Below, in pieces: positions 1 to 51,785 of a stretch of 51,785 nucleotides of DNA. Each line of letters opens with the position of its first letter. Within the stretch, counting starts at the first letter, position 1. The stretch lies in the NCBI GenBank assembly GCA_903917345.1, contig CAIXAE010000035.1, forward strand, positions 1 through 51,785, written 5' to 3'. Source of the DNA: an uncultured Methylococcaceae bacterium (GTDB lineage Bacteria > Pseudomonadota > Gammaproteobacteria > Methylococcales > Methylomonadaceae). The notes under the pieces were generated by a model, which ran no database searches, was not told the origin of the DNA, and saw nothing but the letters and a program-made list of their open reading frames with translations. A program made the position numbers and the translations under genes.

Positions 1-1005
1 ACCCATCACAATACGGGCAGTGTCTTCTAAATTGACCTCACAAAAAGCAAATACTTCTGAAATAAGTGTTCCTAAAGGTACTTCTACATTCATAGGTTTA
101 CCCACAGCACCACCGGATACGGTAACCACTCTATTGACTAAAGCTTGGCCGTATCTGATGGCTTTATGTACGGCATGAGCTGTTCCAACATTATGAATAG
201 TGACACCTATCTCTGAAGATCGACAACCCACGGGGACTTCTTTACCAGTAACGTAACGAATCAATTGTCTATCCCAACCCATAGGATATTGCGTCAGTAT
301 TTGCATTACTTCAATGCTGGAATAAGGCTTAGCGGCAATTTGCATTGCAGCAAATGCGAGAGGTTTATTATCTTCAATCGCCACTACGGCATGATGAGAC
401 TCCATGCCATGCAACATTAATCGAACACCATCTATGATTTGCTCCGCCCTTTCTTGCATCAAACGATCATCACAACTTAAATAAGGTTCGCATTCAGAAC
501 CATTAATAATTAATGTATCAATCTGATTTTCACGACCCATATTGAGCTTAACTGCCGTAGGAAAAGTAGCACCGCCCAAACCTACAATACCAGCCGCTCC
601 GACGCGTAAACTAATATCTTCTGGGGTCAACTGGAAAGGATCATCAGGAATTGGACTGGTAAACCATTCATCCAGACCATCAGTTTCTAAGACTATCATT
701 CGGATTGGTAATGCAGATGGGTGTGGTGCAGGATAATCGTTTACATCCAAAATAATACCTGAACTAGGTGCATGCACTGGGGCAGAAATCAGCCCTTGGC
801 TATAAGCTAGCAATTGACCTTTCAGTACTTTATCGCCCACTCTAATCAATGGCTCAGCCGGCTTACCTACGTGTTGTTGTAACGGGATATAAAGTGTTTT
901 AGGTAAAGGAAAATTCGTCACAATATTTTCATCTGCCGTATTTTCCTTCCGCGCTTCTGGATGAACGCCACCTCGAACTCGTGGTTTTATGAAAAAATCT
1001 AACAT
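1..1005 (-). CDS. rnfC: RnfC, electron transport complex subunit C (3' end outside window)
   Basis: This is the NADH/FMN-binding peripheral subunit of the Rnf complex, which uses ion-motive force to drive electrons from NADH to ferredoxin or flavodoxin. Reading down from the ATG at 1005, all 335 codons visible are open and run off the window edge. The start reads MLDFFIKPRVRGGVHPEARK, followed by the RnfC/Nqo1-type motifs GLGGATFPTAVKL and IINGSECEPYLSCDDRLM. The two C-terminal CxxCxxC ferredoxin clusters expected in RnfC lie beyond the edge. Its start overlaps the last codons of rnfB by 7 bases, so the two are translationally coupled in an rnfABC operon. Next to nifLA it is most likely the nitrogenase-dedicated Rnf. 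Confidence 0.95.
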   Translation of the reverse strand, partial: MLDFFIKPRVRGGVHPEARKENTADENIVTNFPLPKTLYIPLQQHVGKPAEPLIRVGDKVLKGQLLAYSQGLISAPVHAPSSGIILDVNDYPAPHPSALPIRMIVLETDGLDEWFTSPIPDDPFQLTPEDISLRVGAAGIVGLGGATFPTAVKLNMGRENQIDTLIINGSECEPYLSCDDRLMQERAEQIIDGVRLMLHGMESHHAVVAIEDNKPLAFAAMQIAAKPYSSIEVMQILTQYPMGWDRQLIRYVTGKEVPVGCRSSEIGVTIHNVGTAHAVHKAIRYGQALVNRVVTVSGGAVGKPMNVEVPLGTLISEVFAFCEVNLEDTARIVMG

Positions 1006-1565
1006 AGTGCACTCCCTTGCTGACTCTGATCAAATTGAGACATCGGTTTTGTCCATCGCCAATTGCGCAAAGTCACTTCAACTGGATGCATCTGTAAACA
1101 TTCAGTCGGACAAACCTCAACACATTTTTTACAAGCAATACACGCATCTGCAACCACAGCATGAATTTGTTTGGGCGCACCCACTATGGCATCTGTTGGA
1201 CAGACTTTGAAACAACGAGTACACCCCGTACAAGTATCTTCACTGACACGTGCGACTAAAAGCTCAGGTTCTTTAACCGAACTTAAATCTAAATCTAGAC
1301 CTAACATAGCAGCTAATTGTTCCGCTAAAGCACTACCACCGGGAGGACAAATAGTGGCTGGCGCTAAGCCATCTACTAATGCTTCAGCCGCTGGCCTACA
1401 ACCGGGAAATCCACATTGTCCACATTGTGAACCAGGCAATAACGATTCGATTTCATCCAGTATTGGACTGCTTTCTACTTTTAGATATTTGGCTGCAATA
1501 CCCAACAGTAGCCCCAGCATCAAACCTAAAAGTGTTAACCAAAAAATAGCAGACAATACATACAT
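999..1565 (-). CDS. rnfB: RnfB, electron transport complex iron-sulfur subunit
   Basis: RnfB is the membrane-anchored polyferredoxin of the Rnf complex and passes electrons towards ferredoxin or flavodoxin. The protein is 188 residues when started at the ATG at 1565, which has a good AGGAAAG site just upstream; a longer frame to 1664 exists but adds a non-homologous leader overlapping rnfA. It has one N-terminal membrane helix (about residues 1-27), an Fes-type cluster with Cys48, Cys51, Cys56 and Cys73 (QCGQCGFPGC), and two 4Fe-4S clusters at about 112-122 (CTGCTRCFKVCP) and 142-152 (CIACKKCVEVCP). It lies 13 bases after rnfA and overlaps rnfC. Confidence 0.96.
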   Translation of the reverse strand: MYVLSAIFWLTLLGLMLGLLLGIAAKYLKVESSPILDEIESLLPGSQCGQCGFPGCRPAAEALVDGLAPATICPPGGSALAEQLAAMLGLDLDLSSVKEPELLVARVSEDTCTGCTRCFKVCPTDAIVGAPKQIHAVVADACIACKKCVEVCPTECLQMHPVEVTLRNWRWTKPMSQFDQSQQGSALC

Positions 1566-1578
1566 AGTTACTTTCCTA

Positions 1579-2163
1579 TCACATCTTCGTATTGAGTCCA
1601 GCAAACCCCATGAATGCCAGTGATAAAATACCCGCAGTAATAAAAGCAATCGGCGTACCTGCAAATAAAACAGGCACAGCCATTAACGCTAAACGCTCAC
1701 GTAAACCAGCAAACAAGACCATCACCAACGTAAAACCAACCGCTGAGCCAAAACCAAAGATCATACTTTGTAAGAAACCATACTGTTCTTGCACATTAAG
1801 TAGAGCCACGCCCAACACCGCACAATTGGTGGTTATTAAGGGCAGAAAGATACCTAATATTTGGTATAAAATGGGACTGGTTTTTCTTACAACCATCTCC
1901 GTAAACTGCACGACAGCAGCTATTACTAAGATGAAAGCTAAAATACGCAAAAACTGAATATTAAAAGGTGCTAATACAAAATGCTCCAATATCCAGCTGG
2001 TCATAGCCGCTAACGTTAATACAAAAGTAGTGGCCAACCCCATACTTAACGCTGCATCCAGTTTTTTGGATACCCCCATAAAGGGGCATAGTCCCAAGAA
2101 CTTAACTAACACCACGTTATTAACTAAAGCCGTGCCCAATAAAAGCATTAGATACTCACTCAT
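1579..2163 (-). CDS. rnfA: RnfA, electron transport complex membrane subunit A
   Basis: RnfA is an integral inner-membrane subunit of the Rnf ion-translocating complex, paired in the family with RnfE. The 194-residue protein has the family's usual length and opens with [20 protein letters not shown] followed by [14 protein letters not shown]. It shows about six hydrophobic segments and the conserved stretches around [11 protein letters not shown] and [22 protein letters not shown]. It is the first gene of the minus-strand rnf operon and is preceded by a sigma-54-type promoter at 2214-2229, which together with the upstream TGT-N10-ACA sites suggests expression under NifA control. Confidence 0.97.
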
Positions 2164-2213
2164 CTTTCATCATCCAAGTGTCTTTAAGTTGCTAAGAATT
2201 TACCCTTCATGAA

Positions 2214-2229
2214 TGCATCTACTATGCCA
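2214..2229 (-). promoter_or_regulatory. sigma-54 (-24/-12) promoter of rnfABC
   Basis: Read on the minus strand the site is TGGCATAGTAGATGCA, with GG and GC exactly ten bases apart as required for RpoN promoters. The -12 element lies about 50 bases before the rnfA start, leaving a leader of about 40 bases. The downstream gene and the upstream NifA-type sites support it; transcription itself is inferred. Confidence 0.8.
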
Positions 2230-2304
2230 ATTCCCCTTATTTTCATAAGCCATTCATGCTACTTACAAAATCAAAAGAAAAACTGTCAAAACCTTTAAAT
2301 TAAG

Positions 2305-2320
2305 TGTTGCAATTAATACA
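2305..2320. promoter_or_regulatory. NifA upstream activator sequence 1 (rnf/nifL)
   Basis: A perfect TGT-N10-ACA palindrome (TGTTGCAATTAATACA), the established NifA binding site. It is about 76 bases from the rnfA -24 element and about 137 bases from the nifL -24 element, so it could act on both. Confidence 0.75.
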
Positions 2321-2344
2321 TACGGAGTCGTAAAAAAATAGTTA

Positions 2345-2360
2345 TGTCGCAAACCTTACA
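2345..2360. promoter_or_regulatory. NifA upstream activator sequence 2 (rnf/nifL)
   Basis: A second perfect TGT-N10-ACA site (TGTCGCAAACCTTACA), 40 bases from the first, which puts both on nearly the same face of the helix. It lies about 97 bases upstream of the nifL -24 element and about 116 bases from that of rnfA. Confidence 0.75.
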
Positions 2361-2456
2361 ATAAGATTATTCTTTGAACGCAAATAACAATTCAGCGGCT
2401 CAGATACTCTAATAAGTTGGCCTACTAACCTGCAGAAGTAAATTATTAGCGTTAAA

Positions 2457-2472
2457 GGGCATAGTTATTGCA
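2457..2472 (+). promoter_or_regulatory. sigma-54 (-24/-12) promoter of nifLA
   Basis: GGGCATAGTTATTGCA matches the RpoN consensus with the GG and GC ten bases apart; only the first base differs from TGGCA. It lies 40 bases before the nifL start and downstream of the two TGT-N10-ACA sites, implying autoactivation of nifLA or activation by NtrC. The 2164-2512 gap contains no gene. Confidence 0.7.
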
Positions 2473-2512
2473 AACCAATTAGCAACACCTGTCATAAATT
2501 AGGTTACACGCT

Positions 2513-4135
2513 ATGAAGAAAAAATCGTTGCACTATTTACAGATGCACACAAACTTAGAAAGTGTCATGAATGAACTTTCACCTGAGATTCTGAGCACTC
2601 GCTCATACCCCCCGAGCGAAGCAAAAATACCTTATGAACTATTTATAGAGACTGTTGAACAGGCTCCGATTGCCATCTCTATTACTGATAAAAAAGCCAA
2701 TATTCTTTACGCTAATGAAGCCTTTTATAAGGTCACTGGCTATCAGATTGCGGATGTACTTGGTAAAAAAGAATCCATACTCTCTGATAAATCAACGCCT
2801 CGTGAAGTCTATTACGACTTATGGCACACTATCAGTAACAAAAAAGTGTGGCAAGGAACGCTGTGTAATCGTCATAAATTAGGACATCGCTATCTCGCAG
2901 ACTTAACTATTGCACCAATGTTGGACGACGTGGGTATCATCACCCACTACATTGGGATGCATCGAGATATTACAAAAACCTATGAATCAGAAAAGAAAGT
3001 GAGTAATCATAAATTGCTGATCGAATCAGTGATTAACTCCTCACCGATGGCGATGGTGGTTATTGATGATCAAGATCAAGTCATTTTAGATAACCATATG
3101 TATAAAGCCATGGTCTCTGACTTAGACAAAGGCGAACCAGCGAAATATTTCTTAAAACTATTACGCCAAGAACTGGGGGCTTCATGGCAAGAAATTCAGA
3201 ATAATCAGCATGGCTTCAATAACCATGAATACAAGATAGAGGGTAAAGGAAATAGACCTGTGCGCTGGTTTTCTTGTGCAGGAAATTGGTTTACTGAAAC
3301 CTCTGTTAATGCAGATGCTTTTTTTGAAAATGTGTCTAAACAGTATCTCATCTTAACCATATCTGATATTACTCGGCAGCGTCAGCAACTTCAGGAGTTG
3401 CGCCTGCAATCTTTAAAAAACCTCATGACTGAAGACGAGCGAATTCGTGGTCTACGCGAAACACTATTAGGTGCAGTTCATCAAATACAGATGCCCATGA
3501 ACCAAATCAAAGCGTCTGAAAACATATTAAGGCACAAAGGTGAGAAACAGTATGAAGGTGTATTACAAAACTTAATTCAAATTCAAGAGTCGGGTGAAGT
3601 GGCTATTAATACCATGCAAAAGTGTATTCCCGAAATCACTCAAAGCCCATTTACGTCAGTCAATTTAAATCAAATTTTACATGACGTATTATTGTTAAGC
3701 GATCAACGACTTGCCTTGACAGGTATAGACGTTAAATGGCAACCACTCACTACGCTCCCCACTATGTTGGGCTCTGAAAATCGTTTACGCATCTTATTTA
3801 AACAACTCATAGACAATGCCATTGATGCTATCAGCACGTCTAGCAATAAAGAACAACGAATTAAAATTAGCACCGATGTAGACACAGACGTCATTTACGT
3901 GTTTATTGAAGATACCGGCCCAGGCATACCTTCCGATAAACGCTCTAAAGTATTTGAACCTTTCTACACCACTAGACCTATGGGTGGAAATCAGGCCGGC
4001 ATGGGACTGGTCATTGCGAAAGAAATTGTTAACCAACACCACGGATTTATCGATATAGATCCAGATTATTCAGTGGGGTGTCGCGTTAAAATCAGCTTTC
4101 CTCTACACAATTCAATATCAAGGAGGCTTGTGTAA
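2513..4135 (+). CDS. nifL: NifL, redox- and nitrogen-sensing anti-activator of NifA
   Basis: NifL binds and inhibits NifA when oxygen or fixed nitrogen is present. The 540-residue protein has an N-terminal PAS domain (about 40-155) in the position of the FAD-binding redox sensor, a second PAS-like domain (about 165-285), a helical region with His323 in AVHQIQMPMNQ at the histidine-kinase H-box position, and a C-terminal GHKL ATP-binding domain (N-box DNAIDA at 434-439, then GPGIP, FEPFYTTR and GMGLVIAKE). The nifA start overlaps its stop by one base (TAATG) behind a strong AGGAGG at 4121-4126, so the pair is translationally coupled. The ATG at 2513 has no clear ribosome site; internal ATGs at codons 11 and 20 are possible starts. 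Confidence 0.95.
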   Translation: MKKKSLHYLQMHTNLESVMNELSPEILSTRSYPPSEAKIPYELFIETVEQAPIAISITDKKANILYANEAFYKVTGYQIADVLGKKESILSDKSTPREVYYDLWHTISNKKVWQGTLCNRHKLGHRYLADLTIAPMLDDVGIITHYIGMHRDITKTYESEKKVSNHKLLIESVINSSPMAMVVIDDQDQVILDNHMYKAMVSDLDKGEPAKYFLKLLRQELGASWQEIQNNQHGFNNHEYKIEGKGNRPVRWFSCAGNWFTETSVNADAFFENVSKQYLILTISDITRQRQQLQELRLQSLKNLMTEDERIRGLRETLLGAVHQIQMPMNQIKASENILRHKGEKQYEGVLQNLIQIQESGEVAINTMQKCIPEITQSPFTSVNLNQILHDVLLLSDQRLALTGIDVKWQPLTTLPTMLGSENRLRILFKQLIDNAIDAISTSSNKEQRIKISTDVDTDVIYVFIEDTGPGIPSDKRSKVFEPFYTTRPMGGNQAGMGLVIAKEIVNQHHGFIDIDPDYSVGCRVKISFPLHNSISRRLV

Positions 4136-5679
4136 TGCCTGAACGCACACAACTCATAGAAGCCGAACTTGATACCTTGTACCTCATCAGTCAAGTATTG
4201 AATAGTACGCATGATTTGCATGCAAAATTACACGCAGTATTGGAGATATTGCATAAACGATCAGGCATGTGTTCTGGCATGATCACACTTAAAGAAATCG
4301 AAAATAATAGCCTTATAGCGAGTGTAGTTCACAGCGATGCAGGTGAAAAACTGGATCAATCCGTCAGATATAATCCAGGTGAAGGCTTGATCGGAGCTGT
4401 TTTAGATGCGGGCTCCACCATCGTTGTAGAAAAGATATCTGAAGAACCTCGCTTCCTAGGTCGATTGGGCTTATATGACCCCAATTTGCCCTTTATTGGT
4501 TCGCCAATATATGTAGAAGAAGGTGACACTATAGGAATATTAGCTGCGCAACCCAGTAACAATCGATTTCTGGGTGAGCGTGCTCGTTTTATGGAGATGA
4601 TTGCTAACTTAATTGCGCAAAGCGTAAAAATGCTACGTGTTATAGAGCGTAAAGAACTTAATTTAGTTAATGAACGCGACCAGTTGAAGCATGCTTTAAT
4701 CAAAAACTACAGTTTCGACAATATCATTGGTCACTCATCCCCGATGCTTAAAGTCTTCGATTTAATCAGACAAGTAGCAAAGTGGCAAACGACCGTATTA
4801 ATACGAGGTGAATCAGGCACAGGTAAAGAAGTGGTTGCTAATGCCATTCATTTTAATTCAGGTTGCGCGGGAGGCCCTTTTTTAAAACTAAACTGTGCCG
4901 CCCTCCCCGACACCTTATTGGAATCTGAACTCTTTGGGCATGAAAAAGGTGCTTTCAGCGGTGCGGTCGGTCTACGGAAAGGGCGTTTCGAATTAGCCGA
5001 CAATGGCACGTTATTTCTTGATGAAATCGGGGAAATATCTGCTTCTTTTCAAGCCAAACTTTTACGCGTCTTACAAGAAGGCGAATTTGAAAGAGTCGGC
5101 GGCAGTCAAACCATAAAAACTAATGTCCGTATTATTGCCGCAACTAATCGTAATTTAGAAGAAGAAGTCACCGAAGGTAAGTTTAGAGAAGATTTATATT
5201 ACCGACTTAATATTATGCCCATCAATATGCCACCGCTTCGGGATAGAACTGAGGATATTCCGGAATTATCTGAGTTTCTACTTGGCAGAATTTCTGAGCA
5301 ACAAGGGGGCAGACCTCTTGAAATTAAAGAAAGTGCCATTCGTATTTTAATGAAACATGACTGGCCGGGTAATGTGCGTGAACTATCTAATCGACTAGAG
5401 CGTGCTGCCATCATGAGTTCCAATGGCATTATTGATCGTGATGTTATGGTGAATACCGGTTTGGAAGATGTCGTCTCTCAAGTTGGCGCTAACTTTAAAC
5501 CCCAAAAAACTGCCACCATTGACTTTAATGATGACAATATGGATGACCGTGAACGCGTCATTGCGGCCTTAGAACAAAGTGGCTGGGTACAAGCAAAAGC
5601 AGCACGCTTACTCAATATGACACCACGGCAAATTGCTTATCGCATTTTGACTTTAGATATCACCATGAAACAAATTTAA
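4135..5679 (+). CDS. nifA: NifA, sigma-54-dependent activator of nif genes
   Basis: NifA is the enhancer-binding protein that opens RpoN promoters of nif operons. The 514-residue protein has a GAF domain (about 15-170), an AAA+ ATPase domain (about 195-430) with Walker A GESGTGKE at 225-232, the sigma-54 contact loop GAFSGA at 272-277 (a T-to-S variant of GAFTGA) and Walker B TLFLDEIGE, and a C-terminal Fis-type helix-turn-helix (AKAARLLNMTPRQIAYRI). The linker before the helix-turn-helix lacks the Cys pair of oxygen-sensitive alphaproteobacterial NifA, which fits control by NifL. Start coupled to nifL by a one-base overlap. Confidence 0.98.
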   Translation: MPERTQLIEAELDTLYLISQVLNSTHDLHAKLHAVLEILHKRSGMCSGMITLKEIENNSLIASVVHSDAGEKLDQSVRYNPGEGLIGAVLDAGSTIVVEKISEEPRFLGRLGLYDPNLPFIGSPIYVEEGDTIGILAAQPSNNRFLGERARFMEMIANLIAQSVKMLRVIERKELNLVNERDQLKHALIKNYSFDNIIGHSSPMLKVFDLIRQVAKWQTTVLIRGESGTGKEVVANAIHFNSGCAGGPFLKLNCAALPDTLLESELFGHEKGAFSGAVGLRKGRFELADNGTLFLDEIGEISASFQAKLLRVLQEGEFERVGGSQTIKTNVRIIAATNRNLEEEVTEGKFREDLYYRLNIMPINMPPLRDRTEDIPELSEFLLGRISEQQGGRPLEIKESAIRILMKHDWPGNVRELSNRLERAAIMSSNGIIDRDVMVNTGLEDVVSQVGANFKPQKTATIDFNDDNMDDRERVIAALEQSGWVQAKAARLLNMTPRQIAYRILTLDITMKQI

Positions 5680-5695
5680 CTGCTTAGGAGTACCT

Positions 5696-5956
5696 ATGAC
5701 TATCTTATATGTTCAACATGATTATGCTGTCTTTGGCTTTGGTGAAACACAAGAAGAAGCGATTGCAATGGCGGCTCAATGGTTAAAAGATGCAACAGGT
5801 AAACAAGGCTGCTCTATCGAGTTCGCTGAAAGTTTATTAGTAGGCAATGCAAAGCCAGGGCAAATGACCCTTTACGTGACAGATGAAACTATTCCTGCTC
5901 ATGCAGAAAACTGGGGCGGCGAAGAGTTATTAGATTGGTATTACGACGTCGCTTAA
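5696..5956 (+). CDS. unknown 86-residue protein between nifA and nifB
   Basis: I do not recognise this protein. It starts 17 bases after nifA behind a TTAGGAG ribosome site, so it is probably the third gene of the nifLA transcript and lies before the nifB promoter. It begins MTILYVQHDYAVFGFGETQE and is an acidic, soluble alpha/beta-like protein with one cysteine (about residue 38), aromatic residues near the end (ENWGGEELLDWYYDVA) and no membrane segment or metal-binding motif. Codon use is like that of its neighbours. Its place suggests a nif-related role, but that is inferred from position only. Confidence 0.8.
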   Translation: MTILYVQHDYAVFGFGETQEEAIAMAAQWLKDATGKQGCSIEFAESLLVGNAKPGQMTLYVTDETIPAHAENWGGEELLDWYYDVA

Positions 5957-5973
5957 AATATTACAAACATTCT

Positions 5974-5989
5974 TGTTCTGTTAATAACA
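5974..5989. promoter_or_regulatory. NifA upstream activator sequence 1 of nifB
   Basis: Perfect TGT-N10-ACA (TGTTCTGTTAATAACA), about 111 bases upstream of the nifB -24 element, immediately after the 86-residue gene. Confidence 0.75.
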
Positions 5990-6006
5990 AAACCCTAAAT
6001 GAAAAC

Positions 6007-6022
6007 TGTTATGTTTACGACA
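6007..6022. promoter_or_regulatory. NifA upstream activator sequence 2 of nifB
   Basis: Second perfect TGT-N10-ACA (TGTTATGTTTACGACA), 33 bases from the first (about three helical turns) and about 78 bases upstream of the -24 element. Confidence 0.75.
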
Positions 6023-6084
6023 ATCATACCCAACACACATAACAAGTCCATTTAAAATCAATAAGATATATTAAATTAATTACT

Positions 6085-6100
6085 TGGCATGACCTGTGCA
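6085..6100 (+). promoter_or_regulatory. sigma-54 (-24/-12) promoter of the nifB operon
   Basis: TGGCATGACCTGTGCA has GG and GC ten bases apart and a nearly complete RpoN consensus. The predicted start falls near 6110, with an AAGAGGA ribosome site before the nifB ATG at 6139. Confidence 0.88.
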
Positions 6101-6138
6101 TTTACTTAAAGTAAAACTAACTTTAAGAGGACGAAACC

Positions 6139-7644
6139 ATGCAATTGCCAGTATTAAATGATACCCCTAGCCCAGCAGAGCATGGAGCCAAAGGTGGTTG
6201 TTCCGCAAGTTCTTGCGGTACCACAGAAAATCAAATGGACACTTTGCCGGATTCAATTCGGGAAAAAGTTCAAAATCACCCCTGTTATTCTGAAGATGCG
6301 CATCATTACTTTGCGCGTATGCATGTTGCCGTTGCTCCCGCGTGTAATATCCAATGCCATTACTGTAATCGTAAATACGATTGTGCTAACGAATCTCGCC
6401 CCGGTGTTGTATCAGAATTATTAACACCTGATCAAGCTGTTAAAAAAACCATGGCGGTCGCCGCTACCATTCCACAAATGACCGTATTAGGCATTGCTGG
6501 CCCGGGTGATCCATTAGCAAATCCAGAACGTACTTTTGAAACTTTCCGTCGTTTAAGTGAGGAAGCACCCGATATTAAATTATGTGTCTCAACTAACGGT
6601 TTGGCTTTACCTGACGCCGTTGAAGAACTTTCAAAACATAACATCGATCACGTCACTATCACCATCAACACCGTTGACCCAGAAATTGGGGCAAAGATTT
6701 ATCCGTGGATATTCTGGAAGAACAAACGCATCAAAGGTGTTAAAGGCGCAAAAATTCTGATTGAACAACAACAAAAAGGCCTAGAAATGCTGATTGCAAA
6801 AGGCATTTTAGTTAAGGTCAATTCGGTCATGATACCTGGTGTTAACGATGAACATTTAGCAGAAGTGAGTCGCGTCGTTAAATCAAAAGGCGCTTTCTTA
6901 CACAACGTAATGCCTTTAATTGCTGAGGCAGAACACGGCACTTTCTATGGCGTCATGGGGCAACGTGGCCCTACCCCTGATGAATTACAAGATCTACAAG
7001 ATAGTTGCTCTGGTGACATGAACATGATGCGCCATTGCCGTCAATGTCGTGCGGATGCTGTCGGCTTATTGGGTGAAGATCGTGGTGATGAATTCACTCT
7101 AGATAAAATCGAAGAAATGGATATCGATTATCAAGCTGCGATGGAAAAACGTAAAGTAATCCATCAAGCCATCCAAGAAGAAATGGATAGTAAACGCCTC
7201 GAAAAAGCGGCTAAAGCTGAACAACATAAACAAGAACCCAAACTCACTACCCGGCCAGTATTAATGGCGGTTGCAACCAGTGGCCAAGGCGTTATCAATG
7301 TCCATTTTGGTCATGCTAAAGAGTTCTTGATTTATGAAGCCTCACCTGAAGGTGTTCGCTTCATCAGTCATCGTAAAGCCGACCAATATTGTGGTGGCGA
7401 TAGTACCTGTGGTGATGGCGAAAGCGTATTACAACTCACTATTCGTGCCCTAGCCGGCTGTGAAGTCGTATTGTGTTCAAAAGTGGGATATGAACCTTGG
7501 GAAATGCTTGAGGCTGCAGGCATAGCCCCTAATGGTGAGCACGCAATGGAACCTATCGGAGAAGCGGTTATGGCTGTCTACAAAGAAATGGCGGCAGCTG
7601 GAAAATTGGACGCAATCCCTGAAGCCCTCCGCGCAAATGCATAA
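6139..7644 (+). CDS. nifB: NifB, radical SAM FeMo-cofactor precursor synthase
   Basis: NifB fuses two 4Fe-4S clusters and inserts carbide to make NifB-co, the precursor of FeMo-cofactor. The 501-residue protein has the radical SAM motif CNIQCHYCNRKYDC (Cys69, Cys73, Cys76), a TIM-barrel core with the conserved GPGDPLANP stretch, further cysteines (MMRHCRQCRADAVGLLGED) for the accessory clusters, and a C-terminal NifX/NafY-like domain (about 370-490, with INVHFGHAKEF and CEVVLCSKVGYEPWE). That two-domain form is the proteobacterial type. It is the first gene of an operon running to nifQ, behind a sigma-54/NifA-type promoter. Confidence 0.98.
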   Translation: MQLPVLNDTPSPAEHGAKGGCSASSCGTTENQMDTLPDSIREKVQNHPCYSEDAHHYFARMHVAVAPACNIQCHYCNRKYDCANESRPGVVSELLTPDQAVKKTMAVAATIPQMTVLGIAGPGDPLANPERTFETFRRLSEEAPDIKLCVSTNGLALPDAVEELSKHNIDHVTITINTVDPEIGAKIYPWIFWKNKRIKGVKGAKILIEQQQKGLEMLIAKGILVKVNSVMIPGVNDEHLAEVSRVVKSKGAFLHNVMPLIAEAEHGTFYGVMGQRGPTPDELQDLQDSCSGDMNMMRHCRQCRADAVGLLGEDRGDEFTLDKIEEMDIDYQAAMEKRKVIHQAIQEEMDSKRLEKAAKAEQHKQEPKLTTRPVLMAVATSGQGVINVHFGHAKEFLIYEASPEGVRFISHRKADQYCGGDSTCGDGESVLQLTIRALAGCEVVLCSKVGYEPWEMLEAAGIAPNGEHAMEPIGEAVMAVYKEMAAAGKLDAIPEALRANA

Positions 7645-7699
7645 TTGAATCGAATGAGTAATTATTTGCAGAGCCCATCACAGATTTTAGGAGTTCACT

Positions 7700-7978
7700 A
7701 TGGCAGTATCTATTATTGATTTATGCGTAAATTGTTTTGCCTGCGAACCCGTATGTCCCAGTAATGCGATTTCGGAACAAAAGCCACATTTTATGGTTGA
7801 TCCCAAAAAATGTACTGAATGTGAAGGTGATTTCCCCGTGTTTCAATGTGCCAGTATCTGCCCTATTGAAGGAGCGATATTAGATTCATTTGGCACAGCC
7901 ATTAATCCCCCTGGTTCTTTAACGGGCATCCCACCGGAAAAAATGGCGGAAGCCATGGCAGAGTTACAGTCTCACTAA
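7700..7978 (+). CDS. fdxN: FdxN-type 2[4Fe-4S] ferredoxin
   Basis: A 92-residue bacterial-type ferredoxin. The first cluster motif is CVNCFACEPVCP (about residues 9-20); the second is the expanded type, CTECEGDFPVFQCASICP, seen in FdxN proteins encoded next to nifB. Its family role is electron donation to NifB and possibly nitrogenase. It begins 55 bases after nifB behind TTTTAGGAG, in the same operon, and ends with a short helical tail (PPEKMAEAMAELQSH). Confidence 0.93.
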   Translation: MAVSIIDLCVNCFACEPVCPSNAISEQKPHFMVDPKKCTECEGDFPVFQCASICPIEGAILDSFGTAINPPGSLTGIPPEKMAEAMAELQSH

Positions 7979-7993
7979 TACAGGACACATACA

Positions 7994-8416
7994 ATGGCCA
8001 CTATAACTTTCTACGAAAAACCTGGTTGTGCGAACAATACTCGTCAAAAGAAACTGTTAATGGCCGCTGCACATCATGTCATAGCTAAAAGCATCCTAAT
8101 AGAAACATGGACTGAACAAAGTCTTAGACCTTTTTTCGGCAGTCTACCTGTTAAAGACTGGTTTAACTACAGTGCACCCAATATTAAATACGGTGAAATT
8201 GATCCCAATGCGCAGAGTGAAGATCAAGCATTGGCACTCATGTTAAACAATCCTTTATTAATACGTCGCCCTTTAATGCATATTGATGATGTGTTTATAG
8301 CTGGATTTGATCAAGAACTTCTAGACCATTGGATAGGCTTAAAAACATTTGATACCACCACTGATTTAGAAAGCTGTCAAAAAACACATTTAAAATCAGA
8401 ATGTAATCATGAGTAA
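7994..8416 (+). CDS. nifO: NifO, nitrogenase-associated ArsC-family protein
   Basis: A 140-residue thioredoxin-fold protein of the arsenate-reductase (ArsC/Spx) family. It starts MATITFYEKPGCANNTRQKK, with the ArsC-position cysteine, and keeps the NPLLIRRPLMHIDD segment typical of the nitrogenase-associated subgroup. In Azotobacter nifO lies next to fdxN and nifQ, as here; it is linked to molybdenum use in FeMo-cofactor synthesis, but the reaction is not settled. It overlaps the next gene by 8 bases (ATG at 8409), indicating coupling. Assignment to the subgroup is strong; the catalytic role is uncertain. Confidence 0.88.
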   Translation: MATITFYEKPGCANNTRQKKLLMAAAHHVIAKSILIETWTEQSLRPFFGSLPVKDWFNYSAPNIKYGEIDPNAQSEDQALALMLNNPLLIRRPLMHIDDVFIAGFDQELLDHWIGLKTFDTTTDLESCQKTHLKSECNHE

Positions 8417-9689
8417 CATACCTGTTATAAGCATCAATAACATTCCTCAGCCCGTGCCTTTATCTGAGCGCGTGCATTGGATTGGTGCTTTGGATCCTAA
8501 TTTACGTAACTTTGACATCATTTTAAAAACTGCCAATGGTACTTCCTACAACGCTTATGTTGTAAGAGGCAGCGATGGCGTGGCTATCATAGACACCGTA
8601 AAAGAAAACTTTGCTGAAGATTTTTTTACCCGCTTAGAAGCAGTAGCACGTTACGACGAAATTAAAGTCATCGTGCTAAACCATTTAGAACCCGATCATA
8701 CAGGTGCTTTACCAGAGCTTATGCGACGTGCGCCACAAGCTCGTGTGTATATCTCTCAAAAAGCCCAAACCATGATCAAAGCTTTATTAAAACAGGATAA
8801 CTTTGAATTCATGCCTGTTCTAACAGGTGACAGCATCTCATTAGGAGATCGAACACTCAGTTTTTTGCATACCCCTTATTTACATTGGCCAGATACGCAA
8901 TGTACCTATTTAGAAGAAGAAAACACCTTATTTTCGGGTGATGTCTTCGGTTGTCATTTTTGTGATGCACGTTTATTTAATGATGTCGTCGGCGACTTTC
9001 GCTTTTCATTTGAATATTACTACGCGCATATCATGCGGCCCTTTAAAGAATATGTTAATCGAGCATTAGCGCTCATAGACCCTTTAACACTCAGTAATAT
9101 TTTTCCAGCACATGGCCCCTTATTAAGGGATCAACCCCAGCGTTATGTGCAACGTTATAAAGAACTTTCTCGCTCAGCATTACAGAGTGAAATTAATGAA
9201 GGTGAAAAAACCTTACTCATTTTTTATATCAGTTCTTATGGCAACACTAAACGTATGGCTGAAGCAATCTATGAGGGTGCTATGTCGGTTGAAAATGTGC
9301 GAGTGTCTTTATACGACTTAGAAGGTAGTGAAATAGCTTCTTTTGTCGATTTAATTGAAGGTGCAGACGGTCTTGTCTTTGGCACACCCACTATTAATGG
9401 TGACGCGGTTAAACCAGTATGGGATTTATTATCCTCCTTAGCAGTGATCAACCTTAAATCAAAATTTGGCGCTGTCTTCGGTTCTTATGGTTGGACAGGA
9501 GAAGGAGTCAAAATGGTAGAAGACCGTTTACGTGGACTTAAGTTACGCGTACCTATTCAGGGTATTCGTATCAAGTTAATTCCGACAGATGAGGAAACCC
9601 AGCTCTGTCGTGAATTTGGGCAAGAATTAGCCCTCGATTTAATGGGTTTACGGCAAGCAAAAGTGATTGACATCGCTGAACTCGCTTAA
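8409..9689 (+). CDS. FprA-type diflavin flavoprotein (beta-lactamase fold plus flavodoxin)
   Basis: A 426-residue flavodiiron-type protein. The N-terminal metallo-beta-lactamase domain (about 20-250) carries the diiron motif HLEPDHTG and later ligands in PYLHWPDTQCTY, LFSGDVFGCHFCDARLF and FPAHGP. The C-terminal flavodoxin domain (about 260-420) has the FMN loop FYISSYGNTKRMAEAI. There is no rubredoxin extension. Such proteins reduce oxygen to water or nitric oxide to nitrous oxide using reduced ferredoxin or rubredoxin. In the middle of a nifB operon with ferredoxins, an oxygen-scavenging or electron-sink role protecting nitrogenase is a reasonable inference. It overlaps nifO by 8 bases. Confidence 0.92.
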   Translation: MSNIPVISINNIPQPVPLSERVHWIGALDPNLRNFDIILKTANGTSYNAYVVRGSDGVAIIDTVKENFAEDFFTRLEAVARYDEIKVIVLNHLEPDHTGALPELMRRAPQARVYISQKAQTMIKALLKQDNFEFMPVLTGDSISLGDRTLSFLHTPYLHWPDTQCTYLEEENTLFSGDVFGCHFCDARLFNDVVGDFRFSFEYYYAHIMRPFKEYVNRALALIDPLTLSNIFPAHGPLLRDQPQRYVQRYKELSRSALQSEINEGEKTLLIFYISSYGNTKRMAEAIYEGAMSVENVRVSLYDLEGSEIASFVDLIEGADGLVFGTPTINGDAVKPVWDLLSSLAVINLKSKFGAVFGSYGWTGEGVKMVEDRLRGLKLRVPIQGIRIKLIPTDEETQLCREFGQELALDLMGLRQAKVIDIAELA

Positions 9690-9698
9690 TGATTTTAA

Positions 9699-10004
<306 letters not shown>

Positions 10005-10049
10005 TTTGCACTAACCATTAATCCAACCTAACGACTAAAGGAGTCAAAC

Positions 10050-10400
10050 ATGGCTTTAATTACTTTTTCGAGTCCTGAATATAAGGACAAAACTGTCTAC
10101 GCTGTTGCAGGTAGTCATACTGAAACATTACTAAAAATTGCTAGAGAAAATAAAATCCCCATCAATTATTCATGTGAAGATGGCGAATGTGGCTCATGCC
10201 TCATAAAAGTCAGCAGTGTAGACGATAAACTTCAACGCATGGGTGGACCTTTAACTGAGAAGGAGAAAGAAGTTTTAAAATCTTCAGGTAAACTCACTCA
10301 AGAAGAAATCGAGAAAATGCTCGTTGATGACCTACCTTCTGATTGGCGCTTAGCGTGCCAGATGATTGTTAGGGATGAAGATATTTTGGTCGAATACTAA
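10050..10400 (+). CDS. Shethna FeSII-like [2Fe-2S] protein, nitrogenase conformational protection
   Basis: A 116-residue 2Fe-2S protein resembling the Azotobacter FeSII (Shethna II) protein that binds nitrogenase under oxidative stress and locks it in a protected state. The resemblance covers the opening MALITFSSPEYKDKTVYAVA, the cluster motif CEDGECGSC, the inserted helical lid (GPLTEKEKEVLKSSGKLTQE) and the ending DLPSDWRLACQMIVRDED. The lid, absent from ordinary ferredoxins, is what separates FeSII from them. In Azotobacter the gene is, as I recall, not in the nif clusters; here it is in the nifB operon, 45 bases after another 2Fe-2S ferredoxin and just before nifQ. Identification is from remembered family features, not a search. 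Confidence 0.85.
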   Translation: MALITFSSPEYKDKTVYAVAGSHTETLLKIARENKIPINYSCEDGECGSCLIKVSSVDDKLQRMGGPLTEKEKEVLKSSGKLTQEEIEKMLVDDLPSDWRLACQMIVRDEDILVEY

Positions 10401-10402
10401 TT

Positions 10403-10978
10403 ATGTCTGCCGTGCTCCAACGCCAAACAACTTTAGCTGTGGTTTATAGTCGGTTAAAGACCAGCTCACTTATGTCACCTAATCATGAATGGTTAGCGTG
10501 CATGACTGCTAGTTGGTGTGCTGGGCAAAGTGCCTTGCCAGATTATATGGGGTTGGAGCCGGACCAATTTAATAAATTAAAAAACAATTACTTTCAAGAT
10601 AGTTTTCTTCCTGAACTTGCGCCATCGGGTATTTATAATGATTTTGATCGGATGCTAGAAAGAGAGGATTTGATTAACTTACTAACACGCTATAGTAAAG
10701 CCAATACTTTAGAAATTAACTGGGTGATTGGCATTATTGTCGCGGGTTGTCTGGGTAATGATCACTTATGGCAAGATTTAGGCCTATGGTCTAGGTCTCA
10801 ACTCACTGCCCTGCTCCACTTCAATTTTCCAGAACTGGCTGCAAAAAACTCGATGGACATGAAATGGAAAAAATTCTTATATAAACAACTCTGTGAAGAA
10901 GAAGGTTTATATGTCTGCCGTGCCCCTTCATGTAATGTCTGTATAGATTACGCTAAATGTTACGGGCCTGAAGAATAG
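10403..10978 (+). CDS. nifQ: NifQ, molybdenum donor for FeMo-cofactor synthesis
   Basis: NifQ carries a Mo-Fe-S cluster and delivers molybdenum to the NifEN/NifH complex. The 191-residue protein ends with the diagnostic C-x4-C-x2-C-x5-C motif (CRAPSCNVCIDYAKC, about residues 173-187). The rest is the helical NifQ fold with WMGIIVAGCL-like central segment (WVIGIIVAGCLGNDHLWQDL). It begins two bases after the FeSII-like gene and is the last gene of the nifB operon. It is convergent with the SagB-type gene, whose stop is only 5 bases away. Confidence 0.95.
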   Translation: MSAVLQRQTTLAVVYSRLKTSSLMSPNHEWLACMTASWCAGQSALPDYMGLEPDQFNKLKNNYFQDSFLPELAPSGIYNDFDRMLEREDLINLLTRYSKANTLEINWVIGIIVAGCLGNDHLWQDLGLWSRSQLTALLHFNFPELAAKNSMDMKWKKFLYKQLCEEEGLYVCRAPSCNVCIDYAKCYGPEE

Positions 10979-10983
10979 TTAGC

Positions 10984-12573
10984 TCATTTGATTCTTAAAT
11001 GCTCATAAGCCGGTAAAGTTTCAATACGACTATCCTCTAATGGTTTACCGATCGTAAAATGATACAAACTCTGAAACTGATTGTCCTTAAAACCTAATAG
11101 TTCATGAACACTGTCATCAAAGTAACAGCCAATGCCAGTACCTCGATAACCCGCTGCTTCGGATTCTAAATACAATACTTGCCCTATAAAGCCGGTTTCC
11201 CAAAATAAACGCCGATACTGCCAAGCGGCAACATTCATCACCTCTCTAAACTCTGCTACCATCCCTAAACTAAAGGCACTATCACTTGCTATCGGTTGAT
11301 GACAGGACAGCGTTTTCGCAAACTGCCGGCAATCTCCATTATGTAATTGATATAACGGCAATGCATCAGATATCAATTGCCATGCAAACTCATCTAAAGA
11401 CCCCGCTTTAAGCTTTTTTAATGCTTCATGATTTCTGGGTAAAGCATATATCCCGGGTTCCAAACCCTCCACGCGATGCACAAAAATAAACAAATGTACT
11501 TTTGATTGCCAAGGCCAACTCTGAAACGTCGCCGCCGTTGGCAACACAGCCGATAGTATTCGATAAAATTCGGCTTGAGCCATAGGAGACATTTTGCCAT
11601 CGAACTGTTGAGCACTCCGGCGTTGACGAATCACAGTCGTAGCCGTTTGCTGACAAGTCGTCGGTAGAACCGGTGCAGAAATAGTTTGCCAATCGTCTTT
11701 TAAGGTGCGTGGTTTATATGCAGCTAAAGCCACTTCATCAATCACTGGCCATTTATACATGTGATAAGCTTTAAGACTATCAGCTTTTCCCGTCCAACTT
11801 CCAGCGTCAACTGCAGACAACAAATCATCAATATCACAAGACTTATTTTCAATACCCACCTTAATTCGACACAATAAATCGGGTGACTCTTGCTCAAATA
11901 CTTTAAACTCAGCCAATCGATCTATACCCAACAGATGAGCAATATCCGCATCAGCAGTTTCAGCCATTATTTCGATGCCCCAACCTAAAGTGGCTGCTGC
12001 ATAACGTAGAGCACCCAAAGCGTGCCCTATATCATGCTGACAATAGCGAAAAGCTCGTTCACCGTATTTCCAAGCTTCACGCCAATGAATAGATGAAATG
12101 CCTATTAATAGAGTACCTTCATTTAAATTGTCTGAAACACTACAACGCTTTTCAAGTGCATGATCATGACTCACATAATGATAAACACCCGCTTTTAAAC
12201 CATCCAACTCGGCACTGATTAAATAGACTTCAGTCGGATGCAAATTACCACTCGATGGATTACAACGTAAGGACCAGCGACTAGGCCCATATTGTTTCCA
12301 AGCCGACAAACCAAAAGCCAATTCAAGCAATAAGCCGATGCTAGTCACAGACAATATTTGAGATGAAATGGCGTCTGGCTTATCTAAATCAGAAAATAAC
12401 ACATTCAGCTCAGAGCCAGGCATAGGTAAACTAACAATTTCACAACCCGAAAAATGTCGAAAATGATCAGGTTGATCTTCCCAATCTATAGATTCTGGAC
12501 CCTTTGCATAACGCGCTAAAGTATGTTTCGTAAGATGATGGTAATTTAAAACAACTTCAATTTCTTTATTCAT
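10984..12573 (-). CDS. SagB-type nitroreductase-family dehydrogenase, two-domain
   Basis: A 529-residue protein with two nitroreductase-like domains, the long form of SagB/ThcOx-type FMN dehydrogenases. The first half has RWSLRCNPSSGNLHPTEVYL and GHALGALRYAAATLGWGIEI; the second half has RRSAQQFDGKM, GLEPGIYALPRNH and ETGFIGQVLYLESEAAGYRG, with FMN-binding style residues in both. In thiazole/oxazole peptide systems SagB oxidises azolines, but no cyclodehydratase or precursor gene is nearby, so that role is unlikely here. It sits on the opposite strand inside the nif island, 68 bases downstream of a NifZ-domain gene, which suggests a nif-linked redox function that I cannot name. Confidence 0.88.
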   Translation of the reverse strand: MNKEIEVVLNYHHLTKHTLARYAKGPESIDWEDQPDHFRHFSGCEIVSLPMPGSELNVLFSDLDKPDAISSQILSVTSIGLLLELAFGLSAWKQYGPSRWSLRCNPSSGNLHPTEVYLISAELDGLKAGVYHYVSHDHALEKRCSVSDNLNEGTLLIGISSIHWREAWKYGERAFRYCQHDIGHALGALRYAAATLGWGIEIMAETADADIAHLLGIDRLAEFKVFEQESPDLLCRIKVGIENKSCDIDDLLSAVDAGSWTGKADSLKAYHMYKWPVIDEVALAAYKPRTLKDDWQTISAPVLPTTCQQTATTVIRQRRSAQQFDGKMSPMAQAEFYRILSAVLPTAATFQSWPWQSKVHLFIFVHRVEGLEPGIYALPRNHEALKKLKAGSLDEFAWQLISDALPLYQLHNGDCRQFAKTLSCHQPIASDSAFSLGMVAEFREVMNVAAWQYRRLFWETGFIGQVLYLESEAAGYRGTGIGCYFDDSVHELLGFKDNQFQSLYHFTIGKPLEDSRIETLPAYEHLRIK

Positions 12574-12641
12574 AAGCCTTTATGACATTCCCTAAAACAC
12601 GCATTAATACGGTTAGACTCTAACACTTATTATAAAGAAGG

Positions 12642-12905
12642 CTACGTCACTAATTTAGGTTCAACAATTAAATCATCCACCCAACACCCGACCGGGTTCC
12701 CCAGGTTCAAGTCTTTATCTTCAAAACGGACCAAAAATACAGTACGGCTGGGATCTTCTTCAATATGACCAATTAAAGTAATAACCCCCCTAGTGCCCGC
12801 CTCAGCTAAGACATCACCTTCCGAGCCTCCTGGGATAGAGCCATCATCAGCAATCAATCTTGATGCATAAACTACGTCACCTATATCTAAATCTTCTACG
12901 TTCAT
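12642..12905 (-). CDS. small NifZ-domain protein
   Basis: An 87-residue protein started at the ATG at 12905, which has a clear AAGAGGA site; the open frame continues upstream to 13022 but that part has no ribosome site and no homology. The body (DIGDVVYASRLIADDGSIPG, GDVLAEAGTRGVI, VFLVRFEDKDLNLGNPVGCW) lines up with the NifZ module, including the G(D/C)VV opening, the basic/acidic DDGS..PG turn and the VGCxxDDLI end. The full NifZ is encoded at 18685, so this is a separate single-module paralogue, divergent from iscA-nifU and apparently co-transcribed with the SagB-type gene. It is likely a nitrogenase maturation accessory. Confidence 0.75.
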   Translation of the reverse strand: MNVEDLDIGDVVYASRLIADDGSIPGGSEGDVLAEAGTRGVITLIGHIEEDPSRTVFLVRFEDKDLNLGNPVGCWVDDLIVEPKLVT

Positions 12906-12923
12906 TTGAAATCCTCTTAGTTT

Positions 12924-12939
12924 TGTAGCAAAGCTAACA
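12924..12939. promoter_or_regulatory. NifA upstream activator sequence of the iscA-nifUSV operon
   Basis: Perfect TGT-N10-ACA (TGTAGCAAAGCTAACA), about 107-122 bases upstream of the iscA -24 element and only about 20 bases before the NifZ-domain start on the other strand. I found no convincing sigma-54 promoter facing that gene. Confidence 0.65.
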
Positions 12940-13045
12940 TTGTTAGCACTGTGTGTCAGAAAAACATCTGCCTTTAAATCACCCTTAAACCGAAATTTTT
13001 TAATTAAAACGCTAACAAACAAGCAATTAGGAAAAATTAAATAAA

Positions 13046-13061
13046 TGGCATATAGGTTGCT
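13046..13061 (+). promoter_or_regulatory. sigma-54 (-24/-12) promoter of the iscA-nifUSV operon
   Basis: TGGCATATAGGTTGCT matches the RpoN consensus with GG and GC ten bases apart. It precedes the iscA start by about 45 bases, and a CAGGAGA ribosome site follows. Confidence 0.88.
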
Positions 13062-13106
13062 ATTAGTAATAACAAGAACGATGCCACTCAGTCAGGAGAA
13101 TACAAA

Positions 13107-13463
13107 ATGATTACCTTAACAGACAAAGCAGTTAGCGCAGTTGGACGATTTATTGCAGGATCTGAAATGCCCACAGCAGGACTTAGAATCGAAGTAACCG
13201 ATGGTGGATGCTCCGGTTATCAATATGGTTTAAAGCTAGAAGGCACACCTGCAGAAGTTGATACCGTTTTTGAATGTGGTGAAGTTAAAGTCTTTATTGA
13301 CCCCGTTAGCTTGCCGATGCTAGATGGCATGTCCATTGATTTTTTAGACAGTATAGAAGGCTCAGGCTTTAAGTTTACTAATCCAAACGCCGTTAAAAGT
13401 TGTGCTTGTGGTACGTCTTTTAATACCAATTCAGAAGGAACAGGGACTAAAACCTGCTCTTAA
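13107..13463 (+). CDS. iscA: nif-specific IscA (HesB-like Fe-S carrier)
   Basis: A 118-residue A-type Fe-S carrier. It has the family motifs GGCSGYQYGL (Cys35) and the C-terminal SCACGTSF pair, which ligate a transient 4Fe-4S cluster or iron. It carries a short glycine/threonine-rich tail. As first gene of the nifU operon it corresponds to the IscA-nif of Azotobacter, which helps to load clusters for nitrogenase. The start is fixed by the CAGGAGA site 8 bases upstream and by the sigma-54 promoter. Confidence 0.93.
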   Translation: MITLTDKAVSAVGRFIAGSEMPTAGLRIEVTDGGCSGYQYGLKLEGTPAEVDTVFECGEVKVFIDPVSLPMLDGMSIDFLDSIEGSGFKFTNPNAVKSCACGTSFNTNSEGTGTKTCS

Positions 13464-13493
13464 CCGCCAACTATTTAAGCCGAGGAACCTGCC

Positions 13494-14399
13494 ATGTGGG
13501 ACTATTCAGACAAAGTTAAAGAACACTTTTTTAATCCAAAAAATGCGGGTGCGGTTGCTGATGCAAATGCCACAGGCGAAGTTGGATCAATCAGTTGTGG
13601 CGATGCCTTAAGACTGACCCTTAAAGTAGATGATGATTCAGAAATAATTCTGGAAGCCGGATTTCAAACTTTTGGTTGCGGCTCTGCCATTGCATCTTCT
13701 TCTGTATTAACAGAAATGATTATTGGGATGACAATTGATGATGCCTTAAAAGTCACTAACCAAGATATCGCAGCTCAACTTGAAGGTTTACCACCCGAAA
13801 AAATGCACTGTTCTGTGATGGGGCGTGAAGCCTTACAAGCAGCTATCGCTAATTACCGTGGTGAAGTTTGGAAAGATGATCATGAAGAAGGCGCCTTAAT
13901 TTGTAAATGTTTTGCAATTGATGCGGTCATGATTGAAGAAATGGTGTGGGCTAATAAATTACGCACAGTTGAAGATGTCACCAACTTCACTAAAGCGGGT
14001 GGCGGTTGTGCGGCTTGTCATGAAGACATTGAAGCTATTCTAGAAAAAGTATTAGCAGAGAAAGGTGAAAAATTTGACCCTACTGCGGCACCCGTTGCGC
14101 AACCAGAAAAGCTAACGGCTGTTAAAGGCCCAATGACTAACTTACAACGCATCAAGAAAATTGAAGAAGTTTTAGAATCTTTAAGACCGTCTTTATTAGC
14201 AGACGGTGGTGATGTAGAGTTAGTTGAAGTGATTGGTAATACGGCTTATGTCAATATGACAGGTGCTTGTAACGGTTGCCAAATGGCAGCAATGACCATT
14301 GCGGGCATTCAACAACGTTTAATGGAAGTAATGGGCGAGTTTATTAAAGTAGTCCCCGCTTCAGAAATGAGCAAACTTGCACAGATTGAGGTGGCGTAA
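13494..14399 (+). CDS. nifU: NifU, Fe-S cluster scaffold for nitrogenase
   Basis: NifU assembles clusters from NifS-derived sulfur and hands them to nitrogenase apoproteins and NifB. The 301-residue protein has the full three-domain form: an IscU-like N-terminal domain with three scaffold cysteines ([21 protein letters not shown]; about 35, 62, 106), a BFD-like 2Fe-2S domain (LICKCFAID and [10 protein letters not shown], about 135-180), and a C-terminal Nfu domain with GACNGCQMA (about 260-268). Its stop and the nifS start overlap by one base (TAATG). Confidence 0.98.
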
Positions 14400-15607
14400 T
14401 GGCTGATATCTATTTAGACAATAATGCCACCACTAAAGTTGATCATGAAGTAGTGGATGTCATGATCCCCTATTTTCTTGAGCAATACGGTAACCCCTCT
14501 TCTATTCATAAATTTGCTGATGGTGTAGCACGTGGTTTAAAAAATGCGCGCCAACAGGTGCAAGCTTTAATTGGCTGTGAACACGATTCTGAAATCATCT
14601 TTACCTCGTGTGGTACAGAATCAAATTCAACGGCTTTATTATCTGCGATTAAAGCCCAACCCAATAAAAAAGAAATCATTACTACCACTGTAGAACATCC
14701 AGCCATTCTTAGTTTATGTGAGCATCTTGAAAAAGAAGGCTACACCATACATAGATTACCGGTTGATAAAGCGGGACGCTTAAATATTGAATCTTATAAA
14801 AAATTATTATCTGATCAAGTTGCGATCGTTTCAATTATGTGGGCCAATAATGAAACCGGTACTATCTTTCCGGTCGCCGAAATGGCTGAGTTAGCTCATG
14901 CTGCCGGTGTTATGTTTCATACCGATGCCGTTCAGGCTGTCGGCAAAATACCCATGATGTTGCAAGACACCAAGATTGATATGTTGTCCTTGTCAGGCCA
15001 TAAACTACACGCACCTAAAGGCATTGGTGTTTTATATCTGCGTAGAGGCACACGTTACAGACCTTTATTACGCGGTGGCCATCAAGAGCGTGGTCGTAGA
15101 GCCGGCACAGAAAACTCTGCATCGATTGTGGGCTTAGGTAAAGCCTGTGAACTTGCCCTAAACTACATTGAATACGAAAACACCACAGTTAAAGAAATGC
15201 GTGACCGCCTAGAAAAAGGCATTACAGAAAGCATTCCACATTGCTTTGTTACCGGTGACCTTTACAACCGTTTACCTAATACCACCGATATCGCTTTTGA
15301 GTATATTGAAGGTGAATCAATTTTAATGCTCTTAAATAAAGCCGGTATTGCCGCATCCAGTGGCTCGGCTTGTACCTCTGGATCACTTGAGCCATCACAT
15401 GTCATGCGCGCCATGGATATTCCTTATACAGCGGCACACGGTACTATTCGGTTCTCTTTCTCGCGTTATAACACCATGGCAGAAGTGGATGCCGTGTTAG
15501 AAGTCATGCCAAGTATTGTCAAAACATTGCGTAAATTATCGCCCTATTGGGATGGCGACGGCCCAGTGGCAAACCCAGAACAAGCTTTTACTCCAACTTA
15601 CGCTTAA
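14399..15607 (+). CDS. nifS: NifS, cysteine desulfurase
   Basis: A PLP enzyme that removes sulfur from cysteine and passes it to NifU. The 402-residue protein has the PLP-binding lysine in LSGHKLHAPKGIG (about 202), the substrate-side HTDAVQAVGK motif, and the catalytic cysteine loop SSGSACTSGSLEPSHV (about 325). It starts [20 protein letters not shown], the family start. It is coupled to nifU by a one-base overlap and followed 12 bases later by nifV. Confidence 0.98.
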   Translation: MADIYLDNNATTKVDHEVVDVMIPYFLEQYGNPSSIHKFADGVARGLKNARQQVQALIGCEHDSEIIFTSCGTESNSTALLSAIKAQPNKKEIITTTVEHPAILSLCEHLEKEGYTIHRLPVDKAGRLNIESYKKLLSDQVAIVSIMWANNETGTIFPVAEMAELAHAAGVMFHTDAVQAVGKIPMMLQDTKIDMLSLSGHKLHAPKGIGVLYLRRGTRYRPLLRGGHQERGRRAGTENSASIVGLGKACELALNYIEYENTTVKEMRDRLEKGITESIPHCFVTGDLYNRLPNTTDIAFEYIEGESILMLLNKAGIAASSGSACTSGSLEPSHVMRAMDIPYTAAHGTIRFSFSRYNTMAEVDAVLEVMPSIVKTLRKLSPYWDGDGPVANPEQAFTPTYA

Positions 15608-15619
15608 TAGTCGCCCGAT

Positions 15620-16744
15620 ATGAAAACCCAAGTCCGCCAAATTATTATTGATGACACTACACTAAGAGACGGTGAACAATCGGCTGGTGTAGCTTTTTCG
15701 TTAGACGAAAAGTTATCCATCGCCACACAATTAGCGGACTTGGGTGTACCTGAATTAGAAGTCGGTATTCCGGCAATGGGCAGCGTTGAACGGGAAGAAA
15801 TTAAAGCCATTGCTGCGCTTAATTTACCGGCCAAACTATTAGTGTGGTCAAGAATGCGCCACGATGATTTACACAGTTGCTTAGACTTAAATGTCCATAA
15901 AGTAGATCTCTCTATTTCAGCATCAGATCAACATATACAACATAAACTAAAGCAAAGTCGTGCCTGGGTACTTAATACCATTAATGCTTGCATTAGTGAG
16001 GCTGTTGATCTTGGCTTAGATGTCTGTATGGGTATGGAAGATGCGTCTCGCGCGGATAATGACTTTTTAATTCAAATGGCTGAAACCGCTCAAAAAGCCG
16101 GTGCTACTCGTATACGCTTTGCGGATACCGTAGGCATTATGGAACCTTTTGGCGTCTTTGAAACGATTAAACGCTTAAGAGCAGCCACTGATTTAGAAAT
16201 AGAAATGCATGCCCATGATGATTTAGGACTTGCCACAGCCAATACGATGGCAGCAGCACTAGCGGGCGCTACCCATGTAAATACTACTGTTAATGGTTTA
16301 GGTGAACGAGCGGGTAACGCCGCTTTAGAAGAAGTTGTCGTCGGCTTAAAACAACTGTATGGATTTGAAACAGGCATATCCTTAAAGAACTTCCCTCACC
16401 TATCAGAACAAGTAGCCACCGCTTCTGGTGATTCGATAGGTAGCAGAAAAAGTTTAATCGGCAAAAATGTATTTAGTCATGAAGCCGGCATACATGTGGA
16501 CGGACTACTAAAAGACCCTTATAACTATCAAGGGGTTGACCCTGCCATTGTAGGTCGGAGTCATCAATTAATTTTAGGTAAACATTCGGGTACCCAAGGG
16601 GTTATCTATGCCTATAAACAACTCGGCATTGTGGTTAACCGTTTACAAGCTCAAAAACTGTTAACTCAAGTTAGACAATTTGTCAGCCTTACCAAAAGAA
16701 CACCTCAACCTGAAGAACTCAACTTATTTCATCAAAACCTGTAA
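15620..16744 (+). CDS. nifV: NifV, homocitrate synthase
   Basis: NifV condenses acetyl-CoA and 2-oxoglutarate to homocitrate, the organic ligand of FeMo-cofactor. The 374-residue protein has the HMGL/isopropylmalate-synthase barrel: [18 protein letters not shown] at the start (catalytic Arg-Asp), MEDASRAD, the metal ligands in [13 protein letters not shown], and [16 protein letters not shown]. The C-terminal part includes [10 protein letters not shown] and [10 protein letters not shown]. The short length without a leucine-type regulatory domain fits NifV rather than LeuA. Confidence 0.97.
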
Positions 16745-16756
16745 GAGGATATCACT

Positions 16757-16903
16757 ATGAATGAGCAAGCAGAACTTGAAGCCTTTGAATCAGAAGTCAC
16801 TGAGAGAATGGAGATACCAGATCAAGATGATCGATATCCGGGTTCATTTTTTAGAATACCCGGTCGTCCCTCATTAGAAAATACGGGTTGGCAATTAAGC
16901 TAA
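16757..16903 (+). CDS. 48-residue acidic miniprotein between nifV and cysE
   Basis: A short gene with a good AAGAGGA ribosome site 7 bases before its ATG, 12 bases after nifV and 7 bases before the next start, so it fits an operon gene. The first half is strongly acidic ([20 protein letters not shown]); the second half is aromatic and proline-rich ([20 protein letters not shown]). I do not recognise it and it shows no metal site or membrane segment. The composition, spacing and ribosome site argue that it is translated. A role in nitrogenase maturation is inferred from position only. Confidence 0.65.
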
Positions 16904-16910
16904 ATACACA

Positions 16911-17705
16911 ATGGTTAGGGTCATGACAGATACAATTAAAATGCCTTTATATACGCCACTCAGTTTTTTTAAACAATGGCATGAAGATGTGCATTGTGTG
17001 TTTGGAAGAGACCCTGCTGCACACAATGTATGGGAAATCTTATTAACCTACTCCGGTGTTCATGCGGTCTTAATTCATAGAATTAGCCATCGTTTGTGGA
17101 AAGCCCGTTGGAAATTATCTGCGCGTATTTTAGCCAATATTGCCAAAACATTGACTAATGTGGAGATTCATCCGGGTGCTAGCATTGGAAGACGTTTATT
17201 CATTGATCATGCCTTAGGCGTGGTGATTGGTGAAACGGCTGAAATTGGTAACGATGTCACTTTATATCATGGGGTAACCTTAGGTGGCACGACTTGGCAT
17301 AAAGAAAAACGTCACCCTACTATCGGCAATAATGTCTTAATTGGAGCGGGTGCTAAAATTTTAGGCGCCATTACTTTAGGCAATAATGTACGTGTAGGCG
17401 CTAACTCTGTCGTTGTTAAAGATGTGCCCCCTTGCTGTACGGTTGTGGGTATTCCCGGTCGAATTATCCAAACCAAGGGCACTCAAATTCAGAATCTACA
17501 AGGTATTGATCTAAATCACCACCTCATTCCTGATCCTGTTGGCAAGGCAATCGCCTGTTTAATTGAACGCTTAGATGAATTAGAAGCTAAACAAACCCAA
17601 CTATCTGATAACGCAAGTGCTGAAGAAGAGTGTGAATCGTGCGATGCTGACTCATTGTGCGGCCCCAAAAAAAACAGCCCAGTTAAACTGGCTGCGAGGC
17701 ATTAA
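16911..17705 (+). CDS. cysE: CysE-type serine O-acetyltransferase (nif-linked)
   Basis: This enzyme makes O-acetylserine for cysteine synthesis, feeding NifS; the nif-linked copy is called cysE1 or nifP. The 264-residue protein has a helical N-terminal part (about 1-80) and a left-handed beta-helix of hexapeptide repeats ([60 protein letters not shown]) with the catalytic histidines of the family. A Cys-containing tail ([11 protein letters not shown], about 240-252) is unusual. An internal ATG at 16923 is an alternative start; neither start has ideal ribosome-site spacing. It overlaps the next gene by one base (TAATG). Confidence 0.93.
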
Positions 17706-18211
17706 TGGATTTATTAGATTTTGAAGCACAAGGTCTGTATTTTGAGAGTCAAGATGCACCCGAAGTCCAAAAGATGATTAGTGCCGCGGCTGAAAACTAC
17801 GCTAATGGTGAAGCAGAATTACCCTTATTACGCGCTTATTATTTAGCGCCCAATTCCTTAAATGTCTTAGTCGCCTTAAATCGCTTTTACAACTACCAAC
17901 ATAGACTAGAAGACGCACTCACTGCCACCACTAAAGCGTTAGCGGTTATTAGACCCTTAGTTGATTTTCCTGAAGATTGGCACGAACTCAAACTGCATCA
18001 CATTAGTGAAACCCCTACTCATTTATTAACGCAAGTGAGATTGTATTTATTTACTTTAAAAGCCATAGGATTCTTGAATATGCGCTTAGAAGTACTTGAT
18101 GTCAGTAAAAGTATTTTTGAAAAATTGGTCGGCTTAGATAGTAAAGACAGAATTGGTGCCCAAGGCTTATTAGAACTGGTTATTAAGCGACAAGAAGAAA
18201 CAGGTTTTTAA
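17705..18211 (+). CDS. unknown 168-residue helical (TPR-like) protein in the nif operon
   Basis: I cannot name this protein. It looks all-helical, with TPR-like stretches (AENYANGEAELPLLRAYYLA, ALNRFYNYQHRLEDALTATT) and a second pair towards the end (VSKSIFEKLVGLDSKDRIGA). It has no signal peptide, membrane helix or cysteine motif. It overlaps cysE by one base and precedes a tiny membrane ORF and nifW, so it is in the middle of the nifU-nifF operon. Azotobacter has unassigned ORFs at about this place. A scaffold or chaperone role in nitrogenase assembly is a guess from context. Confidence 0.85.
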   Translation: MDLLDFEAQGLYFESQDAPEVQKMISAAAENYANGEAELPLLRAYYLAPNSLNVLVALNRFYNYQHRLEDALTATTKALAVIRPLVDFPEDWHELKLHHISETPTHLLTQVRLYLFTLKAIGFLNMRLEVLDVSKSIFEKLVGLDSKDRIGAQGLLELVIKRQEETGF

Positions 18212-18243
18212 ACCTAATGACTATCATTATCTGGAGTTACCCC

Positions 18244-18354
18244 ATGTTAAAAGATCGAAATATTTCCTTATTAGGATTAGTGAGTCTAACCCTATTTATC
18301 AGCTTAGTCATTTATCTAATGACCCAAGATACTAGCCTAGTCGGCCCCCTTTAA
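18244..18354 (+). CDS. 36-residue single-membrane-helix miniprotein
   Basis: A very short gene with a TGGAG ribosome site about 9 bases before its ATG, between the 168-residue gene and nifW. It reads as a basic start (MLKDRNISLL) followed by a hydrophobic helix (GLVSLTLFISLVIYLM, about residues 11-26) and a short polar tail. This is the layout of small regulatory membrane proteins. I know of no family for it. The operon position and ribosome site support translation; function is unknown. Confidence 0.6.
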   Translation: MLKDRNISLLGLVSLTLFISLVIYLMTQDTSLVGPL

Positions 18355-18373
18355 CCCCACTGGAGTTTAACCC

Positions 18374-18688
18374 ATGAGCTTTGAAGAAGAAATGGAAGAT
18401 CTAGAATCTGCAGAAGATTTTTTACAGTATTTTGAACTCGATTACGAACCATCAGTCGTACATGTAAACCGCTTACATATATTGCAACGCTTTCATAATT
18501 ACTTGCAAAAAGCCAGTGAAGGCATGCCGGAGAATGAACAGGCTAAACGGGCGATTTACAGTAAGTTATTAGAACGCGCCTACCAAGACTTTGTGGAATC
18601 TGATGCACAGACAGAAAAGGTATTTAAAGTCTTCTCTATGGGCGAGCCTCAATCTGCATTCGTAGCTTTAGGTGACATAAAAGTATGA
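18374..18688 (+). CDS. nifW: NifW, nitrogenase stabilising/protective protein
   Basis: NifW associates with MoFe protein during maturation and helps to protect it from oxygen. The 104-residue acidic protein has the family pattern EDLESAEDFLQYFELDYEPS, VVHVNRLHILQRFHNYL and KLLERAYQDFVESDAQTEKV. The length is typical. Its last codons overlap the nifZ start by four bases (ATGA type), so the two are coupled. Confidence 0.95.
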   Translation: MSFEEEMEDLESAEDFLQYFELDYEPSVVHVNRLHILQRFHNYLQKASEGMPENEQAKRAIYSKLLERAYQDFVESDAQTEKVFKVFSMGEPQSAFVALGDIKV

Positions 18689-19164
18689 AACCCGATCGCT
18701 ATGACGAAGGGCGCTTTGAATATGGTGAGTCTGTGAGAGTCACCCGAAACGTTCGTAATGATGGTACCTACCCTGGTTTAGATGTCGGTACCTTATTAAT
18801 TCGCCGTGGTAGTGTAGGGAATGTGATTGAAGTAGGTACTTTTTTACAAGATCAAGTCATCTTTACCGTGCACTTCCTTAATCACGGCCGAATGGTCGGT
18901 TGTCGCTTAGAAGAATTGATCGGAGCTGAAGAACCCTGGAATCCTAGTCGTTTTGAATTTAGAGACCGAGTGGTTTGTAATATAGACTTAGGTGTACAAG
19001 GCAATGTCTTATTTGAGAAAGGCACCATAGGTGAAGTTTTTAAAGTCATCAGAGATGATGAGAACATTAAATATCATGTCGTTTTTGACGGCAGAACCTT
19101 ATTAATTCCAGAAACTGCTTTAGAACCAGCCCATCCCGAATTATTTAATGAGCCGGAAGTTTAA
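18685..19164 (+). CDS. nifZ: NifZ, P-cluster maturation protein
   Basis: NifZ acts in forming the second P-cluster of MoFe protein. The 159-residue protein contains two NifZ modules: the first with VTRNVRNDGTYPGLDVGTLL, RRGSVGNVIEVGTFLQDQVI and GCRLEELI (about 12-77), the second with FRDRVVCNIDLG, GTIGEVFKVI and LLIPETALEPA (about 90-155). It is coupled to nifW upstream. A separate single-module relative is encoded at 12642-12905 on the other strand. Confidence 0.95.
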   Translation: MKPDRYDEGRFEYGESVRVTRNVRNDGTYPGLDVGTLLIRRGSVGNVIEVGTFLQDQVIFTVHFLNHGRMVGCRLEELIGAEEPWNPSRFEFRDRVVCNIDLGVQGNVLFEKGTIGEVFKVIRDDENIKYHVVFDGRTLLIPETALEPAHPELFNEPEV

Positions 19165-19165
19165 T

Positions 19166-20014
19166 ATGAACACAAACACAACCCCGCCAGCATCAGATTC
19201 ATATACGTTACTAAGAGCCTCTTTAGCCTTATTTAAAAAACAACCTGAACATTTAGAAGCCGCTGAGTTAGAACAAGCAAAAATTCAAGCCGCTAATGAG
19301 TTCACTATTGAAACCCGTATATTAAAGACACCTGAAGCAGGGTCAGTCATTATTTCTGATCATGAATTACAAACGGTATACCAAGAAATACGTGACCGTT
19401 ACGCTGATGAAGAAACATTTTTAAGTGATTTAGCAAAGAATAACCTTAATGTAGAGAGTCTACGATCGGCACTCTTTAGGCAGTGCAGGGTTAATGTCAT
19501 ATTAGAGATGGTGGCTTCTCGCTCACCTAAAATCAGTGAAGTAGAAGTAGGTATTTATTACCACTTACATAAAGAACAGTTTCATCGCCCTGAACTGCGT
19601 GAAGCGTCACATATTTATATCAGCATTAACCCTGATTATCCCGAAAACACTTATGACAACGCTTTAAGTCGTTGCCAAGAACTGGCTATAAAACTACAAA
19701 AGAAACCGCATAAATTCGCTGATTTAGCTTTGAAACATTCAGAATGTCCAACCGCCCTGCAAGGCGGTGTATTAGGCACTGTTCCCAAAGGCAAGCTTTA
19801 TCCCGAAATTGATGATGTTTTATTTAATTTAAAAGAAGGGGAAGTTAGCCAACCTGTACAATCAGAAATTGGTTTTCATTTAGTGTTATGTAAAAAAATA
19901 GAACGAGCTGAAACTTTATCCTTACAAAAAGCGACACCCCAAATACGCCAAATGATGACAGAGCGAGCCAGACAAAAATGCCAACGCGCATGGTTATCCA
20001 GTTTACCCAAATAA
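19166..20014 (+). CDS. nifM: NifM, peptidyl-prolyl isomerase for Fe protein maturation
   Basis: NifM is needed to mature the nitrogenase Fe protein. With the ATG at 19166, which has a GGAAG site seven bases upstream and lies just after the nifZ stop, the protein is 282 residues; an in-frame ATG at 19148 inside nifZ is less likely. The C-terminal half is a parvulin/PpiC domain (about 150-260) with REASHIYISINPDYPE, KFADLALKHSECPTALQGGV and GFHLVLCKKIERAETLSL. The N-terminal half is a helical SurA-like region. No signal peptide, so cytoplasmic. Confidence 0.93.
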   Translation: MNTNTTPPASDSYTLLRASLALFKKQPEHLEAAELEQAKIQAANEFTIETRILKTPEAGSVIISDHELQTVYQEIRDRYADEETFLSDLAKNNLNVESLRSALFRQCRVNVILEMVASRSPKISEVEVGIYYHLHKEQFHRPELREASHIYISINPDYPENTYDNALSRCQELAIKLQKKPHKFADLALKHSECPTALQGGVLGTVPKGKLYPEIDDVLFNLKEGEVSQPVQSEIGFHLVLCKKIERAETLSLQKATPQIRQMMTERARQKCQRAWLSSLPK

Positions 20015-20029
20015 AAGAGGGATTCAATT

Positions 20030-21304
20030 ATGAGTGCTAAAGAAACAAAACATTGCTCATTTTGTGGCATAGCTCAGGCACCTAGTGTGCCTTTAATCGC
20101 GGGTAGCGATGGATTTATCTGTGGTGATTGTGTTTTATTAGCCAACCAAGTCGTCAGCAATTGGAGCCGAAAAAAAGAACTTTCGGAGATGCAAGGCCCC
20201 TTACCTATTCCCGCTAAAATTAAAGAACACCTTGATCAGTACATAATAGGCCAAGATCTAGCTAAACAAATACTATCTGTAGCAGTCTATAACCATTATA
20301 AACGCCTTAAACATGAAAGTGGTAATGCAGGACTGGGTACCTACGATAAAGAAGTTGAAATTGGTAAATCTAATATCTTGTTAATCGGCCCTTCAGGTAC
20401 CGGTAAAACCCTATTAGCCAGTACCTTAGCAAAAATTGTGGGTGTGCCCTTTGTGATAGCAGATGCCACCACTCTTACTCAAGCCGGATACGTCGGCGAT
20501 GACGTAGAAAACATTCTGGTTAGGTTACTTGATGTAGCAGAAGGTAATATGACTAATGCTGAATGGGGGATTGTCTATCTAGATGAAATCGATAAAATTG
20601 CGCGAAGTCCAGAACAACAAACCGGGACAAGAGATGTCTCTGGTGAGGGGGTACAACAAGCCTTACTTAGGTTAGTTGAAGGCTCGCATGTTAAAGTATC
20701 AGCAAAAGGCCAACGCAATAAAGAAGGTGAAACCACGATTGATACACGCAATATTTTATTTATTGCAGGCGGTTCATTTCCGGGTCTGGAAAAACATGTT
20801 GAGAAGCGCTTAACACCGACTAATTCTGCTATTGGCTTTCATGCGCCTGTGAATGACACCGCTGATAAGCCCTCCTTAGAAGCCTTATTAAATGCTACCC
20901 AACCCAGTGATTTACGTAAGTTTGGTTTAATCCCTGAGTTTATTGGCCGCTTTCCTATCCTTGCGCCTTTAGAACCTTTAGATACTGATGCACTGATTAG
21001 AGTGTTAACCGAGCCTAAAAATGCTTTGGTACGTCAATATCAACAATTATTTGCTTACGAAGACGTTGAATTAAAATTTGAACAAGAGGCCTTGGTAGAA
21101 ATTGCTCAAAAAGCCATAGAACGAGAAACCGGTGCACGTGGATTACGAAGCATTATGGAACAAATACTCAGAAACACTATGTTTGATGTGCCCTCTCGAG
21201 AAGATATCGATCAATGCATTATTGATGCGGAAACTGTCCGTGGTGACGGTGAAGTCAGGTTAGTATTAAAAGATGAAGAAAAAATAAGAGAACAAGCGGG
21301 TTAA
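20030..21304 (+). CDS. clpX: ClpX, ATP-dependent unfoldase (nif-linked copy)
   Basis: A 424-residue complete ClpX with the N-terminal four-cysteine zinc domain ([20 protein letters not shown] then CGDCVLL), Walker A GPSGTGKT, Walker [10 protein letters not shown], the pore loop GYVGDD, and the C-terminal sensor 2 region [15 protein letters not shown]. In Azotobacter a second clpX lies between nifM and nifF and degrades or remodels Nif proteins; this gene occupies exactly that place. There is no clpP here, so a housekeeping clpP-clpX locus elsewhere is expected. The ribosome site is AAGAGGG. Confidence 0.95.
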
Positions 21305-21358
21305 ATCTGACATTAACCGCACCGAATTTATTATTGCGCCCCACCCTATGAGAAACTT

Positions 21359-21973
21359 ATGACCACTGAAGAAAAAATACATCATCAATTAGCGACTAAC
21401 CCTATTATTCTTTACATGAAGGGCATTCCATCCAATCCACAATGTGGATTTTCTGGCAAAGCAGTTAACATTTTAAACGCTACTAGAATTCCATTTTCTT
21501 ATGTAAATGTGCTTGAGGCGCCTTTTATCCGTGAGAAACTACCCAAGATATCTCATTGGCCTACCTATCCCCAATTATTTGTAAATGCTGAACTTATCGG
21601 AGGGTGTGACATATTAGAAGAGTTATCGAATAACGGCAGTTTGTTAACTATTTTACAATCCGCACTACCCGAAAAAACAACAACACATGATGAATCTATC
21701 TCTAAAGCAGAAGCTGAAGAATTAGTGCTAATAGGCATTCCCAATGCCAAGGTTATTATTGAAGGAGCCGGTTGTGATCTAACTGTAACTGTCATTAGCG
21801 AACAATTTTCTGACCTTTCCTTAGTAAAAAAACAGCAACTGGTAATGGCGACCTTAAAAGAACCTTTAGGTTCAGGTAAACTCCATGCTCTGAGTGTTAA
21901 GGCCTATACCCCTGAAGAATGGCAAACCTTATCTGAAAACTCAACGGCAGGTTTATTACAAATTAAAATTTAA
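21359..21973 (+). CDS. monothiol glutaredoxin-BolA (IbaG-like) fusion protein
   Basis: A 204-residue natural fusion. The first part (about 1-105) is a monothiol glutaredoxin of the Grx4/Grx5 type with PILYMKGIPSNPQCGFS and the glutathione-binding segments WPTYPQLFVNAELIGGCDI. The second part (about 115-195) is a BolA/IbaG-like domain (AKVIIEGAGCDLTVTVISEQ, then LVKKQQLVMATLKEPLGSGK and HALSVKAYTPEEW). In most bacteria Grx and BolA are separate and form a complex holding a 2Fe-2S cluster; here they are one chain. Located between clpX and nifF, it likely delivers or repairs Fe-S clusters under nitrogen fixation. Azotobacter has a separate grx5-nif. Confidence 0.92.
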   Translation: MTTEEKIHHQLATNPIILYMKGIPSNPQCGFSGKAVNILNATRIPFSYVNVLEAPFIREKLPKISHWPTYPQLFVNAELIGGCDILEELSNNGSLLTILQSALPEKTTTHDESISKAEAEELVLIGIPNAKVIIEGAGCDLTVTVISEQFSDLSLVKKQQLVMATLKEPLGSGKLHALSVKAYTPEEWQTLSENSTAGLLQIKI

Positions 21974-21988
21974 ATAAGCGAGGTTGTT

Positions 21989-22516
21989 ATGGCAAAAATA
22001 GGCATCTTTTTTGGAACGGATAGCGGCAACACACGACGTATTGCTAAAGACATAGCAACTCTATTAGGCCCAGAGGTAGCGGCTAAACCCGTCAACATTC
22101 GTAACGCAAGCGTTGAAGATTTACTCAGTTACGATACCTTAATTTTAGGTATACCCACTTATGGTGATGGACAAGTCCCTGGCTTATCTACCGGTAATCA
22201 AACTGAAAGTTGGGAAGAATTTTTACCCACCTTAAAAGGACATGACTTTAGCAGTAAAACAGTGGCTATTTATGGTTTGGGTAATCAAAAAGGTTATCCT
22301 GATGAATTTATAGACGCTGTATATTATTTATACGAAGAATTAGATATTTGTGGCGCTAATCTGATCGGCTTATGGCCCACTGAAGGTTATACTTTTAATA
22401 AATCTAATGCCATTATTGATGATCAATTTATGGGATTGGCTTTAGATCAAGATAATCAAAAAGACTTAACCCCTGAGCGGATTAGCACTTGGATAAACTC
22501 ACTAGCGTTAGCCTAA
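21989..22516 (+). CDS. nifF: NifF, flavodoxin electron donor to nitrogenase
   Basis: A 175-residue long-chain flavodoxin. It begins AKIGIFFGTDSGNTRRIAKD (FMN phosphate loop) and keeps the aromatic FMN-stacking loops (PTYGDGQVPG; YGLGNQKGYPDEFIDAVYYL) and the ending typical of NifF (GYTFNKSNAIIDDQFMGLAL with DQDNQ). NifF donates electrons to the Fe protein; Rnf could reduce it. It is 15 bases after the Grx-BolA gene. Confidence 0.95.
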   Translation: MAKIGIFFGTDSGNTRRIAKDIATLLGPEVAAKPVNIRNASVEDLLSYDTLILGIPTYGDGQVPGLSTGNQTESWEEFLPTLKGHDFSSKTVAIYGLGNQKGYPDEFIDAVYYLYEELDICGANLIGLWPTEGYTFNKSNAIIDDQFMGLALDQDNQKDLTPERISTWINSLALA

Positions 22517-22537
22517 TACACAACACTCACGATTGTT

Positions 22538-22972
22538 ATGATAGAAGAACAAGCTGTCATTATTAAAATTGATGAAAATAACATCTTGGTTGAAAAATCG
22601 AGCCCATCGGTTTGTACAGGTTGTCAACAAAAATCAGCCTGTACCACTCAAGCCATTAGCCAACTTTTAGAAAAAAAATCCCTACGCATAGCGAATACCC
22701 AAGCATTTAAACTGGGTGATACCGTAATGATTGCAGTTGATGAAAGTGTTTTATTAAGTGCATCAATGTCGATGTACTTATTGCCTTTAATAGGATTATT
22801 TATAGGTGCATTTAGCGCTGATAGCTTGATAGAGGATACCACCGCTTATAAAGATTTTTGGGTGATATGCAATGCTTTTATTAGCTTTACTCTCTGTTTA
22901 ATCGGTATCAAACAATGGTCAGCAACCCGCTACGCTAATTCTATTAGTATCAAGGCTTATTGCCCCAATTGA
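22538..22972 (+). CDS. rseC: RseC/MucC-family Rnf-associated membrane protein
   Basis: A 144-residue protein of the SoxR-reducing-system family RseC. It has an N-terminal cytoplasmic part with a cysteine cluster (CTGCQQKSACTTQ, about residues 26-38) and two membrane helices (about 74-92 and 107-125). In E. coli RseC works with the RsxABCDGE (Rnf-type) complex. Its place after nifF, in a cluster that also encodes Rnf, suggests that it serves the nif-linked Rnf complex. The start has only a weak ribosome site. It is convergent with modE. Confidence 0.88.
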   Translation: MIEEQAVIIKIDENNILVEKSSPSVCTGCQQKSACTTQAISQLLEKKSLRIANTQAFKLGDTVMIAVDESVLLSASMSMYLLPLIGLFIGAFSADSLIEDTTAYKDFWVICNAFISFTLCLIGIKQWSATRYANSISIKAYCPN

Positions 22973-22997
22973 GTCTTACATCCTATTGCTCATATAT

Positions 22998-23807
22998 TTA
23001 TCTAACCCCTAATATAACGGAATTACTGTTAAACAAGGCAATGACCTGAGTGTCCAATGCTAAGCCCATACTCTCTTCACTAGCTTGGGTAATAATGGCC
23101 ACTAAACTATCACCACTCGGTAGTTGAATGACAACTTCTGCATCAATACCATCTTTTTGAAGACGTATGACTTTACCGCCCAAACTGTTACGCGACGCGT
23201 ATTGATAATGCTCAGATTCTGTCACTAGGATAATCTCTGGATCATTAATCAATAAGATGACATAACTGTCTATGCTTAAGTTAAACTCGCTAAGGTCGGT
23301 TAGTGCTATGGTGGCAACGACTTGTTCGCCCCCTTTTAACTTAACCGTGACTTGTGCGTTAACAGCGCCTTCTTCTATACCTGTAATTGTGCCAAATAAT
23401 TGATTGGTCGCGCTGGTTTTTATGGCTAAACTTTTGAGCAAGAGTTGTACAGCCGGTTCTTTTGCTAGTTTTTGATTAATATGTTTTAAGAACTGTTTGT
23501 GCTCAGCATCTATACGATTAAATAAATCTAATAACGCGTGTCCGGCCGTCGTTAAACTGGTACCCCCACCTTTAGCGCCTCCAATCGATGTTGAGATTAA
23601 AACTTTAGGGGCGGTATTGTTTGCTCGCTCTATAATTTGCCAAGCGCCTTTATAGCTGAGTCCTACTAATTTTGCGGCTTGATTAATAGAACCTGTTGAT
23701 TCAATCGCTTTTAAGAGTTCTATCATACGTGTGTCAAGTAAACCTATTAAGCGTAGATCACCTTCAACCCATCTTAATGGTGTATTTATATTTGACTTTC
23801 GTGGCAT
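22998..23807 (-). CDS. modE: ModE, molybdate-responsive transcription regulator
   Basis: A 269-residue full-length ModE: an N-terminal winged helix-turn-helix (LRLIGLLDTRMIELLKAIES, then TGSINQAAKLVGLSYKGAWQ and GGAKGGGTSLTTAGHALL, about 15-105) and two Mop/TOBE molybdate-binding domains (about 125-190 with SATNQLFGTITGIEEGAVNA-like pattern; about 197-265 with SRNSLGGKVIRLQKDGIDAE). It represses molybdate uptake and modulates Mo-enzyme genes when molybdate is plentiful. Placement at the end of the nif island fits Mo-nitrogenase control. A ModE-box-like palindrome lies at 23821-23844. Confidence 0.95.
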   Translation of the reverse strand: MPRKSNINTPLRWVEGDLRLIGLLDTRMIELLKAIESTGSINQAAKLVGLSYKGAWQIIERANNTAPKVLISTSIGGAKGGGTSLTTAGHALLDLFNRIDAEHKQFLKHINQKLAKEPAVQLLLKSLAIKTSATNQLFGTITGIEEGAVNAQVTVKLKGGEQVVATIALTDLSEFNLSIDSYVILLINDPEIILVTESEHYQYASRNSLGGKVIRLQKDGIDAEVVIQLPSGDSLVAIITQASEESMGLALDTQVIALFNSNSVILGVR

Positions 23808-23820
23808 TGGCTTTGTGAAA

Positions 23821-23844
23821 GATATAATGAATTAAAATTATATC
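23821..23844. promoter_or_regulatory. ModE-box-like inverted repeat upstream of modE
   Basis: A perfect 8-base inverted repeat, GATATAAT and ATTATATC, separated by 8 bases and ending 14 bases before the modE start. TATA-type half sites spaced in this way resemble the known ModE operator, suggesting autoregulation. AT-rich context makes chance possible. Confidence 0.45.
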
Positions 23845-23943
23845 TGAAATGCGGAACATATTTGATGATATGCACAAAAGACGCAATAGATTAATAAATC
23901 TAATGCGCTTTAATGATGGATGAATTTTACTAACTATGTTTTT

Positions 23944-24075
23944 TTAAGAAATAATATGTTTATATGATCGGCTTGGATGCATGCTGTGTGCTAGAAGCAA
24001 TATTAATTGAAGTAAAGCCGCACCAGAAATTGCAAACAAACTCGCTATTACGATCATTGTTTTTATAATTTTCAT
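23944..24075 (-). CDS. 43-residue membrane miniprotein upstream of modE
   Basis: A short minus-strand gene with a good GGGAGAT ribosome site 7 bases before its ATG at 24075. It has a basic start (MKIIKTMI), one hydrophobic helix (IVIASLFAISGAALLQLILL, about 8-27, continuing to LLAH) and a basic tail (SMHPSRSYKHIIS). That is the form of a small inner-membrane protein. It lies 136 bases upstream of modE on the same strand. I recognise no family. The 23808-24373 stretch otherwise holds the modE palindrome and one doubtful ORF. Confidence 0.55.
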   Translation of the reverse strand: MKIIKTMIVIASLFAISGAALLQLILLLAHSMHPSRSYKHIIS

Positions 24076-24102
24076 GTTCTATCTCCCGTACAAATATTTA
24101 AC

Positions 24103-24339
24103 TTGAGCGCGAATAATCCTCTTATTAAAGGACTATATCAAGCAAATAATTTTTATCAAGGACATAAGAAATTTAACATTTCTACCTCCGTTGCCACTTT
24201 GCAACAGGCCTATTCAGGTACTAAAAAGCATGAAATTACACCGAGTGCCGACTTAAAAAGTCATGATGACTCATTACCCCCTTGTTCGTTGTATAAATAC
24301 TACAATCAAAAGGCCTTAAAATTTGCGAATTATTTTTAA
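24103..24339 (+). CDS. doubtful 78-residue ORF
   Basis: An open frame starting with TTG, with no ribosome site and no upstream in-frame ATG. It encodes a polar Lys/Ser/Asn-rich sequence (ends NQKALKFANYF) with no domain that I recognise. It lies divergent from the 43-residue membrane miniprotein and is convergent with glucokinase. It may be chance; listed so that the gap is not left unexplained. Confidence 0.18.
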   Translation: MSANNPLIKGLYQANNFYQGHKKFNISTSVATLQQAYSGTKKHEITPSADLKSHDDSLPPCSLYKYYNQKALKFANYF

Positions 24340-24373
24340 AAAAATTCAATTTTAACGGCAACGCTTGCCGACT

Positions 24374-25348
24374 TTAACCGTTGTAATAATTTATAGCGCC
24401 TATTAACGGTGTACGCTGATTAGTTGATAATTTAACAGACAACGTGTTCAGTAAAGGTTCGAAGCGTCCCTTGGCTTTAAACGCAGCCATAAATTGACCA
24501 GATTGCATGGCAGGCAATATCTTTACCCCAATACCGCCTCCAATAAACACACCGCCTGTCGATAAAGACTTTAAAGCTAAATTACCGGCTTCTGCTCCAT
24601 AAATTTCTACAAATAGTCTTAAAGCTTCTACGCAGATCGCATCTTTACCGGCAAGACCCAGTGCTGATATCACCGCATTTCTATCTTCATCCGTTTTTAA
24701 TTGAGCGACTGCTTCACTGGGTGCAGCATAGTCTTGAGAACACAAAAAATCATAAAGATTGCTAAAGCCTACACCTGATAAAATACGTTCATAACTCACA
24801 TGTCCGGGTGTTAACTGTCTTAAATAACTTAATAGAGCATCTTGTTGCTCTGTTTGCGGGGCGAAATCCGTATGGCCCCCTTCTGTTGCCATAGGGTGAT
24901 GTTTTTCTTCATCCCAATAGAGTAAGGCTTCACCTAAGCCAGTACCGGCTGCTATAACAGCACAGGTTCCTAATTGGGGAACCGCATTGGGATTTAACTC
25001 TATTAAGTCAGCTTCTGGCAGATATAACATGCCCAAAGCCATCGCCTCTAAATCATTTAATAACTTTACGTTTGGGGTATTGAATTTTGTTTTTAAAACA
25101 TGACCCTCTAATAACCAAGGCAAATTGGTTGTTTTACAGACTTGATTAACAACAGGACCGGCTACTCCAAAACAAGCGGAACTAATGTCGGCGCCATCCG
25201 TCAAGAAATCTGCCAAAATTGCATCAAAGCTTGAATAGTGTTGGCTAGCATAGGTGACTTCTTTAACACTTATTTTACTGCCATCAGGTGCTGTATTTAA
25301 AAGACATAAAACCGTCTTAGTGCCCCCAATATCTCCCGCTAATATCAT
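24374..25348 (-). CDS. glk: glucokinase
   Basis: ATP-dependent phosphorylation of glucose to glucose-6-phosphate. The 324-residue protein has the GlcK/ROK-like fold of proteobacterial Glk: phosphate-1 motif LAGDIGGTKTVLCLLN, LLNDLEAMALGML, the adenosine site VIAAGTGLGEALLYW and EGGHTDFAPQ, and FIGGGIGVKILP. It starts 3 bases after the stop of the large GH15-like gene, so the two are co-transcribed. Together they suggest release of glucose from glucan and its capture. Confidence 0.95.
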   Translation of the reverse strand: MILAGDIGGTKTVLCLLNTAPDGSKISVKEVTYASQHYSSFDAILADFLTDGADISSACFGVAGPVVNQVCKTTNLPWLLEGHVLKTKFNTPNVKLLNDLEAMALGMLYLPEADLIELNPNAVPQLGTCAVIAAGTGLGEALLYWDEEKHHPMATEGGHTDFAPQTEQQDALLSYLRQLTPGHVSYERILSGVGFSNLYDFLCSQDYAAPSEAVAQLKTDEDRNAVISALGLAGKDAICVEALRLFVEIYGAEAGNLALKSLSTGGVFIGGGIGVKILPAMQSGQFMAAFKAKGRFEPLLNTLSVKLSTNQRTPLIGAINYYNG

Positions 25349-25351
25349 TGA

Positions 25352-28300
25352 TTACACCTCTTGGTTATTATCAAGTAAATAGATTAAGGCATCTAAAATG
25401 CCATTGGCCACTTTATGAGGTGGTAAGTGATAAAACGCCTGCCATGCGGAAGAAACCTGTTCATCATATGACTCAGCATGCGCTGGATGTAATTGTAACC
25501 AACTCAGTCTTACAGCATGACCGATTAAAATATCGGTTAATAAAGTATCGTCAATTTGTATGTCTTTATTTTCTTTAAAAATTAAAGCTAGCGCTTTTAA
25601 TGCCTCTACGGTTAATTGACGATAAACGGGCGCTTGTATTTTATTTAATAAATGGTTTACAACCAGCTTAAAGCTCTGCTCACCTTCTGTCATTTGAGAC
25701 AAGGTATTCTCGCTGTCTAACCGGTTTTTACTGTTGAGCTTTCCACCCATCATTAAACCTTTACAATGATGCAATATCTCCCAAACACTATCATAAAAAG
25801 CTTTGGTTTCTCGGCCTACACTGCCTTGTTGCTCACGCCAATCATACCAGTTAATAATTTCTTGGCTGTCTTTTGGATCTATGGCACCCGAAAAACGGAC
25901 ATGATTTAATTTACGACTATTATCATCGTAATGAAGATTTTCTGCTAAGCCTAGTTCTTCTTCTGTATTGCTAATATCTTCTAAGGTTTCTTTTAATTTT
26001 TTAGATAAAGAAAACGGTGACAAACTTAACAAAGCATTAAAAGCTTGATCTAAGGTGTCACAACCCGTATCTCTTTTTTGTCTAACAATAAGCAATTGCA
26101 TGATATGTCCTACTCTTATGGTATGCATATCTGTAAATAGTTGTGGCTTAGCCTTGATTAAGAGTCCTAAATAAATAATCAACTCTTGAATAATAATATG
26201 CTCACTGGCATCATTATTATTGTAGGTTCTAATTAAATGTAAGATTTCAAATGAATCCGCTGGCCCGGTTAGGGTCGCTTTTCCACTGTATGCACGACCC
26301 AATGTTAAGGCGTGTTGTCTGACTATTATTTCTGTTGCGGCTTGTTCTAAGTTAATATCATATTTACCCAGTAAACCGGCACTGCGTCTGACGATTGACC
26401 ACTCATGTCTATCCCCAGCCCTTTCATACAATTCAGCTAATAAATCAGCGACAGTTGCCACTTTACCTTCTGCATTTGCCAACCCTGTTTCATAGCTTAA
26501 ATCATGACGTTGACTTAACAACATCAAAATCTCTAGTTGAGCATATAAGTTAGCATGCAAGTTCAACTGAATAAATAACTCACTGTCACTCGCTATTTCC
26601 CACTCGGTTAATAATAAAGTGTCTAAAGGAAATGAGGGCTCGTCATTGATCGGGAGCAGTTGATAAAAAGGACGTTCGGTATCTTCCCATTTTGCTTCTG
26701 AAAACTGAAACCCATGAAGTTGGTTAATCTTTTCGTAATTAGAGGTTTCTGCAAAATCTAATAAGGTACCCACTTTTACGGGTATGCCTTTAGTCACTCC
26801 CTGTTGTAGCTCATTGATAAAATCGAAAAGAATATCGCAGTGACGACTATCTAACATATTGTGTTTAATAGTAATCGCTACCACGGGATTACCTTCTCTA
26901 TCCCAGTGTTTATAAATATAAGACAATTCGACGCGTAGGCGCTGAATCAATAGGTGATTGTCCATCGCGAGATAGAAACCTTTTTGATTAAGGCATTGTG
27001 GCGTAAATAATAAAGGCTCACCCGCTAAGGTATATAACTTAGAGGTAGCCAAACTGCGCAACTGTCTTAAAGGTCGACCTGTTAAACCCATGCGATCATT
27101 TCTACCCACTTGCGTGTAAGCCATTGACAACTCAATGGCCTCACGTATCTGGAAAGGCGCTAGTTCTGCTAAGGTTTGCGTATCAATAGTGTGTTCACGT
27201 AAACGGCGTTGTACCTCTTCGTCTTGTGAAACCAACTGGATTTGAATAGTGTAATTTTGTGACTTCTTAATCTTTTTATGACGCCCGAGTGGATCAATAT
27301 CATCCACACTAAGCAAGCCATCTTGAATTAAACACCCTAACATAAATAGACTTTGCGCCCATACGAGTGGCACATTCTCATTGGGTATACGGTCTTGGCT
27401 ATGAGGATTTTCTTTTTCAGCCGCAATTAAATCAGCAGGAACCGTGAATAACTCAGGTAATAAATATTGCCCGTTTTGTTCAACCAATAACGATTCAAGT
27501 TTTTGTCGATAATCTTGAGCCGCCGTTTGATTGTCTGCACAGAGATTATTGAGTAATAAATAGGTGAAAAATAACGGCCATTCACATTCAATATCCATAA
27601 ACTGTTTAAGTTCATGGGGGTCATAATGCAATTTATTATGATCCTCTATAACGGTTTGATGACCATCTAATAAAAAGCGTTTACACCCATATCGACCTTC
27701 TAATTTCTGGCAGATTAAGGCTTCTGTTTTTAAACGAATGTCATCATTATCTATCGCAAAAGCAGGAAATCCAGTAACACTTAATACGGCAGAGTCGACT
27801 TCTTTTGAGATGGACTCTCTGGGTAATAATGATTCTAAAGTGATTCGAGTACGCGCAATATCATCACTGATAACATGCACTATTGAAGCTTGACCGCCGT
27901 CTTTTCCAAACAAGTTAAAGCCTGATAATGCTTCTAAAGCGGCTTTGGCCATACCAATGGAACTGGCATTTAGTTCGGCAATACCATGATTAATTTTATT
28001 GCCGCGCTCCCAAATACCGTAATCAGGAGTTCTGTAGGTACGACTTATGTAATGAACTAAGTTTTGGACAAAATTAACTTCATCAATTGTAAAGACAATA
28101 CGTAAACCCGAGGCTGTCATTTGTGCCAACATGAGTAGAAACAATGAGGTAGCATCTAATTGCAAATGCCCCCATTCATCATCCCCTACGACACAATCAC
28201 CTGTTTTAGTATCGTATTTGGCATGTAAAGCATCGATCGGTTTTTGAGTCTGTTTAAACTTTTCTACCTTAGGTGCTTGGCGCATCATTGACGTTAATAA

Positions 28301-28567
28301 TCCACGCATTAACTTAACTACACTTTGCTCTAAGACATAACTACGATCTTGTGCACCCTCTACCCTTCGGTAGGCTAACGCCAACCCCCAAGCGGATAGA
28401 ATGCTATAAACGTTATCTCTAACCCAAGCATCCGTGTAATTCCCATGCACAGTAACGGCAGTACTCGCTGGTAACAATCCTGTTACCCAATCTTGTCTAT
28501 TTAAGATAATGTCTTGAACTTGTTGATAATAAATATCAAGCTTGGCAGAAGAATGAGTCGATTTCAT
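25352..28567 (-). CDS. large GH15/phosphorylase-kinase-alpha-like protein
   Basis: A 1071-residue protein related to glycoside hydrolase family 15 and to the eukaryotic phosphorylase kinase alpha/beta subunits. The N-terminal (alpha/alpha)6-barrel part (about 1-420) has TGLLPASTAVTVHGNYTDAW, WVRDNVYSILSAWGLALAY, DDEWGHLQLDATSLFLLML and YGIWERGNKINHGIAELNAS. The rest is a long, largely helical region (about 550-1060) as in phosphorylase kinase regulators. No signal peptide, so probably cytoplasmic. Activity on glucan, or a regulatory role, cannot be settled by eye. It is in an operon with glucokinase. Confidence 0.85.
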   Translation of the reverse strand: MKSTHSSAKLDIYYQQVQDIILNRQDWVTGLLPASTAVTVHGNYTDAWVRDNVYSILSAWGLALAYRRVEGAQDRSYVLEQSVVKLMRGLLTSMMRQAPKVEKFKQTQKPIDALHAKYDTKTGDCVVGDDEWGHLQLDATSLFLLMLAQMTASGLRIVFTIDEVNFVQNLVHYISRTYRTPDYGIWERGNKINHGIAELNASSIGMAKAALEALSGFNLFGKDGGQASIVHVISDDIARTRITLESLLPRESISKEVDSAVLSVTGFPAFAIDNDDIRLKTEALICQKLEGRYGCKRFLLDGHQTVIEDHNKLHYDPHELKQFMDIECEWPLFFTYLLLNNLCADNQTAAQDYRQKLESLLVEQNGQYLLPELFTVPADLIAAEKENPHSQDRIPNENVPLVWAQSLFMLGCLIQDGLLSVDDIDPLGRHKKIKKSQNYTIQIQLVSQDEEVQRRLREHTIDTQTLAELAPFQIREAIELSMAYTQVGRNDRMGLTGRPLRQLRSLATSKLYTLAGEPLLFTPQCLNQKGFYLAMDNHLLIQRLRVELSYIYKHWDREGNPVVAITIKHNMLDSRHCDILFDFINELQQGVTKGIPVKVGTLLDFAETSNYEKINQLHGFQFSEAKWEDTERPFYQLLPINDEPSFPLDTLLLTEWEIASDSELFIQLNLHANLYAQLEILMLLSQRHDLSYETGLANAEGKVATVADLLAELYERAGDRHEWSIVRRSAGLLGKYDINLEQAATEIIVRQHALTLGRAYSGKATLTGPADSFEILHLIRTYNNNDASEHIIIQELIIYLGLLIKAKPQLFTDMHTIRVGHIMQLLIVRQKRDTGCDTLDQAFNALLSLSPFSLSKKLKETLEDISNTEEELGLAENLHYDDNSRKLNHVRFSGAIDPKDSQEIINWYDWREQQGSVGRETKAFYDSVWEILHHCKGLMMGGKLNSKNRLDSENTLSQMTEGEQSFKLVVNHLLNKIQAPVYRQLTVEALKALALIFKENKDIQIDDTLLTDILIGHAVRLSWLQLHPAHAESYDEQVSSAWQAFYHLPPHKVANGILDALIYLLDNNQEV

Positions 28568-28759
28568 TTAAATTAGAACACCGTTTTAAAGACAAAATAT
28601 ATTACTAATAGTGAAATTTAAGCACATACTGCGCCAGCATAGGCATTATGACGCATTACTTACGTCTTATATGGGACTTATATTACTAAATTTAATTAAA
28701 CCCGCACCAATATAATTCAATCTAATTAAATCGCACTTTTTGAGTGCCATACAACATAA

Positions 28760-28783
28760 AAAAAGGGCCTTTCGGCCCTTTTT
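28760..28783 (-). terminator. intrinsic terminator after pnp
   Basis: A 10-base stem AAAAAGGGCC with tetraloop, closing to GGCCCTTTTT, 21 bases after the pnp stop. On the minus strand the stem is followed by a run of T, so it ends the rpsO-pnp transcript. The rest of 28568-28803 is AT-rich with nothing else recognisable. Confidence 0.93.
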
Positions 28784-28803
28784 AGTTTTGATAAAGAAAA
28801 CGC

Positions 28804-30897
28804 TTATTCTGCAGATTCAGCTGTTTCTTCTTTTTCTACTTCTTTAATACTTAATCTGACTCGACCTTGTCGATCAATTTCAAGTACCTTAACGCGTACG
28901 ATATCACCTTCGTTCAAACGATCGCTGACTTTATCAACGTGTTCATCTGAAATTTGTGAGATATGAACTAAGCCGTCTTTACCTGGCAAGATAGTTACAA
29001 ATGCACCAAAGTCCATTAAGCGTACTACTTTACCTTCGTAAGTTTTACCTACTTCAACTTCAGCAGTGATTTCTTCAATTAAACGACGCGCTTCTTCACC
29101 CGCGGCTTTATCAACTGATGCAACTTTTACGATACCGTCGTCAGATAAATCGATGCTCGCTCCGGTTTCTTCTGTGATACTACGGATAGTAGCGCCACCT
29201 TTACCGATCACTTCACGAATTTTGCTTGGATCAATTTTAAAAGTAATGATGCGTGGAGCGAAGTCTGACATCTCGTCACGAGTGTTAGCTAGTGCTTTGT
29301 TCATTTCACCTAAAATATGCAAACGACCGTCTTTAGCTTGAGCTAAAGCCGTTTTCATGATTTCTGCTGTAATGCCATCTATTTTGATGTCCATTTGTAA
29401 GGCAGTAATCCCATTAGCAGATCCTGCTACTTTAAAATCCATATCACCTAAGTGATCTTCATCACCCATGATGTCAGATAATACAGCAAAGCTGTCGCCT
29501 TCTTTAATTAAGCCCATTGCGATACCTGCAACTGGCGCAGATAGAGGCACACCTGCATCCATTAACGCTAAACTACTACCACAAACTGAGGCCATTGAAC
29601 TTGAACCGTTAGATTCAGTGATTTCTGAAACTACACGTAGCGTGTATGGAAACTCTTCCATATTTGGAAGAACAGCTGCCACACCCCGTTTAGCTAAACG
29701 ACCATGACCAATTTCACGACGTTTTGGTGAACCCACAAAACCCGTTTCACCCACACTGTATGGAGGGAAGTTGTAATGCAACATGAAAGGTTCTTTATAC
29801 TCACCTGCTAATGCATCAATAATTTGTGCATCACGAGCCGTACCTAATGTAGCCACAACTAAAGCTTGTGTTTCGCCACGTGTAAATAATGCAGAACCGT
29901 GTGTTCTTGGTAATACACCTGTTCTAATGCTGATAGGTCTTATTTTATCTAATGGACGACCATCGATACGTTTGCCTTCGTTAAGAATAGCATTACGAAC
30001 AATGCGATATTCCAAGTTTTCAATGATGTTACGAATATCATTTTCGGCATAATTTTCTGATAATTTTTCAACGACCGCTGTGCGAATCGCTTTCAACTTG
30101 TCTTGACGAACTAGTTTCTCTGGAATTGTATAAGCTTCTTTAATGCCAGCCTCTGTTTCATGAGTCACTAATGCTACTAATTCAGAGTTTTCATCAGGTG
30201 CTACCCATTCAACAACACCTGCACCTGCAGCGCTTGCAAATTCATTAATAGCATTGATAGCCGCTTGCATTTGTTCATGACCAAATAACACTGCACCTAA
30301 CATAATTTCTTCTGAAAGGCCTTTTGCTTCAGACTCAACCATTAACACGGCTTGAGAAGTACCCGCTACAACCAAAGTTAAATCTGATTCTTTTAAAGAT
30401 GCTGGCGACGGATTCAATAAATAAGAACCTTCTTTATAACCTACGCATGCTGCGCCTATTGGGCCATTAAAAGGTAATCCTGAAACAGCTAATGCCGCTG
30501 AAGCCCCTAATAATGCTGGAATTTCTGTATCAACCTCAGGATTTAAAGAGATAACTGTGGCAATGATTTGAACTTCGTTTGTATACCCTTCTGGGAATAA
30601 GGGTCTGATAGGACGATCAATCAACCTTGAAATCAAAGTTTCTTGTTCGCTAGGACGACCTTCTCTTTTAAAAAAGCCACCAGGAATTTTACCTGCAGCA
30701 TAAGCTTTTTCTTGATAATTAACTGTTAAGGGAAAGAAATCCCCTCCATTAGCGTCTTTTTTACCTACTACAGTAACAAGTAAAGAGGTACCATTAACAT
30801 CAATAATAACTGCACCATCTGCTTGACGCGCAATTTCACCAGTTTCTAGTGTAACGAGATTATCACCGTACTGAAATTCTTTCCTAATAGGATTCAC
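28804..30897 (-). CDS. pnp: polynucleotide phosphorylase
   Basis: A 3'-to-5' phosphorolytic exoribonuclease and degradosome component. The 697-residue protein has two RNase PH domains (about 1-220 and 310-540; [75 protein letters not shown]), a KH domain ([20 protein letters not shown]) and an S1 domain ([29 protein letters not shown]). Length and order are standard. The 198-base leader contains a large hairpin at 31017-31080. Confidence 0.98.
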
Positions 30898-31016
30898 TAT
30901 AGGGTTCCTTAGTCTTAAGGTTATTAAAAGGCTTATATTAGGTTTTTAAAACATCCTAATTCACAGCTATGGCGTTTGGCTAAACATTAGCCAAGGTATA
31001 TCGAAAGCTTGAACAA

Positions 31017-31080
31017 ATAAGCTGCATTAAATCAACTCTATACAAAATATTTATGTATAGCGCTTTCTAATGCAGCTTAT
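31017..31080 (-). promoter_or_regulatory. large stem-loop in the rpsO-pnp intergenic leader
   Basis: A perfect 13-base inverted repeat (31017-31029 with 31068-31080; ATAAGCTGCATTA) encloses a second 6-base stem (31038-31043 with 31055-31060). It lies about 120 bases before pnp and just after rpsO. In E. coli a long duplex at this place is cut by RNase III and drives PNPase autoregulation; the same is inferred here. It lacks a clear T run, so it is not a classic terminator. Confidence 0.65.
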
Positions 31081-31095
31081 AAGATCGATGATTCT

Positions 31096-31365
31096 TTACT
31101 TACGTAAACCTAAGCTCTCAATCAAAGCACGATAACGATCGCTATCTTTATTTTTCAAGTAATCAAGTAATTTACGACGTTGATTAACCATACGTAATAA
31201 ACCACGACGTGAATGGTTATCTTTTTTGTGTGCAGCAAAGTGCGGTGTTAAATGTAGAATGTGAGCGGTTAATAAAGCAACTTGTACTTCTGGTGAACCT
31301 GTATCAGTCTCTGATTGACGATATTTTTCTACGACTGCTTTTTTTTGTTCTGCTGTAAATGGCAT
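31096..31365 (-). CDS. rpsO: 30S ribosomal protein S15
   Basis: A 89-residue S15, standard length, with the family motifs [40 protein letters not shown] and [20 protein letters not shown]. It binds 16S rRNA in the central domain. The leader (31366-31471) contains a short hairpin AGTTGC/GCAACT at 31396-31411, about 30 bases before the start; S15 commonly autoregulates through its leader, but whether this structure does so is unknown. Confidence 0.98.
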
Positions 31366-31471
31366 TTATAATCCCTAAGATTAAATTAAAATTAAAGTTG
31401 CTATTGCAACTATTACTAACTGATGTCCACGTTAGGGTGTAGAAATCAATATTTGTGTTAACTGATATTAA

Positions 31472-32422
31472 TCAGATAATTGAAGTCGTCATATTAAACA
31501 ACTTCTTCGGTGCTATTCTACCATCTAATCCCATTTCACCCAAGCCTAAAAAAACATCATCATGATACATTCTTACAGTGGCTTGCGTAGTTATTAGCTC
31601 TTGAATTATAGACATATCAAAATCTATTGATTGCCCATAATTGATGGCTGTTGCCTGTTGATTCGATAACATCACTAACGGCAAATACTCTAAAGGCTTA
31701 TCCACGTCAATGAGTGCTAGATGTATTTCTAACTCTGACATCGCAGTTAATTGCTCTAAAGTATAAGCTTGGTCAATACTAAATTGACCCGCCTCAATCC
31801 TACGTAACTCAGTTACAGTGGCACCACAACCCAATTGATGACCAATGTCTTCTACTAAGGATCTAATATAAGTTCCTTTAGAACAGTAAACATCGAGCTT
31901 GAATTGATTGGGAGCGTCTGAATTGGGACCATTAAAACCTAACAGCACCAAGTCATAGATTGTTATTCGCCTTGCTTTTCTTTCAACAACTTGGCCTTCC
32001 CTTGCCAACTCATACAATTTTCTTCCATTGAGCTTTAGAGCGGAATACATTGGAGGAACTTGATCAATTTCACCTTTGAAGCAGTCCAAACAATGATGAA
32101 TGTCACTGAGTGATAATTCAGGAACAGGCTTCGTCTCAATAATTTGACCTTCCGCATCGCCAGTGTCAGTCATAACACCTAACTGAGCGACTACCTGATA
32201 ACGCTTATCATCATCAAGCATTAAAGCAGAAACTTTAGTTGCCTCTCCAAAACACAAAGGCAATAAGCCTGTTGCTAATGGATCAAGACTCCCTGTATGC
32301 CCTGCTTTATTAGCATTAAATAGTCGTCTAACTTCTTGTAAAGCTTTGTTTGATGAAACACCTAAACGCTTATCTAGCAATATAATACCGTGGACATTAA
32401 GTCCCGATTTGCGTTTTGCCAT
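31472..32422 (-). CDS. truB: tRNA pseudouridine-55 synthase TruB
   Basis: TruB makes pseudouridine 55 in the T-loop of tRNAs. The 316-residue protein has the catalytic Asp in GHTGSLDPLATGLLPLC, plus KRYQVVAQLGVMTDTGDAEG, QVPPMYSALKLNGRKLYELA and CSKGTYIRSLVEDIGHQLG. The C-terminal PUA-like part follows. It lies 8 bases after rbfA in the nusA-infB operon. Confidence 0.96.
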   Translation of the reverse strand: MAKRKSGLNVHGIILLDKRLGVSSNKALQEVRRLFNANKAGHTGSLDPLATGLLPLCFGEATKVSALMLDDDKRYQVVAQLGVMTDTGDAEGQIIETKPVPELSLSDIHHCLDCFKGEIDQVPPMYSALKLNGRKLYELAREGQVVERKARRITIYDLVLLGFNGPNSDAPNQFKLDVYCSKGTYIRSLVEDIGHQLGCGATVTELRRIEAGQFSIDQAYTLEQLTAMSELEIHLALIDVDKPLEYLPLVMLSNQQATAINYGQSIDFDMSIIQELITTQATVRMYHDDVFLGLGEMGLDGRIAPKKLFNMTTSII

Positions 32423-32430
32423 ACCCGCAA

Positions 32431-32793
32431 TTAATCCAAGTTATGCTTTACTACGTCACTTAATAACTCAGCAACACGCATGCCTGTATCAAAGGAATCA
32501 TCATAATAAAACCGTAACTCTGAGATATGTCTTAAACGCATTCGCTTAGCCAACTGATGACGAATAACCGGACTCATTTCATTAAGCACTTTTACATTGG
32601 CCCGCTTACCTGCGTCATCTGCATTTAATACTGTGACATAAACTTTCGCCACAGCGAGATCTTTTGTGACTACAACTTCATTGATGGTAATAAACCCCAA
32701 TCTTGAGTCATCAATATCTCGCTGAAAAATCAACGATAGTTCTTTTTGCATCTGCGAAGATACGCGCGCATTACGTCCAAACTCATTAGCCAT
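32431..32793 (-). CDS. rbfA: 30S ribosome-binding factor A
   Basis: RbfA is a KH-fold assembly factor for the 5' end of 16S rRNA. The 120-residue protein matches the family at ARVSSQMQKELSLIFQRDID, KVYVTVLNADDAGKR and LRHISELRFYYDDSFDTGMR. It lies 5 bases after infB, in the conserved infB-rbfA-truB order. Confidence 0.95.
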   Translation of the reverse strand: MANEFGRNARVSSQMQKELSLIFQRDIDDSRLGFITINEVVVTKDLAVAKVYVTVLNADDAGKRANVKVLNEMSPVIRHQLAKRMRLRHISELRFYYDDSFDTGMRVAELLSDVVKHNLD

Positions 32794-32798
32794 AATGA

Positions 32799-35435
32799 CT
32801 ATAATTCCCGTCTAATTTCTATACGCTCAAACACTTCGATTTGGTCACCTGGCTTAACATCGTTGTAATTCTTTACACCAATACCACATTCCATACCCAT
32901 CTTGACTTCAGCCGCATCATCTTTAAATCGACGTAATGACTCTAACTGGCCTTCAAAGATAACCACGTTTTCACGTAAAACACGAATTGGTAGACTTCTC
33001 TTAACGTAACCATCAACAACCATACAGCCTGCAATAGCACCGAACTTAGGTGATTTAAATACGTCTCTAACTTCTGCAAGGCCGACAATTTGTTCTTTGA
33101 TTTCGGGCGCCAACATACCGCTAATGGCTTTTTTGACTTCATCAATAGCGTCGTAAATAACACTGTAGTAATGAAGATCAATGTTCTTTTCTTCAATTAA
33201 CTTTCTAGCAGTTGCATCGGCCCTGACGTTAAAACCGATTAAGATAGCACCCGAAGCCAATGCTAAATTAGCATCCCCTTCATTAATACCACCCACGCCA
33301 CCAAATACAACCTTAACTTCTACTTCGTCATTTGACAAGCCCATTAATGAACCGCGTAATGCTTCTAAACTACCTTGTACATCAGTCTTAATTACCAAGT
33401 TAACACTCGCTAATTCACCTGTTGTCATTCTAGAGAATACTTCATCTAGCTTAGAGGCTTGTTGTGCAGCATGCTTAGTGAATTTTTTACGATCTTCACG
33501 ATGTTTAGCTAAATCTTTAGCGATACGTTCATTTTGTACCACTAAGAACTCATCACCGGCATTAGGCGTACCTGATAAACCCAAGATCTCTACTGGAACA
33601 CAAGGACCAGCTTCTTTAATCGCTTTACCGTTTTCATTAAACATAGCTCGAACACGACCATATTCTTGACCACAAAGAACCATTTGACCGTTTTCCAAAG
33701 TACCTTTTTGAACCATCACTGTCGCCACTGCACCGCGACCTTTATCAAGTCTTGATTCAATAACTAAACCAGATGCAGCCCCTTCAATAGGTGCTTTAAG
33801 TTCTAAAATTTCTGTTTGAACGATTAGCGCTTCAATAAGATCATCGATACCTTCACCCGTTTTTGCAGAAATCTTTAAGAATTGAACATCACCGCCCCAC
33901 TCCTCAGCGATAACATCAATAACTGATAACTCTTGCATCACTTTTTCAGGGTTTGCATCGGGCTTATCAATTTTATTAACGGCAACAATAATAGGCACGT
34001 TCGCTGCTTTAGCATGCTCTACAGCTTCTTTTGTTTGTGGCATCACACCATCATCAGCTGCTACTACAACAATTACAACGTCGGTGATATCAGCTCCACG
34101 AGCACGCATCGCAGTAAACGCAGCGTGACCCGGAGTATCTAAGAACGTAACAGCGCCGTGGTCTGTTTTTACTTGATAAGCACCAATATGTTGAGTAATC
34201 CCCCCCGCTTCACCCGCAGCAACACGTGTTTTACGAATGTAATCCAATAACGATGTTTTACCATGATCAACGTGGCCCATAATGGTCACAATTGGCGCAC
34301 GGGGTAATTCAACACGATTATCTTCTTCTTGAGCCTCAGCTAACATTTCTTGTTCAAGATCATCTTCACTTTGCATAATTGCGTTGTGCCCCATGTCTTC
34401 TACAAGAATAACGGCAGTTTCTTGATCAATACTTTGATTGATGGTCGCCATGATGCCTAGTTTCATCAAATGCTTAATAACTAAGGCCGCTTTAACACTC
34501 ATTTTTTGTGCTAAATCTGAAACGATGATCATTTCAGGTATCGTTACATCTTTAACGATAGGCGCAACGGGCATTTCAAATTGATGCTTACCATCAGATT
34601 GAATATTATTACGAACTGGTTGCTTGCCTTTTTTCTTACCTTTTCTTGCATCCCTGCCACCCGAACGATCACCGTCTTCATTAGTTTTACGATGTAAAGT
34701 TTCTTGTTTTGCAGCAGCTTGCTGCCTGACTTTATCAGCATTTTTTCTAATAGATTCTTCTAATCTACTTTCTTTTTCTAATTGTTTTTTTCTAGCCTCT
34801 TCATCTTCTTTTGACTTGCTAGATTTCTCTTGTTTGTTTTTCTTTTCTTCTTTTACTTTTAAAGCCTCAAACTTAGCAACAGATTCCACCAACTCGACAG
34901 GCTCAATTTCTAAATCATCGTCTACAACTGCATCATTAGTAACATCGGCATCTGATACTGTCTCAGTTTCGGTTTTTTCTTGAGAAACTACTTCAGCAAC
35001 AGGTTTTTCAGGTTGTGTTGATGCATCTGCTATGGTTTCAGTTGAAACTGGCTCAATTATAGTTTCAACCACTACCTCAGGAGCTTCTTCTACTTTCTTA
35101 GCTTCAACTTCTTCAACTTCACTGCGTTTGATATAAGTCTTCTTTTTACGAACTTCAACACTAATTGTTTTGGTAGTACTACCTGGCACAGAGGCCTGCT
35201 TCATCTCTGTTACTTTTCTGCGCTCCAAAGTAACTCTTCTGGGTGAATTACCTGCATCACTGTCTGATTTACCATGACGTTTACGTAAATGCGCTAACAA
35301 CTGCATTTTTTCATCTTCCGTAATCAAATCATCTGGCGTACTGGCGGACAAGCCCGCCTCTTTCAATTGCTCTAACAATCTCTCTAAAGGAATCTTTACT
35401 ATCTCGGCTAACTGCCGTACTGTTTTATCACTCAT
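32799..35435 (-). CDS. infB: translation initiation factor IF-2
   Basis: The GTPase that places fMet-tRNA on the ribosome. The 878-residue protein has the N-terminal IF2 domain ([20 protein letters not shown]), a long charged coiled-coil-like linker rich in Glu/Lys (about 70-290), and the G domain with [17 protein letters not shown] and NKID, then domains II-IV ending RREL. The linker is one reason why opposite-strand open frames occur here; those are not genes. Confidence 0.98.
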
Positions 35436-35465
35436 CTTATACCCCTTAATTACTCGCCATGTGCC

Positions 35466-36965
35466 TTAAGCAAACCAAGGCTCACGCGCCTTCATAATTA
35501 ATGTTGCCGCCCGCTTTTCATCAATACCTAAAAGACTGACTAAATCGTCAACTGCTTGTTCAGCTAAATCTTCCATAGTAACAATACCCTGACCTGCTAA
35601 TTCATGAGCCAAATCTGAATCCATACCTTCCATTTCTAATAAATCTTGTGCAGGTTCAGCTGAGTCAATATTTTCTTCGAACGCAATCGCACTAATCAAT
35701 AGAGCATCTTTTGCGCGGCTTCTTAATTCATTCACTAGATCTTCATCAAATCCTTCGATATCTAGCATTTCACTCACCGGCACATAAGCGATTTCTTCTA
35801 CGCTAATGAATCCTTCTTCAACAAGAATTTGTGCAATATCTTCGTCTACATCTAACTGATCAATGAATAGTTGTTTGATTTTACCTACTTCTGCTTCTGC
35901 ACTTAACTCTGCTTTAGAAGCATCTAATACATTCAACTCCCAGCCAGTCAATTGACTCGCCAATCGCACATTCTGCCCGCCACGACCAATAGCCTGGGAT
36001 AGGTTATCTGCACCCACAGCTAAATCCATACTGTGCTTATCTTCATCAACCACAATAGATTGGATTTCAGCGGGTAACATAGCGTTTATCACATATTGTG
36101 CTTCGCTTGGATTCCACAAAATGATATCCACACGCTCTCCGGCAAGCTCATTAGTAACTGATTGAACTCTTGACCCCCTCATACCGACACAGGCTCCAAC
36201 AGGATCCAATCGTGGGTCATTACTCTTAACAGCTAATTTAGCTCTAGAACCCGGGTCACGTGCCGCACCGATGATAGAGATTAATCCCTCGCCTACCTCA
36301 GGCACTTCAAGCTTAAACAATGCTACTAACAATTGTGGATCAGTTCGACTCACAAATAATTGTGGACCTCTCGGTTCAGATCTAACATCCTTCAAGTAAC
36401 CGCGAACACGATCTCCTACTCGAATAGCTTCTCTTGGAATCATGTCTTCTTTAGCGATATAAGCCTCTACATGACCACCCAAATCCAGATACACACTGCC
36501 TTTTTCAATACGCTTAACGATACCTGTTATAAGCTCACCCACTCTATCTTTATAGGCTTCAACAATTTTAAGGCGTTCTGCTTCCCTGACTTTATGAATG
36601 ATCACTTGTTTTGCAGTTTGAGCAGCGATACGTCCAAAATCGACAGACTCAATTTCTTCTTCAACAAAGTCACCTACTTGAATGTTTGCATCATCCAGTC
36701 TTGCAACTTCCAATAACACTTGTGTGGTAGGAAACTCAACATCACCCGCAGAAGTCGGATTCACATCAACAACTTCCCATTGTCTATAAGTGATGTAATC
36801 ACCTGTTTTTCTATTAATTTCGACACGCGCTTTAATAACATTAGCATGTCTTTTAACCGTTGCAGCTTCTAATGCAGACTCTATAGCTTGAAAAACAATT
36901 TCCTTTTCTATTTCCCTTTCATTCGAAAAAACTTCAGCTACTAACAAAATTTCTTTATTTGCCAT
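35466..36965 (-). CDS. nusA: transcription termination/antitermination factor NusA
   Basis: NusA modulates pausing, termination and antitermination. Started at the ATG at 36965, with GGAGG five bases upstream, it is 499 residues; the open frame to 36983 is less likely. Domains in order: N-terminal RNAP-binding domain (1-130), S1 (about 135-200, [20 protein letters not shown]), KH1/KH2 ([36 protein letters not shown]) and two acidic C-terminal repeats (about 365-495). The start overlaps rimP by 11 bases. Confidence 0.97.
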
Positions 36966-37440
36966 CTCGGCCTCCTTTTTCAATTAAATACTCGGGTACT
37001 AGGCGCGCTTTACTGATCGCGTCAAAAGGTACCTCATAGGTCTGCTCACCTTCTTCAAGGGTAATAATTTCATCAGCTACTTTTACAATTCGACCAGTTA
37101 TTTTTCTTCTGCCACTAATCGACTTGAACAAGTTAACTAAAACAGTACTATCAATATAACGCTCAAATTGACTAATCTTAAAGAATGGTCTGTCAGCACC
37201 TGGAGAAGATACCTCCAATTGGTAATTACCTTGAATTGGATCTTCAACATCCAAGACCCCGCTCACTTGGTGGCTGACTTTAGTACAATCATCTACTAAA
37301 ACGCCATTCTCGCTATCTATGTAAATCCTTAGTAAGCCATGTTTTGGATGTGGATTGTAATCGATACCAACACATTCATAACCTAAACCTTCAACAATCG
37401 GTTCGATTAAATTAAGCAAATGCTCTGGCGCCTGCTTCAT
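36955..37440 (-). CDS. rimP: ribosome maturation factor RimP
   Basis: RimP is needed for 30S maturation. The 161-residue protein has [40 protein letters not shown] and [20 protein letters not shown], all family hallmarks. It is the first gene of the rimP-nusA-infB operon, overlaps nusA and follows the initiator tRNA gene as in many gammaproteobacteria. Confidence 0.96.
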
Positions 37441-37467
37441 GGTTTCCTCACTAAATTTTTACACAAA

Positions 37468-37490
37468 AAAAAAGAGCCCAAGGCTCTTCC
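37468..37490 (-). terminator. second intrinsic terminator between tRNA-fMet and rimP
   Basis: On the minus strand an AAGAGCC stem, TTG loop and GGCTCTT, followed by a run of about nine T. It lies some 30 bases before the rimP start and about 75 bases after the tRNA, so it could act as an attenuator for rimP-nusA. Confidence 0.75.
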
Positions 37491-37535
37491 ATTAACAATC
37501 TAATTTTAAGCCCCAACTCACCGAAGCCCAGAAAA

Positions 37536-37558
37536 TAAAAAACCCCAATAAGGGGTCT
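37536..37558 (-). terminator. intrinsic terminator directly after tRNA-fMet
   Basis: On the minus strand ACCCC, a TTATT loop and GGGGT, followed by TTTTTATTTT. It begins within 10 bases of the tRNA 3' end. Confidence 0.75.
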
Positions 37559-37565
37559 TTAATTT

Positions 37566-37642
<77 letters not shown>

Positions 37643-37757
37643 ATTGATTCAACGTATTATAAAGAGTTATTGAAATTAATCAAGGCTTTTATTAAAGCAA
37701 AGGGCTCATTGCCTAGATTATTTAAACCTAGGCAATGTTTATAAAATCAGAACTCAA

Positions 37758-37955
37758 CTAGACAAGACTTATAGTTTCAGCTCTATTTACGATATCAATA
37801 GAAATCTTCCCTTCTTGAGCTAACCACCCGATTGCTCTTTGCAAGTACTTTTCATCAACGCTTAACTCTTTAGCTAATTTAGACACACTAATTGGACCAT
37901 TCTTATCAAGAAATCGCCAAATCTCACCCGCAGCATTACCTATTTTCTCAGACAT
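37758..37955 (-). CDS. small winged-helix DNA-binding protein
   Basis: A 65-residue protein when started at the ATG at 37955, which has an AGGGTGA site; the frame is open to 37982 but without a ribosome site. It is a single winged helix: AGEIWRFLDKNGPISVSKLA, KELSVDEKYLQRAIGWLAQE and GKISID. This matches the small stand-alone winged-helix proteins (DUF2582-like) of unknown target. It lies between lysC and the tRNA and is separated from both by over 100 bases. Confidence 0.8.
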   Translation of the reverse strand: MSEKIGNAAGEIWRFLDKNGPISVSKLAKELSVDEKYLQRAIGWLAQEGKISIDIVNRAETISLV

Positions 37956-38090
37956 ACATATCACCCTAAAGTTATTGACCAATTAAACACTTCACGCAAC
38001 AAAAAAGCCTTATGACTATATACCATAACGCTCAAACTAATTAATCAACACAAACACTTAAAGTGAATTAATCTAAACAGACCAAAAGCC

Positions 38091-39320
38091 CTAAAGTGTT
38101 TCAATAGTTTTGTCTAATTCAAACGCACTATGCAAAGCTCTCACCGCTAGCTCTAGATATTTCTCATCAACAACTACTGATATTTTGATTTCAGAAGTGG
38201 CTATCATTCGAATATTAATACCTTCATCTGCTAATGTCTTAAACATTGTACTTGCAATACCCGCATGAGAACGCATACCGACACCTACAATTGACACCTT
38301 AACAATACTGTCATCGCCTGTAACTTTTCTTGCGCCTAATTCTGAACAGGTTTGCTCTAGAATAGTCTTTGCACGTAAATATTCATTTCTGTGAACTGTA
38401 AAAGTAAAATCAGTCGATGCATCATCAGCAATATTTTGCACGATCATATCAACTTCAATGTTAGCGTCAGCTATTGGGCCTAATATCTTATGAGCAACGC
38501 CTGGTAAATCGGGTACACCCGTAATCGTTAATTTTGCTTCGTCTCTATTAAAAGCAATCCCCGAAATTAAAGCACTTTCCATTTGTGAATCCTCGTAGGT
38601 GATAAGCGTACCACACCCTTGTTGAAATGATGATAAAACGCGTAAAGCAACATTGTATTTTCCTGCAAACTCTACCGATCTTATTTGCAATACTTTTGAA
38701 CCTAAACTGGCCATTTCTAGCATTTCTTCAAAAGTAATGTGATCAAGTCTACGGGCTTTAGGTTCTACACGTGGATCTGTGGTATAAACGCCATCGACAT
38801 CCGTATAAATATGACACTCATCTGCTTTTAGCGCTGCAGCTAAAGCAACCGCTGATGTATCAGAACCACCACGACCTAAAGTCGTAATATTTCCAAACTC
38901 ATCAACACCCTGAAATCCAGCGACAACAACTACTTTTCCGTCATTAAGATCGGCTCGCATTTTAGCGTCATCAATCTCACGAATTCTTGCTTTAGTATGT
39001 ACGCTATCCGTTAAAATTCTTACCTGACCACCCGTATATGAAGTAGCATCACAACCCAATTGATGCAAGGCCATACTTAGTAATGCAACTGTAACCTGTT
39101 CACCCGTAGAAATTAATACATCCAATTCACGCGCCGTGGGCTGTGATTGCATTTCCTTTGCCAAATCAATTAAGCGATTTGTTTCACCACTCATCGCAGA
39201 TAAAACAACCACTATTTGGTCGCCCAAATCATGGGCTTTTTTTACTTTTTCAGCGACAGATTTGATTCTTTCAACAGAACCTACTGAAGTACCGCCAAAT
39301 TTATATACATATAATGCCAT
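38091..39320 (-). CDS. lysC: aspartate kinase
   Basis: The first step in lysine, threonine and methionine synthesis. The 409-residue protein has the kinase domain (YVYKFGGTSVGSVERIKSVA, ISTGEQVTVALLSMAL, LGRGGSDTSAVALAAALKAD, IYTDVDGVYTTDPR) and tandem ACT domains from about 265 (ITGVPDLPGVAHKILGPIAD, VSIVGVGMRSHAGIASTMFK) that allow feedback control by amino acids. It lies 14 bases after alaS. Confidence 0.97.
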   Translation of the reverse strand: MALYVYKFGGTSVGSVERIKSVAEKVKKAHDLGDQIVVVLSAMSGETNRLIDLAKEMQSQPTARELDVLISTGEQVTVALLSMALHQLGCDATSYTGGQVRILTDSVHTKARIREIDDAKMRADLNDGKVVVVAGFQGVDEFGNITTLGRGGSDTSAVALAAALKADECHIYTDVDGVYTTDPRVEPKARRLDHITFEEMLEMASLGSKVLQIRSVEFAGKYNVALRVLSSFQQGCGTLITYEDSQMESALISGIAFNRDEAKLTITGVPDLPGVAHKILGPIADANIEVDMIVQNIADDASTDFTFTVHRNEYLRAKTILEQTCSELGARKVTGDDSIVKVSIVGVGMRSHAGIASTMFKTLADEGINIRMIATSEIKISVVVDEKYLELAVRALHSAFELDKTIETL

Positions 39321-39334
39321 TCAATTAAACCTGT

Positions 39335-41947
39335 CTATCCGCCCAATTGGCCATTGACCCATGCAGGAACTGCAGCTAAAGCCGCCGCTAATCCCGAAGG
39401 ATTATTCCCTCCTGCCATTGCTAAATCAGGCTTACCGCCGCCTTTACCGCCGACTTGAGTGGCTACAAAGTTAACCAACTCACCCGCTTTTATCTGCCCA
39501 ATAGCATCTTTAGATACCACCGCAATCAAACTGACTTTCTCACCTTCAACCACGGCTAAAACCAATGCACATCGACCTAATTTATTTTTCAATTGATCAG
39601 CTAAATCTCGTAAAGTTTTACTATCCACATCCTCTAACTTTACTGCTAAAACTTTTAATCCAGCAACATCGACTGCTTGAGCTAACAACTGGTCACCTGC
39701 TGAACTAGCTAATTTTGAGTTGAGTCTCTCAATCTGCTTCTCTAATACTCTGGTTTTTTCTAAAAGCTGCTCAACTTTTTCAGGCACCTTATCAGCAGAG
39801 CTTTTTAATAAACCGGAAACAGTGCTCATCGCATTATCTCTGTTAATAATCCATTCCACACATGCGCTGCCTGTCACCGCCTCAATACGTCTTACGCCAG
39901 CCGCAACACCCGCTTCGCTGATGATTTTAAAAACGCCAATATCTCCAGATCGTTCAACATGTGTTCCACCACATAATTCTGTTGAGAAATCTCCAATCTT
40001 CAAAACGCGAACTTCACTACCGTACTTCTCACCAAATAAAGCCATAGCCCCAGCTTGCACAGCGTCATCTTTAGTCATAATTTGAGCAGACACAGGACTA
40101 TTGAGTCTAATCTGTTCATTGACTAACTTTTCAACCATCACAATTTCTTCAGCCGTTAACGCCTCAAAATGGGAAAAGTCAAAACGCAACCGTTCCGTAT
40201 TAACTAAAGAGCCTTTTTGACTAACATGCTCACCCAATACATTACGCAATACAGCATGAAGTAAATGGGTTGCTGAATGATTTAATTCCGTTGCCTTTCT
40301 AGCCACTTGATTAACCAACGCATCGCATGCGTCATTAACATTCAAAGAACCCTGAACGACTTTACCTTTATGTAAGAATAAATCGCCACCCTGTTTCTGA
40401 GTGTCAGTGACTTCAAACACTGAATCATTAACTACAATTTGACCACAATCACCAATTTGCCCACCTGACTCACCGTAAAATGGCGTTTTATCTAAAACAA
40501 GCAATCCCTCTTCGCCTGCATTTAAGCCAGTCACAGACTGCCCCTCTTTATACAGTGCAATAATGCGCGCTTGATTCACTAAAAGCTCATAACCCGTGAA
40601 CTCAGTTTGTGAATCTAATTTAATATCTTGAATATGCTCGTTATTAAAGCTACTGGCTGAACGAGCTCTATCACGTTGTGCAGTCATTGCTACATCAAAG
40701 CCAGCATGATCTACAGACAATTTATTTTCTCGGGCAAAATCAGCAGTTAAATCGACAGGAAAACCATAGGTATCATAAAGTTGAAAAACCGTTTCACCTG
40801 GAATGACAGTTCCTTCCAATTTAGCTACACAAGCCTCAAGAATTTTCATGCCTTGACCCAAGGTCTCAGCAAATCGCTCTTCTTCTTTTTTTAGAATTTT
40901 TTCTACGTTAGCCTGTGCCGCTTTTAATTCAGGGAAAGCACCTCCCATTTCACCCACCAAAGGCGCAACCAATTTATAAAAGAACACATCTTGAATGCCT
41001 AATCGATAACCATGACGAATTGCACGGCGAATAATTCGCCTTAACACATAGCCTCTTCCTTCATTAGAAGGCAACACACCATCAGCGACTAAGAAAGCGC
41101 ATGATCTTATATGATCTGCAATAACGCGCAAAGAACTTTTAGTTAAATCTGTTGTGCCGACAATTTCAGCGGCTACTTTAATAATGGGCTGGAATAAATC
41201 AATTTCATAATTATTATGAACATTCTGCAACACTGCACTGATTCGTTCCAAGCCCATACCTGTATCAACAGAAGGCTTAGGCAATGGTGTTAGCGTGCCG
41301 TCTGCAGAACGATCATATTGCATGAAAACCAGATTCCATACTTCTATATATCGATCGCCGTCTTCATCAGGTGACCCTGGAGGACCACCTAGAATATCTT
41401 CACCATGATCATAAAATATTTCTGAGCAAGGTCCACAAGGCCCCACATCACCCATAGACCAAAAATTATCTTTTGCACCAATTCTTGAAAGTCTATCAAC
41501 TGGAACGCCAATTTCTTGTAGCCAAATGTTCTCTGCTTCTAAATCTTCTTCAAAAACAGTGACCCATAATTTACCGGCAGGAATCTCTAATTCTTTAGTT
41601 AAAAAGTCCCATGCGTAATGAATAGCATCTCTTTTAAAGTAATCTCCAAAACTAAAATTACCCAACATCTCAAAAAAAGTATGATGCCTAGCCGTATAGC
41701 CTACATTCTCTAAATCGTTATGCTTACCACCTGCTCTTACACAGCGTTGCGTGGTAACCGCCTTAGTAAAATCACGCGTTTCACGACCCGTAAACACATC
41801 TTTAAACTGCACCATTCCCGCATTAGTAAATAACAAGGTGGGGTCGTTGCCTGGAATAAGTGAACTGGAGGGTTCTATTGAATGGCCGCGTTGACGAAAA
41901 AACTCTAAGAAGGAGGTGCGCAACTCTGCGCTAGTCATTTTTTTCAT
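39335..41947 (-). CDS. alaS: alanyl-tRNA synthetase
   Basis: An 870-residue complete AlaS: class II catalytic domain with [16 protein letters not shown] and [20 protein letters not shown], editing domain with [20 protein letters not shown] and CGGTHV zinc ligands, and the C-terminal C-Ala domain ([15 protein letters not shown]). It lies 25 bases after recX in the recA-recX-alaS-lysC run. Confidence 0.98.
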
Positions 41948-41972
41948 GTTAAGTGTGTAATTTAAAAAAGCA

Positions 41973-42470
41973 CTACCGATGAGCGCCCAAGAATTTAATA
42001 TTTAAATGATCAAATAAGGTATTTATTGTATTGCTGGTAAATCCACGTTGCATTAAAAAACGACTTCGTTTTGCCCATTCATTACGCTCTAAAAAAACCT
42101 CATCATCGTATTTTTTTAGATAAACTTTTTCAGCCAACTCCAGCCAATTCCCCACATTTTTAATCACAACTGGCTCTAAATCAAAATGATTAACTCCATT
42201 TTTTCGCAATTCATAGTTAATGTAGCTGGGGCCATAACCTTTCAAAAGCCGGTATCTTGTATAACTTTCAGCGTACCGTAAATCACACTGCCAACCTTCT
42301 TTAACTAACTCCTCTATCACGGGTAAAACGCTTTCTTCCTGAAAGCCCTTGGCTAATAGTTTATTTAATAAATCTTTCTTACTATGTTCTCTATTAGCCA
42401 ATAATCTGATGCACACTTGCTTGATAACCGACGATTGACTATCACCTGTTTTTGCATTGTCCATCTTCAC
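41973..42470 (-). CDS. recX: RecX, regulator of RecA
   Basis: RecX binds RecA filaments and limits their growth. The 165-residue protein is three-helix-repeat in type, with [56 protein letters not shown] and [20 protein letters not shown]. It lies 16 bases after recA. Confidence 0.94.
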
Positions 42471-42486
42471 TTTTACACATTAAAAC

Positions 42487-43527
42487 TTAATCTATATCTA
42501 GATCTGCAATATCAATATTTTCAACAATAGGGTGTAATTTACTAAAAGCCTCTGCCCTAATTTTTTCTTCAATTTCTTTGGCTTTTTCAGGGTGTTCTTT
42601 TAAGAAAACTTTCACATTCTCTTTGCCTTGGCCAATTTTTTCTTCATTGTAACTGTACCAAGAACCCGCCTTTTGAATAAACCCATAGACAACGCCAAGG
42701 TCAACTATCTCACCTAAAAATGAAATACCTTCACCATATAAAATTTCAAACTCTGCTTGTTTGAAAGGCGGCGCCACTTTATTTTTGACTACTTTCACAC
42801 GGGTTTCGTTACCAATCACTTCGTCGCCTTTTTTAACAGAGCCAATACGACGAATATCTAAACGAACAGATGCATAAAACTTTAAGGCATTACCTCCAGT
42901 TGTCGTTTCTGGACTACCAAACATAACGCCAATTTTCATTCTAATTTGGTTAATAAAAATAACCAAGGTATTAGAACGCTTGATATTACCGGTCAATTTT
43001 CTTAAAGCCTGCGACATCAATCGAGCTTGCAAGCCCATATGAGAATCTCCCATATCGCCCTCAATTTCTGCTTTAGGCGTTAAAGCGGCTACTGAGTCAA
43101 CCACGACGATATCGACAGCACCCGAGCGAACTAGCATATCTGTGATTTCTAAAGCTTGCTCACCCGTATCGGGTTGTGAAACTAATAGCTCATCTACATT
43201 AACACCAATTTTCTCGGCGTAACCCGGGTCTAAAGCATGTTCAGCATCAACGAAAGCGGCAGTCCCGCCCAGCTTTTGCATTTCTGCAATAACTTGCAAA
43301 GTTAATGTTGTTTTCCCTGAAGATTCGGGGCCATAAATTTCAACAACCCGACCTCTAGGTAACCCACCACAACCTAAAGCAATATCTAAACCTAAGGATC
43401 CTGTAGAAACCACATCAATATCACGAGAGGCGGCCACATCCCCCATGCGCATAACAGAGCCTTTACCAAACTGCTTCTCTATTTGCATTAATGCCGCACC
43501 TAATGCTTTCTTTTTATTCTCATCCAT
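42487..43527 (-). CDS. recA: RecA recombinase
   Basis: The 346-residue RecA has Walker [32 protein letters not shown] with L2 loop [12 protein letters not shown], and [17 protein letters not shown]. The length is typical. I saw no E. coli-type LexA box (CTGT-N8-ACAG) in the 160 bases upstream; a direct repeat CTCAAGA with period 11 is at 43628-43645. Confidence 0.98.
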
Positions 43528-43687
43528 TATAAATACCTTAAAGGTTTGAAAAAATACCTAGTCATATCTCATGTAATTATTATCACATAGACGTATAGCT
43601 TCGGGTAGTGAGATTTATTATCAAATACTCAAGAGATTCTCAAGAAACTGCAATCTACCGTAACACACTATTTCAGAGAACAATCAG

Positions 43688-44530
43688 TTAAAATCCATTC
43701 GCTTTGACTCTTGCTTCATTAGCACCTTCAACATTACCTTGTAATTCTCTAGACTTTGCAATCAGCAACCAACTGTGCTTTTTAATTGCGACATCATTCA
43801 CGCCTAACAGAGCCGCTTTTTTAGCTAAATCTTCCGCTTCTCGGAATTTCAGGCTTTTCAATTTTAATACAGCCAATTTGTAATACAGCGTTGCATTACG
43901 AGGTTCTATTCTGATAGCTCTTTCTATAGTGGTCATTGCAGACTCAACGCTACCAGACTGATTACTCTGATTAGCAGATAAGACTAATGCATTAACCGCT
44001 GGAGAGAGCGGAGCAAAAGCATCCAAAGGCTGAAAGGGTTGATCTACCTGAACAGTCGCCAGCTCAGGTTTCTGATCTACTACAACGGGCCCATTAACAT
44101 TATCAACGACAATAGGTGCTACTTGACCTTCTGCAGACGATGCTCCTTGAGGTACTTGAGGCTGTCCCTGAGGAGAAGAAACCCCATTTTGTTCTGCAAT
44201 AAAAGCTTGTTGTTCTGGTGTTAATGGTTCGGGGGCTAATGCTTGTATTTGGGGCCCCGAAGCAGCATTATCACCCAAGGGTTTAACTTCTACAATGTCT
44301 GGACCAACGGGTGCTGCTGATTTAGGTTGCTCAACTGCGGGTTGAACAACTTTTGATTTTGATTTTTTTGATTTCTTCCCTTTTGCAGCAGTACCTGGTT
44401 TATTCTGTACTTTTGCACCATTTTTATAGACTGGAACAGTTTCTTTCGAATCGGAAAGCGTTGCACAACCTACTAACCATGAGGAGAGGGTAAAAATCAA
44501 AATAAATCGTTTAATTAACATAATGGACAT
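43688..44530 (-). CDS. TPR lipoprotein
   Basis: A 280-residue protein with a lipoprotein signal (LIKRFILIFTLSSWLVGC, lipobox LVGC, so Cys at about residue 22). It then has a basic stretch (KGKKSKKSKSK), a Pro/Gln/Val-rich linker (about 60-180) and TPR-like repeats (about 190-275, SGSVESAMTTIERAIRIEPR, NATLYYKLAVLKLKSLKF). It is likely an envelope scaffold protein. The first ATG or the one three codons later could be the start; neither has a clear ribosome site. Confidence 0.85.
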   Translation of the reverse strand: MSIMLIKRFILIFTLSSWLVGCATLSDSKETVPVYKNGAKVQNKPGTAAKGKKSKKSKSKVVQPAVEQPKSAAPVGPDIVEVKPLGDNAASGPQIQALAPEPLTPEQQAFIAEQNGVSSPQGQPQVPQGASSAEGQVAPIVVDNVNGPVVVDQKPELATVQVDQPFQPLDAFAPLSPAVNALVLSANQSNQSGSVESAMTTIERAIRIEPRNATLYYKLAVLKLKSLKFREAEDLAKKAALLGVNDVAIKKHSWLLIAKSRELQGNVEGANEARVKANGF

Positions 44531-44575
44531 TTAAAAAAGTAAAACATTTAGTATTTTTTATCAACCAGGTACTCA

Positions 44576-45064
44576 TTAAAACGGAATATCATCATCAAAA
44601 TCATCATAAGATGGCGGAGGTGGTGGTGGCATGCCTTCAGGCGAACTACTAGGCGAAGAAGATTTAGTTTGATAATTGGGTTTAGCTACGACTGGTCCGC
44701 TACTTGAAGATTGTTCACCAAAATTTGCGGTGCCACCAGTGCGACTATCTAACATATGCATTTCTGTAGCGATAATCTCAGTTGTATAACGATCTTGACC
44801 ATCTTGACCCTGCCATTTACGCGTTTGCAGACGACCTTCTACGTATACCTGCCCCCCCTTTTTAAGGTATTCACCCGCAATCTCAGCTAATCGATTAAAG
44901 AAAACCACACGATGCCACTCTGTAGATTCTTTTCTTTCCCCTGCTTTATCTCTCCAACGAAAGTTAGTGGCTAAGGTAATATTTGCAACGGCACCTCCCG
45001 CTGGCATATAACGCACTTCGGGATCCCCACCCAATCGACCAATTAATGTAACCTTATTTAGCAT
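44576..45064 (-). CDS. ssb: single-stranded DNA-binding protein
   Basis: A 162-residue SSB: OB fold at about 1-110 ([55 protein letters not shown]), a Gly/Ser/Pro-rich linker, and the conserved acidic tip DDFDDDIPF that recruits partner proteins. An AGGAGGT site lies directly before the ATG at 45064. It is divergent from the ABC-F gene across a 273-base gap with nothing else recognisable. Confidence 0.98.
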
Positions 45065-45337
45065 ATAACCTCCTTAGATATAACAGCGAAGACAATCTAT
45101 AATTTACGATGTACATATATTACCCGATCAGTTGACTAATATTTGAAAAAATTGTCACCCATACCACAACTTCACCTGTCTAAGTAGGTATGAAATACGC
45201 TGATTTCAAAATCTGTTAAAATAAGCCTATAACTAGAGTTTCGATCAAATAGCCGTTAACTTAATCATCCAATTTTTTAACTAGTTTTATTATCAAGACC
45301 AACCCATTAATTTTTACCCTACATCGAGAACAACACT

Positions 45338-46924
45338 TTGATTTCTACAGCTAATATAACCATGCAGTTTGGCGCAAAGCCATTATTTGAAAATGTATCC
45401 GTTAAATTTGGGGATGGTAACCGCTACGGATTAATTGGTGCTAATGGCTGCGGAAAATCAACCTTCATGAAGATTTTAAGCGGTGATTTGGAGCCCTCTG
45501 CTGGCAACGTAAGCATCACTCCCAACGAAAGACTGGGTAATTTACGCCAAGATCAATTTGCTTACGAAGACAAACGCGTACTCGACGTAGTACTTATGGG
45601 CCACGCAGAAATGTGGGCCGCCATGTCTGAGCGTGATGGCATATATGCCAATTTAGAAGCCTCAGAAGACGATTACATGCGAGCAGCAGAGCTAGAGTCT
45701 GTATTTGCTGAGTATGATGGCTATACAGCTGAATCAAGAGCAGGAGAACTTTTATTAGGCTTAGATATTCCCCTAGAACAACATACAGGCTTAATGAGTT
45801 CAGTAGCTCCCGGTTGGAAATTGCGCGTCTTATTGGCTCAAGCACTTTTCTCAAATCCAGACATCCTGCTCTTAGACGAACCCACAAACAACCTTGATAT
45901 TAATACCATTCGTTGGCTAGAAACTGTCTTAAATGATCGCAACTGCACCATGGTTATCATTTCACATGATAGACATTTCTTAAACAGTGTTTGCACCCAC
46001 ATGGCTGATATGGATTACGGTGAATTACGCGTTTATCCAGGTAATTACGATGACTACATGGTCGCTGTCACTGAAGTAAGAGAGCGATTGCTGGCAGGTA
46101 ATGCTAAGAAAAAAGCCCAGATAGCTGAATTACAAACCTTCGTAAGCCGTTTCTCTGCGAATGCCTCTAAAGCAAAACAAGCAACGTCGCGTGCTAAACA
46201 ACTTGATAAAATTAAACTAGATGAAGTTAAACCCTCCAGTCGAGTTAATCCCTTTATCCGTTTTGATCAAACTAAAAAACTTCATCGTTTAGCTTTAGAA
46301 GTTGAAAATGTTAGTAAAGGTTATGGTGATGAACCCCTGTTCAAAAATCTTAATTTACTGGTTCCCGTAGGCGAACGTATTGCTGTTATTGGCCCCAACG
46401 GTATTGGTAAATCGACTTTACTTAAAACGCTAGTAGGTGATTTGGAAGCGGATACTGGCACGGTCAAATGGTCAGAAAACTCCGAAGTAGGATACTTTGC
46501 CCAAGACCACGCAGAAGACTTTGCGCAAGGTGAATCGCTCATAGAATGGATGGGGCAATGGCGCAAAGAATCTGATGATGATCAAGCCATACGCGGCACA
46601 TTGGGGCGTTTATTATTCTCAGCTGATGATATTAATAAATCAGTAAAAGTCATTTCCGGTGGGGAACAAGGCCGCATGTTGTTTGGCAAATTGATCCTGC
46701 AAAAAAATAACATTATGGTAATGGATGAACCCACCAATCACCTTGATATGGAATCTATTGAATCACTCAATACAGCACTCGAAAACTACCCAGGTACTTT
46801 AATTTTCGTAAGTCATGATAGAGAGTTTGTATCTTCTTTAGCGACACGTATTATTGAATTAACACCTAATGGTATAGTGGACTTTAATGGTAATTATGAA
46901 GATTACTTAAACAGCCAAGCGTAA
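45338..46924 (+). CDS. ybiT: ABC-F family ATPase YbiT
   Basis: A 528-residue cytoplasmic ABC-F protein acting on ribosomes. Two ABC domains have Walker [10 protein letters not shown] and GPNGIGKST, Walker [12 protein letters not shown] and [10 protein letters not shown], and ABC-F linker between. The first signature is degenerate ([15 protein letters not shown]), as in YbiT, and the text follows E. coli YbiT closely. The start is a TTG at 45338 giving [12 protein letters not shown], in line with YbiT; the first ATG (45362) would lose eight residues. Confidence 0.95.
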
Positions 46925-46977
46925 ATGTAACATCACAATTTGGCAGGGACTTCCAACTTAAGACATTGATTACAGCA

Positions 46978-48582
46978 ATGAAGATTAAACAGTTAATTGA
47001 CTTAAAGTTTGATAATCGATTTACAAAAGAACTCCCTGCCGACGCAGAAACCATTAACAACCGCCGCCAAGTTTTCAACGCCTGTTATTCACTCGTAACG
47101 CCATCACAAGTAACAAACCCGACGCTAGTCGCTTATTCAGAAGAAGTAGCTGATCTGTTAGATTTGGACCCTACTGTTTGTAAATCTAAAGCATTTACAG
47201 ACACCTTCGTAGGTAATCAGATATTACCCAGCATGAATCCTTATGCAACTTGCTACGGCGGCCATCAATTTGGTCATTGGGCCGGACAATTAGGTGATGG
47301 GAGAGCTATTAATTTAGGTGAAATAGTAAACCAACAAAATCAACGCTGGGCAATACAACTTAAAGGCGCGGGGCCCACCCCCTACTCCAGAACCGCAGAT
47401 GGCTTAGCCGTATTAAGATCATCCGTCAGAGAATTTTTATGCAGTGAGGCTATGCATCACTTAGGTGTACCCACTACGCACGCATTAAGTTTAATCACTA
47501 CCGGTGAAACTGTTATCAGAGATATGTTTTACAACGGCAATCCACAAGCCGAACCGGGAGCCGTTGTATGCAGAGTAGCGCCCTCCTTTACGCGTTTTGG
47601 GCACTTTCAGATATTGTCGGCGCGTGGAGAATTAGACTTATTAAAACAATTAGTGGATTACACGATAATCACTGATTTTTCGCACTTGGGAGCACCCTCA
47701 CCCCAAACTTATAGCATTTGGTTTAGAGAAGTTTGTCAAAAAACGGCAGAAATGATCGTGCATTGGCAACGCGTAGGCTTTGTGCATGGCGTTATGAACA
47801 CAGACAACATGTCCATTTTAGGCTTAACCATTGATTATGGCCCCTATGGCTGGTTAGAAAACTATGATCCGGGCTGGACACCTAACACCACCGATGCAGA
47901 ACAAAAACGCTATCGCTTTGGCAATCAACCCCAGATAGCTTTTTGGAACTTAGGGCAACTAGCTAATGCACTCTTCCCACTCATAAAAAAAGAACAAGCC
48001 TTACATGACGCCATGGATTGCTACTCTGAGACCTTTGAGACGGGTTGGCAGACTATGATGGCTCATAAACTCGGTTTACAAGCATTCAAACCCAGTACAG
48101 ACGACGATTTATGTGCGGAATTACTGATTATTATGCAATTAGTTGAAACGGATATGACTTTATTTTACCGACAACTCGCTAAAATTGATTGCAGTCAAGG
48201 TCTTGAAGAAACGCAAATTGATAGTGCAGTCGATCGGCTATCACCCGCTTATTATGTACCAGAACAAATCACCCCAACTTACCAACTACGACTTAAGCAA
48301 TGGCTTAAAACGTATGGGCAACGTATTCAAAATGATCAACGATCGCATAGTGAACGATTAAACCAAATGAACGCAGTCAATCCCCTCTATGTCTTAAGAA
48401 ACTATCTCGCGCAATTGGCTATTGATAAAGCGGAACAAGGTGATTTCGCTGGCGTACACGAATTATTAGACGCATTACGACATCCCTATACTGAAAAAGA
48501 CGGTAAAGCACATTATTCAGCAAAACGTCCAGACTGGGCAAGACAACGCGCGGGCTGTTCTATGTTATCTTGCAGTTCGTAG
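46978..48582 (+). CDS. selO: SelO, protein adenylyltransferase (YdiU family)
   Basis: A pseudokinase-fold enzyme that transfers AMP to proteins under oxidative stress. Started at the ATG at 46978 the protein is 534 residues; an in-frame TTG at 46966 would add four. It has ATCYGGHQFGHWAGQLGDGR, ELQLKGAGPTPYSR-type segment (AIQLKGAGPTPYSRTADGLA), GVMNTDNMSILGLTIDYGPY and the conserved C-terminal end with CSMLSCSS carrying redox cysteines. It is 53 bases after ybiT and convergent with the PhoX-family gene. Confidence 0.93.
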   Translation: MKIKQLIDLKFDNRFTKELPADAETINNRRQVFNACYSLVTPSQVTNPTLVAYSEEVADLLDLDPTVCKSKAFTDTFVGNQILPSMNPYATCYGGHQFGHWAGQLGDGRAINLGEIVNQQNQRWAIQLKGAGPTPYSRTADGLAVLRSSVREFLCSEAMHHLGVPTTHALSLITTGETVIRDMFYNGNPQAEPGAVVCRVAPSFTRFGHFQILSARGELDLLKQLVDYTIITDFSHLGAPSPQTYSIWFREVCQKTAEMIVHWQRVGFVHGVMNTDNMSILGLTIDYGPYGWLENYDPGWTPNTTDAEQKRYRFGNQPQIAFWNLGQLANALFPLIKKEQALHDAMDCYSETFETGWQTMMAHKLGLQAFKPSTDDDLCAELLIIMQLVETDMTLFYRQLAKIDCSQGLEETQIDSAVDRLSPAYYVPEQITPTYQLRLKQWLKTYGQRIQNDQRSHSERLNQMNAVNPLYVLRNYLAQLAIDKAEQGDFAGVHELLDALRHPYTEKDGKAHYSAKRPDWARQRAGCSMLSCSS

Positions 48583-48597
48583 AGAATTCGTAGAGAA
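48576..48597. repeat. 11-base tandem duplication at the end of selO
   Basis: TTCGTAGAGAA occurs twice in direct tandem; the first copy contains the selO stop codon TAG and the second fills the gap to the PhoX-family stop. Confidence 0.8.
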
Positions 48598-48600
48598 TTA

Positions 48601-50016
48601 TCAATCCGCCTTAAAAGCTTGCCAATCGCCCCAAATAGCCAGAGTGACCCCAACGGCTTGTAGGTTTACAAACAACGTTTTACCCTCTTCAGAAAATGTA
48701 GAACCCGCAAACTCACTCGACTCGAACCCTGGCGTTACATTTTTTGCGAAATCAGCTATCTTGCCATTCGGTGCTAACACACGCATATGATTATCCGATG
48801 TGCCCCCTGCTTCAGAGTAATCACTGTCTTCACAAATAAACACAAGTTCAGAATGGGGTTTAAGGCAAATATTATCCGGCATATCTAACAGATCACGACT
48901 GGGGGACTCAAATACCAGCGTTAATTTTCCCTGTGTTTTAGACTTATGCTCATAACGCCAAACTTGGCCGCCTGCATTATTTCCACCATTCGTCGAGACA
49001 AAGAAGATCTGTCCTTTATGATGACTATAAGCGCCTTCTAAACGCGCAAAAGTAGCCGCGCCTTTAGCGAGTCCCTGCTTATACACAGCACTGTCATCAA
49101 AATCCGCTTCAATAGGATCAGGGTTATCGATTGTCACCCAAGACACTTGAAACGTTTGCCCAACACTTAAACCTTTTCTAGTATCAAAACCATCTTGATT
49201 GATCACTTTCAACATTTGCAACTCACCACCCTTTGCAAGATGTTTTTTCTGTTTCGGTATAAAGCGATAAAAACCTGCTGTATTAGCATCTTCTGTTAGA
49301 TACAGAATGCCCGTGTTTTTATCAACGGCTGCCGCTTCATGTTTAAAACGACCCATTACCTTGAGGGGTTCGGCGGGCAAAACCCAATCTGCTTTCGCAA
49401 AAACCTCATAACAATAACCATGAGGTTTACTGTAACCCCCGGTTACCTTACCCGCTTCGTCCTTTCTAATAGATTGACCTAAGGTAGTTTCTTCACATGA
49501 AATCCAACTACCCCATGGGGTTATACCCCCTGCACAATTGATTAATGTACCACTGAGACTGACAAAATCTTTTATTAATTCACGCGTTTTAGGATTAACA
49601 ACAAGCGTCGTAGTACCCCCACCCGCGGTCTCATCATAAGCATTATTTCCAATAGCCGAACCTTGTTTAGGCACTCGACCATTTGACACTTCATGGTTTC
49701 GAATCAAACGCAACTCATTACCCACAGAAAAACAGGCCATACCGTCATGTAAAGGGGGCGTTTTATTACCATCAGACATCACAGAGCCTTGCTTACCGAA
49801 TACCTTATATTTAAAGCCTTTGGGTAACGCCAAAAAGACCTCACCTGTATTTTCAGTAGCGACTGGAAATAACTCCCCATATCCTTGCGCAATAGGCAGT
49901 TGACTGACCGAATCACGGGTTAAAGCTAAAGCACGCCTGTTAAATCCAGAAAATCCAATAGCACTGGTAGAGGCTAATAAACCCATCTGCAGTAGAAACT
50001 TACGCCTAGAAATCAT
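48601..50016 (-). CDS. PhoX-family (DUF839) Tat-exported protein
   Basis: A 471-residue protein with a twin-arginine signal (MISRRKFLLQMGLLASTSAI, ending near ARRALA-type ALA at about 30) and a beta-propeller-like body of the PhoX/DUF839 family: NAGGITPWGSWISCEETTLG, GYCYEVFAKADWVL, HEAAAVDKNTGILYLTEDAN, DMPDNICLKPHSELVFICED. Family members include calcium/iron-dependent alkaline phosphatases, but many have no proven activity. It is likely periplasmic. Confidence 0.88.
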   Translation of the reverse strand: MISRRKFLLQMGLLASTSAIGFSGFNRRALALTRDSVSQLPIAQGYGELFPVATENTGEVFLALPKGFKYKVFGKQGSVMSDGNKTPPLHDGMACFSVGNELRLIRNHEVSNGRVPKQGSAIGNNAYDETAGGGTTTLVVNPKTRELIKDFVSLSGTLINCAGGITPWGSWISCEETTLGQSIRKDEAGKVTGGYSKPHGYCYEVFAKADWVLPAEPLKVMGRFKHEAAAVDKNTGILYLTEDANTAGFYRFIPKQKKHLAKGGELQMLKVINQDGFDTRKGLSVGQTFQVSWVTIDNPDPIEADFDDSAVYKQGLAKGAATFARLEGAYSHHKGQIFFVSTNGGNNAGGQVWRYEHKSKTQGKLTLVFESPSRDLLDMPDNICLKPHSELVFICEDSDYSEAGGTSDNHMRVLAPNGKIADFAKNVTPGFESSEFAGSTFSEEGKTLFVNLQAVGVTLAIWGDWQAFKAD

Positions 50017-50064
50017 AAATCCTCATTGAACCCTCATTAAGTTAAAACCTAAAGCACCTTTTCA

Positions 50065-50433
50065 TCAATCAATATAATCTCGGCAATCAAGACTAGAACT
50101 GTCATTTGCTTTAGGAAATATTCTTGACCATATTTCAGCTTTCTTAGCGATACAGGCTTCTTTCAAAGCATTTCGCTCCGCTTTTTTTATTTTAAACTCG
50201 CATTTCTTTACACAAAACTTCTTCTTTATACCCGTTTGATTTGAGCAAACTTCTTCACATGACAACAATGAAGCTTTTGGCACAAGAGGCTTAAGAACAG
50301 GAAGGGGTAATGGTGCCGGTGCAGAGACTAAGGGTGCTGCTAAGTCAGTTACAGCATCTTCATTACAAAAATAGGAGCATCCGCTCACGGAAAAAGTAAG
50401 CATCAAAAAAATAAGTAACGACGTTTTATTCAT
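50065..50433 (-). CDS. Cys-rich lipoprotein of unknown function
   Basis: A 122-residue protein when started at the ATG at 50433 (TGGAAATAGC upstream); the frame is open to 50559 but the extra part has no ribosome site. It has a lipoprotein signal (NKTSLLIFLMLTFSVSGC, lipobox VSGC) and a Pro/Leu/Ala-rich spacer. The C-terminal half has paired cysteines (SCEEVCSNQTG, KFCVKKCEF, EACIAKK, LDCRDYID), which probably form disulfides. No family recognised. Confidence 0.75.
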   Translation of the reverse strand: MNKTSLLIFLMLTFSVSGCSYFCNEDAVTDLAAPLVSAPAPLPLPVLKPLVPKASLLSCEEVCSNQTGIKKKFCVKKCEFKIKKAERNALKEACIAKKAEIWSRIFPKANDSSSLDCRDYID

Positions 50434-50630
50434 GCTATTTCCATTAATAAAAATATTGTCCAAAGAATACAATTTTCTTATGCTTAATACAATTAGCAAA
50501 TAGTGTGCACAGTCAGGTAAGAATCTAAAAAGACAGCATATATCCGTCACCATTAACAATTGTCTGTAATTTTAAGATGTACCTCAAATAATCAAGACAC
50601 ATCATTATCATTTGGAGAGATTTCTAAATC

Positions 50631-51150
50631 TTTGGCATCTAAGTTATAAAACGTGTCTCCTTGCTGAAATATGAGTGCCCGTGTTTAAACCTGAGTTTTT
50701 TATTAGAGCCATTATTCGGCCTTTAAAACTCTTAGTCGCGTGTTAGCACCTGAGATCTGGCAATTAAAATTAAGTTTGAAGGCGGAGACTTGTGTTTCAG
50801 TCTTGGGTCGCAAGTTTTACAGCTAGCCCAATGATTTTATGGCTAAACCCCAGATTTATCAGCAGAACTTTTAACTTCATAATTTAATTTTGTATTTGAA
50901 TACTGGAGCACAAGTTTTGGTTTTGGTACGGAAGTTTTAGCATTAGCCTAAAAGTTTGGCGATTGGCATCTAGGTTTTAACGTTGGCACCCGAGTTTAAT
51001 ATCTGATATTTAGGTATAAGTACACGGTAAAAGAAAAAAACATTGAACCTCAAATCTAAATGTTGGACCTAAAGCCTAAAGGTTGGCCCTCAAGTTTGAA
51101 TACTGGGATCCATAGATAAATGTTTTATTACAAGTATAAAGCTTAAAGCT
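50631..51150. repeat. degenerate tandem array with 20-base period
   Basis: About 25 successive 20-base units fit the rough consensus NNTTGGCACCTAAGTTTTAA, kept in a single register from about 50741 to 51140, with a shift of ten bases near 50650 and one base near 50680. Clear units include 50961 GATTGGCATCTAGGTTTTAA, 50981 CGTTGGCACCCGAGTTTAAT, 51061 TGTTGGACCTAAAGCCTAAA and 51081 GGTTGGCCCTCAAGTTTGAA. Position 14 is G or A in every unit from 50741 to 51140. The consensus contains stop codons, so it is not coding. Units differ strongly from one another, so it is an old or functionally constrained array. No gene lies in 50560-51432. Confidence 0.75.
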
Positions 51151-51384
51151 ATTTTTACGGCTAGTAGTCTGTTTAAAACTGACACTTCTAGTATAGAACC
51201 AGACTTAATTATAGCAATGCTTCAAGTCATTACGTGAAGATGATGTTTTGATAGTTTGGAAAGCTCGACCGTCTTGACAGATATCTGCGATATTTAACCG
51301 ATGTGGTGAATATTTGGCGATCAAACATTAGATCGTACAGTAGAATCGAATGAGCACAGGAAATTAAAATCCGTCTTGCAGCCA

Positions 51385-51424
51385 TAAAAAAACCGATTGT
51401 CTTCAAAAGATCAATCGGTTTTCT
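51385..51424 (-). terminator. intrinsic terminator after tRNA-Ser
   Basis: On the minus strand AAAACCGATTG pairs with CAATCGGTTTT around an inner TCTT/AAGA stem, and is followed by a T run. It begins about 10 bases after the tRNA 3' end. Confidence 0.9.
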
Positions 51425-51432
51425 AATATTCA

Positions 51433-51522
51433 TGGCGGAGAAGCAGGGATTCGAACCCTGGGAGGGGATCAACCCTCAACGGTTTTCAAGACCGCCGCTT
51501 TCGGCCGCTCAGCCACCTCTCC
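51433..51522 (-). tRNA. tRNA-Ser (UGA)
   Basis: A 90-base tRNA with encoded CCA, acceptor stem starting GGAGAGG, a long variable arm (TTGAGGGTTGATCCCCTCCC region) and anticodon loop CTTGAAA, so anticodon TGA. Discriminator base G73 and the long extra arm are typical of serine tRNAs. Confidence 0.97.
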
Positions 51523-51610
51523 ACAAGCCGACTATTGTAACTTAAATAATGTAAAAATCAATTAATTTATTCGATTTTACTCATTATAAAAGTCAGTTAA
51601 AAAAGCATGC

Positions 51611-51785
51611 TTATGCACAAAAGTCATTAATTTTATCTGCAATGCCTTTTACATCTAAGCCACAGATAGCTAATAACTCTTCACGTGTCCCTTGTTCTAC
51701 AAAACTATCAGGTAAGCCTATGTTAAGCACAGGCATCAATATACGCTGAGCTTGAAGATAGTTATTCACGGCACTCCCTGCCCCT
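51611..51785 (-). CDS. dxs: 1-deoxy-D-xylulose-5-phosphate synthase, C-terminal end (5' part outside window)
   Basis: The last 57 codons of a minus-strand gene that runs off the window. The protein end (GAGSAVNNYLQAQ, PVLNIGLPDSFVEQGTREEL, AICGLDVKGIADKI) matches the C-terminal transketolase-like domain of Dxs, the first enzyme of the MEP isoprenoid pathway. Only this part is visible, so catalytic residues cannot be checked. Confidence 0.9.
   Translation of the reverse strand, partial: GAGSAVNNYLQAQRILMPVLNIGLPDSFVEQGTREELLAICGLDVKGIADKINDFCA

Follow-up and report, generated by a model that had tools for sequence, protein, structure and literature searches.

A degenerate 20-bp tandem array as a candidate member of a proposed class of phased protein-binding DNA platforms associated with a fibronectin III-like gene family

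The array of degenerate 20-bp units close to the right end of the window (the whole stretch of 51,785 nucleotides analysed here) has homologues elsewhere in its genome, one of which adjoins a gene of a dispersed family whose copies are mostly accompanied by arrays of the same period class. We put at about even the chance that the window array belongs to a class of non-coding platforms for protein binding to double-stranded DNA. Among the options that an earlier, sequence-only reading had offered for the array, phased protein binding is the one that survives and the best-supported reading, judged from the period, the dyad symmetry, the maintained register and the lack of hairpin covariation.

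Between 50631 and 51150, the identity at lag 20 is 0.458, compared to a mean of 0.269 (sd 0.019, maximum 0.33) in 500 dinucleotide shuffles, which corresponds to a z of about 10. In the same number of shuffles, lags 5 to 104 never rose above 0.369. Lags 40, 60, 80 and 100 of the array are also elevated, and when lags 10-40 were scored in 400-base windows, the top value of the whole window was found for lag 20 at 50702 (0.468). The 20-base tandem periodicity suspected from the letters alone is thus borne out, with an autocorrelation far above that of shuffled sequence. The description as hidden is apt, because Tandem Repeats Finder at its lowest threshold detects only 51056-51094. The array consists of about 25 degenerate 20-bp units, and the profile unit nnYTRRnACnYAAGTTTnAn is close to the consensus drawn up earlier. 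The unit reads as a degenerate palindrome (P 0.03 for the dyad when columns are permuted). A single register over the last 400 bases or so had been claimed, and 22 units are indeed in phase from 50701 to 51140; 5' of 50701 the register is disturbed. The region is gene-free as stated, in that open reading frames of 80 aa or more are absent from the array. It was also rightly set apart from CRISPR, since the whole unit is degenerate and there is no constant split into repeat and spacer. The array and its surroundings are as follows.

Start near 50434, minus strand: lipoprotein-like open reading frame (by eye), left of the array.
50624..51150, forward strand: window array, motif family A (locus C35), cyclic 20-state profile, score 187.8.
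50670..50700, forward strand: register disturbance, one 31-base unit in the profile, a single 1-base gap in the homologue alignment.
50701..51140, forward strand: 22 consecutive single-register units, listed without a register break.
51137..51156, forward strand: array tail, a weak short inverted repeat and then T (AAAGCTTAAAGCT ATTTTT).
51433-51522, minus strand: tRNA-Ser, right of the array.

A PhoX gene also lies to the left of the array. At both thresholds, the Rfam scan of the window returned two tRNAs alone, and the array had no match at E<=1. A tblastn search found no relic of the partner gene (described below) in the window, and promoter and terminator scans stayed near chance level. 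Sigma-54 promoters have a GC in the -12 element; the unit lacks it, and the sigma-54-like appearance of TTGGCAC...TTT was dismissed. For the array tail, the terminator scan gave no terminator-like call. The tail hairpin was dropped as a component of the array element, because the stronger hairpin of related loci goes with the convergent neighbour gene; at locus L046 this hairpin and the array are some 660 bases apart. The final 175 bases of the window (51610-51785) recur where contig C33 of the same genome ends and close to several contig ends of relatives, and are probably a repeat that broke the assembly. Far to the left (4135-7644), a sigma-54 activator with a GAF domain adjoins a radical SAM protein with a FeMo-Co domain, a gene pair that we take to suggest a nif cluster and a diazotroph.

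A DNA search identified a second array in the 2.48-Mb Methylobacter-like genome of the window (G000), and a near copy of that array in a sister species. The scan of the own and related genomes proposed earlier did turn up homologous arrays, at three further loci of G000 (C36, C8 and C13a) and one locus of the sister species (G010 C303). With up to two mismatches, a two-unit pattern forms clusters in G000 at C8, C13, C24, C35 (the window) and C36, and also in G007, G010 and G029; most other genomes contain single matches only, the same as for the reversed control pattern. Model R1 finds the motif in 3 of 237 genomes, a tally that understates the spread because R1 is blind to other motifs.

C35, C36, C13a, C8 and C303 align unit by unit, and C24 has the motif in common with the window array, with a weak alignment. 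Among the ten pairs of these five loci (C24 and G010 C193 are in alignment A5 but omitted from the counts), there are 94-242 substitutions per pair, and out-of-register gaps are almost absent. Five pairs combine 94 to 190 substitutions with no gap at all, namely C13a-C303 (94), C13a-C8 (167), C303-C8 (169), C36-C303 (185 in 578 aligned positions) and C36-C8 (190). C36 and C13a align with a single gap of 3. The window array differs from the other four loci by 211-242 substitutions, with gaps of 1 and 20 only. Register is maintained across roughly 18-49% divergence between loci. BLAST alignments of the six pairs among C36, C8, C13a and C303 are gapless over 511-563 bases. Outside the arrays, BLAST detected similarity for C35 and C36 only, over about 100 bases upstream.

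One pair, C13a and C303, has enough changes for a test by columns, with conservation taken from arrays outside the pair, which are themselves homologues of it; conserved columns evolved more slowly (0.142 versus 0.222, P 0.022). They did not between C36 and G010 C193 (17 substitutions), which represent one copy in two species and differ by an in-register 40-bp indel as well as by substitutions. In this comparison, the array has changed at 17 of 520 sites and the gene at 10 of 615. The PhoX-lipoprotein locus of G010 is without an array and runs on into other genes. Genes for DUF188 (YaiI) proteins neighbour the motif-A array C303 in G010 and the C10b-family array C13b in G000 (L036:6987-7313, L041:1961-2543), and it seems that the intergenic site beside DUF188 retains an array while the motif switches.

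The C36 array abuts a gene of 204 aa, which as a single sequence has no Pfam match. The protein of about 204 aa consists of an N-terminal part of about 110 residues and a fibronectin III-like C-terminal part. In a search of the PDB with a 20-member profile (A2), the C-terminal part matched fibronectin III chains (titin best, 2.4e-10), and Pfam fn3 is hit weakly, at E<=0.1, by 5 of the 20 (best 3e-4). For the N-terminal part, neither Pfam nor the PDB gave a convincing sequence match (best PDB E 0.017), and no DNA-binding fold was recognised in it from these searches. No match of the protein to nuclease, recombinase, transposase or ribbon-helix-helix families was found.

Within the family, 27 of 237 genomes carry the gene; 26 of the carriers belong to the window's own genus, and 14 carriers have at least 13 copies. 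In 298 other genomes of the phylum there was one weak match. A scan of genome contigs gave at least 80 gene loci, in Methylococcales, Bacteroidota and one Verrucomicrobia MAG. Among the matches listed, the Methylococcales carriers include Methylobacter psychrophilus Z-0021, Crenothrix polyspora MAGs and uncultured Methylococcaceae, and the Bacteroidota carriers Lacibacter cauensis, Niastella sp. OAS944, Chitinophagaceae, Flavobacteriales, Bacteroidales and Prolixibacteraceae. Copies within genomes are many and dispersed; ten Bacteroidota and Verrucomicrobia genomes have 1 to 24, the highest number being that of Niastella. Alignment A3 of the family omits L169, which has an in-frame stop. Profile A2 found no relative in viral contigs, nor did the single member P0001 in phages or plasmids, and a phage or plasmid element was rejected on these grounds.

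At 60 of 81 gene copies, many of them related and hence not independent trials, a periodic array lies within 1.2 kb and scores over the maximum of 41 control tiles. The 81 loci are 69 of the 80 scanned loci, 11 of G000 and one of G018; short or contig-end matches (L186, L188-L191, L194, L195, L202, L204-L206) were omitted. Upstream flanks are above the threshold in 50 of 80 cases and downstream flanks in 11 of 77, and out of 14 period classes, 20, 20.5 or 21 scored best in 49 of the 50 upstream and 10 of the 11 downstream calls. The other 21 gene copies have no array above the threshold; two of these loci, C40 and L154, have strong 62-bp repeats. Arrays are found at 11 of the 12 Bacteroidota and Verrucomicrobia loci of the set. 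In Niastella, an upstream array of the 20-21 class accompanies 17 of the 24 gene copies, and a downstream array none. The fine period of 59 arrays has a median of 20.9 and an interquartile range of 20.1-21.0, and that of the window array is 20.1. B-DNA has 10-10.5 bp per turn and A-form RNA 11. The period corresponds to two turns of B-DNA and not of A-form RNA.

The sequences of gene-linked arrays are mostly unrelated to one another. Sharing of 7-mers rises only between arrays of proteins that are more than 60% identical, and a permutation test relating these 7-mers to the identity of the proteins gave no significant result (P 0.19). Several gene-linked arrays are near-perfect, with lag identities of 0.9 and above. 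The Lacibacter cauensis arrays (L192, L275, L276) belong to a 22-bp (44-bp) class and are the sole representatives of the 22 class among the scored gene-linked arrays. At L046:3293-3912 and L043:3633-3983, two unit types alternate in a 40-bp higher-order unit, like in eukaryotic satellites, and other arrays have 42-, 60-, 62- or 63-bp units. None of the 19 period-20 arrays and 10 of the 34 period-21 arrays have a stop-free frame, and the window array has no open reading frame of 80 aa; a protein-coding repeat was rejected for these reasons. The motif GYGTATACTC between arrays and genes was also discarded as a general feature, being present in only 5 of 69 upstream regions.

Among neighbouring open reading frames (56 of 85 selected, 130-700 aa), we found no common partner family. 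The commonest was MFS_1 (4 of 56), and the best 25 of 91 families include no actin-like one. An association with defence was rejected as well, as the 56 frames contain ten PADLOC families with one member each together with mixed housekeeping families. PIN-domain-like toxin genes lie around array C13a (L036:1933-5134; PF01850 for 4733-5134, the rest by eye). Array C36 is flanked on one side by a protein kinase and a protein that is TIR-like by eye (L038:1-6881), and beyond its partner gene there is an N6-methylase-like gene in the same stretch; the surroundings of C36 are possibly a defence island.

Dyad symmetry is significant in 40 of 59 gene-linked arrays at P<0.05, and in 31 at P<0.01, when each array is compared to permutations of its own columns. 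A further set gave it for 8 of 13 gene-free arrays and, among the gene-linked arrays of Niastella, for 13 of 17; the motif-A arrays C35, C8, C13a and C303 have it too. Of the 19 arrays without significant symmetry, 12 have more than 13 bits per unit and are near-uniform repeats. The 19 include the copy of C36 in G010 (L127D, P 0.26).

Arrays also occur away from the gene. Control stretches were hand-picked rather than random, spread out and away from known gene copies. In G000, the threshold is passed by 9 of 240 tiles from such stretches, including 4 of class 21, and one above-threshold tile (L217) may be coding; in Niastella, the number is likewise 9 of 240, with 8 in class. The gene was not found in the control stretches of either genome, partly by the choice of place. 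Gene-free arrays thus have a density of about 1 per 75 kb in the sampled stretches of G000 and about 1 per 40 kb in those of Niastella. The neighbours of 16 gene-free arrays have no protein family in common according to BLASTP.

Many gene-free arrays match a gene-linked array of their own genome. Three of the five G000 gene-free arrays found by periodicity alone each match one gene-linked array, C13b and o214 matching C10b (5e-8 and 2e-54) and o208 matching C45b (7e-10); o212 and o217 have no match among the sampled gene-linked arrays. C8, C13a and C35 match the gene-linked C36 (3e-59, 2e-78 and 2e-25), which is no independent support because they were found by similarity to the window array. 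Of the eight gene-free arrays of Niastella, six match a gene-linked flank, with scores of 46-355 bits where the 96 control pieces reach 25-38 bits at most; for three of these six, a second and weaker match also exceeds control. The remaining two have no clear partner (oL335, 34.9 versus 28.5 bits, marginal; oL336, 31.7 versus 31.7, control level). In an out-of-sample test, four Niastella gene-free arrays unmatched among 11 gene-linked arrays were rechecked against 9 new copies. Two of them (oL323 and oL325) gained partners clearly over the 96 control pieces, and a predicted common partner of oL323 and oL335 was not borne out. Between G000 and Niastella, no arrays matched over 28.5 bits.

Homology over 511-563 bases without gaps implies that whole arrays were copied, and this unit-by-unit homology would also be expected of a selfish element. 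Gene and array would then be an autonomous dispersed repeat, the gene-free arrays would be non-autonomous copies made by an unspecified kind of recombination, and the protein would aid copying and not organisation. The explanation is helped by the number and dispersal of the gene copies and by the array-free PhoX-lipoprotein locus of G010. We nevertheless consider it unlikely. Register has been preserved after heavy divergence, and so have conserved columns in the one informative pair, which indicates that arrays were constrained after copying. Moreover, the protein matches no nuclease or recombinase family.

A period of two turns whatever the sequence could also be explained by an element of the nucleoid that is recognised by shape, either through HU- or H-NS-like wrapping or through intrinsic bending. 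Bending had been suggested for the window array, and four of the five motif-A arrays tested are predicted, from wedge parameters, to be curved beyond shuffles (z -3.1 to -5.8). Curvature is not general, however, since no clear excess over shuffles is predicted for C8 (z 0.2), C10b (z 1.2) or L155U (z -1.6). The arrays of one genome also form sequence families, for which a pure shape sensor would have no need. Recognition by shape is therefore quite unlikely in our estimate.

The idea of a decayed satellite, here a satellite or VNTR without present function and with a period set by slippage mechanics, appears highly improbable. Near-perfect gene-linked arrays and higher-order units of 40, 42, 60 or 63 bp would suit it, and so would the faster change of array than gene between C36 and G010 C193. 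It does not fit the near-zero number of out-of-register indels or the slower conserved columns of C13a versus C303, nor would it predict the dyad symmetry of the units. Five of the ten locus pairs have 94-190 substitutions and not a single internal gap, and this ratio of indels to substitutions largely refutes the satellite reading.

Dyad symmetry could belong to RNA hairpins or to sites in DNA. In 216 units of nine arrays, the paired fraction equals that of shuffled units. Across 68 arrays (14,901 cells), Watson-Crick pairing is 0.4542 versus 0.4597 in shuffles (z -2.1), with 4 single arrays above z 2 and 4 below -2. As RNA, the consensus folds weakly (-11.8 kcal/mol; covariation term +0.94). 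Compared to shuffles, the fold of the window array is ordinary (z -1.1), and that of C36 is better (z -2.99, 20 shuffles). A transcribed repeat RNA, with a hairpin or protein-binding loop in each unit, is compatible with the symmetry and with the fold of C36, but the structured RNA once envisaged has the slightest chance of being right, in view of unit pairing as in shuffles, the weak consensus fold, the lack of covariation and the empty Rfam search. Since there is neither hairpin covariation nor a conserved RNA fold, the symmetry is that of double-stranded DNA sites, two helical turns apart.

For the preferred reading of the arrays as platforms for phased protein binding, the following arrangement can be envisaged. 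Each platform would present about 10-30 dyad-symmetric sites, spaced by two helical turns (20-21 bp), and each site would be occupied by a dimer, or a dimer of dimers. From the two-turn spacing it would follow that bound dimers line up along a single face of the helix, where they could bind cooperatively to form a filament or a wrap. Several array families exist per genome, and every family has a palindrome of its own. Many families have one array next to a paralogue of the gene; other arrays with that motif, the window array among them, lie elsewhere without it. Because array families map to paralogues, the linked paralogue is a natural candidate for the binder of its family. The purpose may be local or global organisation of DNA, or silencing.

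A wider proposal is possible but tentative. Methylococcales, Bacteroidota and Verrucomicrobia may have a self-diversifying chromosomal system, in which up to about 25 helical/FnIII-like paralogues per genome would each read their own palindrome. By extrapolation, there would be tens to hundreds of phased arrays, one beside the gene and the rest in trans, acting as sequence-addressed anchors to organise, bridge or silence the chromosome. If each paralogue does read its own array family, addressable DNA-protein platforms would exist on the chromosomes of three phyla, as a natural set of matched protein-palindrome pairs. They might form a layer of chromosome organisation in which a protein family and its DNA address diversify together. 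With gene-free arrays at about 1 per 40-75 kb in the sampled stretches of two genomes, this would also account for one kind of intergenic 'junk' DNA overlooked by ordinary repeat finders. Among the matches listed from the open-access full-text literature (subscription papers and bioRxiv being outside its scope), such arrays and their link to the gene are undescribed.

Several known systems resemble the arrays in part. CRISPR loci have near-identical repeats separated by unrelated spacers. The present arrays are similar in being built of short units and adjoining a gene, but they have no constant repeat with unique spacers. Bacterial VNTRs or minisatellites consist of tandem units and change their copy number in whole units, as the 40-bp indel does here. 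In contrast to VNTRs, the arrays keep one period class across unrelated sequences and phyla, are tied to one gene family, and hold register through about 18-49% divergence between loci. In the iterons of plasmid replication, sites of about 20 bp follow one another in tandem at a spacing of helical turns, and the arrays are like them in both respects. They differ in the palindromic units, in the presence of many families per chromosome, and in having no common replication partner among the best 25 of 91 neighbour families.

REPs are hairpin elements linked to a RAYT transposase. REP, BIME and REPIN sequences are described as palindromic repeats that are scattered over intergenic regions and connected with a gene of the genome (PMC3116915). 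The arrays are likewise dispersed, palindromic, intergenic and tied to a gene. Membership in this group was rejected, because the units show no hairpin covariation and the linked gene has no transposase match.

The parC sites of ParMRC systems contain tandem repeats of 10, 11, 17 or 20 bp bound by ParR, usually upstream of the gene (PMC9426499). ParR is there a dimer or dimer of dimers and wraps DNA, and repeats vary between families, so that each ParR binds cognate repeats only (PMC9426499). The present arrays also have tandem units of 20 or 21 bp and lie mostly upstream of a gene, at some loci downstream. They differ in being chromosomal, in their number per genome and in having more units, and the linked protein is fibronectin III-like, without a recognised ribbon-helix-helix. 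We rejected membership in the ParMRC family, as no common partner gene was seen: no actin-like family, as expected of parM, appears among the best 25 of 91 families of the 56 neighbouring open reading frames scanned (130-700 aa), and the linked protein matches no ribbon-helix-helix family, as expected of parR. ParR on parC is the nearest working analogue of the arrays.
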